Positions 1 through 64,000 of a stretch of DNA of 64,000 nt are shown here, in pieces. The position numbers and the translations under genes were made by a program. Below the pieces are notes generated by a model. It was not told the origin of the DNA. It worked only from the letters and a program-made list of their open reading frames with translations, and did no database searches. This stretch comes from Chloroflexota bacterium (GTDB taxonomy: Bacteria; Chloroflexota; Anaerolineae; Anaerolineales; Villigracilaceae), in contig JAJYLQ010000009.1 in NCBI GenBank assembly GCA_021787595.1, positions 62,001 to 126,000 of the forward strand, given 5' to 3'. Every line of letters begins with the position of its first letter. Within the stretch, counting starts at the first letter, position 1.

Positions 1-694
1 CCTTGCGGCCTTTGTAGACCACACCTTTGGAATCCACGAGCATGATATTTTCGCGCTTCACGCCCCAGCGGATGGCAAGTTCCGCGCACGAAATGGCAGA
101 CGCCCCCGCGCCCGAAATCACCAGCCGAACTTCGCTGTGCTTCTTGCCGACGATCTGCAGCGCATTGGCAAGCCCCGCCGAGGAAATGATGGCCGTCCCA
201 TGCTGGTCGTCATGGAAGACCGGGATATCCAGCATGCCCTTGAGCGTCTCTTCGATATAAAAGCATTCCGGCGCTTTGATATCCTCGAGGTTGATTCCGC
301 CAAACGTCGGTGCGATGGCGGCTGCCACTTTGATGACTTCGTCCGGGTCGTGGGTGTTGACCTCGATGTCGAATACATCCACATCGGCAAACTTCTTGAA
401 AAGAACGCCCTTGCCTTCCATCACAGGCTTGGAAGCCAGCGCTCCGCGATCACCCAATCCAAGGATGGCCGTCCCATTGGTAATGACTGCAACCAGATTG
501 CCCTTTGACGTGTATTCGTAAGCCAGCTCGGCGTCCTTCTCGATATCCAACACCGGTTCGGCTACGCCAGGCGTATACGCCAGACTCAGGTCGCGCTGTG
601 TATCCATTGGTTTGGTGGGCACAACCGCGATCTTGCCGGGTTTCCCTTTTAGGCGGTGATATTCAAGCGCATCTTCACGTGTGATTTTTGCCAT
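1..694 (-). CDS. NAD(P)-dependent malic enzyme, C-terminus beyond the window
   Basis: Translating the minus strand from ATG at 694 gives a protein starting [20 protein letters not shown], open for 231 codons to the window edge. It has the malic enzyme N-domain ([11 protein letters not shown] near residue 37, then [20 protein letters not shown]) followed by [13 protein letters not shown] and the start of the NAD(P)-binding fold, VISGAGASA. The family oxidatively decarboxylates malate to pyruvate in the cytoplasm. The ATG lies about 5 bases downstream of a GGAGGC-type ribosome site. NAD versus NADP preference cannot be read from this part. It is divergent from the recX/rny transcript. Confidence 0.93.
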
Positions 695-886
695 AAGGCC
701 TCCTTTGATTATCACTTCATTGTGAATTATGGCACAGCGGCCAGGTTATAACCAGTTGCATTTGTCACGTTCTCACGAATGTCAACCGCTCCCATTTAAC
801 TTACCCCATGAGCATAAAAAAGTTTTGAACTTCATGGAATTGGAAAAAACCGCCAGTTACATCAAGGAACAAAATGTTAAAAATCA

Positions 887-1035
887 TGTATAATATCAGC
901 CAATCCGCAAGGATTGATTGGATACTTCTGCCGCTTCGGCGGCCTGGCTTGCTAACGGAACTCTGGAACCCGCTCTAAAAGTAGACAGCACCCGAGCAAT
1001 ACTGGCTTCAGGAGATTTTGACGGTCGCCGTCTTT
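887..1035 (+). ncRNA. Possible structured RNA upstream of recX
   Basis: A TATAAT at 889-894 (no good -35 seen) is followed by three compact hairpins: a CAATCC stem with a GCAA tetraloop at 901-916, a GCCGC stem closed by a TTCG tetraloop at 930-943, and GACGG-TCG-CCGTC at 1020-1032 followed by TTTA. The stretch has no open frame of note and lies about 330 bases upstream of the recX start. The two stable tetraloop types and the end hairpin suggest either an independent small RNA of about 130 nt or a structured leader. I could not match it to a known family; 6S, SRP and tmRNA signatures were looked for and not found. Confidence 0.4.
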
Positions 1036-1217
1036 ATGGACGGATCATTTGACAGAATGCCTTTTTGGATTCTATTGATGACTGGCGTGGCATAATTCTT
1101 CACGCGATAATTTGTCTCTTCCCTGCCCGCCGCGCGCGGGACCTGGGGCCAATTCCACACATCCAGAATCGAAACGCAGCTGAGGCCGCCCTGGCAGGTT
1201 CTCGGCTGTTCTTATTT

Positions 1218-1871
1218 ATGGCAAGGATTACCGCCATCGAACCACAAAAGCGCGATCCCAACCGGGTGAATATCCACCTCGATGGTAATTACGCATTCAG
1301 CCTGGCCCGCATCGTGGCGGCCTGGTTGAAGGTCGGGCAGGAAATAGGCGAGGATAAAATCGCCTCGCTCCAGACTGAGGACACGCGCGAGCGCGCTTAT
1401 CAACAGGCATTGATATTCCTGAGCTACCGGGCGCGGTCCGAGTCCGAGATCAGACAGAATTTACGCAGGCATGAATTTTCCGATGAAATCATCGAGCACA
1501 CACTCACACGGCTTCGCGAACATCGGCTTGCGGATGACTCTCAATTTGCGCGCGCCTGGGTGGAAAACCGCAGCACCTTCCGCCCGCGCAGCCGCCGAGC
1601 ATTGCAAATGGAGCTTCGACAAAAAGGCTTGTCCGACGAAGCCGCGCAGTCCGCGCTGGCCGGGTTGGACGAAGAAGCCCTGGCCTATGAAGCAGGTCTA
1701 AAGAAAGCGCGCCGCCTCGAGGTCCTGGACTGGAACGAGTTTCGCAAAAAGCTCTCCGAGTTCCTCGCCCGGCGCGGCTTCCCATACTCCGTCATCGCGC
1801 CCGTTGTAGCGCGCATCTGGAACGAGACGCACGCGGAGCAACATTCATTCGATCATGAGGAATTTGTATGA
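1218..1871 (+). CDS. recX: RecX, regulatory protein of RecA
   Basis: 217 residues starting MARITAIEPQKRDPNRVNIH. The repeated three-helix RecX pattern is visible: LIFLSYRARSESEIRQNLRR, then DEIIEHTLTRLREHRLADD, FARAWVENRSTFRPRSRRAL and MELRQKGLSDEAAQSAL. RecX proteins modulate RecA filaments. The upstream frame stays open to 1065, but homology-like sequence begins at the ATG at 1218, so that start is chosen. The stop overlaps the rny start by four bases (ATGA), so recX and rny are translationally coupled. recA itself is not in the window. Confidence 0.9.
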   Translation: MARITAIEPQKRDPNRVNIHLDGNYAFSLARIVAAWLKVGQEIGEDKIASLQTEDTRERAYQQALIFLSYRARSESEIRQNLRRHEFSDEIIEHTLTRLREHRLADDSQFARAWVENRSTFRPRSRRALQMELRQKGLSDEAAQSALAGLDEEALAYEAGLKKARRLEVLDWNEFRKKLSEFLARRGFPYSVIAPVVARIWNETHAEQHSFDHEEFV

Positions 1872-3394
1872 ACCTGATCAGCATCTTATTTGATTTTCTT
1901 GCGCTGGTCGTGGGCGTTGCCGCAGGTTATTTCGCTCATCGCTATCAGCAGGAACGCGCCCTCAAAAACCAGCAGGACAAGGCAGACAGTATTTTGAAAG
2001 CTGCCAACGAACAGGCGCGCCTGATCGAAACACAGGCGCGCGAGAGCGCGACGAAGATCGTGCAGGCCGCCGAGGCGGAGATCAAGGAACGCCGCATCGA
2101 GCTTGGAAAGGAATCGGAGCGTCTCGACCGGCGCCGCTCCGAACTCGACAGCCGCGCCGACAAGCTCGAACAGCGCGAACAGAATTTGAACAAGCGTCAA
2201 AGCGCCATAGACAAGCGCACCAACGAAGTCGAAAAACTGTACGAAGACGAAGTGATCAAGCTCCAGCAGATCGCACAGTTGTCCCCGGAAGAGGCGCGCA
2301 AGCAGTTGTTCGCCGCGGTCGAAAAGGAAGCACGCGCCGACATGGCCCGCATCTACCGTCAGATCGAAGCGGAGGCGCGTGAAGAAGGCGAGAAGCGCGC
2401 CCGCAAGCTGATCGCGGATGCCATCCAGCGCGTGGCGTCCGAACACGTGGCAGAAGTCACTTCGGCGGTTGTGCCGCTGCCGAACGAGGAAATGAAAGGC
2501 CGCATCGTAGGCCGCAACGGACGCAACATCAAAGCCTTCGAACAGGCCGCGGGCGTGGACGTCATCGTGGACGATACGCCCGAAGCCGTCACCATTTCGT
2601 GCTTTGACTCCGTTCGACGCGAGATCGCACGCCGCTCCCTCGCCCGCCTGACCGTGGATGGACGCATTCATCCGGCTCACATCGAAAAGATCATCGAGGA
2701 AGAAACCAAAGCCGTGGACAAGGTCATCAATGAGGCCGGCGAACAAGCCGCCTTCGACGCGGGCATTGCCGGTTTGCATCCCGAAGTTTTACGCATGATG
2801 GGGCGCTTGAAATTCCGAACCTCCTACGGGCAGAATCAACTGGCGCACGCCGTGGAAGTTTCGAAATTAGCGGGCATTCTCGCCGCAGAGATCGGCGCGA
2901 ACGTGGAGCTTTCCAAACAAGGCGGTTTCCTGCACGACGTTGGCAAGGCAATGGACCATAACCAGGAAGGCACGCACGCGAGACTCGGCGCGGAATATTG
3001 CAGGCGCTATGGCGTGAACTCGATTGTCGTCAACGCAATCGAGTCGCACCATCACGAAGTGGACCAGCTCAGCATCGAAGCGGTCATCGCCGAAGCGGCA
3101 GACGCCATTTCCGGTGCGCGTCCTGGCGCCCGCCGCGAAGATTTGGAAGCGTACATCAAACGCATTCGCACACTCGAAGAGCTTTCAGAATCGTTCGAAG
3201 GCGTGCAGGAAGCGTTTGCCATCCAGGCCGGACGCGAAGTGCGCGTCATCGTCAAGCCGGAAAATATTGATGATCTCGCCTCTGCCCGGCTGGCGCGCGA
3301 TATTGCCAAAAAGATCGAAGAGACCATGCAATATCCGGGACAGATCAAAGTCACGGTCATCCGCGAGACGCGGGCGACTGAGTTTGCAAAGTAA
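1868..3394 (+). CDS. rny: Ribonuclease Y
   Basis: 508 residues, the usual RNase Y length. Residues 2-22 form an N-terminal membrane anchor, residues 25-190 a long charged coiled coil, then a KH RNA-binding domain with GRIVGRNGRNIK near residue 213 and an HD domain with the metal-binding HDVGKA near residue 355, followed by HHHEV. The family is a membrane-tethered endoribonuclease that starts mRNA decay. Its start overlaps the recX stop, so the two form an operon. No mutated key residue was seen. Confidence 0.97.
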   Translation: MNLISILFDFLALVVGVAAGYFAHRYQQERALKNQQDKADSILKAANEQARLIETQARESATKIVQAAEAEIKERRIELGKESERLDRRRSELDSRADKLEQREQNLNKRQSAIDKRTNEVEKLYEDEVIKLQQIAQLSPEEARKQLFAAVEKEARADMARIYRQIEAEAREEGEKRARKLIADAIQRVASEHVAEVTSAVVPLPNEEMKGRIVGRNGRNIKAFEQAAGVDVIVDDTPEAVTISCFDSVRREIARRSLARLTVDGRIHPAHIEKIIEEETKAVDKVINEAGEQAAFDAGIAGLHPEVLRMMGRLKFRTSYGQNQLAHAVEVSKLAGILAAEIGANVELSKQGGFLHDVGKAMDHNQEGTHARLGAEYCRRYGVNSIVVNAIESHHHEVDQLSIEAVIAEAADAISGARPGARREDLEAYIKRIRTLEELSESFEGVQEAFAIQAGREVRVIVKPENIDDLASARLARDIAKKIEETMQYPGQIKVTVIRETRATEFAK

Positions 3395-3606
3395 AGACCT
3401 GGCAACATAAAACCAACAGAGCGGGCAGCTGAATGGCCGTCCGCTCTTCAGAGCTTCGGACATTGTCCATAAGCGCTCTCGCTTGCTTTAGCCGCCGTCT
3501 CGAAGATCCTGCGCAGCGGGACCGGCGGCGCCGCTTCCATGATTGAGGCAGGGATTGATCCCACCGAAACGGGCCGCTGCGTAGCATCAGTTCATTCAGT
3601 CAAACC
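3395..3606. other. Intergenic stretch after rny
   Basis: No gene is seen here. An AGAGCGG/CCGCTCT inverted repeat at about 3418-3447 could act as the rny terminator, although no T-run follows. A fragment resembling the right end of repeat family R2 (TGAGGCAGGGATTGATCCC) lies at about 3543-3563. Confidence 0.4.
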
Positions 3607-3635
3607 TTGACAGCATAGAACAAGTGTTCTAAAAT
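3607..3635 (+). promoter_or_regulatory. Strong sigma-70-type promoter containing a LexA-like palindrome
   Basis: TTGACA at 3607-3612 and TAAAAT at 3630-3635 are separated by 17 bases. The palindrome AGAACAAGTGTTCT at 3617-3630 fills the spacer. It matches the GAAC-N4-GTTC pattern known for Gram-positive-type LexA boxes. A repressor bound there would block RNA polymerase. The promoter reads into the membrane protein at 3665. Confidence 0.65.
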
Positions 3636-3664
3636 CTGCCTATCTGTTTACAAAGGAGGCAGAA

Positions 3665-4438
3665 ATGAACACTGTCCGTTCGCGTGGCGCAGGCGACGGC
3701 CTCAGGGCAATGTGGAACGGTCTGGCCCACGGCCGCCGTTTCAACCGCGGCGCGGCCTGGGGCATGATGATCCTCGGCGCCTTGCTCGCTTTCGAGGTAT
3801 TCAATTACAGCACCACCCAATTTGCCCTGCGGGATATACTCGGCGATCTGACCTTTGCGGGTTTCCGCTGGGCAACGATCCTTGCCATCGCCTTCTGCGG
3901 CATTGACTTTGCAGGCATCGCCCGCATCTTTACTCCGCAGCAGGGACGCGATGAACCTGCAGAAGTCTGGTATCTCTTCGGCGCATGGTTGTTGGCAGCG
4001 GGCTTCAACGCGACATTGACCTGGTGGGGCGTATCGGTAGCGATCGTCGGTCACAACAGCGCAGCCGGCGGCTCTGTTGTCAGCAACGCCACCTTGATCA
4101 AAGTCGTGCCGATCTTTGTTGCGGTCATGGTCTGGCTGATCCGCGTGCTTATCATCGGAACATTCTCGGTGGCAGGCGACAATTTGTTTTCCACGGCGGA
4201 TGGCCGGGCATACAGCAGACCCAGCACGCAACAACCCAGCTCAATGACATCCAGTCCACCCATCCTGAGACCCGCGTCATCGCTTCCGCGGCCTGTATCA
4301 CAGAGTTTCCGTTCAGCACCCAAACCGGTGAGCCAAACTACACAGACCACATTCAACCGGCCTGAGCCAACCTATCACAACCTGTCATTTGATTCTTCGC
4401 AATCGCCCTACGAAACCGGCGAACCGCGCAAACAGTAA
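3665..4438 (+). CDS. Uncharacterised membrane protein with Ser/Pro-rich tail
   Basis: 257 residues with a strong AAAGGAGG ribosome site just before the ATG. About four hydrophobic segments (near residues 31-48, 68-90, 103-125 and 143-165) are followed by a polar, Ser/Pro/Thr-rich tail of about 85 residues, presumably cytoplasmic or disordered. I do not recognise the family. It is preceded by a consensus promoter with a LexA-like palindrome, so damage-inducible expression is possible. It is followed by a lytic transglycosylase gene 94 bases downstream on the same strand. Confidence 0.75.
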   Translation: MNTVRSRGAGDGLRAMWNGLAHGRRFNRGAAWGMMILGALLAFEVFNYSTTQFALRDILGDLTFAGFRWATILAIAFCGIDFAGIARIFTPQQGRDEPAEVWYLFGAWLLAAGFNATLTWWGVSVAIVGHNSAAGGSVVSNATLIKVVPIFVAVMVWLIRVLIIGTFSVAGDNLFSTADGRAYSRPSTQQPSSMTSSPPILRPASSLPRPVSQSFRSAPKPVSQTTQTTFNRPEPTYHNLSFDSSQSPYETGEPRKQ

Positions 4439-4532
4439 TTTCACTCAACACAGCGCCGGGGATTTCATAACGAACCTGGCGTGAAAATTCAGCCGACGCG
4501 GGTTTCTCAAACCCGACTTTGAAAGGAACCTC

Positions 4533-5249
4533 ATGTCCCGCGCTCGTTACAATGACCAAATCCGGCAAACAGCCGCGGCTAACGAAACATCGAATGCCAG
4601 CGGCTGTTTGCATGGTGACTGTGCCTTTCCGTTATCTTTATTTCTGCTTCCGCCGCTTGCAGTTCTCGTCGTCGGCGCGCTGCTCGCCGTTTTCGCATTC
4701 GATGGTTCGACCCAGGCTGTTTTGGCAAAAGCCAATTCATCCGCAATCGGGACAATATCGCCGATCTTCACGCCGGAAATCCAGCGCTGGAATTCCTCGA
4801 TCCTGCGATGGGCGTCCGCCTCGAACCTGGACCCAAACCTGGTCGCCGTTATCATGCAGATCGAATCCTGCGGAAATCCCTTCGCGCGTTCCAGCGCCGG
4901 AGCGATGGGACTTTTCCAGGTCATGCCGTATCATTTTCTCACCCATGACGATCCCTACGACCCGGACATCAACGCGGCGCGCGGACTCGATTATTTAAAG
5001 CGCTCGCTCGCGGCCTCCAATGAGAATGTGCGTTTGGCGCTGGCAGGTTACAACGGCGGCATCAGCGTCATCTCGGTCGGAGAATGGTTTTGGGCCGCCG
5101 AGACCTCGCGTTACGTCTATTGGGGAAGTGGGATCTATGAAGATACGCTGACGGGCGCAGCTCAATCCGCGCGGCTCGATGAATGGCTGAAGGCTGGCGG
5201 AGCAAGTCTATGCAATAAAGCCAGGCAGCAGTTGGGAATGAGCGGCTGA
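4533..5249 (+). CDS. Membrane-anchored lytic transglycosylase (SLT domain)
   Basis: 238 residues. A hydrophobic segment at about residues 33-56 should act as signal anchor. The SLT catalytic region follows: AVIMQIESCGNPFARSSAGA, with the probable catalytic Glu near residue 110, then MGLFQVMPYHF and the family motif LALAGYNGG. Such enzymes cleave the MurNAc-GlcNAc bond of peptidoglycan. An AAGGAA ribosome site precedes the ATG. It stands tail to tail with the sensor kinase gene, the stops being only three bases apart. Confidence 0.9.
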   Translation: MSRARYNDQIRQTAAANETSNASGCLHGDCAFPLSLFLLPPLAVLVVGALLAVFAFDGSTQAVLAKANSSAIGTISPIFTPEIQRWNSSILRWASASNLDPNLVAVIMQIESCGNPFARSSAGAMGLFQVMPYHFLTHDDPYDPDINAARGLDYLKRSLAASNENVRLALAGYNGGISVISVGEWFWAAETSRYVYWGSGIYEDTLTGAAQSARLDEWLKAGGASLCNKARQQLGMSG

Positions 5250-5252
5250 ATT

Positions 5253-6650
5253 TCAGTCTGTGGTGTTTACTGGCAGAGGCGCTTCGACGAGCAGCGGAAG
5301 CCAAATTGCAAACGTTGTGCCCTGTCCCTCTTTCGATTCGACCTTGATCGTCCCGCCATGATTCTCGACGATCCATTGTGCGATGGAAAGTCCCAGGCCG
5401 AATCCGCTGGTCTTGGAACGCGTCCGCGATTTTTCGGCGCGGTAGAAACGCTCGAAGATGAAGGGCAAATCCTCGGCGGGAATGCCCGGCCCCGTATCCC
5501 GGACGATGATGCGGGCCTGTTCGCCGATTTTGGCCAGGCCGAGGAAAACGTCTCCGCCCTGGGGCGTGTATTGGATCGCATTTCCGACGAGATTGAGCAA
5601 AACCTGCTTCAGGCGGTCGCGGTCGCCCTTGACTTGAAGCTGGTCAATATCCGCCATCTTCAAATGCACTTTGCTGCCCGCAAGAACCCGCATTTCATGA
5701 AAGACTTCCAACACCAGCGTATCCAGCTCGACGCCGGCCAGGTTGAGCGTCAATTTGCCCGACTCGGCCTGCGCCAATAACAACAACCCGCCGACCAAAC
5801 GCGTGAGGCGTCCGGCCTCCTGGTCAATGTTCGAAAGCGATTCCTCGTCGAGCTGTTTCATCCGGCGCATCAAATCAACGTTGCCTTTGATGACCGTCAA
5901 CGGCGTGCGAAGTTCATGGCTCACATCTGCGAGAAAACGCTGCTGCGAGGTAAACAGATTCTCCAGCCGTTCCAGAGTCTGATTGATGGCCTCGATCAGG
6001 CTGCCTATTTCATCGTCCGGCGGGCCGGTGTATGGGACGCGGCGCGAAAGGTCATCCGCGCGGTTGATCACCTGGACAGTTTCCGTCACGATGGGCAGCG
6101 GCGCCAAAGCACCACCCAAAACAAGCCACGACCCCAGAGCCGTCAGCATGACTGCAACCAACGCGGCAAGCGCAAGGATGCGTATCAGATTCGCCCTGGC
6201 CGAATCGACCACTGTTAAGCTGGTTGCAACCTGCAGAATGGCCACTTTATGTTCGCCCACTTCAAGCGGAACCGTCAGCACGCGCAGGCGGACGCCGCTG
6301 ACGGTGTTCTCACGATAGATTGGGTCCCTGGTCTTCAAGCCGATGGGATCCAGCGGCTGTGTAATTACGGAAAAGCCGGGCGAGCTGGACTTCAATTTAC
6401 CGTCACGACCCCAAATCTGGATATACGTGTTGGCTGTCAGGTCGAGCGGCGGAAGGTTGATCGCATTGACCTGTTCCACCGAGTTGACGCGCGTAACCTT
6501 GAGGATATCTCCCACCGTTGCCGCGAGCGCGTCATCCACCTGGTTGAGCAGGATGAGACTGATCAGGATATAAACGGCCGCGCCGAAGATAATCAGGATG
6601 CCCCCCATCAGCGTGGAGTACAACAGTGTTAGTCGAGTGCGGAGGGACAC
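5253..6650 (-). CDS. Sensor histidine kinase of a two-component system
   Basis: 465 residues with a GTG start. Two membrane segments (about 9-33 and 155-178) enclose an extracytoplasmic sensor loop. A HAMP-like linker leads to the HisKA motif FLADVSHELRTPLTVIKGN, with the phosphorylated His near residue 247. The ATPase N, G1, F and G2 boxes are visible (NLVGNAIQYT, DTGPGIP, FERFYRAEKSR, GFGLGLSIAQWIV). It is transcribed after the response regulator at 6740-7417 with an 89-base gap containing short tandem repeats. The signal sensed is unknown. Confidence 0.95.
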   Translation of the reverse strand: MSLRTRLTLLYSTLMGGILIIFGAAVYILISLILLNQVDDALAATVGDILKVTRVNSVEQVNAINLPPLDLTANTYIQIWGRDGKLKSSSPGFSVITQPLDPIGLKTRDPIYRENTVSGVRLRVLTVPLEVGEHKVAILQVATSLTVVDSARANLIRILALAALVAVMLTALGSWLVLGGALAPLPIVTETVQVINRADDLSRRVPYTGPPDDEIGSLIEAINQTLERLENLFTSQQRFLADVSHELRTPLTVIKGNVDLMRRMKQLDEESLSNIDQEAGRLTRLVGGLLLLAQAESGKLTLNLAGVELDTLVLEVFHEMRVLAGSKVHLKMADIDQLQVKGDRDRLKQVLLNLVGNAIQYTPQGGDVFLGLAKIGEQARIIVRDTGPGIPAEDLPFIFERFYRAEKSRTRSKTSGFGLGLSIAQWIVENHGGTIKVESKEGQGTTFAIWLPLLVEAPLPVNTTD

Positions 6651-6676
6651 AAGAAATCAGAGAGTAGAGATTAGAG

Positions 6677-6712
6677 AGTTGTGAGTAGTGAGTAGTGAGT
6701 AGTGAGCGAAAT
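6677..6712. repeat. Short tandem repeat of AGTAGTGAGT type
   Basis: The gap between the two two-component genes contains several tandem copies of GTAGTGA. Related tracts with GTAATCAGTGA-like units occur at about 15845-15885 and 48571-48607. They are non-coding low-complexity sequence. Confidence 0.6.
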
Positions 6713-6739
6713 ACCGGGTAACGGATATCGAAGAACGAA

Positions 6740-7417
6740 TTACGGATTTTCGCGCAGCACGTATCCGACACCGCGCACCGTATGGATCAGGCGTAATTCA
6801 CCGTCGGCTTCGAGCTTCTGGCGCAGGTAACGAATGTAAACTTCCAGCACATTGCTCTCGCCGCCAAAATCGTACCCCCACACGCGGTCGAAAATGACCT
6901 CGCGGGTCAACACTTGTTTGGGATGGCGCAGGAAAAGTTCGAGCAGTTCGTATTCCTTGGCCGTCAGCGGGATGAGGCGCGAGCCGCGCGAAGCCTGGCG
7001 CGATCCGGTATCCAGCGTCAGGTCCGCGAATTTCAAGACCGGCACGCGCTCCGGCTGGGTGCGCCGCAGCAGGGCGCGCACGCGCGCCAGCAATTCGTCG
7101 AGGTTGAACGGCTTGATCATGTAGTCGTCCGCCCCGGCGTCCAGGCCCTGGATGCGGTCCTGCACGGTATCCTTGGCGGTCAGCATCAGGATCGGGATCG
7201 AGCCGCCCGTCCGAAGCCGGTGGCAGACTTCGAGGCCGTCCATGCCCGGCAGCATCCAATCCAGGATGACCAGGTCGGGCGTGTGGTCACGCGCGAGAAT
7301 CAAACCGGTGCGGCCATCGGTCGCAGTGTCAACGGTATAACCCTCATACGCGAGGCCGCGCTGCAGCAACTTGAGAATTGCTTGGTCGTCTTCGATGATC
7401 AAAATCCGCTCGTTCAT
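6740..7417 (-). CDS. OmpR/PhoB-type response regulator
   Basis: 225 residues. The receiver domain begins [20 protein letters not shown]. The phosphoacceptor Asp is in [13 protein letters not shown] near residue 53, and the conserved Lys is in LMLTAKD. The C-terminal half is a winged-helix trans_reg_C domain ([20 protein letters not shown], then [11 protein letters not shown]). It is the first gene of a pair with the kinase downstream. A perfect inverted repeat lies immediately upstream. Confidence 0.96.
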
Positions 7418-7440
7418 AAGACATTCTCCCGCTCAAAATA

Positions 7441-7454
7441 TACCACATTTGGTA
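7441..7454. promoter_or_regulatory. Inverted repeat between divergent genes, possible operator
   Basis: TACCACATTTGGTA has 5-base arms TACCA/TGGTA around a 4-base centre. It sits in the 47-base gap between the response regulator gene (minus) and the sugar transferase gene (plus), where both promoters must lie, so a shared operator is plausible but unproven. Confidence 0.4.
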
Positions 7455-7464
7455 GAATGTCCGC

Positions 7465-8103
7465 ATGCCTTTCAGCAAGAGAGCATTCGATTTGATCGCG
7501 GTCTCTTTGGGACTCATCATCCTTTCGCCGATCATTCTTTTGCTTGCGATTCTCGTCCGCCTCTTTCTTGGACCGCCGGTTTTGTTCCGTCAAAAAAGGC
7601 CGGGCTTTAAAGGACAGCCTTTCGACGTCTGCAAATTCCGCACAATGAACGATGCCCGCGATACGGATGGGAATCTGCTTCTCGATTCTGCGCGTCTGAC
7701 CCGCTTTGGGCGGTTTCTGCGCTCCCTGAGCCTGGACGAACTCCCGGAGCTTCTCAACATCCTGCGCGGCGACATGAGCCTCGTCGGCCCGCGTCCACTA
7801 CTGATGGAATATCTTCCGCTTTATTCAAGCGAACAAATGCGGCGTCACGATGTTTATCCCGGCCTGACGGGCTGGGCACAGATCAACGGCCGCAATGCGA
7901 TCACCTGGCCCGATAAATTCAAACTGGATATCTGGTATGTTGACCATTGGTCGTTCCGGCTCGATTTAAAAATACTGTTTCTGAGTCTTTGGAAAGTTTT
8001 CACGCGCGAGGGCGTCAGCCAGCCGGGGCAAGCCACGACAGAATACTTCAAGGGAAATGAAGAGGGTGCGTCGCACCTTACGAACAAGGAAAATTCCGTT
8101 TAA
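7465..8103 (+). CDS. Bacterial sugar transferase (monotopic phosphoglycosyl transferase)
   Basis: 212 residues. It begins KRAFDLIAVSLGLIILSP, the re-entrant hydrophobic helix of PglC/WcaJ-type enzymes. Next come PVLFRQKRPGFKG, the KFRTM motif, the Asp-Glu catalytic pair in SLDELPELLNILRGDMSLVG, and GLTGWAQINGR. The family transfers a sugar phosphate from UDP-sugar to undecaprenyl phosphate, the first step of polysaccharide or glycan assembly. No other glycan assembly genes adjoin it. The last 15 or so residues look unconserved. Confidence 0.93.
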   Translation: MPFSKRAFDLIAVSLGLIILSPIILLLAILVRLFLGPPVLFRQKRPGFKGQPFDVCKFRTMNDARDTDGNLLLDSARLTRFGRFLRSLSLDELPELLNILRGDMSLVGPRPLLMEYLPLYSSEQMRRHDVYPGLTGWAQINGRNAITWPDKFKLDIWYVDHWSFRLDLKILFLSLWKVFTREGVSQPGQATTEYFKGNEEGASHLTNKENSV

Positions 8104-8177
8104 CGGATTCGACCCGCTCTGCGGTATAGCTCGTCAAAACTGGTGCGACACACTAAATTGATAAACTTCGGAAGCCT

Positions 8178-8199
8178 CGAAAGACTTCCAAAGTCTTTC
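8178..8199 (+). terminator. Hairpin after the sugar transferase gene
   Basis: GAAAGACT and AGTCTTTC arms enclose a short loop. A T-run is lacking, so terminator function is uncertain. Confidence 0.35.
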
Positions 8200-8204
8200 C
8201 AGGA

Positions 8205-8232
8205 TTGACTTTTATTCTGCTCAGCGTATAAT
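8205..8232 (+). promoter_or_regulatory. Promoter of the serS T-box leader
   Basis: TTGACT at 8205-8210 and TATAAT at 8227-8232 are separated by 16 bases. Transcription would start near 8240, just before the base of T-box stem I. Confidence 0.7.
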
Positions 8233-8239
8233 CTTCCCA

Positions 8240-8682
8240 ACAAAACCGCGCGAAGACAAGTAATCAGAAAGCTGTTCAGAAAGCCGTCGGGTCTCGATAC
8301 AAGCGGAAGAGCGCCGCTTTACTCGAACAACAATGCGAGACGGTCAGCCCAATGATGAAATCCCCTTCGCCTTGAGCGGAGTGGCGCCTCTGGCGCCACG
8401 AAGTCGAAAGGTTGCCCTCGCAGGAACGCACGTCGTTGTAAGAGGGACGGGATTGCCCGTTATCGCACAAGCCGAGAGACCTCACCCAACCCCTCCGACT
8501 TTTCGGGTCACCTTCCCTTCCCTCTCCCAGTGGGAGAGGGAAGGCAGGGTAGCGATAGGTGAGGTAAAGCAGGTGGCACCGCGAGACGCCCCCTCGTCCT
8601 GCAAACGGACCGGGGCGTCATTTTATTTCAAAGCCTTGCGAAGCTTTTGAACCTTCGCAAGGATGAAACCGGAGGTGCTGTT
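8240..8682 (+). promoter_or_regulatory. T-box leader of serS (tRNA-Ser responsive)
   Basis: The T-box core AGGTGGCACCGCG lies at 8571-8583, followed by the GACGCCCC/GGGGCGTC terminator stem at 8584-8619 and TTTTATTT. The variable T-box base is C (UGGC), which pairs with discriminator G, as in tRNA-Ser. Stem I is seen as GCGAAG at 8248-8253 pairing with CTTCGC at 8366-8371, with AGTA opposite GATGA forming the expected kink-turn. The specifier is probably TCA or AGC in GTCAGCC at about 8343-8349, both serine codons. Two dispersed repeats lie inside the leader: a GTGGCGCC..GGCGCCAC palindrome at about 8380-8401 and an R3 element at about 8479-8565. The leader is about 440 nt, longer than usual because of them. 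Confidence 0.88.
8584..8627 (+). terminator. T-box terminator stem
   Basis: GACGCCCC (8584-8591) pairs with GGGGCGTC (8612-8619), followed by a T-rich tail. It overlaps the antiterminator, as expected for transcription attenuation by uncharged tRNA. Confidence 0.85.
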
Positions 8683-9954
8683 ATGTTAGATATCAATTTG
8701 ATTCGCGAGCAACCAGACGTTGTCCGTAAGGCGCTGAAAGACCGCCAGATGGACGCCTCGCCCGTTGACGAAATTCTTCAACTGGATCAGAAGCGCCGCG
8801 CGCTTTTGAGTGAAGTTGAAAAATTGAAAGCGGAGAGAAACGCCGCGTCCAAAGAAATAGGAAAGATGAAAGATGAAGTAGAACGAGAAAAGAAGATCAA
8901 AGCGATGCGACTCGTTGGCGATAAGATCAGCGCGTTGGATAACGAAGTCGCGGAAGTGGACGCGCAGTTGAGCAGCGTCACCGCGACGATTCCGAACGTT
9001 CCAGATCCGCGCACGCCGTATGGAAAAGACGACAGCGAGAACGTGGTCCTGCGGACCGTTGGCGAACCGAAAGAATTTGATTTCCAACCCAAGCCGCATT
9101 GGGACCTTGGTCCCGCGCTCGGCATCCTTGACTTTGAACGCGGCACGAAGATCACCGGCTCCCGCTTTTATGTGCTGAGCGGCCCCGGCGCGCGGCTTCA
9201 GCGCGCATTGATCGCCTTCATGCTGGATCTTCACATCCGCCAAGGCTACACGGAAAAATATCTGCCGTTCATGGTCAAGACCGAAACGGTTTATGGCGCG
9301 GGCCAACTGCCCAAATTCGCCGATAATCTGTATAAAGACCATGAGGAAGATTTTTATTTCGTGCCGACCGCCGAGGTTCCGCTGACCGGTTTGCACATGA
9401 ACGAAATTCTCAACGAAGCCGATCTGCCGCTGCGTTATACAGCCTACACGCCCTGCTTTCGCCGCGAAAAAATGAGCGCGGGGCGCGACGTGCGCGGCAT
9501 CAAACGCGGCCACCAATTCGATAAAGTCGAAATGTACATTTATTCCAAACCCGAAGACTCGGATGCGTGGCTGGAGAAAATGCGCGAGCACGCGGAAGAA
9601 ACCTGCAAGGAGCTTGGCCTGACGTATCGCGTCAAACAACTCTGCACCGGCGACATCGGTTTCGGCGCAACGATGACGTATGACATCGAAGTCTGGGCGC
9701 CGGGATGCGGCGAGTGGCTGGAGGTCTCCTCGGTTTCGAACGACACGGATTTTCAAGCGCGCCGCGCCAACATCAAGTATCGAACAACAGAAAAAGGCAG
9801 GACGCGCCTGTTGCACACATTGAACGGCTCGGGTCTGGGACTCCCCCGTACCTTGATCGCCGTTATGGAAAACTATCAGCAGGCTGACGGCTCCATCGTC
9901 GTACCCGACGCTCTCCGTCCGTGGATGGGCGGCGTGGATGTAATCAGACCGTAA
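8683..9954 (+). CDS. serS: Seryl-tRNA synthetase
   Basis: 423 residues with GGAGGTG 5 bases before the ATG. The first 110 residues form the tRNA-binding helical arm ([20 protein letters not shown], then a charged coiled coil). Class II motif 2 lies near residue 265 ([20 protein letters not shown]) and motif 3 near residue 380 ([20 protein letters not shown]). It charges tRNA-Ser with serine. Expression is controlled by the T-box leader directly upstream. A longer upstream frame (8647) has no ribosome site and is rejected. Confidence 0.98.
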
Positions 9955-9982
9955 CATACAAAACCCTCGCAAGGTTTTTCTT

Positions 9983-10510
9983 ATGCCTCCCTGGCTTGAA
10001 TTCCTCGTTCAATGGCTCACGCTGACGTTCATGCTGCTTGGCCTGGTCGGATTGATCATCCCGGTCTTTCCCGGCCTGATCATCATCTGGCTGTCGGCGC
10101 TCATTTACGCGTTGATCGAAAATGCCGCGGGCCGCATGGATTGGATCGGCTGGACATTTTTTGCGGTCATCACAGTCCTGATGCTTGTCGGAAGTGTGAT
10201 TGACAACATCATCATCGCCCATCGAATGCGCGGCCATTCCATTCCGTGGATCAACATTGGCCTCAGCTATCTGGCGGGAATCATCGCCAGCCTGTTCCTC
10301 ACGCCGTTGATCGGATGGTTTGCTTCGCCGCTGGCTTTATTCGGCGCGGAATATCTGCGGTACAAAAATCCAAAACTGGCGTTTGATTCGGCCAAAACGT
10401 ATATGATCGCGTGGGGCTGGTCTTTTGCCGCGGTCTTCGGCATCGGCGCGCTGATGATCGCTTTGTGGATGTTCTGGGTGTGGCTGAAAATTCCTTCAAA
10501 CGGTTTATAA
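9983..10510 (+). CDS. DUF456 family membrane protein
   Basis: 175 residues, almost entirely hydrophobic, with five or six predicted membrane segments and a Gly/Pro-rich early motif GLVGLIIPVFPGLIIIWLSA typical of DUF456 proteins. The function of the family is not established. It starts 28 bases after serS and is probably co-transcribed with it and with the next small membrane protein. Confidence 0.8.
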   Translation: MPPWLEFLVQWLTLTFMLLGLVGLIIPVFPGLIIIWLSALIYALIENAAGRMDWIGWTFFAVITVLMLVGSVIDNIIIAHRMRGHSIPWINIGLSYLAGIIASLFLTPLIGWFASPLALFGAEYLRYKNPKLAFDSAKTYMIAWGWSFAAVFGIGALMIALWMFWVWLKIPSNGL

Positions 10511-10558
10511 TGAAGATCACCTGCAAATTCCAAAACCTGTCTTCCAAAGGAGAATCTT

Positions 10559-10837
10559 ATGCCCCCAATCGTAAATGACCTGTTCGGCCTGCTTGGTTTT
10601 CTGCTGCGAGCACTGGGATTCCTGGTCTTCGGTTTTGCCATCGGACGTTTCTTTTTCGACAGTTTCAAGAACGCGGAATGGCAGTTGAAGATCGCCCTGG
10701 CTCTCGGTCTCTTTGGCCTGCTCATCGGCCTGACGGACTTCGCCTCGCCCGGCTCGGCAGGCGCGTTCGCGCTTGGCGCGGGCGGCGCATATTTCATGCC
10801 CATGGTGGCAGCCAAGCCCAGCGAAGAAACCAAATAA
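10559..10837 (+). CDS. Small membrane protein of unknown function
   Basis: 92 residues, preceded by AAAGGAGA. Three hydrophobic stretches (about residues 8-30, 42-60 and 65-83) are rich in Gly and Ala. No family recognised. It is the last gene before a clear terminator hairpin, in the serS-DUF456 transcript. Confidence 0.7.
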   Translation: MPPIVNDLFGLLGFLLRALGFLVFGFAIGRFFFDSFKNAEWQLKIALALGLFGLLIGLTDFASPGSAGAFALGAGGAYFMPMVAAKPSEETK

Positions 10838-10845
10838 CGATCCAT

Positions 10846-10885
10846 AAAAAACTCAGGCTCCAATCAGGAACCTGAGTTTTTCATT
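10846..10885. terminator. Terminator, A-rich on one side and T-rich on the other
   Basis: ACTCAGG (10851-10857) pairs with CCTGAGT (10871-10877). It is preceded by AAAAA and followed by TTTTTC, so it can end transcription in either direction. Confidence 0.85.
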
Positions 10886-10987
10886 TCAGGAAATAACGCG
10901 GCTTTATTTTATAGAACTCGCTTTACGCAGTGCGTTGCACCGAACGGGGCAACCTCAAATGATAAAGCGCAGCGGGAGCGCTCAAAG

Positions 10988-11082
10988 TTTGATACTGTTG
11001 GCGAAATCGGGAATTGCGCCTGCTTACCCGTTTAGCAGGCACACATTTACGGATGGAAAATGAATTCGCCAACAGTATCAAA
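10988..11082. repeat. 95-base element with perfect 18-base inverted ends
   Basis: TTTGATACTGTTGGCGAA (10988-11005) is repeated exactly in inverse at 11065-11082. Between them lies a second hairpin, GCCTGCT..AGCAGGC at about 11018-11040. No coding frame of note. It resembles a miniature inverted-repeat element, but no second copy was seen in this window. Confidence 0.6.
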
Positions 11083-11105
11083 GTTTGTTAGCCTGCAACT
11101 ATTCC

Positions 11106-11244
11106 GGCGGATTGAAATCCTGCCTCAGCCCATGGAAGTGGCGCCTTGGCGCCACTCAGGAGGCTAATCCGAAGGCGTCGCCGTGGCGCCGTGGCGACAA
11201 TTTCCACGTATTGAGCAGGCGGCTTTAGCCCCGCGCATCAAAAT
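11106..11244. repeat. Repeat family R2 copy with nested GTGGCGCC palindromes
   Basis: Imperfect inverted ends of the type GGCGGATTGAAATCCTGCCT and its complement enclose several GTGGCGCC/GGCGCCAC palindromes. Other R2 copies are at 30442-30519 and 58819-58977. It fills most of the non-coding gap before the first M42 gene; nothing else is seen there. Confidence 0.6.
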
Positions 11245-11303
11245 ACGCTTACAACCTTTTAGTGCACCCAGCGCAGCGCACCCTCCTGACGGCCGCGCTT
11301 ATG

Positions 11304-12305
11304 CTACAAACTCACCCTCGACTTCAACAAAGCCACAAGCAGCCGCACGCTGTTTTCCACATCATCCATGTCAACCATTTCTGACGGCGAATGGACATAA
11401 CGCGCTGGGATGCTGACGCCTCCCGCCGCGACGCCTGCCCGCGTAACTTGAATGGCGCGCGCGTCTGTGGAACCCATAATCAAAACTTCGCGCTGGTAAG
11501 GAATCTTATTTTTCTCGGCGGTCTTCACCATCCACGATACAACGCGCGGGTCGGCCAACATGCCCGCGTCCTTGACCTTGATCGCCGGCCCGCGGCCCAG
11601 GGCGACTTCCATCTTACGTCCCATCGGCGTATCGCCGGTAGAAGTCACATCCACGGCAATCGCCACATCAGGATCAATTCCATAAGCCGCGGGCCCCGCG
11701 CCGCGCGCCCCAACCTCCTCCTGTGCAGTGAAAACAAAATACACTTCGTTCGGTCCGGACCCGAGGCGGCGCAGCGTTTCGATGAGCACCGCCACACCCG
11801 AACGGTCGTCCAGCGACTTCGCCACGACGCGTTTCCCCAGATCCAAAAATGGACGCTCGAACGCGGCCACGTCCCCCAATTTGACGGGACAATCTTTTTG
11901 GCTCGTTGCGCCCACATCTATGAACATCTTGTCCAGCGGCGGAGTTTCGCGAAAGTTCGACAAAAGCTCATTGTTGATCACGCCCGCTGCGCCATTCGCA
12001 AAACGGACACGGCCCGAAGGCGCATACCGTCCGAACACCGCGCCCACATTACTAAAGCGGGCGAAACCATTTTCATCCACGTGCGTCACCATCAAACCAA
12101 TCTCGTCCATGTGCGCGGCAACCATGACGCGCTTCCCGTCCCGAACGCCAGCCGAAGCGCCTTTGCGCGCGATCAAATTGCCCAGTGCGTCCACATGAAT
12201 TTCATCCGCGAATCCTTTGATCTCTTTGCGAATCACCTCGCGGATCGCGTCTTCAAATCCTGATGGACTGAATACGTTCGTCAGCTTTTCAATGAGTGCT
12301 TTCAT
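11304..12305 (-). CDS. M42 family metallo-aminopeptidase, first of three
   Basis: 333 residues from ATG at 12305, with AAGGAAG upstream. All M42 metal and catalytic motifs are present: VAAHMDEIGLMV, LDDRSGVAVL, FTAQEEVGARGA, AVDVT and ARYVHSP. M42 enzymes form large tetrahedral cytoplasmic complexes that trim peptides from the N-terminus, using two metal ions. It ends a run of four minus-strand hydrolase genes that includes two paralogues. Confidence 0.93.
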   Translation of the reverse strand: MKALIEKLTNVFSPSGFEDAIREVIRKEIKGFADEIHVDALGNLIARKGASAGVRDGKRVMVAAHMDEIGLMVTHVDENGFARFSNVGAVFGRYAPSGRVRFANGAAGVINNELLSNFRETPPLDKMFIDVGATSQKDCPVKLGDVAAFERPFLDLGKRVVAKSLDDRSGVAVLIETLRRLGSGPNEVYFVFTAQEEVGARGAGPAAYGIDPDVAIAVDVTSTGDTPMGRKMEVALGRGPAIKVKDAGMLADPRVVSWMVKTAEKNKIPYQREVLIMGSTDARAIQVTRAGVAAGGVSIPARYVHSPSEMVDMDDVENSVRLLVALLKSRVSL

Positions 12306-12324
12306 AACGCTTCCTTGTTCAAGA

Positions 12325-13035
12325 TTACAGCGGCACAACTTCGCCCGCCGAAAAGACTTTCGCGCTCCTGCGCGTCATTACATGGACTTTGCTCCTGCCC
12401 ATCGCTCTCCATTCGCCGCCCAGTTTGCCAACCAGCGCGGTGTCTTCATCCACGCCGATCATCACCTGTCCATCTTTCATCCGCTGGCGCATCAGGTTCA
12501 CCACCGGCTTGAACGGGCCGGAGCGGTCGAAGTGCGGCATCACATAATCGGCCGGCACGACACCGAAACCGTCCACCGCACCGAGACCAAGCTGCCTCAA
12601 ATTCGGCAAACGCCTGGCGAGGATCATCGCGCCTGCTGAACATCCGGCGTAGACCGCGCCGCGCGACCAGGCTTTTTGCGCGGCGGCCCAGGCGCGGCTT
12701 CCATTCATCGTTTCGTAAAGATAGACCGGATTGCCGCCGGAAAAATAAATCAAATCCGCTGACTCGAGGATCGATTCATACTGCGGATCGTCAGCCGAAG
12801 CGCGGTCAATGATATTCAGCGCGTGGACTTCGGCGCCGAGGGCGCGAAAATGTTCCACGCCCATTCGTGACCAGCGCCCCACGCTCTCGTCTCCTTCCTG
12901 ACCCGCGGCCGTGGGCAAACAAACGACGCGCGGCGCGCGTCCGTCGGCTTTGACCGAGTCAAGCAAGTGACGATCCACATCGTTCATCACGGGCAGATAT
13001 TCACCGGCACCCACTAAAGCAATCAAACCGTTCAT
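12325..13035 (-). CDS. Peptidase S51 family protein (dipeptidase E / cyanophycinase-like)
   Basis: 236 residues. The nucleophile elbow GCSAGAMILA (Ser near residue 135) and the preceding IYFSGGNPVYLYETM match the S51 family, whose members hydrolyse Asp-X dipeptides or cyanophycin. The start of the protein, IALVGAGEYLP, is glycine-rich as in relatives. It is flanked on both sides by M42 aminopeptidases, which fits a role in peptide degradation. The exact substrate is unknown. Confidence 0.82.
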   Translation of the reverse strand: MNGLIALVGAGEYLPVMNDVDRHLLDSVKADGRAPRVVCLPTAAGQEGDESVGRWSRMGVEHFRALGAEVHALNIIDRASADDPQYESILESADLIYFSGGNPVYLYETMNGSRAWAAAQKAWSRGAVYAGCSAGAMILARRLPNLRQLGLGAVDGFGVVPADYVMPHFDRSGPFKPVVNLMRQRMKDGQVMIGVDEDTALVGKLGGEWRAMGRSKVHVMTRRSAKVFSAGEVVPL

Positions 13036-13132
13036 AGTTACCTCTTATGCTCCGCCGCCGTCTCCGGCGGCATTTCTTGAAAGCCCCGCGCCGAGGAGAC
13101 TTCACGGCGAAATCGGAAGATTTCGCACTCCG

Positions 13133-14182
13133 TCACTGCCGTTTCAAAATTTCCGGCGTCATTCTTTTCAGCGCGGCGCGCAATAACGCCAGCGTATTCT
13201 TCCAATCATCAATGCGCGAGAGACTCATCGCAGTATGTGTGTACCGATGCGGCACCGAGACAGATACCACCGGCACGCCGGCCGCCGCGCGTTGGATGGC
13301 CCCCGCGTCCGTGCCGCCCCCGCCCGGCTGGCGGATTTGATACGGAATCCTTTCCTTCTCCGCGGTCTCCTGCAAAAATCGGACAAGCCGCGGATCGTCA
13401 ATCGTGGATGAATTCGCAACGTAGATCGCGGGACCAAGTCCAAGTCTGGTGTTGTAAAACGTGTTCTCGCCTTCGGTCTGCATTGGCAAATCATTCGCGG
13501 GTGTGGCGTCAATCGCAATTGCCAAATCCGGATGGAAATAATGCGCTGCGACTTTTGCGCCGCGCAGTCCAATTTCCTCCTGCACAGTGAATGCAGCCAG
13601 CAGATCAACGTTCGGCGGCGCGGACTTCACTAATTCAATCAGCGTCGCGACGCCAATGCGATCATCAATGGATTTTGACATGATCGAAGGCCCGACGCGC
13701 CGGAAGTTCGGCGCGAATGTTCCGCGGTCGCCGACCTTTGCCTTGCCGCCCAACCCAAGATCAATACGCAACGCGTCCACCGGAATCGGGTGTTGACGTT
13801 CACCGGGCGCTGTCAAATGAATCGGCTTGGCGCCAATCACACCGGGCGTGTGTTCCCTGCCAACAACAACTTGTTTTCCAGCCAGATTGCGCGGGTCAAT
13901 GCCGCCAATGGTCGTGAACTCGAACAGACCATCCCCATCGTCCGCGACCAGCATAAAGCCGACTTCGTCCATGTGCGCGTCGAGCATGACACGCAGGCGT
14001 TTCGCGCCGCGTCCGTTTTTGGTCACGAGCAGATTGCCGAGCGCATCCACTTTCGTTTCGTCAGCATAATCTTTGATCTCTTCCAAAATAATTTTGCGGA
14101 CTTCGTTTTCGTCGCCGGAAACAGAAACGGCGCGGCAAAGTTTTTCGAGCAATTTCAATGGAGGGTTGGCAATGGTTGGCAT
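13133..14182 (-). CDS. M42 family metallo-aminopeptidase, second of three
   Basis: 349 residues from ATG at 14182. The M42 motifs are intact: MLDAHMDEVGFML, DDRIGVATLIELV, FTVQEEIGLRGA, AIDATPAND and PHRYTHT. It diverges from the flanking paralogues well outside the motifs, so the three copies are not a recent amplification. The upstream frame (to 14215) runs into low-complexity DNA and is not used. Confidence 0.93.
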   Translation of the reverse strand: MPTIANPPLKLLEKLCRAVSVSGDENEVRKIILEEIKDYADETKVDALGNLLVTKNGRGAKRLRVMLDAHMDEVGFMLVADDGDGLFEFTTIGGIDPRNLAGKQVVVGREHTPGVIGAKPIHLTAPGERQHPIPVDALRIDLGLGGKAKVGDRGTFAPNFRRVGPSIMSKSIDDRIGVATLIELVKSAPPNVDLLAAFTVQEEIGLRGAKVAAHYFHPDLAIAIDATPANDLPMQTEGENTFYNTRLGLGPAIYVANSSTIDDPRLVRFLQETAEKERIPYQIRQPGGGGTDAGAIQRAAAGVPVVSVSVPHRYTHTAMSLSRIDDWKNTLALLRAALKRMTPEILKRQ

Positions 14183-14262
14183 GGTTATTTCAAAAACGCA
14201 GAACGTAAAACGCAAAGCACAATTTTGTTTTCGCCTATTGCGTTTTGCTCATTGCGTTTTGC
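14183..14262. repeat. Repeat R7: TTGCGTTTTGC-type tract
   Basis: The gap between two M42 genes is made of repeated GCGTTTTGC/GCAAAACGC units. Similar tracts occur at 18062-18130, 18587-18650, 24299-24378 and 30916-30975. It is non-coding. Confidence 0.6.
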
Positions 14263-15342
14263 TTATTGCGTTTTACTTTTTTCTTCCTCTTCCCAAACAA
14301 TCGTGGAAATGAAATCGGATTTCAAGCCGCTGATGAATTCTGAAAGCAGGCGGCCCACACGCTGAACATCTTTGATCGCGATGATCTCAACCGGCGTGTG
14401 CATATAGCGCATCGGGATTTCCAGAAGCATCGTTGGAATACCTTCTCGCGCCACCTGGACCGAATACGCGTCCGTGCCGGAATGCAGCGGAACAAGTTCC
14501 AGCGTAACCGGGATTTCAAGTCTGTCAGCCAGCTCATTGAATTTCTTATAAAGAAATGGATGCAAGTTGGCTCCCCATCCAAGCGTCGGACCCTTGCCAA
14601 GCGGGAACGTTTCCCAACCGTTCGCGCCGGGACCTTTGCCAAACGTCACGTCAACGACGACGGCCAGATCGGGATGCAAATCAAATGCGGACGTGGCTGC
14701 GCCGCCCAACGTCACTTCCTCCTGCGACGTGGCGACGGTCCACACATCCCAATCATGGGATTTGCCCCGAAGCTCCTGCAGGCAAACCGTCAGCGCCGCG
14801 ACGGATGCGCGGTTATCGAGCGAGTGCCCGCTGAGGGTTTCGCCCGCCAGATCGAGCGGCTGTGTGTCGAATGAAACGAGATCGCCCACCCGGACGAGAC
14901 CCGCCACTTTTGACGGGAGCAGGCCCACGTCCGCGAGAAGATGCGGGAGACCAATCGCGCCGTCGCGTTCATCCTCCGGCAGCGTCTTCATCGGCGGCAT
15001 CACCACAACGCCGGGCAAATCCTGCTTGCCGTGAACGATGACCGGCGTTCCCGGCAGGATGCGTGGATCGATCCCGCCAATTGCTTCCAAGTGAATGAAG
15101 CCATCGGCCACTTGCGTGACGATCAGGCCAATCGCATCCATGTGCGTTGCAATCATGATGGACGAACGCGGATTTTTGGCGCGGCCTTTTTTGAGTCCAT
15201 GCAAAGAACCGAGGCGGCCGACGGAAACTTCATCCGCCAGCGGCTTCCAGGTTTCTTCGATGAGACGCGCGACCGGGCCTTCGTAAGCCGAAAGCCCGGA
15301 CACGGAAATTAGTGATTTAAGAAAGGGAACGATGTCGGTCAT
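14263..15342 (-). CDS. M42 family metallo-aminopeptidase, third of three
   Basis: 359 residues. Motifs: IATHMDAIGLIVTQV, SLDNRASVAALTV (DNR instead of the DDR of the other two copies), ATSQEEVTLGGA, VVDVTFG and MRYMHTP. The metal-ligand positions appear conserved. Its start overlaps the stop of the upstream Thr/Pro-rich protein gene by four bases, indicating an operon. Confidence 0.92.
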   Translation of the reverse strand: MTDIVPFLKSLISVSGLSAYEGPVARLIEETWKPLADEVSVGRLGSLHGLKKGRAKNPRSSIMIATHMDAIGLIVTQVADGFIHLEAIGGIDPRILPGTPVIVHGKQDLPGVVVMPPMKTLPEDERDGAIGLPHLLADVGLLPSKVAGLVRVGDLVSFDTQPLDLAGETLSGHSLDNRASVAALTVCLQELRGKSHDWDVWTVATSQEEVTLGGAATSAFDLHPDLAVVVDVTFGKGPGANGWETFPLGKGPTLGWGANLHPFLYKKFNELADRLEIPVTLELVPLHSGTDAYSVQVAREGIPTMLLEIPMRYMHTPVEIIAIKDVQRVGRLLSEFISGLKSDFISTIVWEEEEKSKTQ

Positions 15343-15824
15343 GGTGTGGATGTTGATGTTGGAGGAAATGGAGTGATCGTCGTCAACGTGGGCGTCAGCG
15401 AAGGTGCCAACGTAAACGTTGGCGTAAGGGTGGGCGTACGTGTAAAAGTTGGCGAAGGTGTAAACGACGGCGTGAGCGTAGGCGTCGGCGTATTGGTAAA
15501 AGTCGGCGAGGGTGTGAACGTGTACGTCGGCGGGCGGAACGGCGTCAGCGACATCGTGGGAGTCAGTGTTTGCGTATCGGTCGGAGTTAAAGTCGGCGTG
15601 TCGGTCACTGTGCTGGTAAGAAACGATGGGGTCGGGCTAAGCGTCGGAGTGGAAGAGCTGGCCGTTGTGGCCGTGAGCGTCACGGTCGGCGTGGCAGCCG
15701 CCGGCGGAGGCGCAAACACAAGAGCAACGCCCCCGAGGCAATAACAAGGAATCGTGGCGAGGATGATTGCGATCAGGATCAGGTGTCGGCGTGCGCGTGG
15801 ATCGTCGGGATCTCGCATCGGCAT
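15339..15824 (-). CDS. Membrane-anchored Thr/Pro-rich protein
   Basis: About 161 residues from MPMRDPDDPRARRHL. A single hydrophobic segment (LILIAIILATIPCYCLGGVA) is followed by about 120 residues made almost wholly of Thr, Pro and Ser in TPT/SPT units. The tail is probably an extracytoplasmic, disordered, possibly glycosylated stalk. The regular coding creates a long antisense Val/Gly frame that is not a gene. It is coupled to the third M42 gene by a four-base overlap. No catalytic domain is seen. Confidence 0.7.
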   Translation of the reverse strand: MPMRDPDDPRARRHLILIAIILATIPCYCLGGVALVFAPPPAAATPTVTLTATTASSSTPTLSPTPSFLTSTVTDTPTLTPTDTQTLTPTMSLTPFRPPTYTFTPSPTFTNTPTPTLTPSFTPSPTFTRTPTLTPTFTLAPSLTPTLTTITPFPPTSTSTP

Positions 15825-15959
15825 GATGATAACATACAAGAGGAAGAAGTGATAAGTGAGAAGGAGGGAGTGAGAAGTAAAAAGCGCGGAAGGCACGTGC
15901 ATTCCTTCTCTCTTCTTTCTTCTCTCTTTTCTCTATCTTGAGAAGGTATAATTTCGATA

Positions 15960-18065
15960 ATGATTCCCCTTCACATTCGCATTGCGGGTTTTCTTTCGTA
16001 TCGCGATCCTGTTGAAATAGACTTTACAACCTTCGATTTGGCTTGCGTTTCCGGACACAACGGCGCGGGCAAATCGTCCCTGCTCGACGCGATGACGTGG
16101 GCGCTTTTCGGTCAGGCGCGCAAACGCGATGATTCGCTGGTCAATCTGCAATCGAAGGCCGCGGAAGTGGCGTTGACATTCGAATATGAGAAGAATGTCT
16201 ATCGCGTCTTGCGGACTCTGCCGCGCGGGAAGACGACCACTCTTGAGTTTCAGATTTTGGACGATAAGCAGGAGGCAGAAAGCAGCAGGCAGTCAACTGC
16301 TTTCCGCATTCCGCCTTCTGCAAGCTGGAAGCCACTCACCGAACGGACTTTACGCGACACGCAGGCACGCATCGAGCAGACATTGCGCCTCGATTACGAA
16401 ACCTTCGTCAACGCGGCGTTCTTTTTGCAGGGCAAAGCGGACCAATTCACGCAGCAAACCGCCAGCAAACGCAAGGAGGTTTTGAGCAGCATCCTGGGCC
16501 TGGAAATGTGGGAGATTTACAAACAGCGCACAGCAGAAAAGCGCAAATCGCTCGAAGATGAAGTCGGTTCGATGGATGGGCGAATTTCAGAAATCAACGC
16601 GGAATTGGATGAAGAAGAACCGCGCAAGCAGAGACTCAAAGAATTGGAAGATGAGCTAAGACGACAAAGCGCGATGCGTAAAACGCAGGAAGCCGCTTTG
16701 GAAAATCTGCGCAAGATCGCCGCCTCGCTCGATCAACAACTCGCCGCTGAAAAAGCAAAGCTGGAGGAAGAACGGCGCGGGTTGAAAGAGCAGGAGAAAG
16801 TGATCAGTGAGCAGTCGCCAGCGATCAGTGAGTTGAGCGGCCAAATTGAAAATGCAAAGAAGTCACTGGCGGAAGTTGAAAAGAAAATTACGCAGCGAAG
16901 CGCACTTGAAGAAAATCGAAGCGCGGCGCGCGAGCAGTTCGGACAATTGAAGGCCGAGAATGAATTGCTCAAAGCCCAAATGGATGAACTCAAAGAGCGC
17001 ATTGACCGGCTCGAGTCGGCGGAGGGCGCGACCTGCCCGTTATGCGGACAGCCATTGAGCGCGCAGCACCGCAAGTCAACCCTGAAACAGTTGCAGGCGG
17101 AAGGAAAAGAAAAAGGCGACCGTTTCCGCGTCAACAAATCGAGCATGGATGATCTTGCAAAGAAAATCGCGGAATACGAATCGCAGATTGCAAAGATCGA
17201 AAGCGCCGAGAGAGAACGCCTGATGGTTTCCAATTCCGTCACGCAATTGACGGAACGAATCGAAACAATCAAAAGCGCAATCAAGAATTGGGAAACCGCT
17301 GGCGCAAAGCGATTGAAAGAAGTTGAAAAGATTTTGTCGAGCAGGAAATATGCCATCGAAGAACAAAAACCTTCGGCGAATCTCGACGAAGCGGAACGCG
17401 CGCTGCTCGATTTGCAGGAACAGGAAAATCGTCTGAATCAGGAAGTCGGCGCGGCGCGGCAAAAAGTATCCGTGCTGGGTGAGCTGCGAAAACGCAGGGC
17501 CGATTATTCGTCCGAGCGCGAGGCGCTGGCTTTGCAAATCGGACGCCACAAGACTCTCGAACGCGCCTTTGGCAAAGATGGCGTCCCGGCGTTATTGATC
17601 GAACAGGCTTTGCCGCAAATCGAATCCAAGGCCAATGAATTGCTCGACCGTTTGAGCGACGGGCAAATGTCGATTCGATTCGTGACGCAGGCCGAATACA
17701 AAGACAAGAAGCGTGAGGATATGAAGGAAACGCTCGACATCCAAATCAGCGACGCGGCGGGCGTGCGCGATTATGAAATGTATTCGGGCGGCGAAGCATT
17801 CCGCGTGAACTTTGCAATCCGACTGGCATTATCGGAAGTGCTGGCACAACGCAAAGGCGCGCGCCTGCAAACGTTGGTTGTGGATGAAGGCTTCGGCTCG
17901 CAGGATGTTCAAGGCAGGCAGCGATTGATTGAGGCGATCAATCTGGTGAAAAACGACTTCGCCAAGATTTTAGTTATTACGCATCTCGACGAATTGAAGG
18001 ACGCGTTCCCAACGCGCATCGAAGTGGAGAAAACAGTGGACGGCTCGAGTGTACGGGTCGTTTAA
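15960..18065 (+). CDS. SbcC/Rad50-like SMC ATPase, short form
   Basis: 701 residues, shorter than classical SbcC (about 1000). Walker A is GHNGAGKSSLLDAMTWALFG near residue 32. A long coiled coil has a zinc-hook CPLCGQPL near residue 358, and the C-terminal half carries the signature YSGGEAFRVNFAIRLALSEV and Walker B LVVDEGFG. These ATPases pair with an SbcD/Mre11 nuclease to process DNA ends; no sbcD lies nearby. Residues of about 101-122 (16262-16330) are coded by an inverted-repeat sequence and look like an insertion. Confidence 0.9.
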   Translation: MIPLHIRIAGFLSYRDPVEIDFTTFDLACVSGHNGAGKSSLLDAMTWALFGQARKRDDSLVNLQSKAAEVALTFEYEKNVYRVLRTLPRGKTTTLEFQILDDKQEAESSRQSTAFRIPPSASWKPLTERTLRDTQARIEQTLRLDYETFVNAAFFLQGKADQFTQQTASKRKEVLSSILGLEMWEIYKQRTAEKRKSLEDEVGSMDGRISEINAELDEEEPRKQRLKELEDELRRQSAMRKTQEAALENLRKIAASLDQQLAAEKAKLEEERRGLKEQEKVISEQSPAISELSGQIENAKKSLAEVEKKITQRSALEENRSAAREQFGQLKAENELLKAQMDELKERIDRLESAEGATCPLCGQPLSAQHRKSTLKQLQAEGKEKGDRFRVNKSSMDDLAKKIAEYESQIAKIESAERERLMVSNSVTQLTERIETIKSAIKNWETAGAKRLKEVEKILSSRKYAIEEQKPSANLDEAERALLDLQEQENRLNQEVGAARQKVSVLGELRKRRADYSSEREALALQIGRHKTLERAFGKDGVPALLIEQALPQIESKANELLDRLSDGQMSIRFVTQAEYKDKKREDMKETLDIQISDAAGVRDYEMYSGGEAFRVNFAIRLALSEVLAQRKGARLQTLVVDEGFGSQDVQGRQRLIEAINLVKNDFAKILVITHLDELKDAFPTRIEVEKTVDGSSVRVV
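16262..16330. repeat. Palindromic insert inside the SbcC-like gene
   Basis: GCAGAAAGCAG and its near-inverse CTGCTTTCCGC sit within a low-complexity stretch that adds about 20 residues in frame between the N-terminal ATPase strands. It resembles the in-frame repeat insertions seen in other genes of this window. Confidence 0.45.
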
Positions 18066-18130
18066 TCAAAACGCAAAACGAAAAGCGCAAGGAGCAAAGC
18101 GCAATCCGTAAGACGTAAAAGAAAAACGCA
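18062..18130. repeat. Repeat R7 tract upstream of the four-helix-bundle gene
   Basis: Repeated AAAACGCAAAAC and AAAGCGCAA units. A second tract follows the same gene at 18587-18650, so the gene is flanked on both sides. Confidence 0.55.
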
Positions 18131-18140
18131 AGGTGGAGGA

Positions 18141-18578
18141 ATGAATATGGAATATAAAGAATGGGAAGAGACGGCTCCTGAAGTTTTGAAACGGGATTCA
18201 TTGTGGAAGATGACGGCGTATCGTTATGCAACTTATCTGAGCGATCAATGCTGGCAAGATGTTTCAACTTTGATGAAAGACAAACGCACGATTTCTCTTG
18301 CAGATCAACTTTACAGGTCGGTTTGTTCAGTTGGAGCAAATCTGGCGGAGGGCTATTCCCGAAGCACGGGAAAGGATCGTGCTTTGTTTTATCAATACGC
18401 TTTGGGCTCTGCGCGCGAAAGTCAGGATTGGTATTACAAAGCGCGCTTTGTGTTGGGCAATGAAATTTTTGACCACCGCACAAAAGTGCTTACAGAAATC
18501 ATCCGCCTTCTGTTGACCATGATCCCACAGCAACGCGGCCGCGTCCTCCGAGAAGAGCAAGCGGTTTACGAGGCATAA
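18141..18578 (+). CDS. Four-helix-bundle protein of the S23/IVP family
   Basis: 145 residues with GGAGG just upstream. The core pattern YLSDQCWQ, SLADQLYRSVCSVGANLAEG and GSARESQDWYYKAR is that of the proteins coded by 23S rRNA intervening sequences and of the Avd accessory protein of diversity-generating retroelements. Here no rRNA or reverse transcriptase gene adjoins it. It sits between two R7 tracts, suggesting it may travel with repeat DNA. Function unknown. Confidence 0.85.
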   Translation: MNMEYKEWEETAPEVLKRDSLWKMTAYRYATYLSDQCWQDVSTLMKDKRTISLADQLYRSVCSVGANLAEGYSRSTGKDRALFYQYALGSARESQDWYYKARFVLGNEIFDHRTKVLTEIIRLLLTMIPQQRGRVLREEQAVYEA

Positions 18579-18586
18579 TCTTTTGC

Positions 18587-18650
18587 GCTTTGCGCTATCT
18601 TGCATTTTGCATTATTTTGCGTTTTGCGTTATTTTGTGTTTTGCTGATGT
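18587..18650. repeat. Repeat R7 tract downstream of the four-helix-bundle gene
   Basis: Repeated TTTTGCG and TTGCGTTTTGC units between the four-helix-bundle gene and the glycosyltransferase. Frames through it are artefacts of the repeat. Confidence 0.55.
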
Positions 18651-18660
18651 GTTTCGCTTT

Positions 18661-19821
18661 ATGAGTTATTTGATTTTTTCGACTCTCCTTTTCATCATCG
18701 GTCTCTTCATCATTTATTGGCTTCACAACCAATATCATCTCGATATCATCGTCGAACCAGCAAATCCCCTTTCCCCTTCTCCCTTGATTTCAGTTTGCGT
18801 CCCTGCGCGAAATGAAGAACGAAATATTCAAGCTTGTGTTGAAGCCCTGCTCGCTCAAACGTATCCAAACTTTGAAATCATCGTTGTGGATGATCGTTCG
18901 ACGGACGCGACGCCGGACATTCTGGAAAACCTTCGCAAGGGTCGCCTAAAAATCATCGGCGGCTCGGATCTCCCCTCCGGCTGGGCGGGCAAGCCCCATG
19001 CTTTATACCAGGCTGCGAAAGCCGCGCACGGCGGCTGGTTATGTTTCATTGATGCTGACACATTCCTTGCGCCCGAAGCGTTGACTTCATGTTATGCCAA
19101 AGCCATCGAAACGAACGCAGATTTGTTTACGATCATGACGTTTCAAGTTACAGAAACATTTTGGGAACGCGTTGTCCTCCCGCTCGTGATGACCGCGCTT
19201 TCGGTCGGATTCTCGCCGCGCAAGGTCAATGATCCAAAAAGAAAAGATGCGATTGCCAATGGTCAGTTCATCATGATCAAGCGCAGCGTCTATGACGCCA
19301 TCGGCGGGCACGAACGCGTCAAAGATCAAATTGTGGAAGACAAAGCCATTTCGGAATTGGTCAAATGGAACAGCTATCGTTTGATCGTCGCGGACGGAAG
19401 GCAGGTGGCGCGGACACGCATGTACACATCCTTCGCAACCTTATGGGAAGGTTGGACAAAAAACATCTATCTTGGTTTGCATGACCAGCGTGGATTGCTT
19501 TTGCTCGGTGCGTTCGGCGCGTTGGTTTCCGTGATCGCGGCACTATTCATGCCCGTCTGGCCGCTGCTTGGATTATTCTGGTACTTTCACAACGGCGGAT
19601 GGATGGCAACCGCAATCATCGCTGAGGCATTGATTGTTTGGGCTGTATTGGTTTTCATGCGCGCAATGGTCGCTTACAAGATGAATATTCCCCGCTGGTA
19701 CGCGTTGACCACGCCGATCGGTGCGGCGGTCTTTGCGGCCATGATGTTTACGTCAACGTGGAAGGTATTATCGGGTCAAGGTGTGACGTGGCGAGGGAGA
19801 AAGTACAAGCCAGCGAAATAA
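18661..19821 (+). CDS. Glycosyltransferase family 2, membrane bound
   Basis: 386 residues. A signal-anchor segment (about residues 3-20) is followed by the GT-A fold: ISVCVPARNEERNIQACVEA, EIIVVDDRSTDATPDI and the DxD-containing CFIDADTF near residue 130. Three further membrane segments lie near the C-terminus. The layout resembles carotenoid glycosyltransferases of the CrtQ type, but the acceptor cannot be deduced. The ATG at 18661 is chosen because the upstream frame is R7 repeat DNA. Confidence 0.88.
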   Translation: MSYLIFSTLLFIIGLFIIYWLHNQYHLDIIVEPANPLSPSPLISVCVPARNEERNIQACVEALLAQTYPNFEIIVVDDRSTDATPDILENLRKGRLKIIGGSDLPSGWAGKPHALYQAAKAAHGGWLCFIDADTFLAPEALTSCYAKAIETNADLFTIMTFQVTETFWERVVLPLVMTALSVGFSPRKVNDPKRKDAIANGQFIMIKRSVYDAIGGHERVKDQIVEDKAISELVKWNSYRLIVADGRQVARTRMYTSFATLWEGWTKNIYLGLHDQRGLLLLGAFGALVSVIAALFMPVWPLLGLFWYFHNGGWMATAIIAEALIVWAVLVFMRAMVAYKMNIPRWYALTTPIGAAVFAAMMFTSTWKVLSGQGVTWRGRKYKPAK

Positions 19822-19945
19822 TAATAGACTAACTCTACAACGAGACTTCGCTTAGTACAGCGAGATTTTAAGATTTACACTCAATGGCGACCGAAGAATA
19901 GAGAAGGAGATTGCCATGAGTGAATGTAATATCATATTTTTATAG
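19822..19945. other. Intergenic stretch before an R1 repeat
   Basis: No gene seen between the glycosyltransferase stop and the R1 element. An A+T-rich stretch with ATATCATATTTTTATAG precedes the repeat. Confidence 0.4.
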
Positions 19946-20040
19946 ATGTCGTTGCGAGGAGTGGCGCCACGACGAAGCAATCCCCTCTAACATTCGTTTG
20001 AATATTACATGAGATTGCTTCGCTTCGCTCGCAATGACAT
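19946..20040. repeat. Repeat family R1 copy
   Basis: Ends ATGTCGTTGCGAG and CTCGCAATGACAT are near-perfect inverted repeats, with GAAGCAATC/GATTGCTTC inside. The stop codon of the phosphoribosyltransferase gene (20042-20044) lies immediately beside the right end. Confidence 0.85.
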
Positions 20041-20041
20041 G

Positions 20042-20557
20042 TTAACTTGGCTCTTCACCGAGAATCAACTTGTCCACCCCGCGGTCGATCTCCCACGGAT
20101 AAATGACAAAAGCATCGGTAATCGCCGCATAGTAATCCGGTCGCACCGTGCCGAACAAACTCCGATACGGATTGAAATGCAGCACACACGTTTCGGGAAA
20201 TCCGCCCGCGGCAGAAACGCGATTCTTCACTGCCGTGATGGTTCTTCCTGAACCCCAAACATCATCCACGATCAGAGTCGGGCGGTTACGCAATTTATCT
20301 TCGGCGGGAAATTGAATGAACTCGGGCCATGCCATCAGCGAGGATTTCTGGCTGGCAAGCTGTGCCGGAAAATCCACCGCCGCCGTGAGGATATGCGTGA
20401 TGTTCATCGCATCCGCCAGCAATCCGCCAGGGACGATTCCACCGCGCGTGATCATCACCATCGCGGTGAACTCACGGCGGAATTGCGGGATAAGGTGATC
20501 CACCAAACGATCCACCTCTTCCCAACTGATGATCTCACGACGCTGTTCTGGCTTCAT
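20042..20557 (-). CDS. Phosphoribosyltransferase
   Basis: 171 residues. The PRPP-binding loop is LIVDDVWGSGRT at about residues 95-106, and an early MVMITRGGIVPGGLLADAM matches the type I PRTase loop. Overall it resembles xanthine/hypoxanthine-type purine salvage enzymes or small regulatory PRTases. Base specificity cannot be assigned. It stands alone on the minus strand, ending against an R1 repeat. Confidence 0.85.
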   Translation of the reverse strand: MKPEQRREIISWEEVDRLVDHLIPQFRREFTAMVMITRGGIVPGGLLADAMNITHILTAAVDFPAQLASQKSSLMAWPEFIQFPAEDKLRNRPTLIVDDVWGSGRTITAVKNRVSAAGGFPETCVLHFNPYRSLFGTVRPDYYAAITDAFVIYPWEIDRGVDKLILGEEPS

Positions 20558-20644
20558 TCTCCGCCAAATTCATTCACCAGAGATGAACGGGAAAACAGAG
20601 ATAATAAAAATCTTTGTTTATCTTTGTTCATCTCCGGTTGATAT

Positions 20645-21553
20645 TTAACCCAACACAGCCGCCAATGGAGCAGGCGCTGCAACTTGAATCGGCTGTCCCT
20701 GAGCCTGCGCTTTTTCGACATCTCGCGCCCACAGGAAGAGGCAGGTGTTGTATGCGGTCATCGTGTACGAACTGATGACGCTGGCAACCATCACGAAGAC
20801 AAAGAAGATCAATGCGCCGAGGCCGATGCCAATCACGAGTCCGGCCGCGCTCGAATTGATCACCGAAATGATTCCGAGTCCAAGGCCGACGCCGATCACG
20901 AGTCCGATCGCGCCGAGGACAAAGCTGATCGCGCCTGTAATCCATCTCACGCCGACCGTGCTGACACCGATCAGCAACAAATTATTTTTGGCAATATACG
21001 TGGCGCGCTTGACGCCATCTACAAGATTGACATCTTCGATCATCATCGCAGGCAGGATCAAATAAGAAGCTTCTGTCCAGACCGTTTCGAGGATGCCTCC
21101 CACCGCGCTGCCGATCATTCCCGCCGCGGCATTTCGCGAACGATGACTGCGATTGCGAAGCGCGCTGGTGAACAAGCTGACCACCGTCGAAGCCGCGGCC
21201 AGGCTGAGAATATGCCAGAACTCGCGCTGGACTTTCGCCCAGGCCTTGTCCATGCGGCCATCACCCTCGGCCAGATAACCATAAATCAGGTAAACAGTCA
21301 TGCCGGAGAAAAGGTAACTTACCACGTAATGGACAAAAATCAGAATCGCTCCCAGGATGACCATGACGGCCTGACCAATGAAACTGCTATCGCCGAGCAG
21401 GAATGCCGCAGCGATCAATGGCACGATCCCAACGACCGAAACAATAAAGCCGGCGATCATGGCATAGATGGACGGTTTGATCAAATCATTATCCTTGAAT
21501 GCCATTTGCCAGGCTTGCTGCAAAAACGACCAACCACGCGCCAGACTCTGCAT
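20645..21553 (-). CDS. Multi-spanning membrane protein (DUF6159-like)
   Basis: 302 residues from ATG at 21553, with AAGGAGAAC upstream. It starts MQSLARGWSFLQQAWQMAFK and has about six hydrophobic segments, several rich in Gly (GAIGLVIGVGLGLGIISVIN). The pattern of a WS..QAW amphipathic start and long Gly-rich helices resembles the uncharacterised DUF6159 group. An upstream extension to 21658 crosses an R4 repeat and is rejected. Confidence 0.75.
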   Translation of the reverse strand: MQSLARGWSFLQQAWQMAFKDNDLIKPSIYAMIAGFIVSVVGIVPLIAAAFLLGDSSFIGQAVMVILGAILIFVHYVVSYLFSGMTVYLIYGYLAEGDGRMDKAWAKVQREFWHILSLAAASTVVSLFTSALRNRSHRSRNAAAGMIGSAVGGILETVWTEASYLILPAMMIEDVNLVDGVKRATYIAKNNLLLIGVSTVGVRWITGAISFVLGAIGLVIGVGLGLGIISVINSSAAGLVIGIGLGALIFFVFVMVASVISSYTMTAYNTCLFLWARDVEKAQAQGQPIQVAAPAPLAAVLG

Positions 21554-21588
21554 AAAGTTCTCCTTTTTAAGGAATAAAGCGATTATAT

Positions 21589-21673
21589 CAATACCTTCGT
21601 CAATGCGGTATTGGGAGCGGCGAGCGTAGTAGGGACAATTTGGCAAATTGTCCGACAAATGGCGAAGGTATTG
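21589..21673. repeat. Repeat family R4 copy A
   Basis: CAATACCTTCG and CGAAGGTATTG ends enclose GGACAATTTGGCAAATTGTCC-like palindromic sequence. A second, inverted copy lies at 46607-46688. Confidence 0.8.
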
Positions 21674-21702
21674 TTATATACCAAGTGCAAATGACATACT
21701 TG

Positions 21703-24291
21703 TCATAGCAAACTTACCGGTTCGACTTCAATCTGCCAGCCGGGAAAAGGCTTGCCCGATAAAAGCGGTTCGAGGTCGCCGCCGCGCAAAACGATCTGCC
21801 AGCGATATTCATCGTTTTGTTTTGAGAAGAAACAAGGGGCGGGGCCGATCATGGTAATCAGTGATCGGTGTTCATCGGTCAATTGACGTTGAAGTTTCGC
21901 CGCGAGCTTGCGCGCTTCTGACTCAGCCACCGCCGCATCGTAATGACGAAATTCGAATCGCGCCAGGCGCGCAAAAGGCGGATAGCCCAGCCGTTTGCGC
22001 TGTTCCAGTTCGTATTGATAGAAACCGTTGACATCATGCTTCGCCGCGGCCTGGATTGCATAATGCTCCGGCGCGAACGTTTGCAGAATCACACGTCCGC
22101 CGCGGGATGAACGGCCGGCGCGGCCCGCCACTTGCGTCAGCACCTGGAAGACGCGTTCCGCCGCAAACGGATCGGGCAAAAACAATCCAACATCTGCCAG
22201 CACGATGCCGACCAATGTGACGCGCGGCAAATCGAGTCCTTTCGCCAGCATTTGAGTCCCGATCAAAACATCCGCGCGGCCTGCCGCAAAATGAGTCAAA
22301 ATGATTTCGTGCGATTCCTTTTGGCGCGTCGTTTCCCAATCCCAGCGCAGTGTGCGCGCCTGCGGAAACAGCGCGTTCACTTCGGCTTCGACTTTTTCGC
22401 TTCCCAATCCGTATGCGCGAATGTTTGTGCCGCTGCATTCGGGACAACGTTTCGGCATTTGCCGCTCGTAACCACAACGATGACACAATAAGGTTTGAAG
22501 GCTTGCCCTGAGCGTAGTCGAAGGGTTCGAAGGTTGGAAGGTTGGCAGGTCTTCATTGAACCTGCCAGCTTGAGAACCTTTCGACTTTTCCACGTGAAGA
22601 GTCAATGGCGCATCACAATGCGGGCATTTGACCACGTAACCGCAATCGCGGCAAAACACATACGTTGCGGTGCCGCGCCGATTCAAAAACAGGATCGCCT
22701 GCTCGCCGCGCGTCAGCGTCGAAGCCAGCGCGCTGGTCAGTTCGCGGCTGAAGATTCCGCGATTGCCCGATTTGAGTTCTTCGCGCATGTCAACGATGCG
22801 GACCGGGGGCAGATCCAACCCTTTAGCGGAGTCCGTTACCGGCTCCGACGCGATGCGTTGAGTCAATTCGAGGCGGACGCTTTCCCCGGCTCCTGTCCCG
22901 CTTCTCGCGGGACCTGAGGCTTGATACCGTTGAATGAGGCTCGGCGTCGCTGATCCCATGATGCACACCCCCCCGCAAATCCGCGCGTACGTTTGAGCCG
23001 CGACCGTCGCGTTATAAAACGGCAGCTCGGATTGATAATACGAAGCGTCGTGGCATTCGTCCACAACGATCAAGCCGACGTTCGGCAAAGGTGCAAAGAG
23101 CGCGCTGCGCGGCCCGATGATGATTTTGAGCAGACCGGCGCGGGCGCGCCGCCACGTGTCGTACCGCTCGCCTTCCGAAAGTTTCGAGTGGATGATTCCA
23201 ACCTGGCCGGGGAAGCGCGACAGAAATCGCCGGACGATTTGCGGCGTGAGCGAGATTTCTGGAACGAGGATGATGGCCTGCCTGCCGCGTTGGATTGCTT
23301 CCTGAGCAGCGCAAATGTAAAGTTCAGTTTTGCCGGAGCCAGTCACGCCCTGCAAAAGAAAGGGTTTGATGACCTTGCCTTCCGCACACTGGCGAAAACC
23401 CGATTCTATTTTTTGCCACACCTGCTGCTGTTCTTCCGTTAAAACTATTTCTCTATTCTCTGCTCTCTGATCTTCTATCTTCCCCAACGGATCGCGCCAA
23501 ATCTCCGTCTCGCGTAAAAGGATCAATTCGCGCTCGGCGAGTTCCTGCAAGTCCGCGAGGTTGCATCCGCTTTCGGCGTACACCCACGAAACGTTGATCG
23601 CGTCCGGCTGCTTGATGAGAAAGTGCAGTGCTTTCTGTCTGCGCGTCCGCGTGGACTCGGCGCTTCCCAAATCATTCATCGCGGCTTCGGCAATCTCCGG
23701 CGAAACAGACAACTGCGCGGTGCGGACGAATTTTGGCCGCACGCTGGCTGGCGGCAAAACCGAGCGCGAAGTCAACACGCCGCGTCTCACGAGATATTGC
23801 GCGGACTTACGCCAATCCACTTTGCTGATGTGACGGTCAATCTGGCGGCCGCGCAAAGAACCCTTTTCACGTAACAATTTCAATAACCGCGAAGCAACAT
23901 TTGTTGCTGCAATTTCCGAATTCCGAATGTCGATTCCCGATTCTCGAAGTTCGAATATCGTATCGGTTTGCTGTGCGATGCCGGTTGGCAAAAAGAGTCC
24001 GATGATGGATGCCAGCGGCGAAAACGTTGACTTTGCCAGCGATTCAGCTAAAGCGATTTGAGCCTGCGTCAGGGCCGGATCGGGATCAACGAGTTCGATG
24101 ATTTCTTTTGTTTGGGGAACAGACGGCTGACCAACAAACCGCAAGACCACGCCTTGAACTGTTTGTTTTCCAAATGGCGCGATGACCAGATGTCCAACGC
24201 CGACGCGGCCCGTGAGATGATCGGGGACGGCATAATCAAAAACGCCGGTGACCAATGGAACATTGACAGCAAGCTGGACAAAAGAAGACAT
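21703..24291 (-). CDS. priA: Primosomal protein N' (PriA helicase)
   Basis: 862 residues from ATG at 24291. The N-terminal 3'-DNA-binding region is followed by helicase motifs: LLQGVTGSGKTELYICAAQE near residue 315, LIVVDECHDASYY, GSATPSL and LFLNRRG. Zinc-binding cysteines are CRDCGYVVKCPHCD and CHRCGYERQMPKRCPEC. About 33 residues between the two zinc clusters (residues about 567-599) are extra relative to what the family needs and come from an inserted repeat. PriA restarts stalled forks by loading the replicative helicase. Confidence 0.96.
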   Translation of the reverse strand: MSSFVQLAVNVPLVTGVFDYAVPDHLTGRVGVGHLVIAPFGKQTVQGVVLRFVGQPSVPQTKEIIELVDPDPALTQAQIALAESLAKSTFSPLASIIGLFLPTGIAQQTDTIFELRESGIDIRNSEIAATNVASRLLKLLREKGSLRGRQIDRHISKVDWRKSAQYLVRRGVLTSRSVLPPASVRPKFVRTAQLSVSPEIAEAAMNDLGSAESTRTRRQKALHFLIKQPDAINVSWVYAESGCNLADLQELAERELILLRETEIWRDPLGKIEDQRAENREIVLTEEQQQVWQKIESGFRQCAEGKVIKPFLLQGVTGSGKTELYICAAQEAIQRGRQAIILVPEISLTPQIVRRFLSRFPGQVGIIHSKLSEGERYDTWRRARAGLLKIIIGPRSALFAPLPNVGLIVVDECHDASYYQSELPFYNATVAAQTYARICGGVCIMGSATPSLIQRYQASGPARSGTGAGESVRLELTQRIASEPVTDSAKGLDLPPVRIVDMREELKSGNRGIFSRELTSALASTLTRGEQAILFLNRRGTATYVFCRDCGYVVKCPHCDAPLTLHVEKSKGSQAGRFNEDLPTFQPSNPSTTLRASLQTLLCHRCGYERQMPKRCPECSGTNIRAYGLGSEKVEAEVNALFPQARTLRWDWETTRQKESHEIILTHFAAGRADVLIGTQMLAKGLDLPRVTLVGIVLADVGLFLPDPFAAERVFQVLTQVAGRAGRSSRGGRVILQTFAPEHYAIQAAAKHDVNGFYQYELEQRKRLGYPPFARLARFEFRHYDAAVAESEARKLAAKLQRQLTDEHRSLITMIGPAPCFFSKQNDEYRWQIVLRGGDLEPLLSGKPFPGWQIEVEPVSLL
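22494..22592. repeat. Repeat R6 plus hairpin inserted in frame in priA
   Basis: It contains GCCCTGAGCGTAGTCGAAGG (R6) and a GGCAGGT/ACCTGCC inverted repeat. In the priA frame it is translated, including the peptide NPSTTLRASLQ, and it separates the LTLHV strand from the next zinc cysteine pair. Confidence 0.7.
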
Positions 24292-24298
24292 GCGGGAA

Positions 24299-24378
24299 TC
24301 AAAATAAAAACACAAAACGCAAAGCGCAAGGGTAATGCGGTGCATATTGCGTTTTGCTCGTTGCGTTTTGCATCTTAG
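24299..24378. repeat. Repeat R7 tract between priA and the MEMO1-like gene
   Basis: Units of CAAAACGCAAAGCGCAA and GCGTTTTGC occur between the priA start and the downstream end of the MEMO1-like gene. No other feature seen. Confidence 0.55.
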
Positions 24379-24381
24379 GTT

Positions 24382-25227
24382 TTACGTTTTACTTTTCAGG
24401 ATCGCCGCCGCGCCATAGCCAACGACGCCAGTGTAATCGCCGGTCACATCGCCGGAGGTGGCATGATGCAATATCTTGACTTTGTCCGCGCCAAGTTCGC
24501 GCGCCGCCCACAGTACAGCAGTCAATGCGCCGAGGCCGCAGGCAAAACCAATGCCCTGTCGTTCTGCTTCGAATGCGCCTTCCGGGTTGAACGCTTCGAC
24601 CTGTGCGAGCATGGTCTTATCAAAAACCAGCGCAGTCTGTTGATCGTAATAATGGGACAGGTCCGTGCTGGCAACGAGCAAAGCATTCCTGCCTTTTAGA
24701 ATTTTCGCAAGCGACTTGCCCAACGCTTCCGAGACACGCGGGCTTTGAGCGCGCACCATGAGCGGCAGCAACTTCCATTCGGAGGCAAGCGCACGCTGGA
24801 GAAAAGGCAGCTCGATTTCAAGCGAATGTTCGGGATCGTTGGCGATGCGCGTCAATTTGATTCCCGTTTCGGACTCGAGTTCCGCGTCCAGCGCGCTGAC
24901 GGATTCGCTATCAATCGCGACTTCACCCAAAGGCGTGGCATACGCGTCGTGCGAGGGAGTTAGAAAAGAGGCGTTGTGGTAGTTATGATACGGCGATAAA
25001 ACGGCGACCAGTTCCGGGGCGCGGCCGCGAAGCGCCGCAAACGCGTAGCCTGCCACCGGCCCGGAATAGCGATGTCCCGCGTGCGGCGCAACGACTCCGA
25101 TCACGTCTCCATCCAGTTCGGGAAGTTGGGCGCGGTCGAGATATTCGTCCACGCTGCGCGCCAGGGCCTTTGGACTGCCTTCATACCAAAGCCCGGCGAT
25201 GGGAGACGGTCGAACGCTGACAGCCAT
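24382..25227 (-). CDS. MEMO1-like protein (AmmeMemoRadiSam system B type)
   Basis: 281 residues from ATG at 25227. Family motifs: RPSPIAGLWYEGSP, VVAPHAGHRYSG, VAVLSPYHNYH, NDPEHSLEIELPFLQ, LLVASTDLSHYY and ILHHATSGDVTGDY. Members share a fold with class III extradiol dioxygenases and often occur with an AMMECR1 and a radical SAM protein. Those partners are not adjacent here. The biochemical role is not established. Confidence 0.92.
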   Translation of the reverse strand: MAVSVRPSPIAGLWYEGSPKALARSVDEYLDRAQLPELDGDVIGVVAPHAGHRYSGPVAGYAFAALRGRAPELVAVLSPYHNYHNASFLTPSHDAYATPLGEVAIDSESVSALDAELESETGIKLTRIANDPEHSLEIELPFLQRALASEWKLLPLMVRAQSPRVSEALGKSLAKILKGRNALLVASTDLSHYYDQQTALVFDKTMLAQVEAFNPEGAFEAERQGIGFACGLGALTAVLWAARELGADKVKILHHATSGDVTGDYTGVVGYGAAAILKSKT

Positions 25228-25303
25228 AGAGTCATTGTAGCACAATCGTACACAGATGGACTCCTTCAAGACCATCTATTCCATGACTTTCTCAAGAACG
25301 GAA

Positions 25304-25417
25304 ATTGTCTTTGCGAGGAGTGGCGCCAAAGGCGCCACGACGAAGCAATCTCCGGTCTTCAGCGATTTGTCCGTTTAGCGGGGGATTGCTTCGACAAAAA
25401 CCGCCTCGCAATGACAT
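25304..25417. repeat. Repeat family R1 copy with embedded GTGGCGCC palindrome
   Basis: Begins ATTGTCTTTGCGAGGAGTGG and ends CTCGCAATGACA, with GTGGCGCCAAAGGCGCCAC and a GAAGCAATC/GATTGCTTC pair inside. It fills the gap between the MEMO1-like gene and the next minus-strand gene; nothing else is seen there. Confidence 0.8.
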
Positions 25418-25467
25418 CTTATGGATTTGTCAAGCTTTCTTGAGAAAACCATACCATCTATTCTTGT

Positions 25468-26070
25468 TCACGGGTTTCGATAGCTTGAAACAGATTTATC
25501 GAGGATATCCATGTATTGACTTTTATAGTCATTCGACCATTCCGCCGTCAACAACAAAAGCGTTTTACTGTTTCGGACTTCGACAAATGAAACCCCTGAA
25601 CGGTTACCGGAACTTAGATTCCAACTGAGACGCTCGCTGCCGTCCTGCTGAGGAGTGTCATCGGTCAACTGGATCGTTTCGTTTGGGCCGGAATCGTAAA
25701 ATTGATCCAACAATTGCAGGGCAGTTTGTCCAAGCTGGGCGCCCTCCAGCGGCGCGCCTTCGTCATAAACGATATTTTCGATCAGCGCATTTCCATCGGG
25801 AGACTTGAACTGGTCGAAGTAATAGTGATCTCCGTTTCCGGACAAATAAATCCAGCCTTCCGGAATATCCATCTGATAATAGTTGTTCCGGTCTGTGAAA
25901 ATACGGGCGGGATTTTCGTTTGCCGCGCCATTTGCCGGTTTGACCGCGTCCAGAATGGATTGGAACAGTCTTGGATCCGTCACGAACGTGACGACAACCA
26001 TCCCTAAAAGGATCAATCCAATCACAAGGATGATCGTCCTGTCATTTGGTCTTCGCGGTTCTATGGACAT
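25468..26070 (-). CDS. Membrane-anchored surface protein, paralogue of 26222-26872
   Basis: 200 residues from ATG at 26070 after AAGGAAG. One membrane segment (RTIILVIGLILLGMVVVTFV) anchors an outside domain. That domain shares FKSPDGNALIENI, ALQLL, QFY, TDD and QQDGSERL with the neighbouring lipoprotein, so the two arose by tandem duplication but are tethered differently. The domain looks like a PsbP/DUF1795-type fold, without certainty. Function unknown. Confidence 0.78.
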   Translation of the reverse strand: MSIEPRRPNDRTIILVIGLILLGMVVVTFVTDPRLFQSILDAVKPANGAANENPARIFTDRNNYYQMDIPEGWIYLSGNGDHYYFDQFKSPDGNALIENIVYDEGAPLEGAQLGQTALQLLDQFYDSGPNETIQLTDDTPQQDGSERLSWNLSSGNRSGVSFVEVRNSKTLLLLTAEWSNDYKSQYMDILDKSVSSYRNP

Positions 26071-26151
26071 AACTTCCTTTTGAGTTCGGTCGTTGGAAAA
26101 GACTTCGCGGGTTTGCATTATAACGCCGCCCGCGAGCGCAAACAACATCGG

Positions 26152-26190
26152 AAAACAAAGCGCCCAGCTTGCTAAATAAAGCCGGGCGCT
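26152..26190 (-). terminator. Terminator of the lipoprotein gene
   Basis: AGCGCCC (26159-26165) pairs with GGGCGCT (26184-26190). Read on the minus strand it is followed by TTTGTTTTC. Confidence 0.75.
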
Positions 26191-26221
26191 TCCATGCAAA
26201 CTGATTGAATTCGCAGTTATC

Positions 26222-26872
26222 TTACGGAACCGTATAACTTGCGACGACGTTCGAGAGCGTGTCGTAATATTGATCTTTCGCGCTGTCCGCCCATTCCACC
26301 GTGAACATCAGGAATGTGGTGCTGTCGCTGCCGCGGATTTCGAAGAACGATTCTCCCGAATAGCCGCCGCCTTTCGAGTACCAGACAAGCCGCTCGCTGC
26401 CATCTTGCTGGATACTATCATCGGTGACGTGAATATCACCCGTCTTGCCGGTATTGCTGTAGAACTGGTTCAGCAGCTGCAAGGCAAACTGACCGTTCTG
26501 CGATCCGGTAAACGGCGTGCCGTCATTGTAGGCAATATTCTCGATCAGCGCGTTTCCATCGGGGGATTTGAACTGGTCGCTATAATAATATTGGCCGGAA
26601 TCCGATTTGTGTTTCCAATCGCCCGGAACTTGAATCGCATACAACTTGTTCTGGTCGGTGAAAGTGACCAGGCCGCCGCTGCTATTGCCATTATTTCCGG
26701 ATGGCGGCGCTTGTGTGGACGGCGCATTCGTGGGCGGATTCTTGACGGGCGGCGGATTGGTGGGCGGAATTGGAACCGCGGTCGGCGTCGGTGAAAGCGC
26801 GCTGCAGGCCAGGCCGGTCAGCATGATGAAAGCTACAAAGGCGGACACATAAAGAAGGCTCTTGTTTTTCAT
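26222..26872 (-). CDS. Lipoprotein, paralogue of 25468-26070
   Basis: 216 residues. A signal peptide ends in the lipobox LTGLACSAL, followed by a Pro/Thr/Asn-rich linker to about residue 65. The conserved domain then follows, with DQFKSPDGNALIENIAY and DSIQQDGSERLVWY. It should be attached to the outer face of the membrane. It has its own terminator before the paralogue. No enzymatic motif is visible. Confidence 0.85.
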   Translation of the reverse strand: MKNKSLLYVSAFVAFIMLTGLACSALSPTPTAVPIPPTNPPPVKNPPTNAPSTQAPPSGNNGNSSGGLVTFTDQNKLYAIQVPGDWKHKSDSGQYYYSDQFKSPDGNALIENIAYNDGTPFTGSQNGQFALQLLNQFYSNTGKTGDIHVTDDSIQQDGSERLVWYSKGGGYSGESFFEIRGSDSTTFLMFTVEWADSAKDQYYDTLSNVVASYTVP

Positions 26873-26986
26873 CGCTCATTCTCCTCTGACGTGAAATGTG
26901 TGCAACGATTATATGAAGAATACCGTGCCGGCGCAAGATAAAAACGATGCTCCTTAAGTAGGATCGGCGAATGGCATCTGCTGCCG

Positions 26987-27469
26987 CTATTGGCCCAGGA
27001 TCTTTTTCGTGGCATCGAATGCCAGCGGCGGAAGCTGATCCGTCGAAAACCATTCGGCGCGGTCGGCATCATCGGCGGGCGATAATTTTCCCGATAAGAC
27101 TTCGGCGTGATAGACCACGATGAAGTCCGCGCCGCGCTCGTGTTCGCGGCCGGCGATCACATCCAGCACACGCGTCGCGCGGACGGTCAGGCCGGTTTCC
27201 TCCAAACATTCGCGTTCCGCCGCCCGCGCCGGGTCTTCGCCCGCGTCGACGAAACCGGCGGGCAAAGTCCACAAACCGCGATACGGCTCATTGACACGCC
27301 GAACCAAAAGCACGCGGCCATCCTGTTCGATCAAAACCGCCGCGGCCACTTTCGGGTCGGCAAAATAAATCCATCCGCATTGCGGACAGACCGGACGCTC
27401 GCGCCCAAATTTTTTCGCGTATGTCACCGCCGCCCCACAGCGCGGGCAATATTTTATTTCCTGTTCCAT
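26987..27469 (-). CDS. Nudix hydrolase with N-terminal zinc ribbon
   Basis: 160 residues from ATG at 27469. The zinc ribbon YCPRCGAAV..PVCPQCGW precedes the Nudix box GFVDAGEDPARAAERECLEE, with its GX5EX7REUXEEXGU pattern intact. The arrangement is like NudC/ADP-ribose-type hydrolases. The substrate is unknown. Its start overlaps the end of the anti-sigma gene by 16 bases, so it is probably the third gene of that operon. Confidence 0.9.
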   Translation of the reverse strand: MEQEIKYCPRCGAAVTYAKKFGRERPVCPQCGWIYFADPKVAAAVLIEQDGRVLLVRRVNEPYRGLWTLPAGFVDAGEDPARAAERECLEETGLTVRATRVLDVIAGREHERGADFIVVYHAEVLSGKLSPADDADRAEWFSTDQLPPLAFDATKKILGQ

Positions 27470-28170
27470 TGCTTGCGAAATTTCCGTTCGCTGCTCGAAC
27501 GCAGGAACCACGCAGTCAGACCCAAAATCAAGGTGACGATTCCCAACGCGATTTGCCAGATGGTGGATACGGGCTCTTGATTGCGGACAGGCGCTTCAGG
27601 CTGGACTTGAGCCGGGGCCGCGCTAAATGGAGCGGGCGCGGCGGCTTTGGGCGCAAGCGTCATGACACGCGAATTATCGTTCGCCGCGGACGGCGTTTCC
27701 GCGGTAGCCATTGATTGAGCAAAAGGCTGCGCGGGCGCTTGCGTTGCAGGCTCCTGCAACGCAGGCGCAGACTCATTCGGCGCGCTGCCGCCAACGCCGC
27801 CTCCGCCCATGCCAAACGCCGGGGCCGGCGCAGCGGCCAAACGCGGCGCGGCGACTGGACTTAATCCATTGACCACAAACGTAATCAGAAACAATAAAGT
27901 CGCCACCGCCGCGGCGAGTCGGAAGACGGGATAGGCGCGCGGCGCAGGCGGTTTGATGCCAGCCATTTGCGGAGTCAATGTGAAGTTGCGCGGTGCGCGT
28001 CGCTGCGGCAGTTGACGGAGAATGCCGCGGGCCTCGCGCAAATCGTCCATAACGGCGCGCAGGCTTTCGTCCGATTTGAGGCGGGATTCGAGTCGCGCGG
28101 ATTCGTTTGAGTCAAGTTGTCCATCGAGATACGCGGAGAGAAGTTCAACGTCGCGAAAAGAAGCTGTCAT
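27454..28170 (-). CDS. Membrane anti-sigma factor
   Basis: 238 residues from ATG at 28170. The N-terminal helical part (VELLSAYLDGQLDSNESARL) is like anti-sigma domains but lacks the HxxxCxxC zinc motif. A membrane segment lies near residues 83-102, then an Ala/Pro-rich external region and a second hydrophobic segment near the C-terminus. It overlaps the sigma factor stop by four bases (ATGA), as usual for such pairs. It presumably holds the sigma factor inactive at the membrane. Confidence 0.85.
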   Translation of the reverse strand: MTASFRDVELLSAYLDGQLDSNESARLESRLKSDESLRAVMDDLREARGILRQLPQRRAPRNFTLTPQMAGIKPPAPRAYPVFRLAAAVATLLFLITFVVNGLSPVAAPRLAAAPAPAFGMGGGGVGGSAPNESAPALQEPATQAPAQPFAQSMATAETPSAANDNSRVMTLAPKAAAPAPFSAAPAQVQPEAPVRNQEPVSTIWQIALGIVTLILGLTAWFLRSSSERKFRKQWNRK

Positions 28171-28772
28171 AGTCGCTCCTTTTCCAGACGGAACGCGGCG
28201 GGCAGAAGTTCCCAGAAGTCCTGCAAGCACTCGCGTAAACGCAGACGCGCACGCGCCAACCGCGATTTGATCGTGCCAAGCGGCACGCGGATGGCAGCCG
28301 CGACCTCGGTGTAATCGAGGCCTTGAATGTCGGCCATCACAACGACAGTTCGAAATTCGAGCGGAAGATTTTCTAGGCAATGCTGGATGGCATGTTCGAG
28401 TTCATCGGCTTCGGCTTTTTGTTCGGGCGAAAGATTCGAGTCAGCCAGCCAGCGCGGAGAATCCATTTCATCGCCGTCGCTCGTATCCGGTTCGAGCGGT
28501 GTTGTCGGACGGCGCTTCTGCCGGCGGAGTTCATCGTAGCAGGCATTCGTCACCGTGCGAAGAAGCCAGGCTTTGAATGAACCGCCGCGATACGAAGTTA
28601 GATTCTTGAATGCAGAAAGAAACGCTTCCTGTGTGGCGTCCGCGGCGAGTTCGTCATCGCCGAGGATGCGGAGGGCGGTGTTGAACAGCGCGTCCTGATA
28701 ATGCAGGACGAGCGTGTTGAAAGAATCGAGGTCGCCGTGCTGCGCGGATTGGATGAGGGCGGGTTCGTCCAT
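28167..28772 (-). CDS. ECF-type RNA polymerase sigma factor
   Basis: 201 residues from ATG at 28772. Region 2 is LVLHYQDALFNTALRILGDD with ELAADATQEAFLSAFKNL. Region 4 is CLENLPLEFRTVVVMADIQG with DYTEVAAAIRVPLGTIKSRL. A long acidic linker joins them. The upstream frame to 28967 lacks conservation and a ribosome site. It is coupled to the anti-sigma gene. The signal is unknown. Confidence 0.94.
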   Translation of the reverse strand: MDEPALIQSAQHGDLDSFNTLVLHYQDALFNTALRILGDDELAADATQEAFLSAFKNLTSYRGGSFKAWLLRTVTNACYDELRRQKRRPTTPLEPDTSDGDEMDSPRWLADSNLSPEQKAEADELEHAIQHCLENLPLEFRTVVVMADIQGLDYTEVAAAIRVPLGTIKSRLARARLRLRECLQDFWELLPAAFRLEKERL

Positions 28773-28864
28773 TGGTTCAATTAAACCACAGATGGATACA
28801 GATGGAGGCAGATTTTCAACCAGAGATAAACGGAGACGAACAAAGATTTTGAAAGCCATGCCTG

Positions 28865-28895
28865 TTGTGCTTCGCAAAACGATTTGTTGTATAAT
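28865..28895 (+). promoter_or_regulatory. Promoter of the coiled-coil/nuclease pair
   Basis: TATAAT at 28890-28895 with a weak TTGTGC at 28865-28870 (19-base spacing). An AGGAGG ribosome site at 28911-28916 precedes the GTG start at 28922. Confidence 0.5.
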
Positions 28896-28921
28896 TTGAA
28901 ATACCCCGCTAGGAGGATGGT

Positions 28922-29566
28922 GTGTTCGATATTGAAGTGCCAAGTCTATCGCAATACAGTTCGGCATATTTAAGAAACTTCATTGCTGAGCTCAACGCTT
29001 CCCAAAGGTTGAGCAATTTGGAAGATTGGAGCAAAAGGGCAAATGAAGAGGTTGAAAAAATAAGGACTACAATTGCAAATATCGAATCAAAGCTGAGCAA
29101 ATTAAAGCAAGAAATTGAGCAGGCAAAACGCGAGTTTGAGAGCAAATCGTTTCTGTCTAAAGCTTTTTCAAGTAGACAGGAAGAAAGAAAACTTATTGAT
29201 GAATATAATGGGCTCGCTAAAGAAAAGGAGCAGTTGGGGAAGTTAATTGACGAATTGAAGTCGACTGTTGAATTTCTTCCACGTTCTCAATCTGACTTGA
29301 AAGAGTTGATAAGAGGATGTCAGTTACGTAAAAAAGAATTAACAGCCGAGAAAAAAGCTGTTAATGAACAGATAAGGGAAATTCGAGTCCAAGCGCGGCA
29401 AAAGACGGCAAATACATCTTCAGGGAAGGTGGGCACAGATCAACGGAAAAATATTCGTTACTGGAAAGAAAATCAGCTTAGTCCCTATGAAAATAAAAAG
29501 GCAAATTTAGAACAACAAATTATTAAACTTGATAAAACTATTTTGTGGTTAGAAAGGTTTAAATAA
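28922..29566 (+). CDS. Coiled-coil protein of unknown function
   Basis: 214 residues, GTG start placed by AGGAGG at 28911-28916. Most of the protein is charged heptad-like sequence (residues about 25-165), Lys/Glu-rich, with a short N-terminal hydrophobic/aromatic part. No family recognised. The codon use is clearly more A+T-rich than in neighbouring genes. The stop overlaps the next start (TAATG), so it is made together with a membrane-anchored nuclease-like protein. Confidence 0.8.
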   Translation: MFDIEVPSLSQYSSAYLRNFIAELNASQRLSNLEDWSKRANEEVEKIRTTIANIESKLSKLKQEIEQAKREFESKSFLSKAFSSRQEERKLIDEYNGLAKEKEQLGKLIDELKSTVEFLPRSQSDLKELIRGCQLRKKELTAEKKAVNEQIREIRVQARQKTANTSSGKVGTDQRKNIRYWKENQLSPYENKKANLEQQIIKLDKTILWLERFK

Positions 29567-30306
29567 TGTCCACAGAAACTTTATTTGTCTTTTTGCTTCT
29601 TTTCCTTCTCATCATCCTCATCGCTGGAATAGCCTTACTTGCCTTTTTGTATTTTTCACTTAAGACAAATGTTTCTTACAAAATTCAAGAGGCTGTGACA
29701 AATTGGCAAGCGAAAGAGTTGGACAAGATAAGACTGGAACAAAAAGAAATTGCACAAAAAGAGGCGCTTGATCAATTGCAACATTGGCGGGAACAGGAAC
29801 TTGACATTTCTCGCAAGCAACAGTTAGAAACCGCTCGTAGTGAGGCATCAGTCCAGTTTGAACAATGGAAGAATGAATACACCGAATCCATCCGACAGGA
29901 TGCAATTCAGAAAAGTCAGGCAGTCACTGTCGGTAAAATCACCGAACATATCATTCCTTACCTGCCTGATTTTAAATACAATCCGAAGGACGCAAGATTT
30001 TTAGGTAGCCCCATTGATTTTATTGTCTTTGACGGACTTGATGAAGGCGAAATAAAAAGAATAGTGCTTATGGAAATCAAGACGGGAGCATCAAATCTAA
30101 CGACGCGAGAAAGACAAATAAGAGATGCAATCAACGCTGGCAAACTTGAATGGGTTGAGTTAAGACGCCCTGAAATTGTAATTACTGAGCCTGTTAATCA
30201 CGGAAGTTCTGTTGAAGTATCATCAACGAATATAAACGAATTGCCAGCGCCAGGTAGCAATGAGGGAGATGTACAAAAACGTGTACGCTCGATATTAGAA
30301 AAGTAA
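29566..30306 (+). CDS. Membrane-anchored endonuclease related to Holliday junction resolvases
   Basis: 246 residues. Residues 6-30 form a membrane anchor, then a Glu/Lys/Gln-rich coiled coil to about residue 118. The C-terminal domain has GKITEHIIPYLPDFKYNPKD, FLGSPIDFIVFDGLDEGE and LMEIKTGASNLTTRERQIRD. This is the PD-(D/E)xK arrangement of the Endonuc_Holl family (PF10107): Asp in PIDF and EIK. It is A+T-rich like its partner upstream. The cellular role of such tethered nucleases is not established. Confidence 0.85.
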   Translation: MSTETLFVFLLLFLLIILIAGIALLAFLYFSLKTNVSYKIQEAVTNWQAKELDKIRLEQKEIAQKEALDQLQHWREQELDISRKQQLETARSEASVQFEQWKNEYTESIRQDAIQKSQAVTVGKITEHIIPYLPDFKYNPKDARFLGSPIDFIVFDGLDEGEIKRIVLMEIKTGASNLTTRERQIRDAINAGKLEWVELRRPEIVITEPVNHGSSVEVSSTNINELPAPGSNEGDVQKRVRSILEK

Positions 30307-30330
30307 AATAGCAAAGGGTGAAACTTAGTG

Positions 30331-30436
30331 CGCTTTGTGATTCAAAATCAAATACAATCCTCGCCACATCATCATTCCAATCGCGGACGTCACGCCCAAG
30401 CACAACCGCAAGATCGGCGGAATTGCCCATTGAGAT
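30331..30436 (-). pseudogene. Relic of a DUF3054 gene 3' end
   Basis: Minus-strand translation gives IPPILRLCLGVTSAIGMMMW and a following GLYLILNH, clearly parallel to IPPIFAVVLSVTSALGMMIW and VYLLLKHD of the intact gene at 30508-30912. Only the last third of the gene is present. An R2 repeat separates the relic from the intact copy. Confidence 0.75.
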
Positions 30437-30441
30437 TATCT

Positions 30442-30519
30442 CGGCGGACTAAAGTCCTGCCTCAGCACGTGAAAGCCCTTCGGGCTTTCATGAATTGAGC
30501 AGGGATTTCAATCCCGCTC
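30442..30519. repeat. Repeat family R2 copy
   Basis: GGACTAAAGTCCTGCCTCAG at one end and CTGAATTGAGCAGGGATTTC-like sequence at the other surround GAAAGCCCTTCGGGCTTTC. The stop codon and last residues of the DUF3054 gene (30508 on) lie inside it. Confidence 0.8.
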
Positions 30520-30912
30520 ATCGTGCTTCAAAAGTAAATACACCGTTCTCCAAATCATCATGCCTAATGCCGATGTCACGCTCAGCACAACCGCAAAGAT
30601 CGGCGGAATTGGCTCGTTGAGAATCAGTCCGCGAATAACGACCGCCAGCGGTCCAGCGAAGAGCATGGCGAGACCAACTTTGACCCCCTCCATCACTGCG
30701 TGACTCCTCCCCCGTTTCGGGGGAGGCTGAGTGGGGGTGGTTAACAATCCAAACCATGAAGCAATCAGAAACCAAGCGATGAGGAGCGGAATAAATGTTG
30801 CCAACATGCGCGGCAGAAAGGAAAGTCCCATCTCGCCGTGAGTCGCAAAGCCGATGAGGGTAACGATAAACAAGGCAAGAATATCGCCGAGGATGAGAAT
30901 GGTTTTATTCAT
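30508..30912 (-). CDS. DUF3054 family membrane protein with repeat-derived insert
   Basis: 134 residues from ATG at 30912. Four membrane segments are visible. LAVVIRGLILNEPIPPIFAV and GMMIWRTVYLLLK match the DUF3054 pattern. Between the second and third segments the residues TTPTQPPPKRGRSHAV come from an R3-like palindrome (core CTCCCCCGTTTCGGGGGAG, 30702-30740). The last residues, ERD and stop, come from an R2 repeat. So two repeats have reshaped this small gene without breaking it. Function unknown. Confidence 0.8.
   Translation of the reverse strand: MNKTILILGDILALFIVTLIGFATHGEMGLSFLPRMLATFIPLLIAWFLIASWFGLLTTPTQPPPKRGRSHAVMEGVKVGLAMLFAGPLAVVIRGLILNEPIPPIFAVVLSVTSALGMMIWRTVYLLLKHDERD
30702..30740. 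repeat. R3-like palindrome inside the DUF3054 gene
   Basis: CCTCCCCCGTTTCGGGGGAGG with flanking ACTC/GAGT lies in frame in the loop between two membrane segments. Confidence 0.65.
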
Positions 30913-30915
30913 GTG

Positions 30916-30975
30916 GCGATTCCAAAACGCAAAGCGCAAGACGCAAATTGCGTCTTGCGCTTTGCGTTTTGCGAT
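30916..30975. repeat. Repeat R7 tract
   Basis: AAACGCAAAGCGCAAGACGC is followed by its inverse, forming a hairpin of GCGTTTTGC type between lysS and the DUF3054 gene. Confidence 0.6.
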
Positions 30976-32493
30976 TCATTCTTCGTTCCGCAGCGCGGGA
31001 AACAACAACACTTCACGGATGGAATGTTTATCCGTCAACAACATCACCAGCCGATCCACGCCCATGCCGAAGCCTCCACAGGGCGGCATCCCATAACGCA
31101 TGGCGCGCAGATAATCTTCGTCCATGGGATGTTTCTCTTCATCGTCCGCGGCGTAATCGCGTCCCATCTCGAGGAAGCGTTGCTCCTGATCGAGCGGATC
31201 GTTCAACTCGGTGAAGGCGTTGCATAACTCGAAGCCCGCGGCGTAACCTTCGAAGCGTTCGACGGTCAGCGGATCGCCGGGCTTGGATTTTGCCAGCGGC
31301 GAAATGTCGCGCGGATAATCGTAGAGGAACGTCGGCTGGATCAGAGTCGGCTCGAGAAATTCGCTCAGCAGAAAATCTATCAGCTTGCCGCGCGTGGCTT
31401 TCGGATCGGGAGCTTTATCTTTATGTTTCGAGACGATGGCTTTGAACAACGCATCCGCCGTTTTGTATTCGGCGATGTCAATGCCGGATGTGTCGAGAAT
31501 CCCCCGACGCATTTCCAATCGCCGCCACGGTGGTTTGAAGTCAAGTTCATGTTCGCCGTATTTGACTTTTGTAGAACCGGTCACTTTTTCTGCGGCATAA
31601 GAAACCATCTGTTCCGTCAATTCCATGACTTGGAGATAGTCTGCGTATGCCCAATAGAATTCAAGCTGGGTGAATTCGGGATTATGTTTGTACGAAACGC
31701 CCTCGTTGCGAAAGTCGCGGCCAATTTCGTAAACGCGTTCGAGATTTCCGACCAGCAGCCGTTTGAGATACAGCTCGAACGAAATCCGCAGATACATATC
31801 CTGGTCGAGTTCGTTATGATGCGTCGTAAATGGACGCGCGGCCGCGCCGCCATACAGCGGCTGGAGGATCGGCGTTTCGACTTCGAGAAAGTCTTTGCCA
31901 TCCAAAAATTCGCGCAGCGCTTTGACCGTTGAAGCGCGTTGGCGGAACGTCTCGCGCACCTGCGGGTTGACAGCCAGGTCCGCGTAACGCTGGCGGGCGC
32001 GCAATTCCGAATCTTCGAGCGCGGCGTGACGGAGGACCGTTCCATCTTCGAGCGTCTCATCCTTCGCGGCGGGCAGCGGACTCACAGCTTTGGCGAGCAG
32101 CTTGAAGTCATGGACGTGAAGCGTGATCTCACCGGTCTTGGTGCGGAACATCACGCCCGATGCCTGGATGAAATCACCGATGTCGAACATCTTGTTGAAG
32201 AAATCAACGCGGTCCTGTCCAAGCTCGTTCATGCGAAAGAACAATTGGATTTTGCCCGCGCCGTCTTCGATGTGAGCGAACGAAATCTTGCCCATGGCGC
32301 GCGTGGCGCGGATGCGTCCCGCGAGCGTCGCCTGTACTTCGCGCCCATCTTTCTCCGCGGCTTCGAATTCCGCGATGGCCTGGGCGCTGGTATGCGTCCG
32401 CTCGGCGCGCGTTGGATACGTCTCTATGCCTTCGGCATGGAGTTCTTCTATTTTCTGCAAACGGATTTTTTCGAGCGATGTGTATTCTGGCAT
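30976..32493 (-). CDS. lysS: Lysyl-tRNA synthetase, class II
   Basis: 505 residues, usual length. The OB-fold anticodon domain ([20 protein letters not shown]) lies near residue 80. Motif 2, [20 protein letters not shown], is near residue 265, and motif 3, [20 protein letters not shown], near residue 480. It charges tRNA-Lys. An R3 palindrome (32513-32558) lies just upstream of its start, between it and the greA terminator. Confidence 0.98.
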
Positions 32494-32512
32494 AGCATTC
32501 CCTTCCTTACCG

Positions 32513-32558
32513 CCCTCACCCTACCCTCTCCCAATGGGAGAGGGATAAAGGGTGAGGG
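32513..32558. repeat. Repeat family R3, typical copy
   Basis: CCCTCACCC and GGGTGAGGG ends around CCCTCTCCCAATGGGAGAGG. It is a nearly perfect 46-base palindrome lying 20 bases upstream of the lysS start codon. Confidence 0.85.
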
Positions 32559-32559
32559 A

Positions 32560-32612
32560 GAAGGGGCAAAAATAAAAAGCCCCGCGCGGCCTGTTTAGGG
32601 TGCGCGGGGCCG
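32560..32612 (-). terminator. Terminator of greA
   Basis: GCCCCGCGC and GCGCGGGGC arms (about 32577-32609). On the minus strand they are followed by TTTTTATTTTTG. Confidence 0.88.
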
Positions 32613-32628
32613 CGAAAGGACTATCCCT

Positions 32629-33099
32629 TTACTTGACCTTGATGATCTTGACTTTATACGTTCCGCTCGGAGTCTCGACCGGAACCGTCTCACCGACTTC
32701 GTGATTCAGGATGGCCTTGCCAATCGGAGACTCGTTCGAGATCTTGCCCTCACGCGGATTCGCCTCCGCCGCGCCGACGATCACATACGTCTCGGGGTCG
32801 AAGCCCTGCTCCTGAATGGTCACCGTCGAACCGACCGAGACCAGCCCGGCTTTATGATCTTTCTCCTCATCGGAGATGACATGCGCCGAGGCCAGCAGCA
32901 TTTCCAATTCCTGGATGCGGCCTTCGACAAAAGCCTGCTCATTCTTGGCAGCCTCGTATTCTGCGTTTTCGATTAGCTCCCCGCCTTCCATTGCTTCGTG
33001 CAACCGGTCCGCCACTTCCTGGCGCTTCACGGTACGCAGGTAATCCAGCTCTTCCTGGAGCTTCTGGAAGCCTTCCTTGGTCAGGAATTTGGTTGGCAT
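32629..33099 (-). CDS. greA: Transcription elongation factor GreA
   Basis: 156 residues from ATG at 33099. The N-terminal coiled coil starts MPTKFLTKEGFQKLQEELDY. It carries the acidic tip in GGELIENAEYEAAKNEQAFV. The C-terminal FKBP-like domain has VGAAEANPREGKISNESPIG and ends KVKIIKVK. GreA stimulates transcript cleavage by stalled RNA polymerase. A longer frame to 33144 is not supported. Confidence 0.98.
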   Translation of the reverse strand: MPTKFLTKEGFQKLQEELDYLRTVKRQEVADRLHEAMEGGELIENAEYEAAKNEQAFVEGRIQELEMLLASAHVISDEEKDHKAGLVSVGSTVTIQEQGFDPETYVIVGAAEANPREGKISNESPIGKAILNHEVGETVPVETPSGTYKVKIIKVK

Positions 33100-33223
33100 A
33101 GTGTCTTTCCTTATGAAAGAATTTGCATCCCATACAGGATGCAAGCTTATCCCTCTGGTGATTCCAAAGGCGCGCTTAATATATCATGGATTTAGGCGCG
33201 AATCAAGACCCAGGCTCGATTGT

Positions 33224-33949
33224 CTACTCAAATGTCCAGAAGCAAATGCCTTTTCGCCCGGACCAATAGGAGCGCATTTGAGCGCGCATCCTATCGAGGT
33301 CTTCGAACAAGGAAGTGATTTGCGACGAATACGCCTCCACCGCATCCATCCAGGACTTTAGGCCGGCTTCGGCGACCGGCTGAACGGATTCTTTCATCCC
33401 GGCCGTCTTCGGACCCAGCTCCTGCGGATTCTTCAGCAAATACGGAATATCCGCATAATACACGAGTGGACGCTTCAACATCTCCGCAGCCTTCCGCACG
33501 ATAACGTGATCCACGTGCGAACCGATGCCCAATGGGCAAACCGCCACATCGTCGGGCTCGAGCCGGGCCATCAGTGTTTGAGCGATTTGGGCTGGCAGAT
33601 CCGCTTCGGCTTCGTGCGGAGGCGCATAAATGTCGGTATAAAGCGCCTCGCCATTTTTCCCGCGCCGGTAGATGCAATCCAAAAAATCAAAGTGAACGGG
33701 TTTTGCGCCAACGATGGCCGCGGCTCTTTTATCTTCTTCGCGCCGAAGCCGCGTTGTCTCTTCGGCGGTCCCTGTGCCCCACGCCGTGTGCAAAACTTTG
33801 GCATACTCGGTCAATTCTGATTCGTCAGGAAAGCCGCACATGAACGACCAAATCCCAACCGGCAGGCCGGATTTTGTTTGTTCATGGATCAGGCCGCCCG
33901 CAGAAAGGACGGCGTCATCGAGATGAGGGGAAAGATAAATCCATCGCAT
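33224..33949 (-). CDS. PIG-L family deacetylase
   Basis: 241 residues. The zinc motif PHLDDAVLSAGG is at the N-terminus (residues 8-19), and the second His pair is in GSHVDHVIVRKA. The family removes N-acetyl groups from GlcNAc-containing molecules such as mycothiol, bacillithiol and phosphatidylinositol precursors. The substrate cannot be told here. It is divergent from the CoA-transferase gene at 34015, leaving a short shared upstream region. Confidence 0.92.
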   Translation of the reverse strand: MRWIYLSPHLDDAVLSAGGLIHEQTKSGLPVGIWSFMCGFPDESELTEYAKVLHTAWGTGTAEETTRLRREEDKRAAAIVGAKPVHFDFLDCIYRRGKNGEALYTDIYAPPHEAEADLPAQIAQTLMARLEPDDVAVCPLGIGSHVDHVIVRKAAEMLKRPLVYYADIPYLLKNPQELGPKTAGMKESVQPVAEAGLKSWMDAVEAYSSQITSLFEDLDRMRAQMRSYWSGRKGICFWTFE

Positions 33950-34014
33950 TAGCCGATTATCTCAAACTGAACTAAAATCAACAAGGCTACATCTTCGACA
34001 CCGTGGAGAAGAAC

Positions 34015-35163
34015 ATGACCTTTCAGCCATTATCTGGAATTCGCATTCTCGATCTTTCACGCCTCCTGCCCGGCCCATACCTGACGCAGCTTCTCGCGTA
34101 TTTGGGCGCGGAAGTCATCAAAATCGAAACGCCGACTGCCGGAGACTACACGCGCCTCGCCCCGCCGGAAATGGGAATGGGCAAAATGTTCGAAGCCGTT
34201 AATCGCGGCAAGAAAAGCCTCGCCGTAAATTATCGCAACCCGCGCGGACGCGAAATTTTTATGAAACTGGTTTCAAGCGCAGATGTGATTCTCGAAGGAT
34301 TCAAACCCGGCTCGGTGAAAAAATGGCGCATTGATTATGACTCGATCAAAGCCATCAAGCCCGATATCATTTATTGTTCGCTTTCCGGCTATGGGCAGGA
34401 TGGCCCGTATTCCCAACAAGTCGGCCATGACTTGAATTATCTGGCTATCGGCGGCGCGCTCGCATTGAATGCGCGTGCGGACGAAAAGCCGGTTCCTTAT
34501 GGACTTCCCGCCGCGGACTTGAGCGGCGCGATGCTGGCTGCCATCTCAATTCTCAGCGCGTTGATTGGACGAAAAGCAAATGGACAAGGAACATATCTCG
34601 ACATGGCTTTGCTCGATGGCGTCATCTCATGGATGGCACCGCTGGCGGGAGGCGCGTTCTTTGGCGGGTTGGGGATCCGCGCGGCAAGCCACTCATTGCT
34701 GGGCGGGCAGCCAAGTTTTGATATTTATCGAACATCGGATGGAAAATATCTGACGCTTGCCATCGTCGAACCGACGTTTTGGTCTGAGTTCTGCCGGGTG
34801 ACAAACCGTAATGATTTGCTCCCGCGCCAATTCGACAAAGCAATCCGCAATGAGATCGAAGCGATATTCCGCCAACGGACGCGCGATGAATGGCTGAAAA
34901 CCTTCAAGGGAATTGACGGCTGTGTCGAACCTGTCAATTCGTTCGAGGAAATGCTGGCGCATCCGCAGGTGAAAGCACGCGGATATGTGCGCGAAGAGAA
35001 TGGAAAAGCGGTTGGATTGAATTCACCGTTCGTCTTTGCGCGGCCGGAGATGAAGTCCGCGCCGAGGTTAGGAGAACACACACAGGTCATTCTCGAAGAA
35101 CTTGGCATCAGTGAACAGGAGATACAAGAGTTAGCAGAACGAAAAATTATCGCGATTGGATGA
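34015..35163 (+). CDS. CaiB/BaiF family (class III) CoA-transferase
   Basis: 382 residues. The start is placed at ATG 34015, which is preceded by GGAGAAG, rather than GTG 34003. Motifs: LSRLLPGPYLTQLLAYLGAE, IKIETPTAGDYTR, NRGKKSLAVN and the catalytic Asp in QVGHDLNYLAIGGAL. The family moves CoA between carboxylic acids or racemises alpha-methylacyl-CoA; GHDLNY with GGQP resembles the racemase/formyl-CoA group. No partner enzyme genes adjoin it. Confidence 0.92.
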   Translation: MTFQPLSGIRILDLSRLLPGPYLTQLLAYLGAEVIKIETPTAGDYTRLAPPEMGMGKMFEAVNRGKKSLAVNYRNPRGREIFMKLVSSADVILEGFKPGSVKKWRIDYDSIKAIKPDIIYCSLSGYGQDGPYSQQVGHDLNYLAIGGALALNARADEKPVPYGLPAADLSGAMLAAISILSALIGRKANGQGTYLDMALLDGVISWMAPLAGGAFFGGLGIRAASHSLLGGQPSFDIYRTSDGKYLTLAIVEPTFWSEFCRVTNRNDLLPRQFDKAIRNEIEAIFRQRTRDEWLKTFKGIDGCVEPVNSFEEMLAHPQVKARGYVREENGKAVGLNSPFVFARPEMKSAPRLGEHTQVILEELGISEQEIQELAERKIIAIG

Positions 35164-35176
35164 AAAATCTTTTTTA

Positions 35177-35267
35177 TTGTCATTCTGAGGAGCGAAGCGA
35201 CGAAGAATCTCACCATTTGTACAAAACCAGTCAAGGACGAGACTCTTCGCTGCGCTCAGAGTGACAA
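35177..35267. repeat. Repeat family R1 copy, GAAGAATCT variant
   Basis: TTGTCATTCTGAGGAGCGAA and the inverted TCGCTGCGCTCAGAGTGACAA ends. It lies between two convergent genes; the CPBP protease stop is at its right border. Confidence 0.85.
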
Positions 35268-35268
35268 G

Positions 35269-35937
35269 CTAAACCGAAACTTCTTCCTGCAACGGCGCGG
35301 TGGGTGCGATCAGGAAAATCAAATTATCCCAAACCACGTGACTGACGATCAACGTTCCCATTGGAAAACCAAGGCCGGCCATCGCACTCCAGAAGCCGCC
35401 AGCGACCGTCGCAGCGCCGATCAGCGTGAAGTTTCCGCTTGCGATGTGTGCGCCGCCATACGCGAGTGTGCTTAGCACTGTCCCCCACCAGCGGCCCATG
35501 CGGCGCGTAAAATGATTCTGGATGAAGCCGCGCCAGAACAATTCTTCTGCCGGGGCGGTGATCAAACCCAAGCGCAGCATCAACTCCTGGCGCGGACGAA
35601 GGCGCTTGAGGCCATAGATCGATTCGATTTGTGATCCGCCTTGCGGAAGAATGCGGCGCGCGATCCGGTCGCCAATGTGGAAGATTCCGTAAAGCACACC
35701 GGCAGAAGTCAATCCCAACAAAACATCGCGCAGAGTAATTCGGGTCTTGCGGAGTTCAGGCTGGGTCGCCAGCGAGAGTCCGCCCAAGGCGATCCCCGCG
35801 CCCGTCATCCGGTCCCAGAAGCGTTTGCGCGGCCCGCGAAACGTCAAACCAAAGAGTGTAAAAGCCAGTCCGAGGCCAAGTCCCAAAAACGCGAGCGAGT
35901 CATAACGATGTTTAGCCACGAACGCCGCCCAATGCAA
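35269..35937 (-). CDS. CPBP family intramembrane protease
   Basis: About 222 residues. The Abi/CPBP motifs are LITAPAEELFWRGFIQNHF (near residue 125), LAYGGAHIASGN and VSHVVWDNLIF, all on hydrophobic segments. Family members are glutamic-type membrane proteases involved in prenyl-protein processing or immunity to bacteriocins. The start is unclear: TTG at 35937 or GTG at 35919. Both overlap the end of the upstream fused LLM-UbiA gene, so the two are co-transcribed. Confidence 0.88.
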   Translation of the reverse strand: MHWAAFVAKHRYDSLAFLGLGLGLAFTLFGLTFRGPRKRFWDRMTGAGIALGGLSLATQPELRKTRITLRDVLLGLTSAGVLYGIFHIGDRIARRILPQGGSQIESIYGLKRLRPRQELMLRLGLITAPAEELFWRGFIQNHFTRRMGRWWGTVLSTLAYGGAHIASGNFTLIGAATVAGGFWSAMAGLGFPMGTLIVSHVVWDNLIFLIAPTAPLQEEVSV

Positions 35938-37918
35938 GTCCGATCACGAGCAGCATTCCAAAGGCCGCGTGCAGCTGCGCGGTTTCGATGTCAATCCTGG
36001 CAATGGCGCGCTGCTGGCCGCTAATGCCCATCGCAGACGCTTGAACAGCCCGAACCAGCAATGGCAAAGCGAACAATGCGAGCAAACTGGTTACCGGCAA
36101 ATCCTTGAACAGGACTGCGATCACAACGGATAGAAACGCGGCTGTGATAAAGCCGACATAAGCGAGGAAGGACCATCTGCGGCCGATGTGCGCCGCAAAC
36201 GTGCCGATACCGTAACGCGCGTCGTCCGCGATATCGCGCCATTCGTTGCCATGCAAGACAGCCGTGATCAACAAGCCAATCGGAATACTGACAATGAACG
36301 CGTCGATACCCCATGCGCCCGTGATGACATAATACGCGCCGATCACTGTCAATGGGCCCATCAATGTGAAGACCAGTGGAATACCCGCGGCTTTATATTT
36401 AAACTGGAATGGCGGCGCGGTGTATCCATAGCACGCAATCAAACCCAAAACGCCAAGCGCGATCACGGGCCAGCCGCGCACAAAGGCCATGCTGATTCCG
36501 AGAAGCGACGCAAGGCCAAAAATAAAAATGCCCAGCTTGAAGGCTTCGGATTCTTTGATGCGCCCCTTGAGCAAAGTCTGGCTGGCGCGCGGCGAAGTGA
36601 TCGAGTCGACGCCATTGCGGACATCGTAAATCTCGTTGATGATGTTCGCGCCAATTTGCAGCAGGACCGTCGAAGCCAAGGCAATGACGAACATTTGAAG
36701 ATCGAATCTTCCCTGGGCAAAAGCCAGCGCGCCCGCGACAGCCACCGGCGTATATGCGCCCGTTAAACTGAATGGACGCGCGATCTCCGTCCACGCGCTG
36801 AATTTGCGCCAGGCTTTTTCAAACAGATTCAAACGATCCAGCGAATCAGAAGCGACGGTAACACTTTCCTGGATTGCGGCAACGGGAACGGTTTCTTTTA
36901 CGGCCAGCGAGCCGTAAAGCGCGGCCGCTTCCAGAATTGGTTGAATGTGTTCGTCTTCCTGAAGGATTGGCTGGAGGATGGGCGTATCCATGCCGGCCTC
37001 GTTATAGCGCGCGGCGGCTTCGGCCACTTCCTCCGATGTGCCGCACAACATAAAGGCATCCAGCATTTCATCGGGGATCAATTCGGCGGCCTTGTGATAA
37101 TCCTCGGCGCGCCACGCAGCCCCGATTTGATCGCGCAGTTCAGGTTCGAAGCCAGCCTGCTGCAGCGAGAAATTCGAGAGAACGCTCATCATGTAGATGA
37201 CGAACGGCTCGCGCTTGGCCCGATTGAGCGCGGCGCGGCGGGACTTGTCCACGAGCGTGAGCAGATAACCGGCAACGTCCACGGCGTGTTGATCGCGACC
37301 AGCTTCGAGCGAGGTTTTCCGCAATTTAGCGATGAGCCGCTTCAGGTTCGGGATCGATTCGGCGGGTCTCGATAAATAGCCGTCGGCTTTGCGACCGGCC
37401 AATTCCAAAAACGCGGTCCGATACGCGGCGACATAAATCGGAACGCGGTGCACGGGCGGGAACATCGGCTGGATCGGCGGCAGATTCGGCGCCACAGACG
37501 GGATGCGTCCGCCGGCCCACATCGTCCGCAGCAAATCAATCGCCGCGTCGACTCGTTCCACCGCGGCTTCGGGATCATACGGAAGCCCCATTTGCGACAA
37601 TCGAATCGGGATGGTCGTCCCCAGCCCGAGGCGGATGCGGCCCGGAGCCATTTCATCCAACGCCGAAACGGTCATGGCGATCAAAGCCGGATGGCGCGTA
37701 TTCGTGCTGAGCGCGCCGAGGGCGACATCAATATCGGGCACTTGCGCGGCAATCGCCGAGGCGTATGTGACCGCGTCGCGTTCGTATGGCGTATCGTGAA
37801 TCCAAACCGAGTGCAGGCCGCGGCGGCGGGCGTCATCCGCCCAGCGAACAACATCCGAGACTTTGCCGCGTCCGGCAAAACCAATTCCAACAGGCCGGGC
37901 AAGTTCAAACATGGTCAA
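35912..37918 (-). CDS. Fusion: LLM-class flavin oxidoreductase + UbiA prenyltransferase
   Basis: 668 residues in one uninterrupted frame. Residues 1-340 form a luciferase-like (F420/FMN) TIM barrel: VGIGFAGRGKVSDVVRWADD, VALGALSTNTRHPALIAMTV, GRIRLGLGTTIPIRLSQMG and LCGTSEEVAEAAARYNEAG. Residues about 375-668 form a UbiA/MenA membrane prenyltransferase with NIINEIYDVRNGVDS and GNEWRDIADDARYGIGTFAA, both Asp-rich motifs intact, and about eight helices. MenA-type enzymes prenylate quinone precursors. The fusion suggests a redox step linked to prenyl-lipid synthesis. The enzyme substrate is unknown. Confidence 0.9.
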   Translation of the reverse strand: MTMFELARPVGIGFAGRGKVSDVVRWADDARRRGLHSVWIHDTPYERDAVTYASAIAAQVPDIDVALGALSTNTRHPALIAMTVSALDEMAPGRIRLGLGTTIPIRLSQMGLPYDPEAAVERVDAAIDLLRTMWAGGRIPSVAPNLPPIQPMFPPVHRVPIYVAAYRTAFLELAGRKADGYLSRPAESIPNLKRLIAKLRKTSLEAGRDQHAVDVAGYLLTLVDKSRRAALNRAKREPFVIYMMSVLSNFSLQQAGFEPELRDQIGAAWRAEDYHKAAELIPDEMLDAFMLCGTSEEVAEAAARYNEAGMDTPILQPILQEDEHIQPILEAAALYGSLAVKETVPVAAIQESVTVASDSLDRLNLFEKAWRKFSAWTEIARPFSLTGAYTPVAVAGALAFAQGRFDLQMFVIALASTVLLQIGANIINEIYDVRNGVDSITSPRASQTLLKGRIKESEAFKLGIFIFGLASLLGISMAFVRGWPVIALGVLGLIACYGYTAPPFQFKYKAAGIPLVFTLMGPLTVIGAYYVITGAWGIDAFIVSIPIGLLITAVLHGNEWRDIADDARYGIGTFAAHIGRRWSFLAYVGFITAAFLSVVIAVLFKDLPVTSLLALFALPLLVRAVQASAMGISGQQRAIARIDIETAQLHAAFGMLLVIGLALGGVRG

Positions 37919-37988
37919 CTCCTTCCAATAATGCGCCGATTATATGACGCAGCAAAACGGCAGACAAATGACAAAAGTCATCAAAGAA

Positions 37989-38167
37989 TAGTATTACAGC
38001 GCAAAGTTAGAGTTTTGAGGGTTCTGCTCATGGCTTTTCTACCGTTTTCGCCCTCATCCCCACCCCTTCCCCCGAATGGGGAAGGGAGTCTCCTCTCCCT
38101 TCGGGAGAGGGAAAGGGTGAGGGAGAATTGGCAGGGAACGATTGCTCGACCTTGCGCTGTAATGATA
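37989..38167. mobile_element. Miniature inverted-repeat element R5, copy 1
   Basis: ATTACAGCGCAA at 37993 on and TTGCGCTGTAAT ending at 38163 are inverted ends. The interior carries an R3-like palindrome pair (CCCTTCCCCGAATGGGGAAGG type and CTCTCCCTTCGGGAGAG). It is about 95% identical by eye to copy 2 at 51449-51627, with both copies 171 bases between the same end points. No transposase is coded. Confidence 0.85.
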
Positions 38168-38222
38168 GGAGAATACCTTGTAATTTTTTCTGCGCGTGCC
38201 ATCACGAATTTGGGAGGGCACG

Positions 38223-38562
38223 ATGAACAAAACTTTGAAACAAACTTTGTTCTGGGCGCCGCGCATCGCGGGCATCCCGTTCATTTTGTTTCTGAGCCTG
38301 TTTGCGCTGGATATCTTTGGACAGGGTTATAGTTTCTGGGAAACCATCGTCGGACTATTCATGCACTTGATCCCCTCGATCATTCTGGCCATCGCGGTTG
38401 CATTAGCCTGGCTGGGAATGGATCGGCGCGGCAATCTTTTACGTTGCCACCGCGCGCGGATTTCCGTGGAGCGTTTACGCACTGATTGCGGGAATTCCGT
38501 TTGTGGTCAGTGCTTTGTTTTTGATAGTATGGTTTTATAGGAAAGAAATCATCACTCAATGA
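38223..38562 (+). pseudogene. Small membrane protein gene with a frameshift
   Basis: From ATG 38223 the frame gives MNKTLKQTLFWAPRIAGIPF and two membrane segments, then loses sense near 38405. Reading the other frame from there restores WEWIGAAIFYVATARGFPWS, then VYALIAGIPFVVSALFLIVW and a stop at 38560-38562. The two parts together make a normal four-segment protein of about 112 residues. A one-base change near CTGGCTGGGAATGG explains it. It may be a real mutation or a sequencing error. Confidence 0.75.
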
Positions 38563-38714
38563 AATACGAGTTTGCGAAGAGGACGATTAGCAGACATAAA
38601 TTGACCCGCGTAAAAATTTTTTCAAATTATAATTTCTCTGCCATAACCCAAGCCGTATTCTCCCCGGCTTCGATGTCCACGATTGTATTGAATGGAAATA
38701 ATGCCGCAATCTGG
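38563..38714. other. Intergenic stretch at the edge of the toxin-antitoxin island
   Basis: The minus strand codes an orphan fragment QIAALFPFNTIVDIEAGENT followed by a short tail and stop near 38626, with no start codon. It looks like a gene remnant of unknown origin. Confidence 0.35.
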
Positions 38715-39160
38715 TCACGACAAATTTTCCAGATCAGCTAAATCCTTGTGCCGTCCCGCCGCTTTTTTATTGGCTTTGAGATGAGGCAGGTCAATGATGC
38801 TGACCCCAATGCCATCCAATATGTCTGTGATTCGACTGGCGTAACATTCATCGAATTCGACTCCTGATATGCCCGCTGAGATCTCGAGCCGCATCGGAGG
38901 ATGCCCCATGCGGATGATTTTGTTTTTCTGAAGAAAAGGATCAGGAGTCAAGTCTGGATGGTCAAACCCGAATTCCTTTAATGCCGCGACCATCTTTTGG
39001 ACGTTATCGGGATGGAGGGCAATCCAAATATCCATATCGCCTGTGGCACGCGAATAGCCATGATATCCAACCGCGTATCCCCGATCAAAAGATATCTAAC
39101 GCCTTTCTCGCTCAGTAATTTCAAAAACTCTTTGAAGTCGAGCGGCAGATTTATTTCCAT
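38715..39160 (-). pseudogene. Nucleotidyltransferase gene with a frameshift
   Basis: The start MEINLPLDFKEFLKLLSEKG, then VRYLLIG, is in one frame. The remainder, YAVGYHGYSRATGDMDIWIA and onward to LENLS, is in the next. The junction is at a run of four G (about 39085), so loss of one G would explain it. GGYAVGYHGYSRATGDMDIW is the nucleotidyltransferase core of AbiEii/DUF6036-type toxins. The gene before it (39096-39311) is the usual small partner. It is either decayed or mis-sequenced. Confidence 0.8.
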
Positions 39161-39311
39161 AGTTGATCCTTCGGAGGATTTCTATCTGTGCCAGACGCTC
39201 TTGCGGAGTCTTTGCAGGCCAATAAGACTTCTCATCCGAATCATCCATCAAGGATGTAATCAAAATCGCTTTGCGGTTTATTTTGAAATTGGTTATGAAA
39301 ATGCGATCCAT
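39096..39311 (-). CDS. Small partner protein of the nucleotidyltransferase
   Basis: 71 residues starting MDRIFITNFKINRKAI. It contains WPAKTPQERLAQIEILRRIN and RLQRVFEI, the pattern of small proteins coded just before DUF6036-type nucleotidyltransferases. It overlaps the next gene by 65 bases in another frame. The likely role is antitoxin or accessory protein. This frame is intact while its partner is frameshifted. Confidence 0.7.
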   Translation of the reverse strand: MDRIFITNFKINRKAILITSLMDDSDEKSYWPAKTPQERLAQIEILRRINYGNKSAARLQRVFEITERERR

Positions 39312-39375
39312 GGGTTAATTATGCTCTGTAAAGCATGGTCTCATTAATACTGAGAGCGGCTCCGATGTTCACTTT

Positions 39376-39828
39376 TTACGGCAGATAAAATTCATCCTTG
39401 AACTTTTGAAGCAAGTCGCCAAGTGTGCCGATTTCAAATGGAAGATGAATGGTTGCTTTCGATTTTAGAAAATGTTCCTTGTCATGTGTCACAAACCAAT
39501 CCGCTTTTGCGTGAATGGCTTCGGCAAGCGCGCGCGCATCGGCAGCATACGCAATCTCTCGTCGAGCCGACTCGATTTGTTTCGATGTTGGTGCGGAAAC
39601 TGTCTGCACTTTTCCAATTTCCAATAATTGCGCCAGCAAAGGCAGCGAGGCGGGCGCTTTTCTGCGGACAACTTCATCCGCTTCACGTAAAACGTTGGGG
39701 CCGATTATCAGTTCCAGCAACTCTGCTTCCCCCAATAAAAATAATTTACGCGCTCCGCCCGTTGGCGAAAGCACGGCGGCAAACAACACACTCGTATCCA
39801 GAAAAACCTTAACGCTTTTTCGAGTCAT
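39376..39828 (-). CDS. PIN-domain ribonuclease toxin
   Basis: 150 residues. Acidic PIN residues are visible in VFLDTSVLFAAVLSPTGGAR (Asp near residue 11), EADEVVRR, DARALAEAIHAKADWFVTHD and the final HDKEHF. The family consists of toxin RNases, here of the PilT type. The start overlaps the end of the AbrB-like antitoxin gene by 20 bases. This is the only toxin of the island that looks intact. Confidence 0.88.
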   Translation of the reverse strand: MTRKSVKVFLDTSVLFAAVLSPTGGARKLFLLGEAELLELIIGPNVLREADEVVRRKAPASLPLLAQLLEIGKVQTVSAPTSKQIESARREIAYAADARALAEAIHAKADWFVTHDKEHFLKSKATIHLPFEIGTLGDLLQKFKDEFYLP

Positions 39829-40078
39829 ATTCGGCTCGGACGCCGCGCAACGTCTTCAACATGGATTCAAGCGTTTCTCCGGATTCGCGCCATTCACCGG
39901 CTAATTTGTCAGCAATCTCATCCACGCGTGAACGCCGCGGACTCATCACAAAGACGCCATCGCCGAGATTAATCAACGTCAGCGTATCGCCCTCGTCAAT
40001 GCGATTTTGTTCGCGCAGTTCCTTTGGCAAGGTAATTACACCGCGCTGAACCACTTGGACCTTGAACGTGTTGCTCAT
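39809..40078 (-). CDS. AbrB/SpoVT-family antitoxin
   Basis: 89 residues. The swapped-hairpin DNA-binding domain is VVQRGVITLPKELREQNRID with EGDTLTLINLGDGVFVMSP. The C-terminal part should bind the PIN toxin coded next. A perfect 13-base inverted repeat lies 12 bases before its start and is the likely autoregulatory operator. Confidence 0.9.
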   Translation of the reverse strand: MSNTFKVQVVQRGVITLPKELREQNRIDEGDTLTLINLGDGVFVMSPRRSRVDEIADKLAGEWRESGETLESMLKTLRGVRAEYDSKKR

Positions 40079-40081
40079 TTT

Positions 40082-40125
40082 TGCTCCTGTCTGATTATCT
40101 GATTTTCAGTATATCAGATAATCAG
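40082..40125 (-). promoter_or_regulatory. Operator/promoter of the AbrB-PIN toxin-antitoxin operon
   Basis: CTGATTATCTGAT (40091-40103) and ATCAGATAATCAG (40113-40125) form a perfect inverted repeat with a 9-base centre. Read on the minus strand, the centre contains TATACT, a -10 element, and AGGAGC lies just before the ATG. A repressor on the repeat would cover the promoter. Confidence 0.7.
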
Positions 40126-40237
40126 CGTCCGCCAAGAGCAGATTGCGCTTCACCCCCCCGAATCGACTCCACTGCCGCAAACGAGGCTTTCTCACACTTT
40201 ACTTGATAAATTCCTTTTATCAAAATATCCCTAATTG

Positions 40238-40603
40238 CTATCCCAGGAACTTCCTCACCGTTTGCGCGGCCTTGAAGGCAATAGCAGCTTCATCCTTATC
40301 TGCCTCGACTCCCGGATAACGAACATCAACTGAGAACCGTTCGAGCTCTTTCAAATCGGACAAAAGAATTTCCAAACTTGGTTCCACTTCTTTACACAGC
40401 TTGAGAAGTTCGAGCAGTTTGTGAATCTTTGGAATATCCTGATTGTGTTCCTGCAAATACGCCTTGAGATATTTTTAGGCGCATTGCTGGGCGTGAAAGC
40501 ATGCCGCATCATAGACAGGATGTTTGCGGGCGCGGAACATTTTCTGCGCTACAATAAAATCGCCTTCCGCCTTTTGTACCCACTCAGCGGTGAGAGACTT
40601 CAT
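40238..40603 (-). pseudogene. HEPN-domain toxin gene with an in-frame stop
   Basis: From ATG 40603 the frame gives MKSLTAEWVQKAEGDFIVAQ and CFHAQQCA, then TAA at codon 43 (40475-40477), then KYLKAYLQEHNQDIPKIHKL to the normal end. The family has Glu at that position (QQCAEKYLKAYL), so GAA has become TAA. The gene overlaps the MNT antitoxin gene by 20 bases. HEPN toxins cut RNA; this copy cannot be made full length. The downstream ATG-less part (72 residues) might still be translated from an internal start. Confidence 0.85.
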
Positions 40604-40946
40604 ACAACACCTTGCCCTGCGTTGTAATTTCCTTCAAAAAAGAATCTCCCAATGCAATGCGGTTCGCTAAATTCTTTGGCGTGCGGACGATCAAATCCAA
40701 TCCAAACAGATCTCGTTCAAGACTCTGATCAATAAGCAAGGCTTGCTTCATTTCTTTCAACGAGGTTTCCATCACAATGAGCAAATCCACATCGCTTTCG
40801 GGGCGCGGATTGCCGCGCGCATACGAACCAAACAAAATGATTTTCTGCGGATGGAATTTTTCCACAATCTGACGCACGATCTCGTCAATTGCCTTTTTGG
40901 GGATGCGCTTGCGTTCGTAAATGGATGGAACAGGGATAACTGTCAT
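40584..40946 (-). CDS. MNT-type nucleotidyltransferase antitoxin
   Basis: 120 residues. KIILFGSYARGNPRPESDVD followed by LLIVME is the minimal nucleotidyltransferase motif GS-X9-DxD of MNT proteins. These neutralise HEPN toxins by adding AMP to them. The partner HEPN gene directly downstream carries a stop codon. The MNT frame is intact. Confidence 0.9.
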   Translation of the reverse strand: MTVIPVPSIYERKRIPKKAIDEIVRQIVEKFHPQKIILFGSYARGNPRPESDVDLLIVMETSLKEMKQALLIDQSLERDLFGLDLIVRTPKNLANRIALGDSFLKEITTQGKVLYEVSHR

Positions 40947-40984
40947 TTGCTGATACTTTCATAAAAATTATAGCATGGTCAATT

Positions 40985-43807
40985 TTACTTTTTCGAGGCT
41001 TTCTTTGCATTAGCTGGTTTCTTCGCCGCGCTTTTCTTCTCAGCTTTTGCTTTCACAGCCCTTTTCTTTGCAACAGACTTCTTCACAATCTCTTTTTGCG
41101 TTTTACGTTTTGCGCCTTTCTTCGCTGCCGTTTTCTTCCTCGGCTTCTTCACCTTCTCAACTTCTTTCTTCTCACTTTCCACTTTGACCCCAAGCATCTC
41201 CTCCCACTTCTTCTCCATAGACTCCACACCCGCACCACTCAAAACGTCATGTACCACTTTCCACTCACTATCTTCCACGAATCTCCAATCCATGAACACG
41301 TGATGCTGATACGCATTCAATTCAACATACAAGCCTTTTTGCCAGAGTTCCTCACACGAGCGGATGTATTCCAAGTGTGTGACGTAATCTTTGAAAATGA
41401 CATAACCTTCAAACGGCAAACTTAATCCCTCAGCAAGAGACTTCTGCCGCAAGTCGCCGGTGCGCTTATAGAGATACGCGGCGGAGTTTTTGATCCAGCC
41501 GCGCACATCGGAGAAGCGATTGTTGTAAAGAATCAGTCCGCGTTCATCGCCGTGACAATTGGAATAAGCAAAAACATTTTCATCCACGCTGCCGTTGTCG
41601 GTGAAAAGATCGTAGAGAAAGAACTGTTCCACGTCCGCGAACAGGTATCGGCGGTGAAGGAGCGGGAAAATTTTCCACTCGTGGCCGCGGATCAAACCCT
41701 CGTTGGGCGTTTCGTCCCATTTTGGCATTCGAAATTCCATCCCATATTTTTCGTGGAAGCCTTCGATCTGTCCGTGGCCGAACATCGGCAGGCCGGGCAA
41801 TGTCGCAAGCACGGTCGCGACGCCGAAATATTTGTCGCCGTTACCAAATTGCTCGACCGCAGTTTTCTCGTCGGGGTTGTTCATGAAGTTGACGTAACGT
41901 TTGAGAATTTGCGGATCGAACTCGAGCGTGTTCTTGATCGCCATGCGATACTTGGCATTGTCTTCGTCGCGCAGCATGTGCATGAACGCCGAGTTGTACA
42001 CGCGGTGCATTCCGAGCGTGCGAACGAAATAACCTTCCATCAACCAGAACGCTTCCGCGAGCAGCAACGTATCCGGGACTTCCGCCGCGACGCGATCCAC
42101 AACCTCGCGCCAGAACTCATTCGGGATTTTCGCGTCGAACTCGGACCGGGACATTCCATGCTCGGCCCTCGACGGGATCGCGCCGCCGGAACCAAGTTCC
42201 GGGAACCACAAACGCTCGATGTGCTTCTTCGCCAGCGTCATCGCCGCGTCGAAACGGATGATGGGAAAATTGCGCGCCACGTGCAAAATGGTTTGAATGA
42301 CGGCCTCGCGAACTTCCGCTTTTGAATAATCAAGCTGCGCGGTATCGTTCCACGGAAATGACGTGCCGTCGTTGCCATGATAGATATATTTCGTTTGACC
42401 CGTTCCGTAGTTATAGTACTTGAAGACCACTGACGCGTCGGAATGATTGTAGTAATGATCTTCAATCATCACCGCGCCGCGCGAGTCGTCGGAAAGATTT
42501 TCGGAATTGAATGTGTAAGAAGGATACGGCAGATGATCCAGAGACAAAAACCAATCAGGATGCTCGATGACCCAATTCGAGTCAATGCCCATGTGATTCG
42601 GAACCATGTCCGCCGAAAGACGGATACCGCGCGCCCAGGCGCGTCCGCGCAGGTGGTTGAGCGCGTCCCAGCCGCCAAGGTCACTGGCGATATCATAAGA
42701 ATAAAGCGAATACGCCGAAGCGACTGCGTCATCCTGTCCCATGCGCTGTTTGATCTTCTGTGAAGCGCGGCTGCGTTCCCACAGACCGATCAGCCACAAA
42801 CCCGTAAAACCGCGGTCGCGCAGCAAATCCAATTCTTCATCGGGAATTTGATCGAGCGTTTTGATCCAGCGTTGGTATTTGCGCGAAAGTTGTTCCAGCC
42901 AAACGTACGTGTTCTTCGCCATCAACACCAGACGCGGCATCCAGTCACTGTCGGCACTATAACGTTCGTACTCCGGCTCGCCGCGGAAATCCGGCAATGG
43001 CTCCGCGCCGTGAAAATCGCCGTGCCCATGCTGGCGCATGACTTCCTCGCGCACAAAGTCCATGGCGCGCAGAATGCGGCTGATGATGTCCTCGCCGAGG
43101 ATCGCGCCCCACTTATCGAGCAGGAATTGCAATTGACCTTCGAGGGAATACGGCGAAGCTTTGCTTGGAGCAGTCAGGATCTCATACAACGTATCGCCGC
43201 CGCCCGCACCGTTGACCATACGCGGCTGATTGGCAAGGAAATTGCCGAGCAGTGAAATCGAATCAACATAAGCTGTCTGACGCAAAACCGAATCGTCGAA
43301 CAATTCCTTATAAGTTTGCGCAGCGGGATTGTTGTTGGTGATGTTCAACAACAACATTTCTTCCAATGTTATGGCCCTCACCCACGCTTCGCGGCCCTCT
43401 CCCAGGTTTGGGAGAGGAGCTGGGGTGAGGGAAAGATACCCCTGCACCGTCATCTCGCCGCGATAAACCGGCATAGGCGGAAATTCATCCGTGAATTTGA
43501 ATAATGTTTCTTCCAGCCGCGCGCCCAGATTGGATTGCAAAGACTCCAAAGCGCGCGTCATCACGCCGGGATTCTGTTTCTCGTGTTGGCGGATGATCAA
43601 ATGCAGGATCTCATCAATTAGTCCAAGCGCGTAAATGTCGGAGGCGGGGACGGCGCGTCCGCTGACGGCGTAGATTCGCTCCGTTAAACGGCGCGCCGCC
43701 CCAAAATCCGAAAGAACGACGCGGCCATCCGTCGCAAAAATCGATTCGTTAAATTGATATTTTTGCCGCGCACGCCGCGAGATATGAAATTCAAAAGGAA
43801 TGTCCAT
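40985..43807 (-). CDS. GH13 alpha-amylase family protein with H1-like basic tail
   Basis: About 940 residues. An N-terminal region (about 320 residues, starting FHISRRARQKYQFNESIF) precedes the GH13 barrel: ADMVPNHMGID, IIRFDAAMTLAKKH (nucleophile), LLLAEAFW (acid/base) and FMNNPDEKTA. The last 60 residues are a Lys/Ala repeat like histone H1 (KKSVAKKRAVKAKAEKKSAA). Residues about 125-144 (TPAPLPNLGEGREAW) are coded by an R3 repeat. ATG 43807 is chosen over 43825, and neither has a good ribosome site. Confidence 0.88.
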   Translation of the reverse strand: MDIPFEFHISRRARQKYQFNESIFATDGRVVLSDFGAARRLTERIYAVSGRAVPASDIYALGLIDEILHLIIRQHEKQNPGVMTRALESLQSNLGARLEETLFKFTDEFPPMPVYRGEMTVQGYLSLTPAPLPNLGEGREAWVRAITLEEMLLLNITNNNPAAQTYKELFDDSVLRQTAYVDSISLLGNFLANQPRMVNGAGGGDTLYEILTAPSKASPYSLEGQLQFLLDKWGAILGEDIISRILRAMDFVREEVMRQHGHGDFHGAEPLPDFRGEPEYERYSADSDWMPRLVLMAKNTYVWLEQLSRKYQRWIKTLDQIPDEELDLLRDRGFTGLWLIGLWERSRASQKIKQRMGQDDAVASAYSLYSYDIASDLGGWDALNHLRGRAWARGIRLSADMVPNHMGIDSNWVIEHPDWFLSLDHLPYPSYTFNSENLSDDSRGAVMIEDHYYNHSDASVVFKYYNYGTGQTKYIYHGNDGTSFPWNDTAQLDYSKAEVREAVIQTILHVARNFPIIRFDAAMTLAKKHIERLWFPELGSGGAIPSRAEHGMSRSEFDAKIPNEFWREVVDRVAAEVPDTLLLAEAFWLMEGYFVRTLGMHRVYNSAFMHMLRDEDNAKYRMAIKNTLEFDPQILKRYVNFMNNPDEKTAVEQFGNGDKYFGVATVLATLPGLPMFGHGQIEGFHEKYGMEFRMPKWDETPNEGLIRGHEWKIFPLLHRRYLFADVEQFFLYDLFTDNGSVDENVFAYSNCHGDERGLILYNNRFSDVRGWIKNSAAYLYKRTGDLRQKSLAEGLSLPFEGYVIFKDYVTHLEYIRSCEELWQKGLYVELNAYQHHVFMDWRFVEDSEWKVVHDVLSGAGVESMEKKWEEMLGVKVESEKKEVEKVKKPRKKTAAKKGAKRKTQKEIVKKSVAKKRAVKAKAEKKSAAKKPANAKKASKK
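43375..43431. repeat. R3 repeat inserted in frame in the GH13 gene
   Basis: CCCTCACCC and GGGTGAGGG ends with CCTCTCCCAGGTTTGGGAGA inside. It is translated in the GH13 frame as a Pro/Leu-rich loop. Confidence 0.75.
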
Positions 43808-43856
43808 GCGCCTATGATATACCATTTGCAGAATTCAGGTATACTTTCGTCATCAC

Positions 43857-46136
43857 ATGGCCGGATTTGATTTTGCTCTCCTGACATTTATTCTGCTGTC
43901 CGTGGGCGCTGCGCTCTATCTGCCCATCCTGATCATTGCCATCATCCGCCGCGAGGGACAGGAGCTGCCCGCCCTTTTGGTCGGGCTGTATGCGCTGATC
44001 GGCGCGGGCCTGGGTGTATTCGAAGCCTTTTGGCGCGATGGGCGATTGCCGCAATACAATACGCTGGCATTCGGGGATATCCAGGTGTACGGCGCGCTGG
44101 CGCTGGCTTTTCTAACGATCCTGATCGTGAATATTTTTATGCGCCGCCCGATCACCGGATGGCTTGGCGCAGGCGGATTTTTCGCGCTCGGACTTTTGGT
44201 CGTGTTGCTTGACAACAATTTGTTTTCTCCGATCCTCTGGTCGAGCGGAAGCTGGACATTGACGCGTGACCGGCTCGGCGCGACATGGGCTTTGCTGGGC
44301 TGGCTGGTTTTCATGATCGGCGCGATGGTTATCGTGCTGATTGCCTACAACCGAACGCGACAGCCTCACTTGCGGAATCGTTTGATCTACTGGTTCCCGG
44401 CTTTCCTGTTGATCATCATCAACGATGGGATGATCCTGGCAGGCAGCGAGATCCTTGGCAATCCGCTCCGGTGGTTCGCCGCGGTGATCGTGGCTTACAT
44501 CGCGCTGACGCATTACGTGCTGGACATCCGCCAGATCATCCGCCGCATTTTGGTGTACATCATCACCGCCGTGCTGATCATGGTTTTCTATCTGGTCAGC
44601 TTCAATTTTGTGCAGGTCGTTTTCCTCGCAGAGCCAGCCTACAACCCGCTCATCCTCGGCGCGGTGATCTCGCTTCTGCTGGCTTTGCTTTTTACGCCGC
44701 TGCTCAGTCTCGTCCGGCGCATGGTGGACTCGTGGCTCAAACTCGATCAATACGATCCGGGCCGCACATTGCACGAGTACAGCGAAAGCATCAGCAACAT
44801 CCTCGAGATGGAAAGGCTGGCGTCGGTTGCGGTTGGCATCATCATGGAGGACATGCAGGTCCAGCGCGGCTTTTTGTTCCTCGTGGATCAGGATCGCGAC
44901 AGCAGGGGGCGTCTGCGTTATGGACTGCGCGCGGTGCGGAGCGAAGGCGAAAGGCAGATCATGACAATCGAACTGGTCGAGGACGGACCCATCGCATCGT
45001 ACTTTATCCGTGAAGCGCGCCCGCTTCTGCAATACGACCTCGATCTTTTATCCGCCTTCCGCACCGCCTCTTTACTGGAACGGGAATGGTTCAACCGTCT
45101 CGAGTGCGAAGTCTACGTCCCGATTTTTTCCAAGCGTCAATGGATCGGGATGCTGGCTTTCGGCGCAAAGATGACCGGCAATCGCTACACCGAAGACGAC
45201 CTGGTCACGCTCAGCGCGCTCGCGAACCAGACGGCGGTCGCGCTCGAAAACGCGCGGCTGGTGGACAACCTGATGCGCCTCAACGCGGAACTCCGGCAGG
45301 CGCGGCGCGACCTCGAGAAAACCAATCGTGACTTGCAGCGGATCGATCAGACCAAATCCGATTTCATCAGCGTGGCCTCGCACGAATTACGCACGCCGCT
45401 CACCGTCATCAAGGGGTACGCGGAGATGCTGCTGGAAGATTCGAATCTCGATCCCAATTTCCGCTCGGTGATCAATGGAATTCACGATGGCGTGTTGCGC
45501 CTGCACGAGATCATGAACTCGATGTTCGATGTGGCGCAAATCGACGCGCGTTCCCTGCAATTGAATCTACAGCAGGTCAATATGGGTGAGATGCTGAAGG
45601 ACGTATGCAGCCTGCAGAGCAAAACCGCCCAGGAACGCGGCCTGGCCATGACGATTGACCTGCCCATCCTCCCCACCCTCAAAGCTGACCCAGCCAGCCT
45701 GAAGAAAGTCTTCCAGCATCTGATCAGCAACGCCATCAAGTTCACGCCCAACGGCGGGAAAATCACGATCACCGGCCACGTTGTGGACGCGCGGCCCAAC
45801 GATTTGGCTGAAGGCGGCGTCGAGATCATCGTCAGCGACACCGGTGTGGGTGTGGATCCGAATTTCCGCGAGATCATCTTTACCAAGTTTTACCAGCCCG
45901 GAGAGTTGACCAAACATTCCACCAGCCGCAGCCGTTTCAAGGGCGGCGGAGCCGGTCTTGGTCTGGCGCTTTCCAAGGGAATTATCGAGGCACACGGCGG
46001 CCGCATCTGGGTCGAGAGTCCCGGATACGATGAGATCCATTTTCCGGGCAGTAAATTCCACGTGCTAATTCCATTGACCAAGCCAGGCAAGGAAGACTCG
46101 CTGAAGCTGGCCGTGCCGGTAAAGGCAAGCTTTTAA
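43857..46136 (+). CDS. Membrane sensor histidine kinase with 7-8 TM, GAF and kinase domains
   Basis: 759 residues. The first 300 hold about eight membrane segments, like the histidine-kinase N-terminal 7TM group. A GAF domain spans about 320-470 (IMEDMQVQRGFLFLVDQD, with LSALANQTAVALENARLV), then a short coiled coil and HisKA (DFISVASHELRTPLTVIKGY, His near residue 508). The ATPase boxes are LISNAIKFTPNGG, DTGVGVDP and GGGAGLGLALSKGI. A TATACT at 43840-43845 lies very close to the ATG, so the message has almost no leader. No response regulator is adjacent. Confidence 0.93.
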   Translation: MAGFDFALLTFILLSVGAALYLPILIIAIIRREGQELPALLVGLYALIGAGLGVFEAFWRDGRLPQYNTLAFGDIQVYGALALAFLTILIVNIFMRRPITGWLGAGGFFALGLLVVLLDNNLFSPILWSSGSWTLTRDRLGATWALLGWLVFMIGAMVIVLIAYNRTRQPHLRNRLIYWFPAFLLIIINDGMILAGSEILGNPLRWFAAVIVAYIALTHYVLDIRQIIRRILVYIITAVLIMVFYLVSFNFVQVVFLAEPAYNPLILGAVISLLLALLFTPLLSLVRRMVDSWLKLDQYDPGRTLHEYSESISNILEMERLASVAVGIIMEDMQVQRGFLFLVDQDRDSRGRLRYGLRAVRSEGERQIMTIELVEDGPIASYFIREARPLLQYDLDLLSAFRTASLLEREWFNRLECEVYVPIFSKRQWIGMLAFGAKMTGNRYTEDDLVTLSALANQTAVALENARLVDNLMRLNAELRQARRDLEKTNRDLQRIDQTKSDFISVASHELRTPLTVIKGYAEMLLEDSNLDPNFRSVINGIHDGVLRLHEIMNSMFDVAQIDARSLQLNLQQVNMGEMLKDVCSLQSKTAQERGLAMTIDLPILPTLKADPASLKKVFQHLISNAIKFTPNGGKITITGHVVDARPNDLAEGGVEIIVSDTGVGVDPNFREIIFTKFYQPGELTKHSTSRSRFKGGGAGLGLALSKGIIEAHGGRIWVESPGYDEIHFPGSKFHVLIPLTKPGKEDSLKLAVPVKASF

Positions 46137-46157
46137 CCTGAATCCCAGATTAATTCC

Positions 46158-46186
46158 TTGACGGTTTAGACAATTGCTTGTATCAT
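46158..46186 (+). promoter_or_regulatory. Promoter of the cold-shock gene
   Basis: TTGACG at 46158-46163 and TATCAT at 46181-46186, spacing 17. Transcription would start about 135 bases before the ATG at 46328, giving a long leader. Confidence 0.7.
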
Positions 46187-46231
46187 AAACATGCAGGATG
46201 CCAGTACGTTATCGTTGGAATATGCACGAAT

Positions 46232-46260
46232 GACCCGAGCGCACTTCGGCGGGTCTTTTC
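46232..46260 (+). terminator. Terminator-like hairpin in the cold-shock gene leader
   Basis: GACCCG (46232-46237) pairs with CGGGTC (46250-46255), followed by TTTTC. It lies between the promoter and the coding region, so it could be an attenuator or end a short leader RNA. Confidence 0.6.
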
Positions 46261-46327
46261 GTTTAGACCGTTCGATGGACGTGCGACATCATCATTATTT
46301 TTTTGTTTGCCAGAAGGAGGCAAAGCA

Positions 46328-46537
46328 ATGTCCGAACGTATCGTCGGAACGGTCAAGTGGTTCAATGCGGAAAAAGGCTATGGCTTCATCTCTCGCGACG
46401 GCGGCCCAGATGTGTTTGTCCACTACTCGGCCATCCAGAGCGACGGTTTCCGCAAGCTCGTGGAAGGCCAGAAGGTGGAATTCACGGTTGAGCAAGGCCC
46501 CAAAGGCCCACAGGCCGCGAACGTAATTGCCCTCTAA
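46328..46537 (+). CDS. Cold-shock protein (CspA family)
   Basis: 69 residues. RNP1-like [11 protein letters not shown] and RNP2-like VFVHYSAIQ lie in an OB fold that starts [24 protein letters not shown] lies just upstream. It binds single-stranded RNA and DNA and melts structure. The long leader with a terminator-like hairpin fits the usual post-transcriptional control of csp genes. Confidence 0.97.
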
Positions 46538-46555
46538 ATTCTATAAATCACCTGA

Positions 46556-46597
46556 CAGAAATCCCCGTCCGTAAATGGGCGGGGATTTTTTATTTTA
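46556..46597 (+). terminator. Terminator of the cold-shock gene
   Basis: AATCCCCGTCC (46560-46570) pairs with GGGCGGGGATT (46577-46587), followed by TTTTTATTTT. Confidence 0.9.
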
Positions 46598-46606
46598 GAT
46601 AACCAA

Positions 46607-46688
46607 CAATACCTCCGCCATTTGTGGGACAATTTGGCAAATTGTCCCTACGTTCGCCGCTCCCGATACCGCATTGGCGAAGGTATTG
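46607..46688. repeat. Repeat family R4 copy B
   Basis: CAATACCTCCGCCA and TGGCGAAGGTATTG ends with GGACAATTTGGCAAATTGTC inside. It is in opposite orientation to copy A at 21589-21673. The rest of the gap to 46961 contains a GGATTACGCGGATTACACGG stretch and no gene. Confidence 0.8.
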
Positions 46689-46961
46689 AACCAATCAAGG
46701 AACAATGAAGTTCCTGAATACTTTGGCTCTCCGGGAATCGCCATGGTGAAACTTTTTTTGCACACCCCGTAAGCACATCGGGGCGAGCGGCGGATTACGC
46801 GGATTACACGGAAAAGAAAAAATCCGTGCTGATCCATGTCGTCCGTGGAACCTGTGCTGAATCGCGGGAACTCCCAATGAACCAATACTTTCACAGCCTC
46901 CGGCAGGTTGTACAATCAGGGCTGTGGTTATCGTCGCGTCAATTTGCTGCGGAGGGCATAC

Positions 46962-48587
46962 ATGAATCAGATTTACGATTACGTCATTGTCGGTTCGGGC
47001 TTTGGGGGCAGCGTCTCAGCGATGAGGCTGACTGAAAAAGGCCATTCGGTTCTCGTCCTCGAAAAAGGCAAACGCTTTGACGATGGCGACTTCGCCAAAA
47101 CCAATTGGCAATACTGGAAATATCTTTGGATGCCCGCCATCCGTGCATTCGGTATTTTGCAGATCAGCATTCTCAAAGGCGTGATGGTGCTGCACGGCGC
47201 GGGAGTCGGCGGCGGAAGCCTGGGTTATGCCAACGTGCTCGAAGTTCCAACGGATGAAACATTCGCAACGCCAGCCTGGAATCAAAATGTCGCATGGGGA
47301 AAAGTTTTGAAGCCGCATTATGAAACCGCAAAGAAGATGCTCGGCGCGGCGCGCAATCCAAAATTGTGGAAAGCCGATGAACTTCTCCAACAAATGGCCG
47401 ATGAGCGCGGCATGAGTCAGACGTTTCGCGCCACGGACGTCGGCGCATATTTCGGCGACGCGAATCAAACCGTGCCCGATCCATATTTCGGCGGCGAAGG
47501 GCCAGCGCGCGCGGGATGTAATTACTGCGGCGGCTGCATGGTCGGATGCAGATACAACGCGAAAAATACCCTGCCGAAAAATTATTTGTATTTCGCTGAA
47601 AAGAATGGGGCGAAGATTATTTCGGAGGCAGAGGTGATTGATATTAAACCCCTCACCCTGAATCCCTCTCCCAATGGGAGAGGGGATGGGGTGAGGGAAG
47701 GGTACGAGATCACCTACCAGACAAGCACCCGCTTCTTTAATCGGAACCCGCAGCGGGTCCAGGCCAGACGCGTGATCCTGTCTGCGGGCGTGATGGGCAC
47801 AATCAAGTTATTGTTGAATCTGCGCGACGAGAAAAAGTCCCTGCCGAATCTTTCCCCGCGACTCGGCGACATGGTGCGGACCAATTCCGAAGCGCTGCTG
47901 GGCTCCGTGGCACGCAAATCGGATATCAATTATTCGGAGGGCGTCGCGATTTCCTCGATTTACAATCACGATGAGATCACGCGCATCGAGCCGGTGCGCT
48001 ACCCCGACGGCTCATCGCTGATGCGTTATCTCGCCGCGCCGCTGATTGACACGGACGTGAGCGTGCCGATGCGATTGCTGCGATTCCTCGGCTGGGCGCT
48101 GACTCATCCAATGGATTTTTTGAAGGCGTTGGTCCTGCCGGGCTGGGCGCACAACGTAACAATTTTGCTGGTGATGCAGCACGCCGATAATCGCATGAGA
48201 TTCAGAATGGGAAGAAGTTTCTTCACGCTATTTCGCCGAGGCATGGTGGCAGAACGCGAGCTGGGTTATGAAATCCACGCGCAGGTCAAAGGCTCGCATG
48301 AGTTGACGCGCGAGTTTGCAAAACGGACAAATGGAGTTGCGCTTGGTTCACTTGGCGAAAATCTCTTGGGGCTTCCGACCACTGCACACATCCTCGGCGG
48401 CGCGCCGATTGGAAAAGATGCAACCGAAGGGGTTGTGGACGAAAATTTTGAAGTGCATCATTATCCCGGCATGTACATCATTGACGGTTCCATCATGCCT
48501 GCCAATCCGGGAGTCAATCCGTCGCTGACAATTACTGCATTGGCAGAATATGCAATGAGCAAAATCCCAGTGTTCAGTAATCAGTAA
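46962..48587 (+). CDS. GMC-type FAD oxidoreductase (cholesterol-oxidase-like)
   Basis: 541 residues from ATG 46962 after GGAGGG. The FAD fold is IVGSGFGGSVSAMRLTEKGH; GAGVGGGSLGYANVL is the second FAD contact; CNYCGGCMVGCRYNAKNTLP is the Cys-rich motif seen in this subgroup. It ends with IIDGSIMPANPGVNPSLTIT. The family oxidises alcohols, including sterols. Residues about 229-246 (PLTLNPSPNGRGDGVREG) are coded by an R3 repeat in frame. The substrate is unknown. Confidence 0.9.
   Translation: MNQIYDYVIVGSGFGGSVSAMRLTEKGHSVLVLEKGKRFDDGDFAKTNWQYWKYLWMPAIRAFGILQISILKGVMVLHGAGVGGGSLGYANVLEVPTDETFATPAWNQNVAWGKVLKPHYETAKKMLGAARNPKLWKADELLQQMADERGMSQTFRATDVGAYFGDANQTVPDPYFGGEGPARAGCNYCGGCMVGCRYNAKNTLPKNYLYFAEKNGAKIISEAEVIDIKPLTLNPSPNGRGDGVREGYEITYQTSTRFFNRNPQRVQARRVILSAGVMGTIKLLLNLRDEKKSLPNLSPRLGDMVRTNSEALLGSVARKSDINYSEGVAISSIYNHDEITRIEPVRYPDGSSLMRYLAAPLIDTDVSVPMRLLRFLGWALTHPMDFLKALVLPGWAHNVTILLVMQHADNRMRFRMGRSFFTLFRRGMVAERELGYEIHAQVKGSHELTREFAKRTNGVALGSLGENLLGLPTTAHILGGAPIGKDATEGVVDENFEVHHYPGMYIIDGSIMPANPGVNPSLTITALAEYAMSKIPVFSNQ
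47649..47697. repeat. R3 repeat inserted in frame in the GMC oxidoreductase gene
   Basis: CCCTCACCC and GGGGTGAGGG ends with CCCTCTCCCAATGGGAGAGG inside. The core is identical to the copy upstream of lysS. Confidence 0.85.
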
Positions 48588-48795
48588 TCAGTGAGCAGTT
48601 TTCAGTAAACAACTCGAGTTGATCTATTGGTTTCTGTTTCCACATTCGGCCACAATCTTTGACGCGAAGGCGCTGAGACGCAAGGTTTATCTTTTCCTTC
48701 TTTGCGACTCAGCATCTCTGCGTTAAATTCTGCCAGAGCGGGCGGGGCAGAGCGATGCTTCGACAAGCTCATCACGAGCGCACCGCTCCGACGCA
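48571..48795. other. Repeat-rich intergenic stretch
   Basis: AGTAATCAGTAATCAGTGAG tandem units occur at 48571-48607, then an imperfect inverted repeat of the type GACGCGAAGGCGCTGAGACG and its inverse at about 48660-48728, then an R6-like CTTCGACAAGCTCATC at about 48759-48774. No gene is seen. Confidence 0.5.
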
Positions 48796-50922
48796 TTATT
48801 CTCTCTCTGCTTGCTCAGGAATTGCCAACACATCGATCAAATCGCGAGTATGGAATTTCTCGATATATTCGCGCGTCTCCCAATAATCCAAATCCAGCTC
48901 ATCCGCAATTTCGAACACACTTTGCCTCCCTTCAAAGCGCATCATCATCTTTTCGATGGCGCGGTTGAGCTTCCAGTTCACCTGCCAATCCACGAACAGA
49001 CCGTTACCTGAAAGAAAAACTGGGCCGCGGAACTTGCGCTTCGGCACAAAATTGCTGGCATAAACGCGGATGATCTCTTCGGTCACATCCGCGGCCTCCA
49101 TCAATTTATCTTCGCGCATGATATCGAGATTGTCATCCGACGTGTGATATTCGGGATACGGATAACGACTGATGGAAAGGCACGGCACGTTGATACCCGG
49201 CCCATTCAACACGCGTTCATCATTCGCAATGATATCGGCAAACGTCCCTTCGCGGAAATGATCCCCGCGTTTCTTCAAAACATATTGCCCGACGCGGTCA
49301 AGCATGTGATCATTCTGGCGCGTATGCTGTAACGCGATCGTGTTGTCGTTGCCAGTCATCTCGAGGAAGATTCCGCCGCGGAAACGCGGGATCAAATCCT
49401 CGTGGTGGGCCAAATATGCGATGGTGCCAATCGTCTCGGGTCCGAACCAGAAGCGGACACTCATCGAACCGGGCGGCAGCGGATTGGCCGCGAGCCGGCG
49501 CGCGACTTCGAGTGCGGTCACCACGCCCGCCGCGTCGTCGTTGGCCTGATTCGGATGGCAGATGTGCGCCATGATGAACATCTCACCCGCCGCCGGATTC
49601 GGTCCGCCGAGCGGATGCGCAATCGAGCTCGCAACTTTGAATCCCTGTGCCGGGTCAGTAATGAATTCAGATTGGATCACTGCGTGATATTTTTTATCAT
49701 GCGGTAACGTATCGAATAATTTTTTCGGCAGGCAGAAACCCCAATCGCGGTCGTAATATTTGAATTTCCACGGAATGGCGTGCGGGCGATCCGCGTTGTA
49801 AAACAAATGCGGAACGAGTTCATCCCACGCCAACACTTTATCAATGGGCAGCGAATACGAAACGAGGTGAAGCACGTTATCTTTGAAATCCACAATGCGT
49901 TTGCCATCTTCGGTTTCAAGATACGCTTCATGGACAACGTATCGCTCCGGCACATACCACGTCCAGACTTTTTTGAGCGGCTCGTAGGTTTCGATCTTGT
50001 ATTCGGCGTTCTCCGGCATGTACGAGCCGAGGATATCCAACGCCTTATCGAGCCCATCCGATGCCAGCGTGCGATGCAACGGAATGATCTCGGCCAAAAC
50101 GTCTTTGAGGCTCGAGATCTTCTTCATCTCCGGAATCCAATCCTTTGCTTTTTCCGGTGTCTCGATGATGTAAGTCAAGCCGGGGCCTTTATGCTCTTTC
50201 ATGGCATTGACCGCCACGCGAAACACGTCGTTGCACTTCATCAGGCGCACATCGCCGAGGCCGACCTTTTTCATTTTCACAACCTGGCTATCAAGCAGCG
50301 CGCCGACCGGCTCGAAGTCCAGCACCACGCCGCGATCTACGTCACGCACGAACATCGTATACGTCAATTCATGCGGCTTGCCCGCGAAGTCAATGCCGAC
50401 GCCTTTGAAATCTTTCAAGAAGCGATAATCCACTCCGGCCATCTGCTCGCAATGATGCAGGAACGTGATACTTTTGCTGTACGGCAGACCGATGATCAAA
50501 ATCTTCGCATCCCAATCGCGGAATTTTTTGAAGATAGTTGTCTCCCCGAAACAATCCTTGCTGGTGTGCGCCGCAAGCTCATCGGCATGTTCGCCGATGG
50601 CCGCCATCGAATAGATCGCATGGAACATGCGCCGGGCGCGCGGGTCAGTACGAACCAACTCGGTCAGCGCACCCATTTGCGATGGCGTGGTGCGGATGTC
50701 CCACGGCACGCCTTTGAGAAAATCATAATTGAACGTCGGCATGATGAGCGTGCCATCCTTGCCAACCACTTCAAGGATCGCATCAATCACCGTTTGCGGC
50801 CCGCCGTCCACACCGCCGGGCGCGCGCCCCAATGACGAATACGCGCTGTGAACAAAAATTGTGTCGCCTGCTTCCATGCCCAGCGAACGAAAATCATCCA
50901 TGAGAGATTGCTTTGTGATCAT
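48796..50922 (-). CDS. Fusion: AAC(3)-like acetyltransferase + DUF4910 peptidase-like + winged helix
   Basis: 708 residues from ATG 50922. Residues 1-265 match aminoglycoside N3-acetyltransferases: AGDTIFVHSAYSSLGRAPGG, GTLIMPTFNYD and LIIGLPYSKSITFLHHCEQM. Residues about 275-640 match DUF4910/M28-like proteins: MFIMAHICHPNQANDDAAGV with zinc-type His and Asp, and GPETIGTIAYL, then YPEYHTSDDN. The last 70 residues look like a winged helix. DUF4910 and AAC(3)-like proteins are each known from glycan-modification loci. The fused product function is unknown. Confidence 0.88.
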   Translation of the reverse strand: MITKQSLMDDFRSLGMEAGDTIFVHSAYSSLGRAPGGVDGGPQTVIDAILEVVGKDGTLIMPTFNYDFLKGVPWDIRTTPSQMGALTELVRTDPRARRMFHAIYSMAAIGEHADELAAHTSKDCFGETTIFKKFRDWDAKILIIGLPYSKSITFLHHCEQMAGVDYRFLKDFKGVGIDFAGKPHELTYTMFVRDVDRGVVLDFEPVGALLDSQVVKMKKVGLGDVRLMKCNDVFRVAVNAMKEHKGPGLTYIIETPEKAKDWIPEMKKISSLKDVLAEIIPLHRTLASDGLDKALDILGSYMPENAEYKIETYEPLKKVWTWYVPERYVVHEAYLETEDGKRIVDFKDNVLHLVSYSLPIDKVLAWDELVPHLFYNADRPHAIPWKFKYYDRDWGFCLPKKLFDTLPHDKKYHAVIQSEFITDPAQGFKVASSIAHPLGGPNPAAGEMFIMAHICHPNQANDDAAGVVTALEVARRLAANPLPPGSMSVRFWFGPETIGTIAYLAHHEDLIPRFRGGIFLEMTGNDNTIALQHTRQNDHMLDRVGQYVLKKRGDHFREGTFADIIANDERVLNGPGINVPCLSISRYPYPEYHTSDDNLDIMREDKLMEAADVTEEIIRVYASNFVPKRKFRGPVFLSGNGLFVDWQVNWKLNRAIEKMMMRFEGRQSVFEIADELDLDYWETREYIEKFHTRDLIDVLAIPEQAERE

Positions 50923-50963
50923 CTGTGGGGTTCCTTTTGTCAAGCCGAAATTCTAACATAATG

Positions 50964-50987
50964 AAAAAAGGCGGCCTGTGGCCGCCT
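50964..50987 (-). terminator. Terminator of the VOC gene
   Basis: AGGCGGCC (50969-50976) pairs with GGCCGCCT (50980-50987) and is followed on the minus strand by TTTTTTC. Confidence 0.85.
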
Positions 50988-50991
50988 GGAG

Positions 50992-51444
50992 TTATTTTGG
51001 ATTCCCTGCATCTCCCTTCTTCACGACTCGCTCCAGCATCTCGTCGAAATGAAGCTCCGTGTTGACCGGCTGGGTGAAGATCAGTTGATACCCATCCGGG
51101 TCGATGACTTTGACCTCATACACGTTCCACGGTTGCTCCACTGGTCCGGTGATGTCTGCGCCGCTCCGCCGTACGTGCTCCGCAAACGCATGGATGTCGC
51201 CGCCGAAGTGGTCGAACAATTGAAAGTTCAAAGCGACGCCAACCCCTCTTGGCTCCACAAGGGACTTTCCATCCACGGGTTTCGTGATCAGCAGATCCGC
51301 GTATTTCATCCAGCGAAGATGAATCAGGCCGGGTTCGCTGCCCGGGCCGGGCATCGTGAATATATGCTGGAAACCCAGCACCTCCTGATAGAATTTGGAT
51401 GAATTTTCCAAGTTGTCTACGATCAGGTTGGCGAAGAAAGGCAT
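50992..51444 (-). CDS. VOC family (glyoxalase/bleomycin-resistance-like) protein
   Basis: 150 residues. It begins MPFFANLIVDNLENSSKFYQ, with EVLGFQ, and ends in VYEVKVIDPDGYQLIFTQPV, with paired beta-alpha-beta-beta-beta modules. Such proteins bind metals or small ligands; substrates vary widely. Copy 2 of the R5 element starts 5 bases before its start codon, so its promoter would lie inside that element. Confidence 0.88.
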   Translation of the reverse strand: MPFFANLIVDNLENSSKFYQEVLGFQHIFTMPGPGSEPGLIHLRWMKYADLLITKPVDGKSLVEPRGVGVALNFQLFDHFGGDIHAFAEHVRRSGADITGPVEQPWNVYEVKVIDPDGYQLIFTQPVNTELHFDEMLERVVKKGDAGNPK

Positions 51445-51448
51445 TGGA

Positions 51449-51627
51449 TAGTATTACAGCGCAAAGTTAGAGTGTTGAGGGTTCTGCTCATGGCCTTTCT
51501 ACCGTTTTCGCCCTCATCCCCAACCCTTCCCCCGAGTGGGGAAGGGAGTCTCCTCTCCCTTTGGGAGAGGGAAAGGGTGAGGGAGAATTGGCAGGGAGCG
51601 ATTGCTCGACTTTGCGCTGTAATGATA
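51449..51627. mobile_element. Miniature inverted-repeat element R5, copy 2
   Basis: The same end points and length as copy 1 (171 bases between ATTACAGCGCAA and TTGCGCTGTAAT, 51453-51623). The flanking ATAGT and GATAG are shared with copy 1, so the true element is slightly longer. It lies between the VOC gene start and the MerR gene end. Confidence 0.85.
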
Positions 51628-51638
51628 GACTTCTTCTG

Positions 51639-52394
51639 TCATTTTTGCTCCTTCCGCTTCATTCGCACATAAACCTTCACCGCCTCGCGCATGAATTCCG
51701 CCAATCCCGGGTGAAGCTTTTCGTAGTTGGCTTTGAAACGTGGGTCGTCGTTATGCAGATCAGCCAAGCCAAGCAATTGATCGTCGTTCGGCGACCAGAA
51801 ATACTGCAGATGCTTATGCCACTGGGCAACCACCTTTTGCACTTCTTTGCTGGCCGTGTCCTTTGACATCACAGCGGCAAGATCGGTATATAATGCCTTG
51901 CCTTCAGCAAGAATCTTTTTCTTCTCGGCATCCGAATACGACTTCCATTTCTGGCTTGAAGCGCGGACGGTTTCAGCATCCCATTTCTGAGCGGCTTCGT
52001 CCGCAAGTTTTTCCTGCTCTTCTTCACTAAAGCCTTCAAAGAGTCCTTTTTGGCTCATAGTCTGTTTTCCTTTCAAATGACTGATCGTATTGTCCACTGT
52101 TGACAACAAAATATTCAAACGCTCGATGCGTTTCTTCAACGCGTCTTTATGACTCTCCAGCGCGCCCAACACATCGAAATCACGGCGTCCCATGATTTGC
52201 TTGATCTCATCCAGCGGCATGTCCAGCTCTCGGTAGAACAGAATCTGCTGCAAACGCAGCAGGGACTCCTCCCCGTAATAGCGATAGCCGTTATCGCCCA
52301 CACGGGACGGCTTGAGGAGTCCAATCGCATCGTAATGATGCAACGTCCGCGGCGTGACACCCGCAAGTTTGGAAAGCTGCTTGACAGTGAACAT
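51639..52394 (-). CDS. MerR-family regulator of TipA type
   Basis: 251 residues from ATG 52394. The HTH domain is FTVKQLSKLAGVTPRTLHHY with DAIGLLKPSR. A coiled coil (residues about 75-115) leads to a TipAS domain (KWKSYSDAEKKKILAEGKAL, then KYLQYFW-like and LHPGLAEFMREAV). TipA proteins are activated by binding drugs or small molecules. Its own promoter has the MerR-type long spacer and dyad, so autoregulation is likely. The last codons lie next to the R5 element. Confidence 0.93.
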   Translation of the reverse strand: MFTVKQLSKLAGVTPRTLHHYDAIGLLKPSRVGDNGYRYYGEESLLRLQQILFYRELDMPLDEIKQIMGRRDFDVLGALESHKDALKKRIERLNILLSTVDNTISHLKGKQTMSQKGLFEGFSEEEQEKLADEAAQKWDAETVRASSQKWKSYSDAEKKKILAEGKALYTDLAAVMSKDTASKEVQKVVAQWHKHLQYFWSPNDDQLLGLADLHNDDPRFKANYEKLHPGLAEFMREAVKVYVRMKRKEQK

Positions 52395-52400
52395 GTCACG

Positions 52401-52431
52401 ACTATAAACCATGACGTAACGTTAATGTCAA
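52401..52431 (-). promoter_or_regulatory. MerR-type promoter/operator of the tipA-like gene
   Basis: On the minus strand TTGACA (52431-52426) and TATAGT (52406-52401) are separated by 19 bases, the spacing typical of MerR-activated promoters. The dyad TGACGTAACGTTAATGTCA (52412-52430) fills the spacer. Confidence 0.82.
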
Positions 52432-52475
52432 GGGTGGGATGGTAAATTGGTACAATGGAAGACGGCGGCACAAAT

Positions 52476-53156
52476 ATGAATATTGAAATTTTATACAAGG
52501 ACGAACATATCATCGTTCTCAACAAACCCGCCGGGCTTTCTGTTTTGCCTGATGGCTGGGAAAAAGATTCGCAATATCTCGTAAAGATGTTGGAAGAAGA
52601 ATACGGAAACCCTTCGACAAGCTCAGGGCGAGGAATATTTATTGTCCATCGTCTCGATAAAACTACAAGCGGCGTAATGGTCTTTGCACGCACGGCCGAA
52701 GCGCATCGTTCGCTCAACATGCAATTCGATAAACACGGAGCGTGGAAGATTTATCATGCCATCGCGATTGGCAATCCAAAATGGGATGAAAAGATTGCGA
52801 AGCATCCGTTGCGGGCCAACGTCGGACACAAACATCGCACAATGGTGGACGACAAAAACGGGAAACCGTCCGAGACGAGATTCAAAATCCTTAAACGGTA
52901 TCCGCATCACATCCTGCTCGAAGCGGAATTGATGACGGGACGCACGCATCAAATTCGAGTCCATGCGTACGCGTTGGGACATCCACTATTGGGTGATATT
53001 TTATACAGTGCGCCGGCAACAGAAATCATTGCGCGTCCCGCATTACATGCGTATTCGTTATCGTTCATACACCCGCGAACAAACGAATGGCTAACCTTCA
53101 CCGCGCCTTATCCGTCGGATTTTGAATCTGCGTTAAAAAATGTAGGGGCTGGGTGA
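52476..53156 (+). CDS. RluA-family RNA pseudouridine synthase
   Basis: 226 residues. EHIIVLNKPAGLSVLPDGWE is followed by the catalytic motif IVHRLDKTTSGVMVFA, with Asp near residue 60, and LMTGRTHQIRVHAYALGHPL. Residues NPSTSSGRG, at about 44-52, come from an R6 repeat and are not expected in the family. A TACAAT at 52450-52455 suggests transcription starts after ATG 52455, so ATG 52476 is preferred. The last codons and stop lie in a GGGGCTGGGT/ACCCAGCCCC palindrome. Confidence 0.9.
   Translation: MNIEILYKDEHIIVLNKPAGLSVLPDGWEKDSQYLVKMLEEEYGNPSTSSGRGIFIVHRLDKTTSGVMVFARTAEAHRSLNMQFDKHGAWKIYHAIAIGNPKWDEKIAKHPLRANVGHKHRTMVDDKNGKPSETRFKILKRYPHHILLEAELMTGRTHQIRVHAYALGHPLLGDILYSAPATEIIARPALHAYSLSFIHPRTNEWLTFTAPYPSDFESALKNVGAG
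52610..52630. repeat. R6 repeat in frame in the pseudouridine synthase gene
   Basis: CCCTTCGACAAGCTCAGGGC is translated as NPSTSSGRG just before the conserved catalytic HRLD strand. Confidence 0.65.
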
Positions 53157-53168
53157 CCCAGCCCCTAC
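53144..53168. repeat. Palindrome at the junction of two convergent genes
   Basis: TAGGGGCTGGGT and ACCCAGCCCCTA are perfect inverse arms. The stop codon of the pseudouridine synthase lies in the loop, and the DUF1015 gene stop follows. No T-run on either side. Confidence 0.6.
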
Positions 53169-53171
53169 GCG

Positions 53172-54488
53172 TTACGAAATTTTTCTGGCTTCCATGTAGA
53201 AACGTTTTTCGCGCGCCTCGCCCATCGAAAACGTTTTGCGCGGCAATGCGCCATCGAGAATCACAGTTTTGAATAGATTGGACTTGCTCATGCCGGGCAA
53301 ATAAATTCCGGCATTGTTCGGCTGGTCACCGAGCCGCGCGACCACATCTTCGCCGTGGACGTAATCAATTTTTTCCGCGCCGCCGTCTTTCATGAACGCA
53401 TCGAGGAAAGATTGAATCGTGCCAACTGGTAAATTGGATGAGGCGTGTGCGATCTCGATCACGCCGAATTTCTTTCCGCCTCCAACCAGACCAATAGCCT
53501 GCTTCTGGCCATCAGCCGAATCCACCGCCTTGACCATTTTCTCCGCGCTCGCAACTTCCTTGTATGAAAAATTCGCGCCGAACAATTTTTCCAGCGCCGC
53601 GAACAAATCCTTCTTCAAACCAAACAGCACGCGATGAATGGGCTCGAACTCCAAGCCTTCGTCATGAACATTTTCGATCTCGACCAGCGCGTAGCGCGCG
53701 GGATGATCCATCCCAACCTGGGGTTTGATCTTTTCCCAAATGGCCTTGGCCGTTGCAAGCGAATGATTGCCATCGCCCATCGCGAAAAGCAAGACCGGTT
53801 TATCTTTTCCAATACCATACTTCGCCGCGAACGTTTCGGGTTTTGCAAGTCCGCGCAAGGCTTCGACGATTTTATTTTCAAAATCTGAATTGACAGCATA
53901 ACCGGTCAAATGCCCGCTGTCGAGCATCAAATCAAAATCATAAAGTTTCTCAAGTTTCGATTTCGCCGCGGACAATGGTTCGATGACCGTGCGATTCGGG
54001 TCATCAATCAAAACCAAAATGTGCGGCAATTCCAGCGCCGCGCCTTCGCGAATCTTCATGCGCGGCGGCAGGCGTTCGACGATGGTTCCCTCGGTCGCGC
54101 GGATAAGACTGCTGGAGCCTTTGGTGTAATCGTAGCATTCGAGATCGAGCGCCAGAACGATGCCTCTGCGTGTCTTGCCTGCCACGGTGCGCTCGACATA
54201 AACCAATCCTTCGCGCGGCTGGAGAATGCCGGCATCCAAATATTTCCGCATCGTGGACTGAATATTTTGAATACGCTGCTCTGCGCCTGGCTTTTCCAAA
54301 TAAACTTCGGGAAAGGTTAAGTTCAAAGTAGAAGGCGCGTCGCCAACGAGCTTCTCAACTCGATTCCAATATTCCGGCTCAGAAGTAAATTGGTCGCAGG
54401 CAATAACAGCCCATTTGGTTAAATCAGTTCCCGGTTTGGGAAGATACACTTGTGAGATTTGAATGCCAATATCGCTAATGATTTTCAT
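53172..54488 (-). CDS. DUF1015 family protein
   Basis: 438 residues. Conserved segments are KWAVIACDQFTSEPEYWNRV, LPPRMKIREGAALELPHILV, LLFAMGDGNHSLATAKAIWE and DYVHGEDVV. The MGDGNHSLA core matches DUF1015. The gene lies just downstream of serA and near serC. That linkage is found in other genomes and suggests a role in serine or phosphoserine metabolism; the activity of this copy is unknown. Confidence 0.88.
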   Translation of the reverse strand: MKIISDIGIQISQVYLPKPGTDLTKWAVIACDQFTSEPEYWNRVEKLVGDAPSTLNLTFPEVYLEKPGAEQRIQNIQSTMRKYLDAGILQPREGLVYVERTVAGKTRRGIVLALDLECYDYTKGSSSLIRATEGTIVERLPPRMKIREGAALELPHILVLIDDPNRTVIEPLSAAKSKLEKLYDFDLMLDSGHLTGYAVNSDFENKIVEALRGLAKPETFAAKYGIGKDKPVLLFAMGDGNHSLATAKAIWEKIKPQVGMDHPARYALVEIENVHDEGLEFEPIHRVLFGLKKDLFAALEKLFGANFSYKEVASAEKMVKAVDSADGQKQAIGLVGGGKKFGVIEIAHASSNLPVGTIQSFLDAFMKDGGAEKIDYVHGEDVVARLGDQPNNAGIYLPGMSKSNLFKTVILDGALPRKTFSMGEAREKRFYMEARKIS

Positions 54489-54508
54489 GAGGGCTCCATA
54501 TTAATAAC

Positions 54509-54643
54509 ATGTCATTGCGAGGAGGCCGTAGGCCGACGTGGCAATCTCAAATAATCTTCAAACAGGAGATTGCCACGTGGCGCCTGGTTTCGATACGCCG
54601 AAAGGCACAGCTACTCAACCATCGGCGCCACTCGCAATGACAT
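54509..54643. repeat. Repeat family R1 copy, GAGGCCGTAGGCC variant
   Basis: ATGTCATTGCGAGG and CTCGCAATGACAT ends around GTGGCAATCTC/GAGATTGCCAC. It lies between the DUF1015 gene and serA, whose stop codon follows 10 bases later. Confidence 0.85.
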
Positions 54644-54652
54644 TTGGAATTG

Positions 54653-55564
54653 TTACGCAGGCTGCATCTTCCTAGCAAACTCAATCAACTTGGCAGCTAC
54701 TTCCACGCCGATGCGGCCCTGCGCTTCCTTCGTCGCGGCGCCGATGTGCGGCGAGCCAATGACGTTATCGAGCTTGAACAGTTTCCAATCCGCCGGCGGT
54801 TCCTCGGCAAAGACATCCAGCGCCGCGCCTGCGACTTTGCCGCTGGTCAGCGCGTCATACAAAGCGTACTCGTCAATGATGCCGCCGCGCGCGCAGTTAA
54901 TAATGCGGACGCCATTCTTCATCTTGGCAAATTGATCTTTGCCAATCATGTTTGCAGACTCTTTCGTCTTTGGCAGATGCAGGCTGATGTAATCGGCTTG
55001 CGCCAATAACTCATCGAGCAAAACAAGTTTTACACCGGCAAGTTCTTTCACGTATGGATCGTACGCCACAACGATCATACCCAATGCGGACGCGCGCCTG
55101 GCAACTTCCTTGCCAATGTTGCCAACGCCGACGAGTCCGAGAGTCTTGCCGCCAATCTCATCGCCTTCAAAAGCTTTCTTGTCCCACTTCTCGGACTTCA
55201 CCGAAGCCGTTGCTTTGTAGAGTGACCGAGCCAGCGAGAACATGTAACCGATGGTCAATTCAGCAACCGATGCCGAACTGGCAAGCGGAGTGTTCATGAC
55301 AGTGACGCCTTTTGATTTGGCATAATCCGCATCAATGGTGTCGAGGCCAACGCCGCCGCGCACGATCACTTTCAGATTTGGACAAACGTCAATCAACGGC
55401 TGCCGCACTTTGGTCCGGGAACGAACGATCATGCCGTCATAGACAGGCAAAACTTTCATCAAGTCTTCCGGTGTGATGTCATCGCGCACATCCACGGTCA
55501 AACCTGCAGCGCGCATTTGCTCGATGGCTTCCTTTTCGGTTTTATCGCAAACGAGAATTTTCAT
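54653..55564 (-). CDS. serA: D-3-phosphoglycerate dehydrogenase, short form
   Basis: 303 residues, without the C-terminal ACT domain of longer SerA proteins. The NAD fold is LGLVGVGNIGKEVARRASAL, and the catalytic residues are in RGGVGLDTID, INCARGGIIDEYALYDAL and GSPHIGAATKEAQ (Arg, Glu and His). It makes 3-phosphohydroxypyruvate, the SerC substrate. AGGAGGATCAAATG marks the start. Absence of the ACT domain implies no serine feedback through it. Confidence 0.94.
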   Translation of the reverse strand: MKILVCDKTEKEAIEQMRAAGLTVDVRDDITPEDLMKVLPVYDGMIVRSRTKVRQPLIDVCPNLKVIVRGGVGLDTIDADYAKSKGVTVMNTPLASSASVAELTIGYMFSLARSLYKATASVKSEKWDKKAFEGDEIGGKTLGLVGVGNIGKEVARRASALGMIVVAYDPYVKELAGVKLVLLDELLAQADYISLHLPKTKESANMIGKDQFAKMKNGVRIINCARGGIIDEYALYDALTSGKVAGAALDVFAEEPPADWKLFKLDNVIGSPHIGAATKEAQGRIGVEVAAKLIEFARKMQPA

Positions 55565-55589
55565 TTGATCCTCCTAGACAAATTTGGAA

Positions 55590-55687
55590 ATTAATAACAG
55601 GGACTCGCCCGACGAACCGGCTCGTCCCTGTTTGGAAAGTCGTTCTTTCACGCGGGTCATTCTAACAACGAGAAAATCTCCTGTCAA
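55590..55687 (-). promoter_or_regulatory. serA promoter and structured leader
   Basis: On the minus strand TTGACA (55687-55682) and TAGAAT (55664-55659) are separated by 17 bases. The roughly 85-base leader contains the AACAGGGAC/GTCCCTGTT hairpin (about 55597-55632) before the ribosome site. The hairpin could be an attenuator, but no T-box core is visible. Confidence 0.7.
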
Positions 55688-55723
55688 CGACATAAATCAG
55701 CCCGGATTCATGCTTATTGTTCT

Positions 55724-55752
55724 TTGCGATTTGTCTGACAACTTGTTATAAT
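55724..55752 (+). promoter_or_regulatory. serC promoter
   Basis: TTGCGA at 55724-55729 and TATAAT at 55747-55752 with a 17-base spacer, reading away from the serA promoter. The region between is shared by the divergent serA and serC genes. Confidence 0.65.
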
Positions 55753-55820
55753 GAGTTGAATTGTGAATTCTCGTCAGGTTTCTGGCGACCGTGAAAAATC
55801 AAATCACAGGAGTCAAAGTC

Positions 55821-56909
55821 ATGTCCGATCCCAAACGCGTGCACAACTTCAATCCCGGCCCGGCGGCTCTGCCGCTGGAAGTTCTGCAGCAGGCGCAAGC
55901 TGAAATGTTGGATTACAAAGGCACGGGGATGTCGGTGATGGAAATCAGCCATCGCTCAAAGGAATTCGAAGGCATCATCCAAACCGCCGAAGCAGACCTG
56001 CGTGAACTGCTCGGCATTCCATCCAATTACAAAATTCTATTCCTGCAAGGCGGCGCGTCGCTGCAATTTGCGATGCTGCCGATGAACTTACGCGCCGCCG
56101 GCTCTGCCGATTACATCGTGACCGGCACCTGGAGCAAGACCGCATTCAAGGAAGCTCAGAAATTGGGAACTGCGCGCGCCGCAGCCAACACCGAAGCAGA
56201 TGGATTCAAGAGCCTGCCCGCGAAACTCGATCTCGACCCGAAGGCCGCGTATCTGCACTTCACATCCAACGAGACGATTCACGGCGTGGAATATTTCAAT
56301 GAGCCGACTCCGCCCGCTGGAGTTCCATTGGTTTGCGACGCATCGTCAGACTTCATCAGCCGCCCCATTGACGTTTCCAAGTACGCGTTCATCTATGCCG
56401 GAGCGCAAAAGAACGCGGGACCCGCGGGCGTGGTCGTCGTTATCGTGAGAGACGACATGCTCGAGCGGACTCCCGCCAACCTGCCCGTGCTGTTGGATTA
56501 CAAAGCCCTGGCCGCCAGCGGTTCCTTGCACAACACTCCGCCCTGCTGGTCAATCTATATTACCGGACTCGTCTTCAAGTGGGCGAAGCAATTAGGCGGT
56601 TTGAGCGAAATCGCAAAACGCAACAAGGCGAAAGCCGATTTGGTTTACAAAGCCATTGACGAAAGCGGAGGCTTCTATCGCGGACACGCCAATAAAGAGG
56701 CGCGCTCCGTGATGAACATTCCATTCCGCCTGCCGTCCGAAGAATTGGAAGAAACCTTTGCCAGGGAAGCCAAGAGCAATGACTTGATCGGACTCAAAGG
56801 TCACCGCTCCGTGGGCGGGATGCGCGCTTCGCTTTATAACGCGTTGGACGTCAAAACCGCAGAATCTTTGACGCAGTTCATGCGCGAGTTCCAGAAGAAG
56901 AACGGGTAA
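55821..56909 (+). CDS. serC: Phosphoserine aminotransferase
   Basis: 362 residues from ATG 55821 after AGGAGT. It begins VHNFNPGPAALPLEVLQQAQ. GASLQFAMLPMNL binds PLP phosphate, and the PLP lysine is in YAGAQKNAGPAG near residue 196. The C-terminus is VGGMRASLYNALDVKTAESL. It makes phosphoserine from the SerA product. It is followed by its own terminator, and then by a decayed toxin-antitoxin pair. Confidence 0.97.
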   Translation: MSDPKRVHNFNPGPAALPLEVLQQAQAEMLDYKGTGMSVMEISHRSKEFEGIIQTAEADLRELLGIPSNYKILFLQGGASLQFAMLPMNLRAAGSADYIVTGTWSKTAFKEAQKLGTARAAANTEADGFKSLPAKLDLDPKAAYLHFTSNETIHGVEYFNEPTPPAGVPLVCDASSDFISRPIDVSKYAFIYAGAQKNAGPAGVVVVIVRDDMLERTPANLPVLLDYKALAASGSLHNTPPCWSIYITGLVFKWAKQLGGLSEIAKRNKAKADLVYKAIDESGGFYRGHANKEARSVMNIPFRLPSEELEETFAREAKSNDLIGLKGHRSVGGMRASLYNALDVKTAESLTQFMREFQKKNG

Positions 56910-56973
56910 GAGCTCTATCCACAGACATCGTACTCGAAGAGTATTGCATAGATTACGCAGATTTTTAAATGAG

Positions 56974-57018
56974 ACTTCGGAAGTTTCGCCGTCCTCTGGC
57001 GCTTCCGAAGCCTTTTTA
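56974..57018 (+). terminator. Terminator of serC
   Basis: CTTCGGAAG (56975-56983) pairs with CTTCCGAAG (57002-57010), with further GGCG/CGCC pairing inside. It is followed by CCTTTTTAA. Confidence 0.85.
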
Positions 57019-57077
57019 ATAAAGCACGAACTCCGAGCTTGGCCTGGGGGCCGCGTGATTTATTTGGTCGGAAAATT

Positions 57078-57413
57078 TTAGAACAATGCCAGAATCCCTG
57101 TTTCCAGGTCTTCGCTCAATGCACGAATGGCAGAATAATTCTCTCGCAGAATGGATTCGATATTCTGAGTGGAACAGTTCCCGCGACGAATCCAAATGAT
57201 TTTTGGCGGAAAACCCTTGACTACTCCGAGCTCGCTGAAATCGGCGTCCTTGGTGACAATCATATAGTCATGGTCATGAGCGTATTGCTAGATTTCAATA
57301 TCCATTGCGCTGCCCAGGCCAAGCATAAAGACATGGGCAGAGCCTGGGTAAATATCCGCAAGCCGACTTATCAGGCGTGGAGAGATATTCTGGTCAAACA
57401 GCAACAACTTCAT
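57078..57413 (-). pseudogene. DUF5615 PIN-like toxin gene with an in-frame stop
   Basis: From ATG 57413 the frame is MKLLLFDQNISPRLISRLAD, then VFMLGLGSAMDIEI, then TAG at codon 42 (57288-57290). It continues QYAHDHDYMIVTKDADFSEL to the end. Relatives have Trp there (DxEIWxYA), so TGG has become TAG. DUF5615 proteins are PIN-like toxins paired with DUF433. The start overlaps the DUF433 stop by four bases, so the operon structure is kept. Confidence 0.82.
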
Positions 57414-57634
57414 GGCTGAACAGCAGCCATGAGGCGTTCACGCGTTGCGGCAAAGCTGAGGCTCGCAAGAATATCCTCTTTCGTCAGGTAGGGAAAATCT
57501 TTGAGGATTTCCTGCTCCGACATGCCCGAAGCAAGATATTCCAGCACATCATAGACTGTGATCCGCATTCCGCGAATGCACGGCTTTCCGCCGCGTTTTC
57601 CAGGTTCAATGGTAATAATATCTTTGTATTGCAT
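57410..57634 (-). CDS. DUF433 antitoxin
   Basis: 74 residues from ATG 57634. ITIEPGKRGGKPCIRGMRIT and VYDVLEYLASGMSEQEILKD, then FPYLTKEDI, are the DUF433 signature. The frame is intact, while the toxin next to it has a stop codon. The pair lies between intact serC and a relic of another serC end. Confidence 0.92.
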   Translation of the reverse strand: MQYKDIITIEPGKRGGKPCIRGMRITVYDVLEYLASGMSEQEILKDFPYLTKEDILASLSFAATRERLMAAVQP

Positions 57635-57745
57635 GAGACACACTCCGCTCCAGCGTTAATGTTGAATTTTCATTTTCGCTGCTTGACCATCATTTTACTC
57701 CATCTCCTCTGTCTGATCGCAAAACACAAACGAAAATGCCACAAT

Positions 57746-57829
57746 ATGCGTGCTTCGTTATACAACACCGTGAAAGCCGCGGAATCACTGACGCAGTTCA
57801 TGCGCGAGTTCCAGGAGAAGCACGGGTAA
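57746..57829 (+). pseudogene. Relic of a serC 3' end
   Basis: The reading MRASLYNTVKAAESLTQFMR plus EFQEKHG and stop closely follows the serC ending MRASLYNALDVKTAESLTQF plus MREFQKKNG. It is six bases shorter and differs at several positions. Nothing of the rest of serC is present. Its terminator follows at 57854. Confidence 0.85.
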
Positions 57830-57853
57830 AAGATAATCCGAAGATTGTTAAAT

Positions 57854-57892
57854 CAGCCTACGGAAGTTTTTAAAACTTCCGTAGGCTTTTTT
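57854..57892. terminator. Terminator at the serC relic
   Basis: AGCCTACGGAAGTTTT (57854-57869) pairs perfectly with its inverse at 57871-57886. It is followed by TTTTTT on the plus strand and can also serve the minus-strand gene ending at 57905. Confidence 0.88.
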
Positions 57893-57904
57893 AAAATCAG
57901 AAAC

Positions 57905-59102
57905 TTACTTTATCCATTCAATGACAGTACCCTGCATATCTAATGACGATACAACGTCACCGTCTGTATTTAGGATGGCGGTACTGTTTTCATGAGGAAT
58001 AGCATTTTGTCTAAGATTAACATAAAAATAGGAGCTGTCGCCTCCCCAAACGGGAGCGCCATGAGAATAAGTTGTATCTCTTGTCAATTCGCTTAGAAGG
58101 CGGCTTTCCAAATCCAGCCGAAATAACTGAAATGAAGAATTTGTCTCCATTCCAGTTATCAAAAGCGATTGATTATCTGGAGAGATGGACGCACCCATGA
58201 GTTGAGTAATAATATCCTGCTTATTGCTATCCAACACCTTTTGAATTGTCTTGGATGATGTATCAAAGAGATAGACTGCGAAATCTTCCTTTTGTCCCTT
58301 TTCCGGCGGAGTATAGTATGTAAAAACGATTTTCGAGCCGTCCCTGCTCCAATCCTGCAATTCCATAAAATAAAATGGACGTACCTCTCCTAAAAATTTC
58401 TGATCAATCAAAATCTCGATACTGTTGTTATCGGTATCAATTAGACAAATGGAACTCATAGGATTGTCGGGGGTTGAGCAAGACAAGGCAATTTTCTTTC
58501 CATCAGGAGACCATCGCAGTTGCCCGCCGAGGCTGCCAATTATGTCTTGATTTAATTGCTTGACGCCTCCAGTTTTTACATCTTGCACGTATGCATAATT
58601 GCCTTGAAAATATGCGAGTTCGGTTCCGTCAGGCGACAACGCCAGCATAGGTATGGGTGAATCAATAGTGCGAATCAGGACAGGAGAACTGCCATCCCAA
58701 TTAGCAAGGTAAATGGCATCCGGTTCCTCAACCAATACCCTCCCCTTTAGGTCAAGTCTTGCTTTGGTTGGAGTAACATTAAGGGGAACATTTTCTGATG
58801 TATACCAGGCACGGTCACAAATTGCGGTTTTCTACCGCTTGATTCGCGGGGCTGAAGCCACCTGCTCAGTACGTGAAAGTCCTTCGGACTGGCGCAACGA
58901 GTCGGATTTATCCGACTTTCATGCGCTGAGGCGGGGATTTATCCCTTGCCGAATCCCGTTGAACAAAAGCGCAATTTATGCCCGTGTTCAGTATAACAGG
59001 GCTAGCGTGAGTAATTGGCACAATAGTTGAAGTGGGATTCTTCAATATTGCCCCACAGGAAGCCAAGAAGAACGCTAAGAATAAGAAAATGAATTTTTTC
59101 AT
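57905..59102 (-). pseudogene. Beta-propeller lipoprotein gene split by an R2 element
   Basis: The N-terminal part starts at ATG 59102: MKKFIFLFLAFFLASCGAIL, with lipobox ASC, to NTGIN. After the 159-base element at 58819-58977, the frame continues CDRAWYTSENVPLNVTPTKA and then DAIYLANWDGSSPVLIR with TolB-type propeller repeats (LALSPDGTELAYF, RWSPDGKKIALSC, DWSRDGSKIVFTY) to 57905. An in-frame TAG lies inside the element. Removal of the element restores one protein of about 345 residues. The downstream part may still be translated from TTG 58735, but without a signal peptide. Confidence 0.82.
58819..58977. mobile_element. R2-family element inserted in the lipoprotein gene
   Basis: The ends AAATTGCGGTTTTCTACCGC and the inverse of AAATTGCGCTTTTGTTCAAC form about 28-base imperfect inverted repeats, ending in GATTCG/CGAATC. 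The interior has CTGCTCAGTACGTGAAAGTC, as in R2 copies at 11106 and 30442. AATT at the junction may be a target duplication. No transposase is coded. Confidence 0.75.
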
Positions 59103-59134
59103 TGAATAGAAGCTTATCATACTTGTTATGAATA

Positions 59135-59171
59135 ACATACCATCTTCCCTTTCTGTGGGAAGATGGTATGT
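59135..59171 (-). terminator. Perfect 15-base hairpin after the golvesin-like gene
   Basis: ACATACCATCTTCCC (59135-59149) and its exact inverse at 59157-59171 with a 7-base loop. The following sequence is only weakly T-rich, but the position after the stop at 59194 fits a terminator. Confidence 0.7.
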
Positions 59172-59193
59172 CCTTAATTTGAAAGTCTTGGGT

Positions 59194-59706
59194 TTATGGG
59201 CTCGTCGTATATTTCCAATCGTCCCAATATACTCTCAATCCTCCGCACCAATAACCGGAAACACATTGGTTGCCCAGTCGAAGCTCGCCATAAGTATTAG
59301 GCAAATAATCGGAATAGCCAAGATACGCCCATGTCCCATGGTTAGCTGATTGATCCACAGTCACAAACCAATTATCGTTTGCGCCTTGTCCATGTGTAAG
59401 CCACCAGTATTTGGCGGCCGCTTCGCCAACATAAGGGCGATAGGCGTACCAATCGTAAACATTAGAGTATGTCGTATATGCCCAACGGTAAGAAGCTGGG
59501 TTTACTGTGTCTTGATACATATATTGGCATGAGCCGCCATAACATGAGGAAGTGGAAACCGTAGTGGGTGTTCCAGAACCGGATAAATAAGAAAGAGGAT
59601 TGTCACTGACATAGTAAGGGCCGCCCGCGCGTGCAACCAAGATAGTGGTTAAGGTCACCACAAAAGCGATTACAAGCGAAACCGCTACTCTCTTTATGGT
59701 TTTCAT
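59194..59706 (-). CDS. Secreted golvesin-like protein
   Basis: 170 residues. The signal peptide KRVAVSLVIAFVVTLTTILV ends near ARAGG. The mature part is rich in Tyr, Trp, Gly and Ser and contains YDWYAYRPYVGEAAAKYWWL, NDNWFVTVDQSANHGTWAYL and LRVYWDDWKY. This is the pattern of golvesin C-terminal-like cell-surface domains. AGGAGAG precedes the ATG. The gene is 21 bases after the LuxR-LolA-like gene and is probably co-transcribed with it. The codon use is A+T-richer than average for the window. Confidence 0.75.
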   Translation of the reverse strand: MKTIKRVAVSLVIAFVVTLTTILVARAGGPYYVSDNPLSYLSGSGTPTTVSTSSCYGGSCQYMYQDTVNPASYRWAYTTYSNVYDWYAYRPYVGEAAAKYWWLTHGQGANDNWFVTVDQSANHGTWAYLGYSDYLPNTYGELRLGNQCVSGYWCGGLRVYWDDWKYTTSP

Positions 59707-59727
59707 TTTAGTCTCTCCTCATTGTAG

Positions 59728-60822
59728 TTAGGGCTGCCCGCTCGAACGATAAGCTGCGGGAACACTGAATGTACTGGCTTCAAGTGGCATATCCAGTTGT
59801 AGCGAGGTGAAGGTTGCATCTACAAACTTTTGGCCGTTTTCTTCCCGACTGTATTTCAAGATCATTCCCGTTGACTGATCAATCCAGGCAGTAGCTTGAC
59901 CGGTCTTATATTTCAAGTTGACAATCCAGGTATTTCTTCCCAATAGGTTGTCTTCTCCTGTCAACGTATAGGCCGAAATTGGATTCCCTTGTGCAAACCA
60001 TTCAGGATAGAGATACTCTTTTACAGGCGCAGGGATTAAAAGCGAAAACGGGTGGTTGTAGACAGTATCAACTTTGACTTCAGACAAATTTCTAGGCAAT
60101 ATGGACAAATCGTTAGCAAACTTAGGCAAGTTGCCTTCAGTATATGTCTTGCTTTGTTTGTCCAAGTCATAGACTTTCATTCCATTACTGATCCATATTT
60201 CTTGATCATTGAAGCCCGGCTCGTTCTTGTTGTATACATCTACATAGGCAGAGAGAGGTTGGTATATTGCAAACTGATTGACATATGTTTGCGTTTTTCC
60301 TCCTCCGTTCGGGTCATACCAAGTGATTTCCGCCTCTCCTTTAGCAGTACTCCACTTGGTATGGCTGTTCAGAACCAGAGTGAGGATATCGTCCATCGTG
60401 TTCGATGCCATCGCCGATTGGGTCTCCATAAGCATACGAGGAACCCCCAGTCCGATAGCCATTAACCCCAACATGATCCCAGCAGTTATTGAAACGAGCA
60501 AATCTAATTTCTTCATCAGCATTCTCCTTTCTTGCCGGGATCTTAGCAATGTTCTATATACCTTGCTATGGGTAGAGTCACTACTTTGCTCGTGGGGAAA
60601 GTCCCTACCATTATTTTTTTGTTCCAATCCCCACCGAATCGCTTCCGCACGATTAGCGGCACCAATCTTGCGATAGATACTTGCAACATGTTTCTCTGCG
60701 GTCTTTTCAGATATGCCCACCTGCAAAGCAATCTGCTTATTTGACTTTCCTTCGACTAACAGATCGAGTACTTCAATTTCTCGCTTAGACAACCTTTTAT
60801 TGTTTGAGGATAAATCTGTCAT
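59728..60822 (-). CDS. Membrane-tethered LuxR-type regulator with LolA-like outer domain
   Basis: 364 residues. Residues 10-65 are a LuxR HTH (LSKREIEVLDLLVEGKSNKQ, SEKTAEKHVASIYRKIGAAN). One membrane segment lies near residues 105-130 (LDLLVSITAGIMLGLMAIGL). The rest (about 230 residues) resembles the LolA/outer-membrane lipoprotein-sorting fold. The topology is like ToxR/CadC one-component regulators. AAAGGAG and an internal ATG (60516) also sit exactly before the membrane part, so the outer domain could be made separately. It precedes a secreted protein gene. Confidence 0.82.
   Translation of the reverse strand: MTDLSSNNKRLSKREIEVLDLLVEGKSNKQIALQVGISEKTAEKHVASIYRKIGAANRAEAIRWGLEQKNNGRDFPHEQSSDSTHSKVYRTLLRSRQERRMLMKKLDLLVSITAGIMLGLMAIGLGVPRMLMETQSAMASNTMDDILTLVLNSHTKWSTAKGEAEITWYDPNGGGKTQTYVNQFAIYQPLSAYVDVYNKNEPGFNDQEIWISNGMKVYDLDKQSKTYTEGNLPKFANDLSILPRNLSEVKVDTVYNHPFSLLIPAPVKEYLYPEWFAQGNPISAYTLTGEDNLLGRNTWIVNLKYKTGQATAWIDQSTGMILKYSREENGQKFVDATFTSLQLDMPLEASTFSVPAAYRSSGQP

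Positions 60823-64000: not shown

Follow-up and report, generated by a model that had tools for sequence, protein, structure and literature searches.

We show that a bacterium of the Chloroflexota encodes, within the 64,000-nucleotide stretch of DNA analysed here (the window), an LLM (luciferase-like) barrel and a UbiA/MenA-type membrane prenyltransferase as one protein, and that in two genera this fusion gene and its CPBP partner gene occupy the exact place of MenA and a three-gene ABC importer. Our best reading is that the fusion takes the place of MenA in producing a respiratory (mena)quinone, the ring of which would have a source other than the Men and futalosine routes. The features of the locus are as follows.

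35912..37912, minus strand: LLM-UbiA fusion gene, 666 aa, ATG start, TAA stop at 35914-35912, called from the open frame and 45 aligned full-length homologues.
37918..37930, minus strand: Shine-Dalgarno-like stretch GGAAGGAG, upstream of the fusion ATG.
36986..37864, minus strand: LLM domain (Bac_luciferase, PF00296), aa 17-309; nearest solved structures, Mer.
36812..36907, minus strand: variable linker between the domains, about aa 336-367; 22 to 71 residues among homologues.
35912..36811, minus strand: UbiA/MenA-type membrane prenyltransferase domain, aa 368-666 plus stop; nearest solved structure, human UBIAD1.
36605..36637, minus strand: first Asp motif, NEIYDVRNGVD, aa 426-436; N426, D430 and D436 conserved in at least 95% of 45 homologues.
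36221..36247, minus strand: second Asp motif, NEWRDIADD, aa 556-564; N556, R559, D560 and D564 conserved in at least 95% of 45 homologues.
35269..35919, minus strand: CPBP (Rce1-like) membrane protease-family gene, best start GTG 35919; Pfam Rce1-like, E 1.4e-11.

No stop codon interrupts the minus-strand frame at 35912-37918. The initial annotation had read it as one frame of 668 residues; the single open frame stands, and the length becomes 666 residues, counted from ATG 37912, the likely start, which lies 8 nt downstream of AAGGAG. The TTG at 37918, two codons upstream of this ATG, is unlikely to be the fusion start and is an artefact of the ORF rule. An LLM barrel and a complete UbiA domain with both Asp motifs had also been recognised in this frame, and Pfam matches and motifs confirm them: Bac_luciferase, of the LLM superfamily, matches aa 17-309 (E 3.6e-48, 165 bits vs a gathering cut-off of 27.9), and UbiA (PF01040) matches aa 390-621 (E 4.4e-30, 105 bits vs 34.2). 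All hydrophobic segments of the protein fall inside aa 402-666. An AlphaFold model built from a six-row alignment was of low confidence (pLDDT 45.5).

The LLM half has as its nearest PDB entry Mer (1z69, E 8e-27), the F420-dependent methylene-tetrahydromethanopterin reductase, with which it shares a TRHP-type segment. Its nearest NCBIfam models are likewise those of Mer and F420-dependent LLM enzymes, and it falls below every equivalog cut-off: among the curated F420-dependent LLM groups the best scores were 131.5 bits (cut-off 276) and, for Mer, 111.6 bits (cut-off 348.7). In contrast to Mer, fusion homologues carry H-[DE]-[STA] at the position of the DH motif, and no tetrahydromethanopterin context was seen. 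Score and residues together rule out a Mer-like or one-carbon role for the fusion; since the Mer motif residues are not conserved, the substrate of the LLM half cannot be read off from them.

The UbiA half resembles most closely MenA (PRK06080 / TIGR00751), the 1,4-dihydroxy-2-naphthoate polyprenyltransferase, with which it shares the UbiA fold, both Asp motifs and a place beside UbiE/MenG. MenA models are its nearest NCBIfam families, but it reaches none of their equivalog cut-offs (159 of 277, 151.8 of 264 and 82.6 of 102.15 bits); it further differs from MenA in the added LLM barrel and in occurring mostly in genomes without MenB and MenD. When the UbiA domains of 45 fusions were compared with 33 other Chloroflexota UbiA proteins, they formed one clade of their own (support 100/100, one change). 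The only PDB match found was human UBIAD1 (8djk, E 1.1e-25), the menaquinone-4 synthase, which prenylates a reduced naphthoquinone, reduced menadione; UBIAD1 differs in being eukaryotic and single-domain, with its reductase supplied separately. We regard the fusion as a predicted MenA-like prenyltransferase in a new architecture; its scores place it outside the MenA equivalog.

Full-length relatives in a single frame were found at 92, 72 and 71% identity to the window fusion, and 45 such homologues served as the alignment set for residue conservation and linker length. The same two-domain order, which the initial annotation had proposed to look for across Anaerolineae, is conserved there and far across the phylum; its opposite, that relatives would always be two separate genes, fails, since the only two-frame case seen is that of G878, where a frameshift and a short deletion lie between the domains. 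A mutated stop codon or a chimeric assembly is ruled out by the many genomes that keep the same stop-free frame, and decay of the window copy by its 92% identity to that of G004, with every motif kept. Within the family of the window, the fusion occurs in 8 of 152 genomes, one of the eight copies being decayed. Elsewhere in the same class it was found in family f57; a sample of 400 genomes from the whole phylum contained it in roughly 45 to 50, and another class (that of G755) in 58 of 177 genomes, including 24 of the 53 of high quality. The named loci are without exception Chloroflexi/Anaerolineae MAGs, and a plasmid search gave no full-length match. The patchy distribution in family f1 (5 of 26 genera) reflects losses or transfer. 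Because the fusion is old and conserved, a joint function of its two halves, as first suspected from the layout, is likely.

The CPBP gene starts at GTG 35919 and overlaps the end of the fusion, at TAA 35912-35914, by 8 nt. This overlap had been noted at the outset, and the link proves stronger than a single locus could reveal: using a profile made from clear cases and scanning 2 kb downstream of each fusion, we found a CPBP gene on the same strand, mostly overlapping, in 44 of the 46 loci where the sequence extended for 700 b or more. Its catalytic-type motifs EExxxR, YxxxH and HxxxD are kept, with E131, E132, R136, Y160, H164, H200 and D204 at least 90% conserved among 27 sequences. No CPBP gene was found beside unfused MenA among the relatives examined at that locus. 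The fusion almost always has this membrane protein as its partner.

The replacement of MenA is apparent from gene order. In the genome of the window (G000) the fusion is not the sole MenA-class protein: a canonical MenA lies away from it, at G000:C60:114671, beside UbiE and an ABC importer composed of an NMT1/SsuA-type binding protein, an ATPase and a permease. This unfused protein is a true MenA (NF004751, 338 bits vs a cut-off of 264), and the UbiE-MenA-importer block recurs in G004, G005, G012, G014 and G018, as well as in G008 without the adjoining UbiE. The order in G000 is XDHfad-UbiE-MenA-ABC permease-ATPase-SBP-GlyK-HADH-GH13, where GlyK is glycerate kinase; in G002, of the same genus, it is XDHfad-UbiE-CPBP-FUSION-GlyK-HADH-GH13, with the flanking genes identical in order and orientation. 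A second genus repeats the exchange, with UbiE-MenA-permease-ATPase-SBP-LLM2-CofC-CofD in G012 and UbiE-CPBP-FUSION-LLM2-CofC-CofD in G160. Neither G002 nor G160 has a second MenA-like gene above about 94 bits. The UbiE proteins of G002 and G000 are 78% identical and are therefore the same post-MenA enzyme, presumably receiving a similar product.

The importer may bear on how the acceptor reaches the prenyltransferase. Canonical MenA beside an NMT1/SsuA-type importer (L171:10635-14333, on G000:C60, and likewise in G004, G005, G008, G012, G014 and G018) belongs, where tested, to genomes without MenB and MenD, an arrangement that looks like salvage of a quinone precursor. In G021, which has MenB and MenD, MenA and UbiE are present at the locus and the importer is absent, as would fit an importer serving to supply the acceptor to cells that cannot make it. 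Three further Chloroflexota loci (L105:7823-9511, L106:7702-9402 and L107:8872-10614) encode an ABC-importer permease (BPD_transp_1) fused to a MenA-type UbiA domain, immediately preceded by an ATPase gene in L105 and L106 and, in L105, with an NMT1-type binding protein upstream. These proteins resemble the LLM-UbiA fusion in joining another N-terminal partner to a related MenA-type domain in the same phylum; they differ in that the partner is an importer subunit, probably delivering the acceptor from outside, which suggests that import of the acceptor is coupled to prenylation. Both arrangements, which point to acceptor import in the phylum, would also agree with the fusion being an ordinary salvage MenA, into which DHNA or another exogenous naphthoate diffuses while the LLM half serves as a membrane-tethered flavoenzyme or regulator without catalysis in the pathway. 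We regard this as quite unlikely, given that the LLM half is highly conserved, with many invariant residues across the 45 aligned homologues, and that no intact member of the fusion clade was seen without it.

A census with curated models covered 37 genomes, 31 of them fusion bearers. MenD exceeded its cut-off only in G021, G742 and G809, and MenB was present in these three and, probably, in G878; both were absent from 28 of the 31 fusion bearers, which rules out standard menaquinone biosynthesis as the general context of the fusion. Among these 28, a haem-copper oxidase was found in 25 and UbiE over cut-off in 24 (33 and 32, respectively, of all 37 genomes), and in 20, including G002 and G160, the fusion is the sole MenA-class protein (at least 140 bits). 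CofH was confined to G641, G719, G742, G789 and G809 and absent from the other 32 genomes. The CofH model also matches the Thermus and Deinobacterium controls, which we take to be futalosine users, and within the census it matches CofH bearers only; judged indirectly through these matches, no futalosine enzyme MqnC or MqnE was seen in the 37 genomes.

The surroundings of the fusion are in keeping with a quinone-type pathway, as the initial annotation had supposed, the support coming from UbiE adjacency in several families, MenA replacement in two genera and a polyprenyl-diphosphate synthase neighbour in one family. The genome's UbiE adjoins the fusion in G002, G160, G551, G683, G690, G704, G719 and G878; the adjacency is seen in families f1, f85, f88 and f107, in differing orientations. 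In f88, the gene of a polyprenyl-diphosphate synthase overlaps or abuts the LLM-UbiA gene, which in G008 comes after a cytochrome c-FeS-NrfD module. These contexts, together with the oxidases, are signs of respiratory quinone synthesis. The f88 synthase is itself fused to a YjbQ domain (L103:3279-4658 and L104:10836-12218, at the start of the LLM-UbiA gene; both domains were named from sequence only). In G010 (L042:8480-10601) the fusion is decayed, with about 430 internal residues missing, the adjoining UbiE is frame-broken and CPBP is intact; no haem-copper oxidase was found in this genome.

Several genomes carry the fusion and a separate MenA: G000, G004, G008, G090 and G094 have another MenA-class gene, and G742 and G809 have a men cluster with its own MenA. 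The two are therefore not simply interchangeable everywhere. The MenA retained in G000, G004, G742 and G809, and the fusion bearers in which no haem-copper oxidase was found (G008, G761 and G821), would suit an enzyme that makes some other prenylated lipid, protective or signalling, outside respiration, with its UbiE neighbourhood incidental. Such a role is unlikely in our view, as it has to contend with two exact replacements of MenA next to an orthologous UbiE, with UbiE adjacency in four families in differing orientations, and with the 20 genomes that have no other MenA-class protein.

We consider it fairly likely that the fusion is a membrane enzyme with two activities in the biosynthesis of respiratory quinone, its UbiA domain standing in for MenA and its LLM domain conditioning the acceptor ring; we infer MenA catalysis for the UbiA half and, for the LLM half, action on the acceptor, probably by reduction or oxidation. 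Lying on the cytosolic side, the LLM domain would use F420H2 or FMNH2 to change the acceptor ring in its redox state or hydroxylation and pass the conditioned ring to the prenyltransferase domain, which, as in MenA, would transfer a polyprenyl chain onto an aromatic, most likely naphthalenoid, hydroquinone acceptor; the prenylated product would then go to the UbiE/MenG methyltransferase. In the form that we prefer, the LLM domain would reduce an incoming quinone ring to the prenylatable hydroquinone, in parallel with the reduced menadione of UBIAD1, and reduction of a diffusible quinone before prenylation would explain why no importer is needed beside the fusion.

The order of the two steps could also be the reverse, as the initial annotation read it: the UbiA half would make (demethyl)menaquinone and the LLM half would act afterwards on the prenylated product, for example by isoprene saturation or ring hydroxylation. 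The shared operon and the UbiE context are compatible with this order, and many LLM enzymes are reductases or monooxygenases; the known saturation of an isoprene unit, by MenJ, uses FAD. We find it rather improbable, because it leaves unexplained why the importer was replaced along with MenA, and because LLM barrels are soluble and a long prenyl chain would be an unusual substrate for them. The synteny swap fits an LLM domain that supplies or conditions the acceptor ring at least as well as one that acts on a prenylated quinone.

With respect to the cofactor, CofC, CofD, CofE and an NADPH-F420 reductase, all over cut-off, lie directly upstream of the fusion in G160, and CofC/CofD/CofE homologues are present at other Anaerolineae loci examined. 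F420 is therefore plausible as the cofactor in Anaerolineae, with FMN as the alternative. The FO synthase CofH was not found in G160; an argument from missing CofH to FMN was dropped in view of the CofC, CofD and CofE genes beside the fusion there. The same set without CofH occurs at L089/L190 (G160), at L175 (G000) and in other Anaerolineae, where the cells may import FO or synthesise it with an enzyme not yet recognised.

Other genes of the window include one at 40985-43825 (minus strand) for a 946-aa alpha-amylase-family protein with an unusual N-terminal region and a Lys/Ala-rich, histone H1-like C-terminal tail. A PIN-like and AbrB-like pair resembling a toxin-antitoxin system (39376-40078, minus strand) and a small nucleotidyltransferase gene (40584-40946) were both read from the letters alone.

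No described enzyme of this layout had been known at the outset, and our searches of the literature likewise found no account of an LLM-UbiA architecture. Redox enzymes joined to UbiA have a precedent in the IspH-UbiA 'Rosetta stone' fusions of sulfate reducers (PMC4746011). These also combine an N-terminal redox enzyme with a C-terminal UbiA domain in genomes that have a separate UbiA/MenA, but IspH is an iron-sulfur enzyme on the prenyl donor side, and the fusions belong to Desulfobacterales (PMC4746011). In a survey of 26,264 bacterial genomes, Chobert et al. (2026) reported that most lineages in which no quinone pathway can be recognised belong to Bacillota and Chloroflexota, and suggested that other quinones may await discovery (PMC13386864).

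The recurrence of the fusion and its exchange with MenA and the importer point to a mode of respiratory quinone synthesis that has not been described, and a new quinone route behind the fusion is possible. More tentatively, and with some doubt on our part, much of Chloroflexota might respire with a quinone whose ring originates outside the Men and futalosine pathways, with LLM-UbiA and CPBP as its signature enzyme and an LLM domain that would make the prenyl acceptor from an internal aromatic compound, so that an importer would be unnecessary. The quinone-pathway gap of the Chloroflexota now has a named gene, a CPBP partner, a natural swap with MenA and its importer, and a list of genomes, and the question of which quinone these respiring Chloroflexota use, and from what ring it is made, becomes directly testable.
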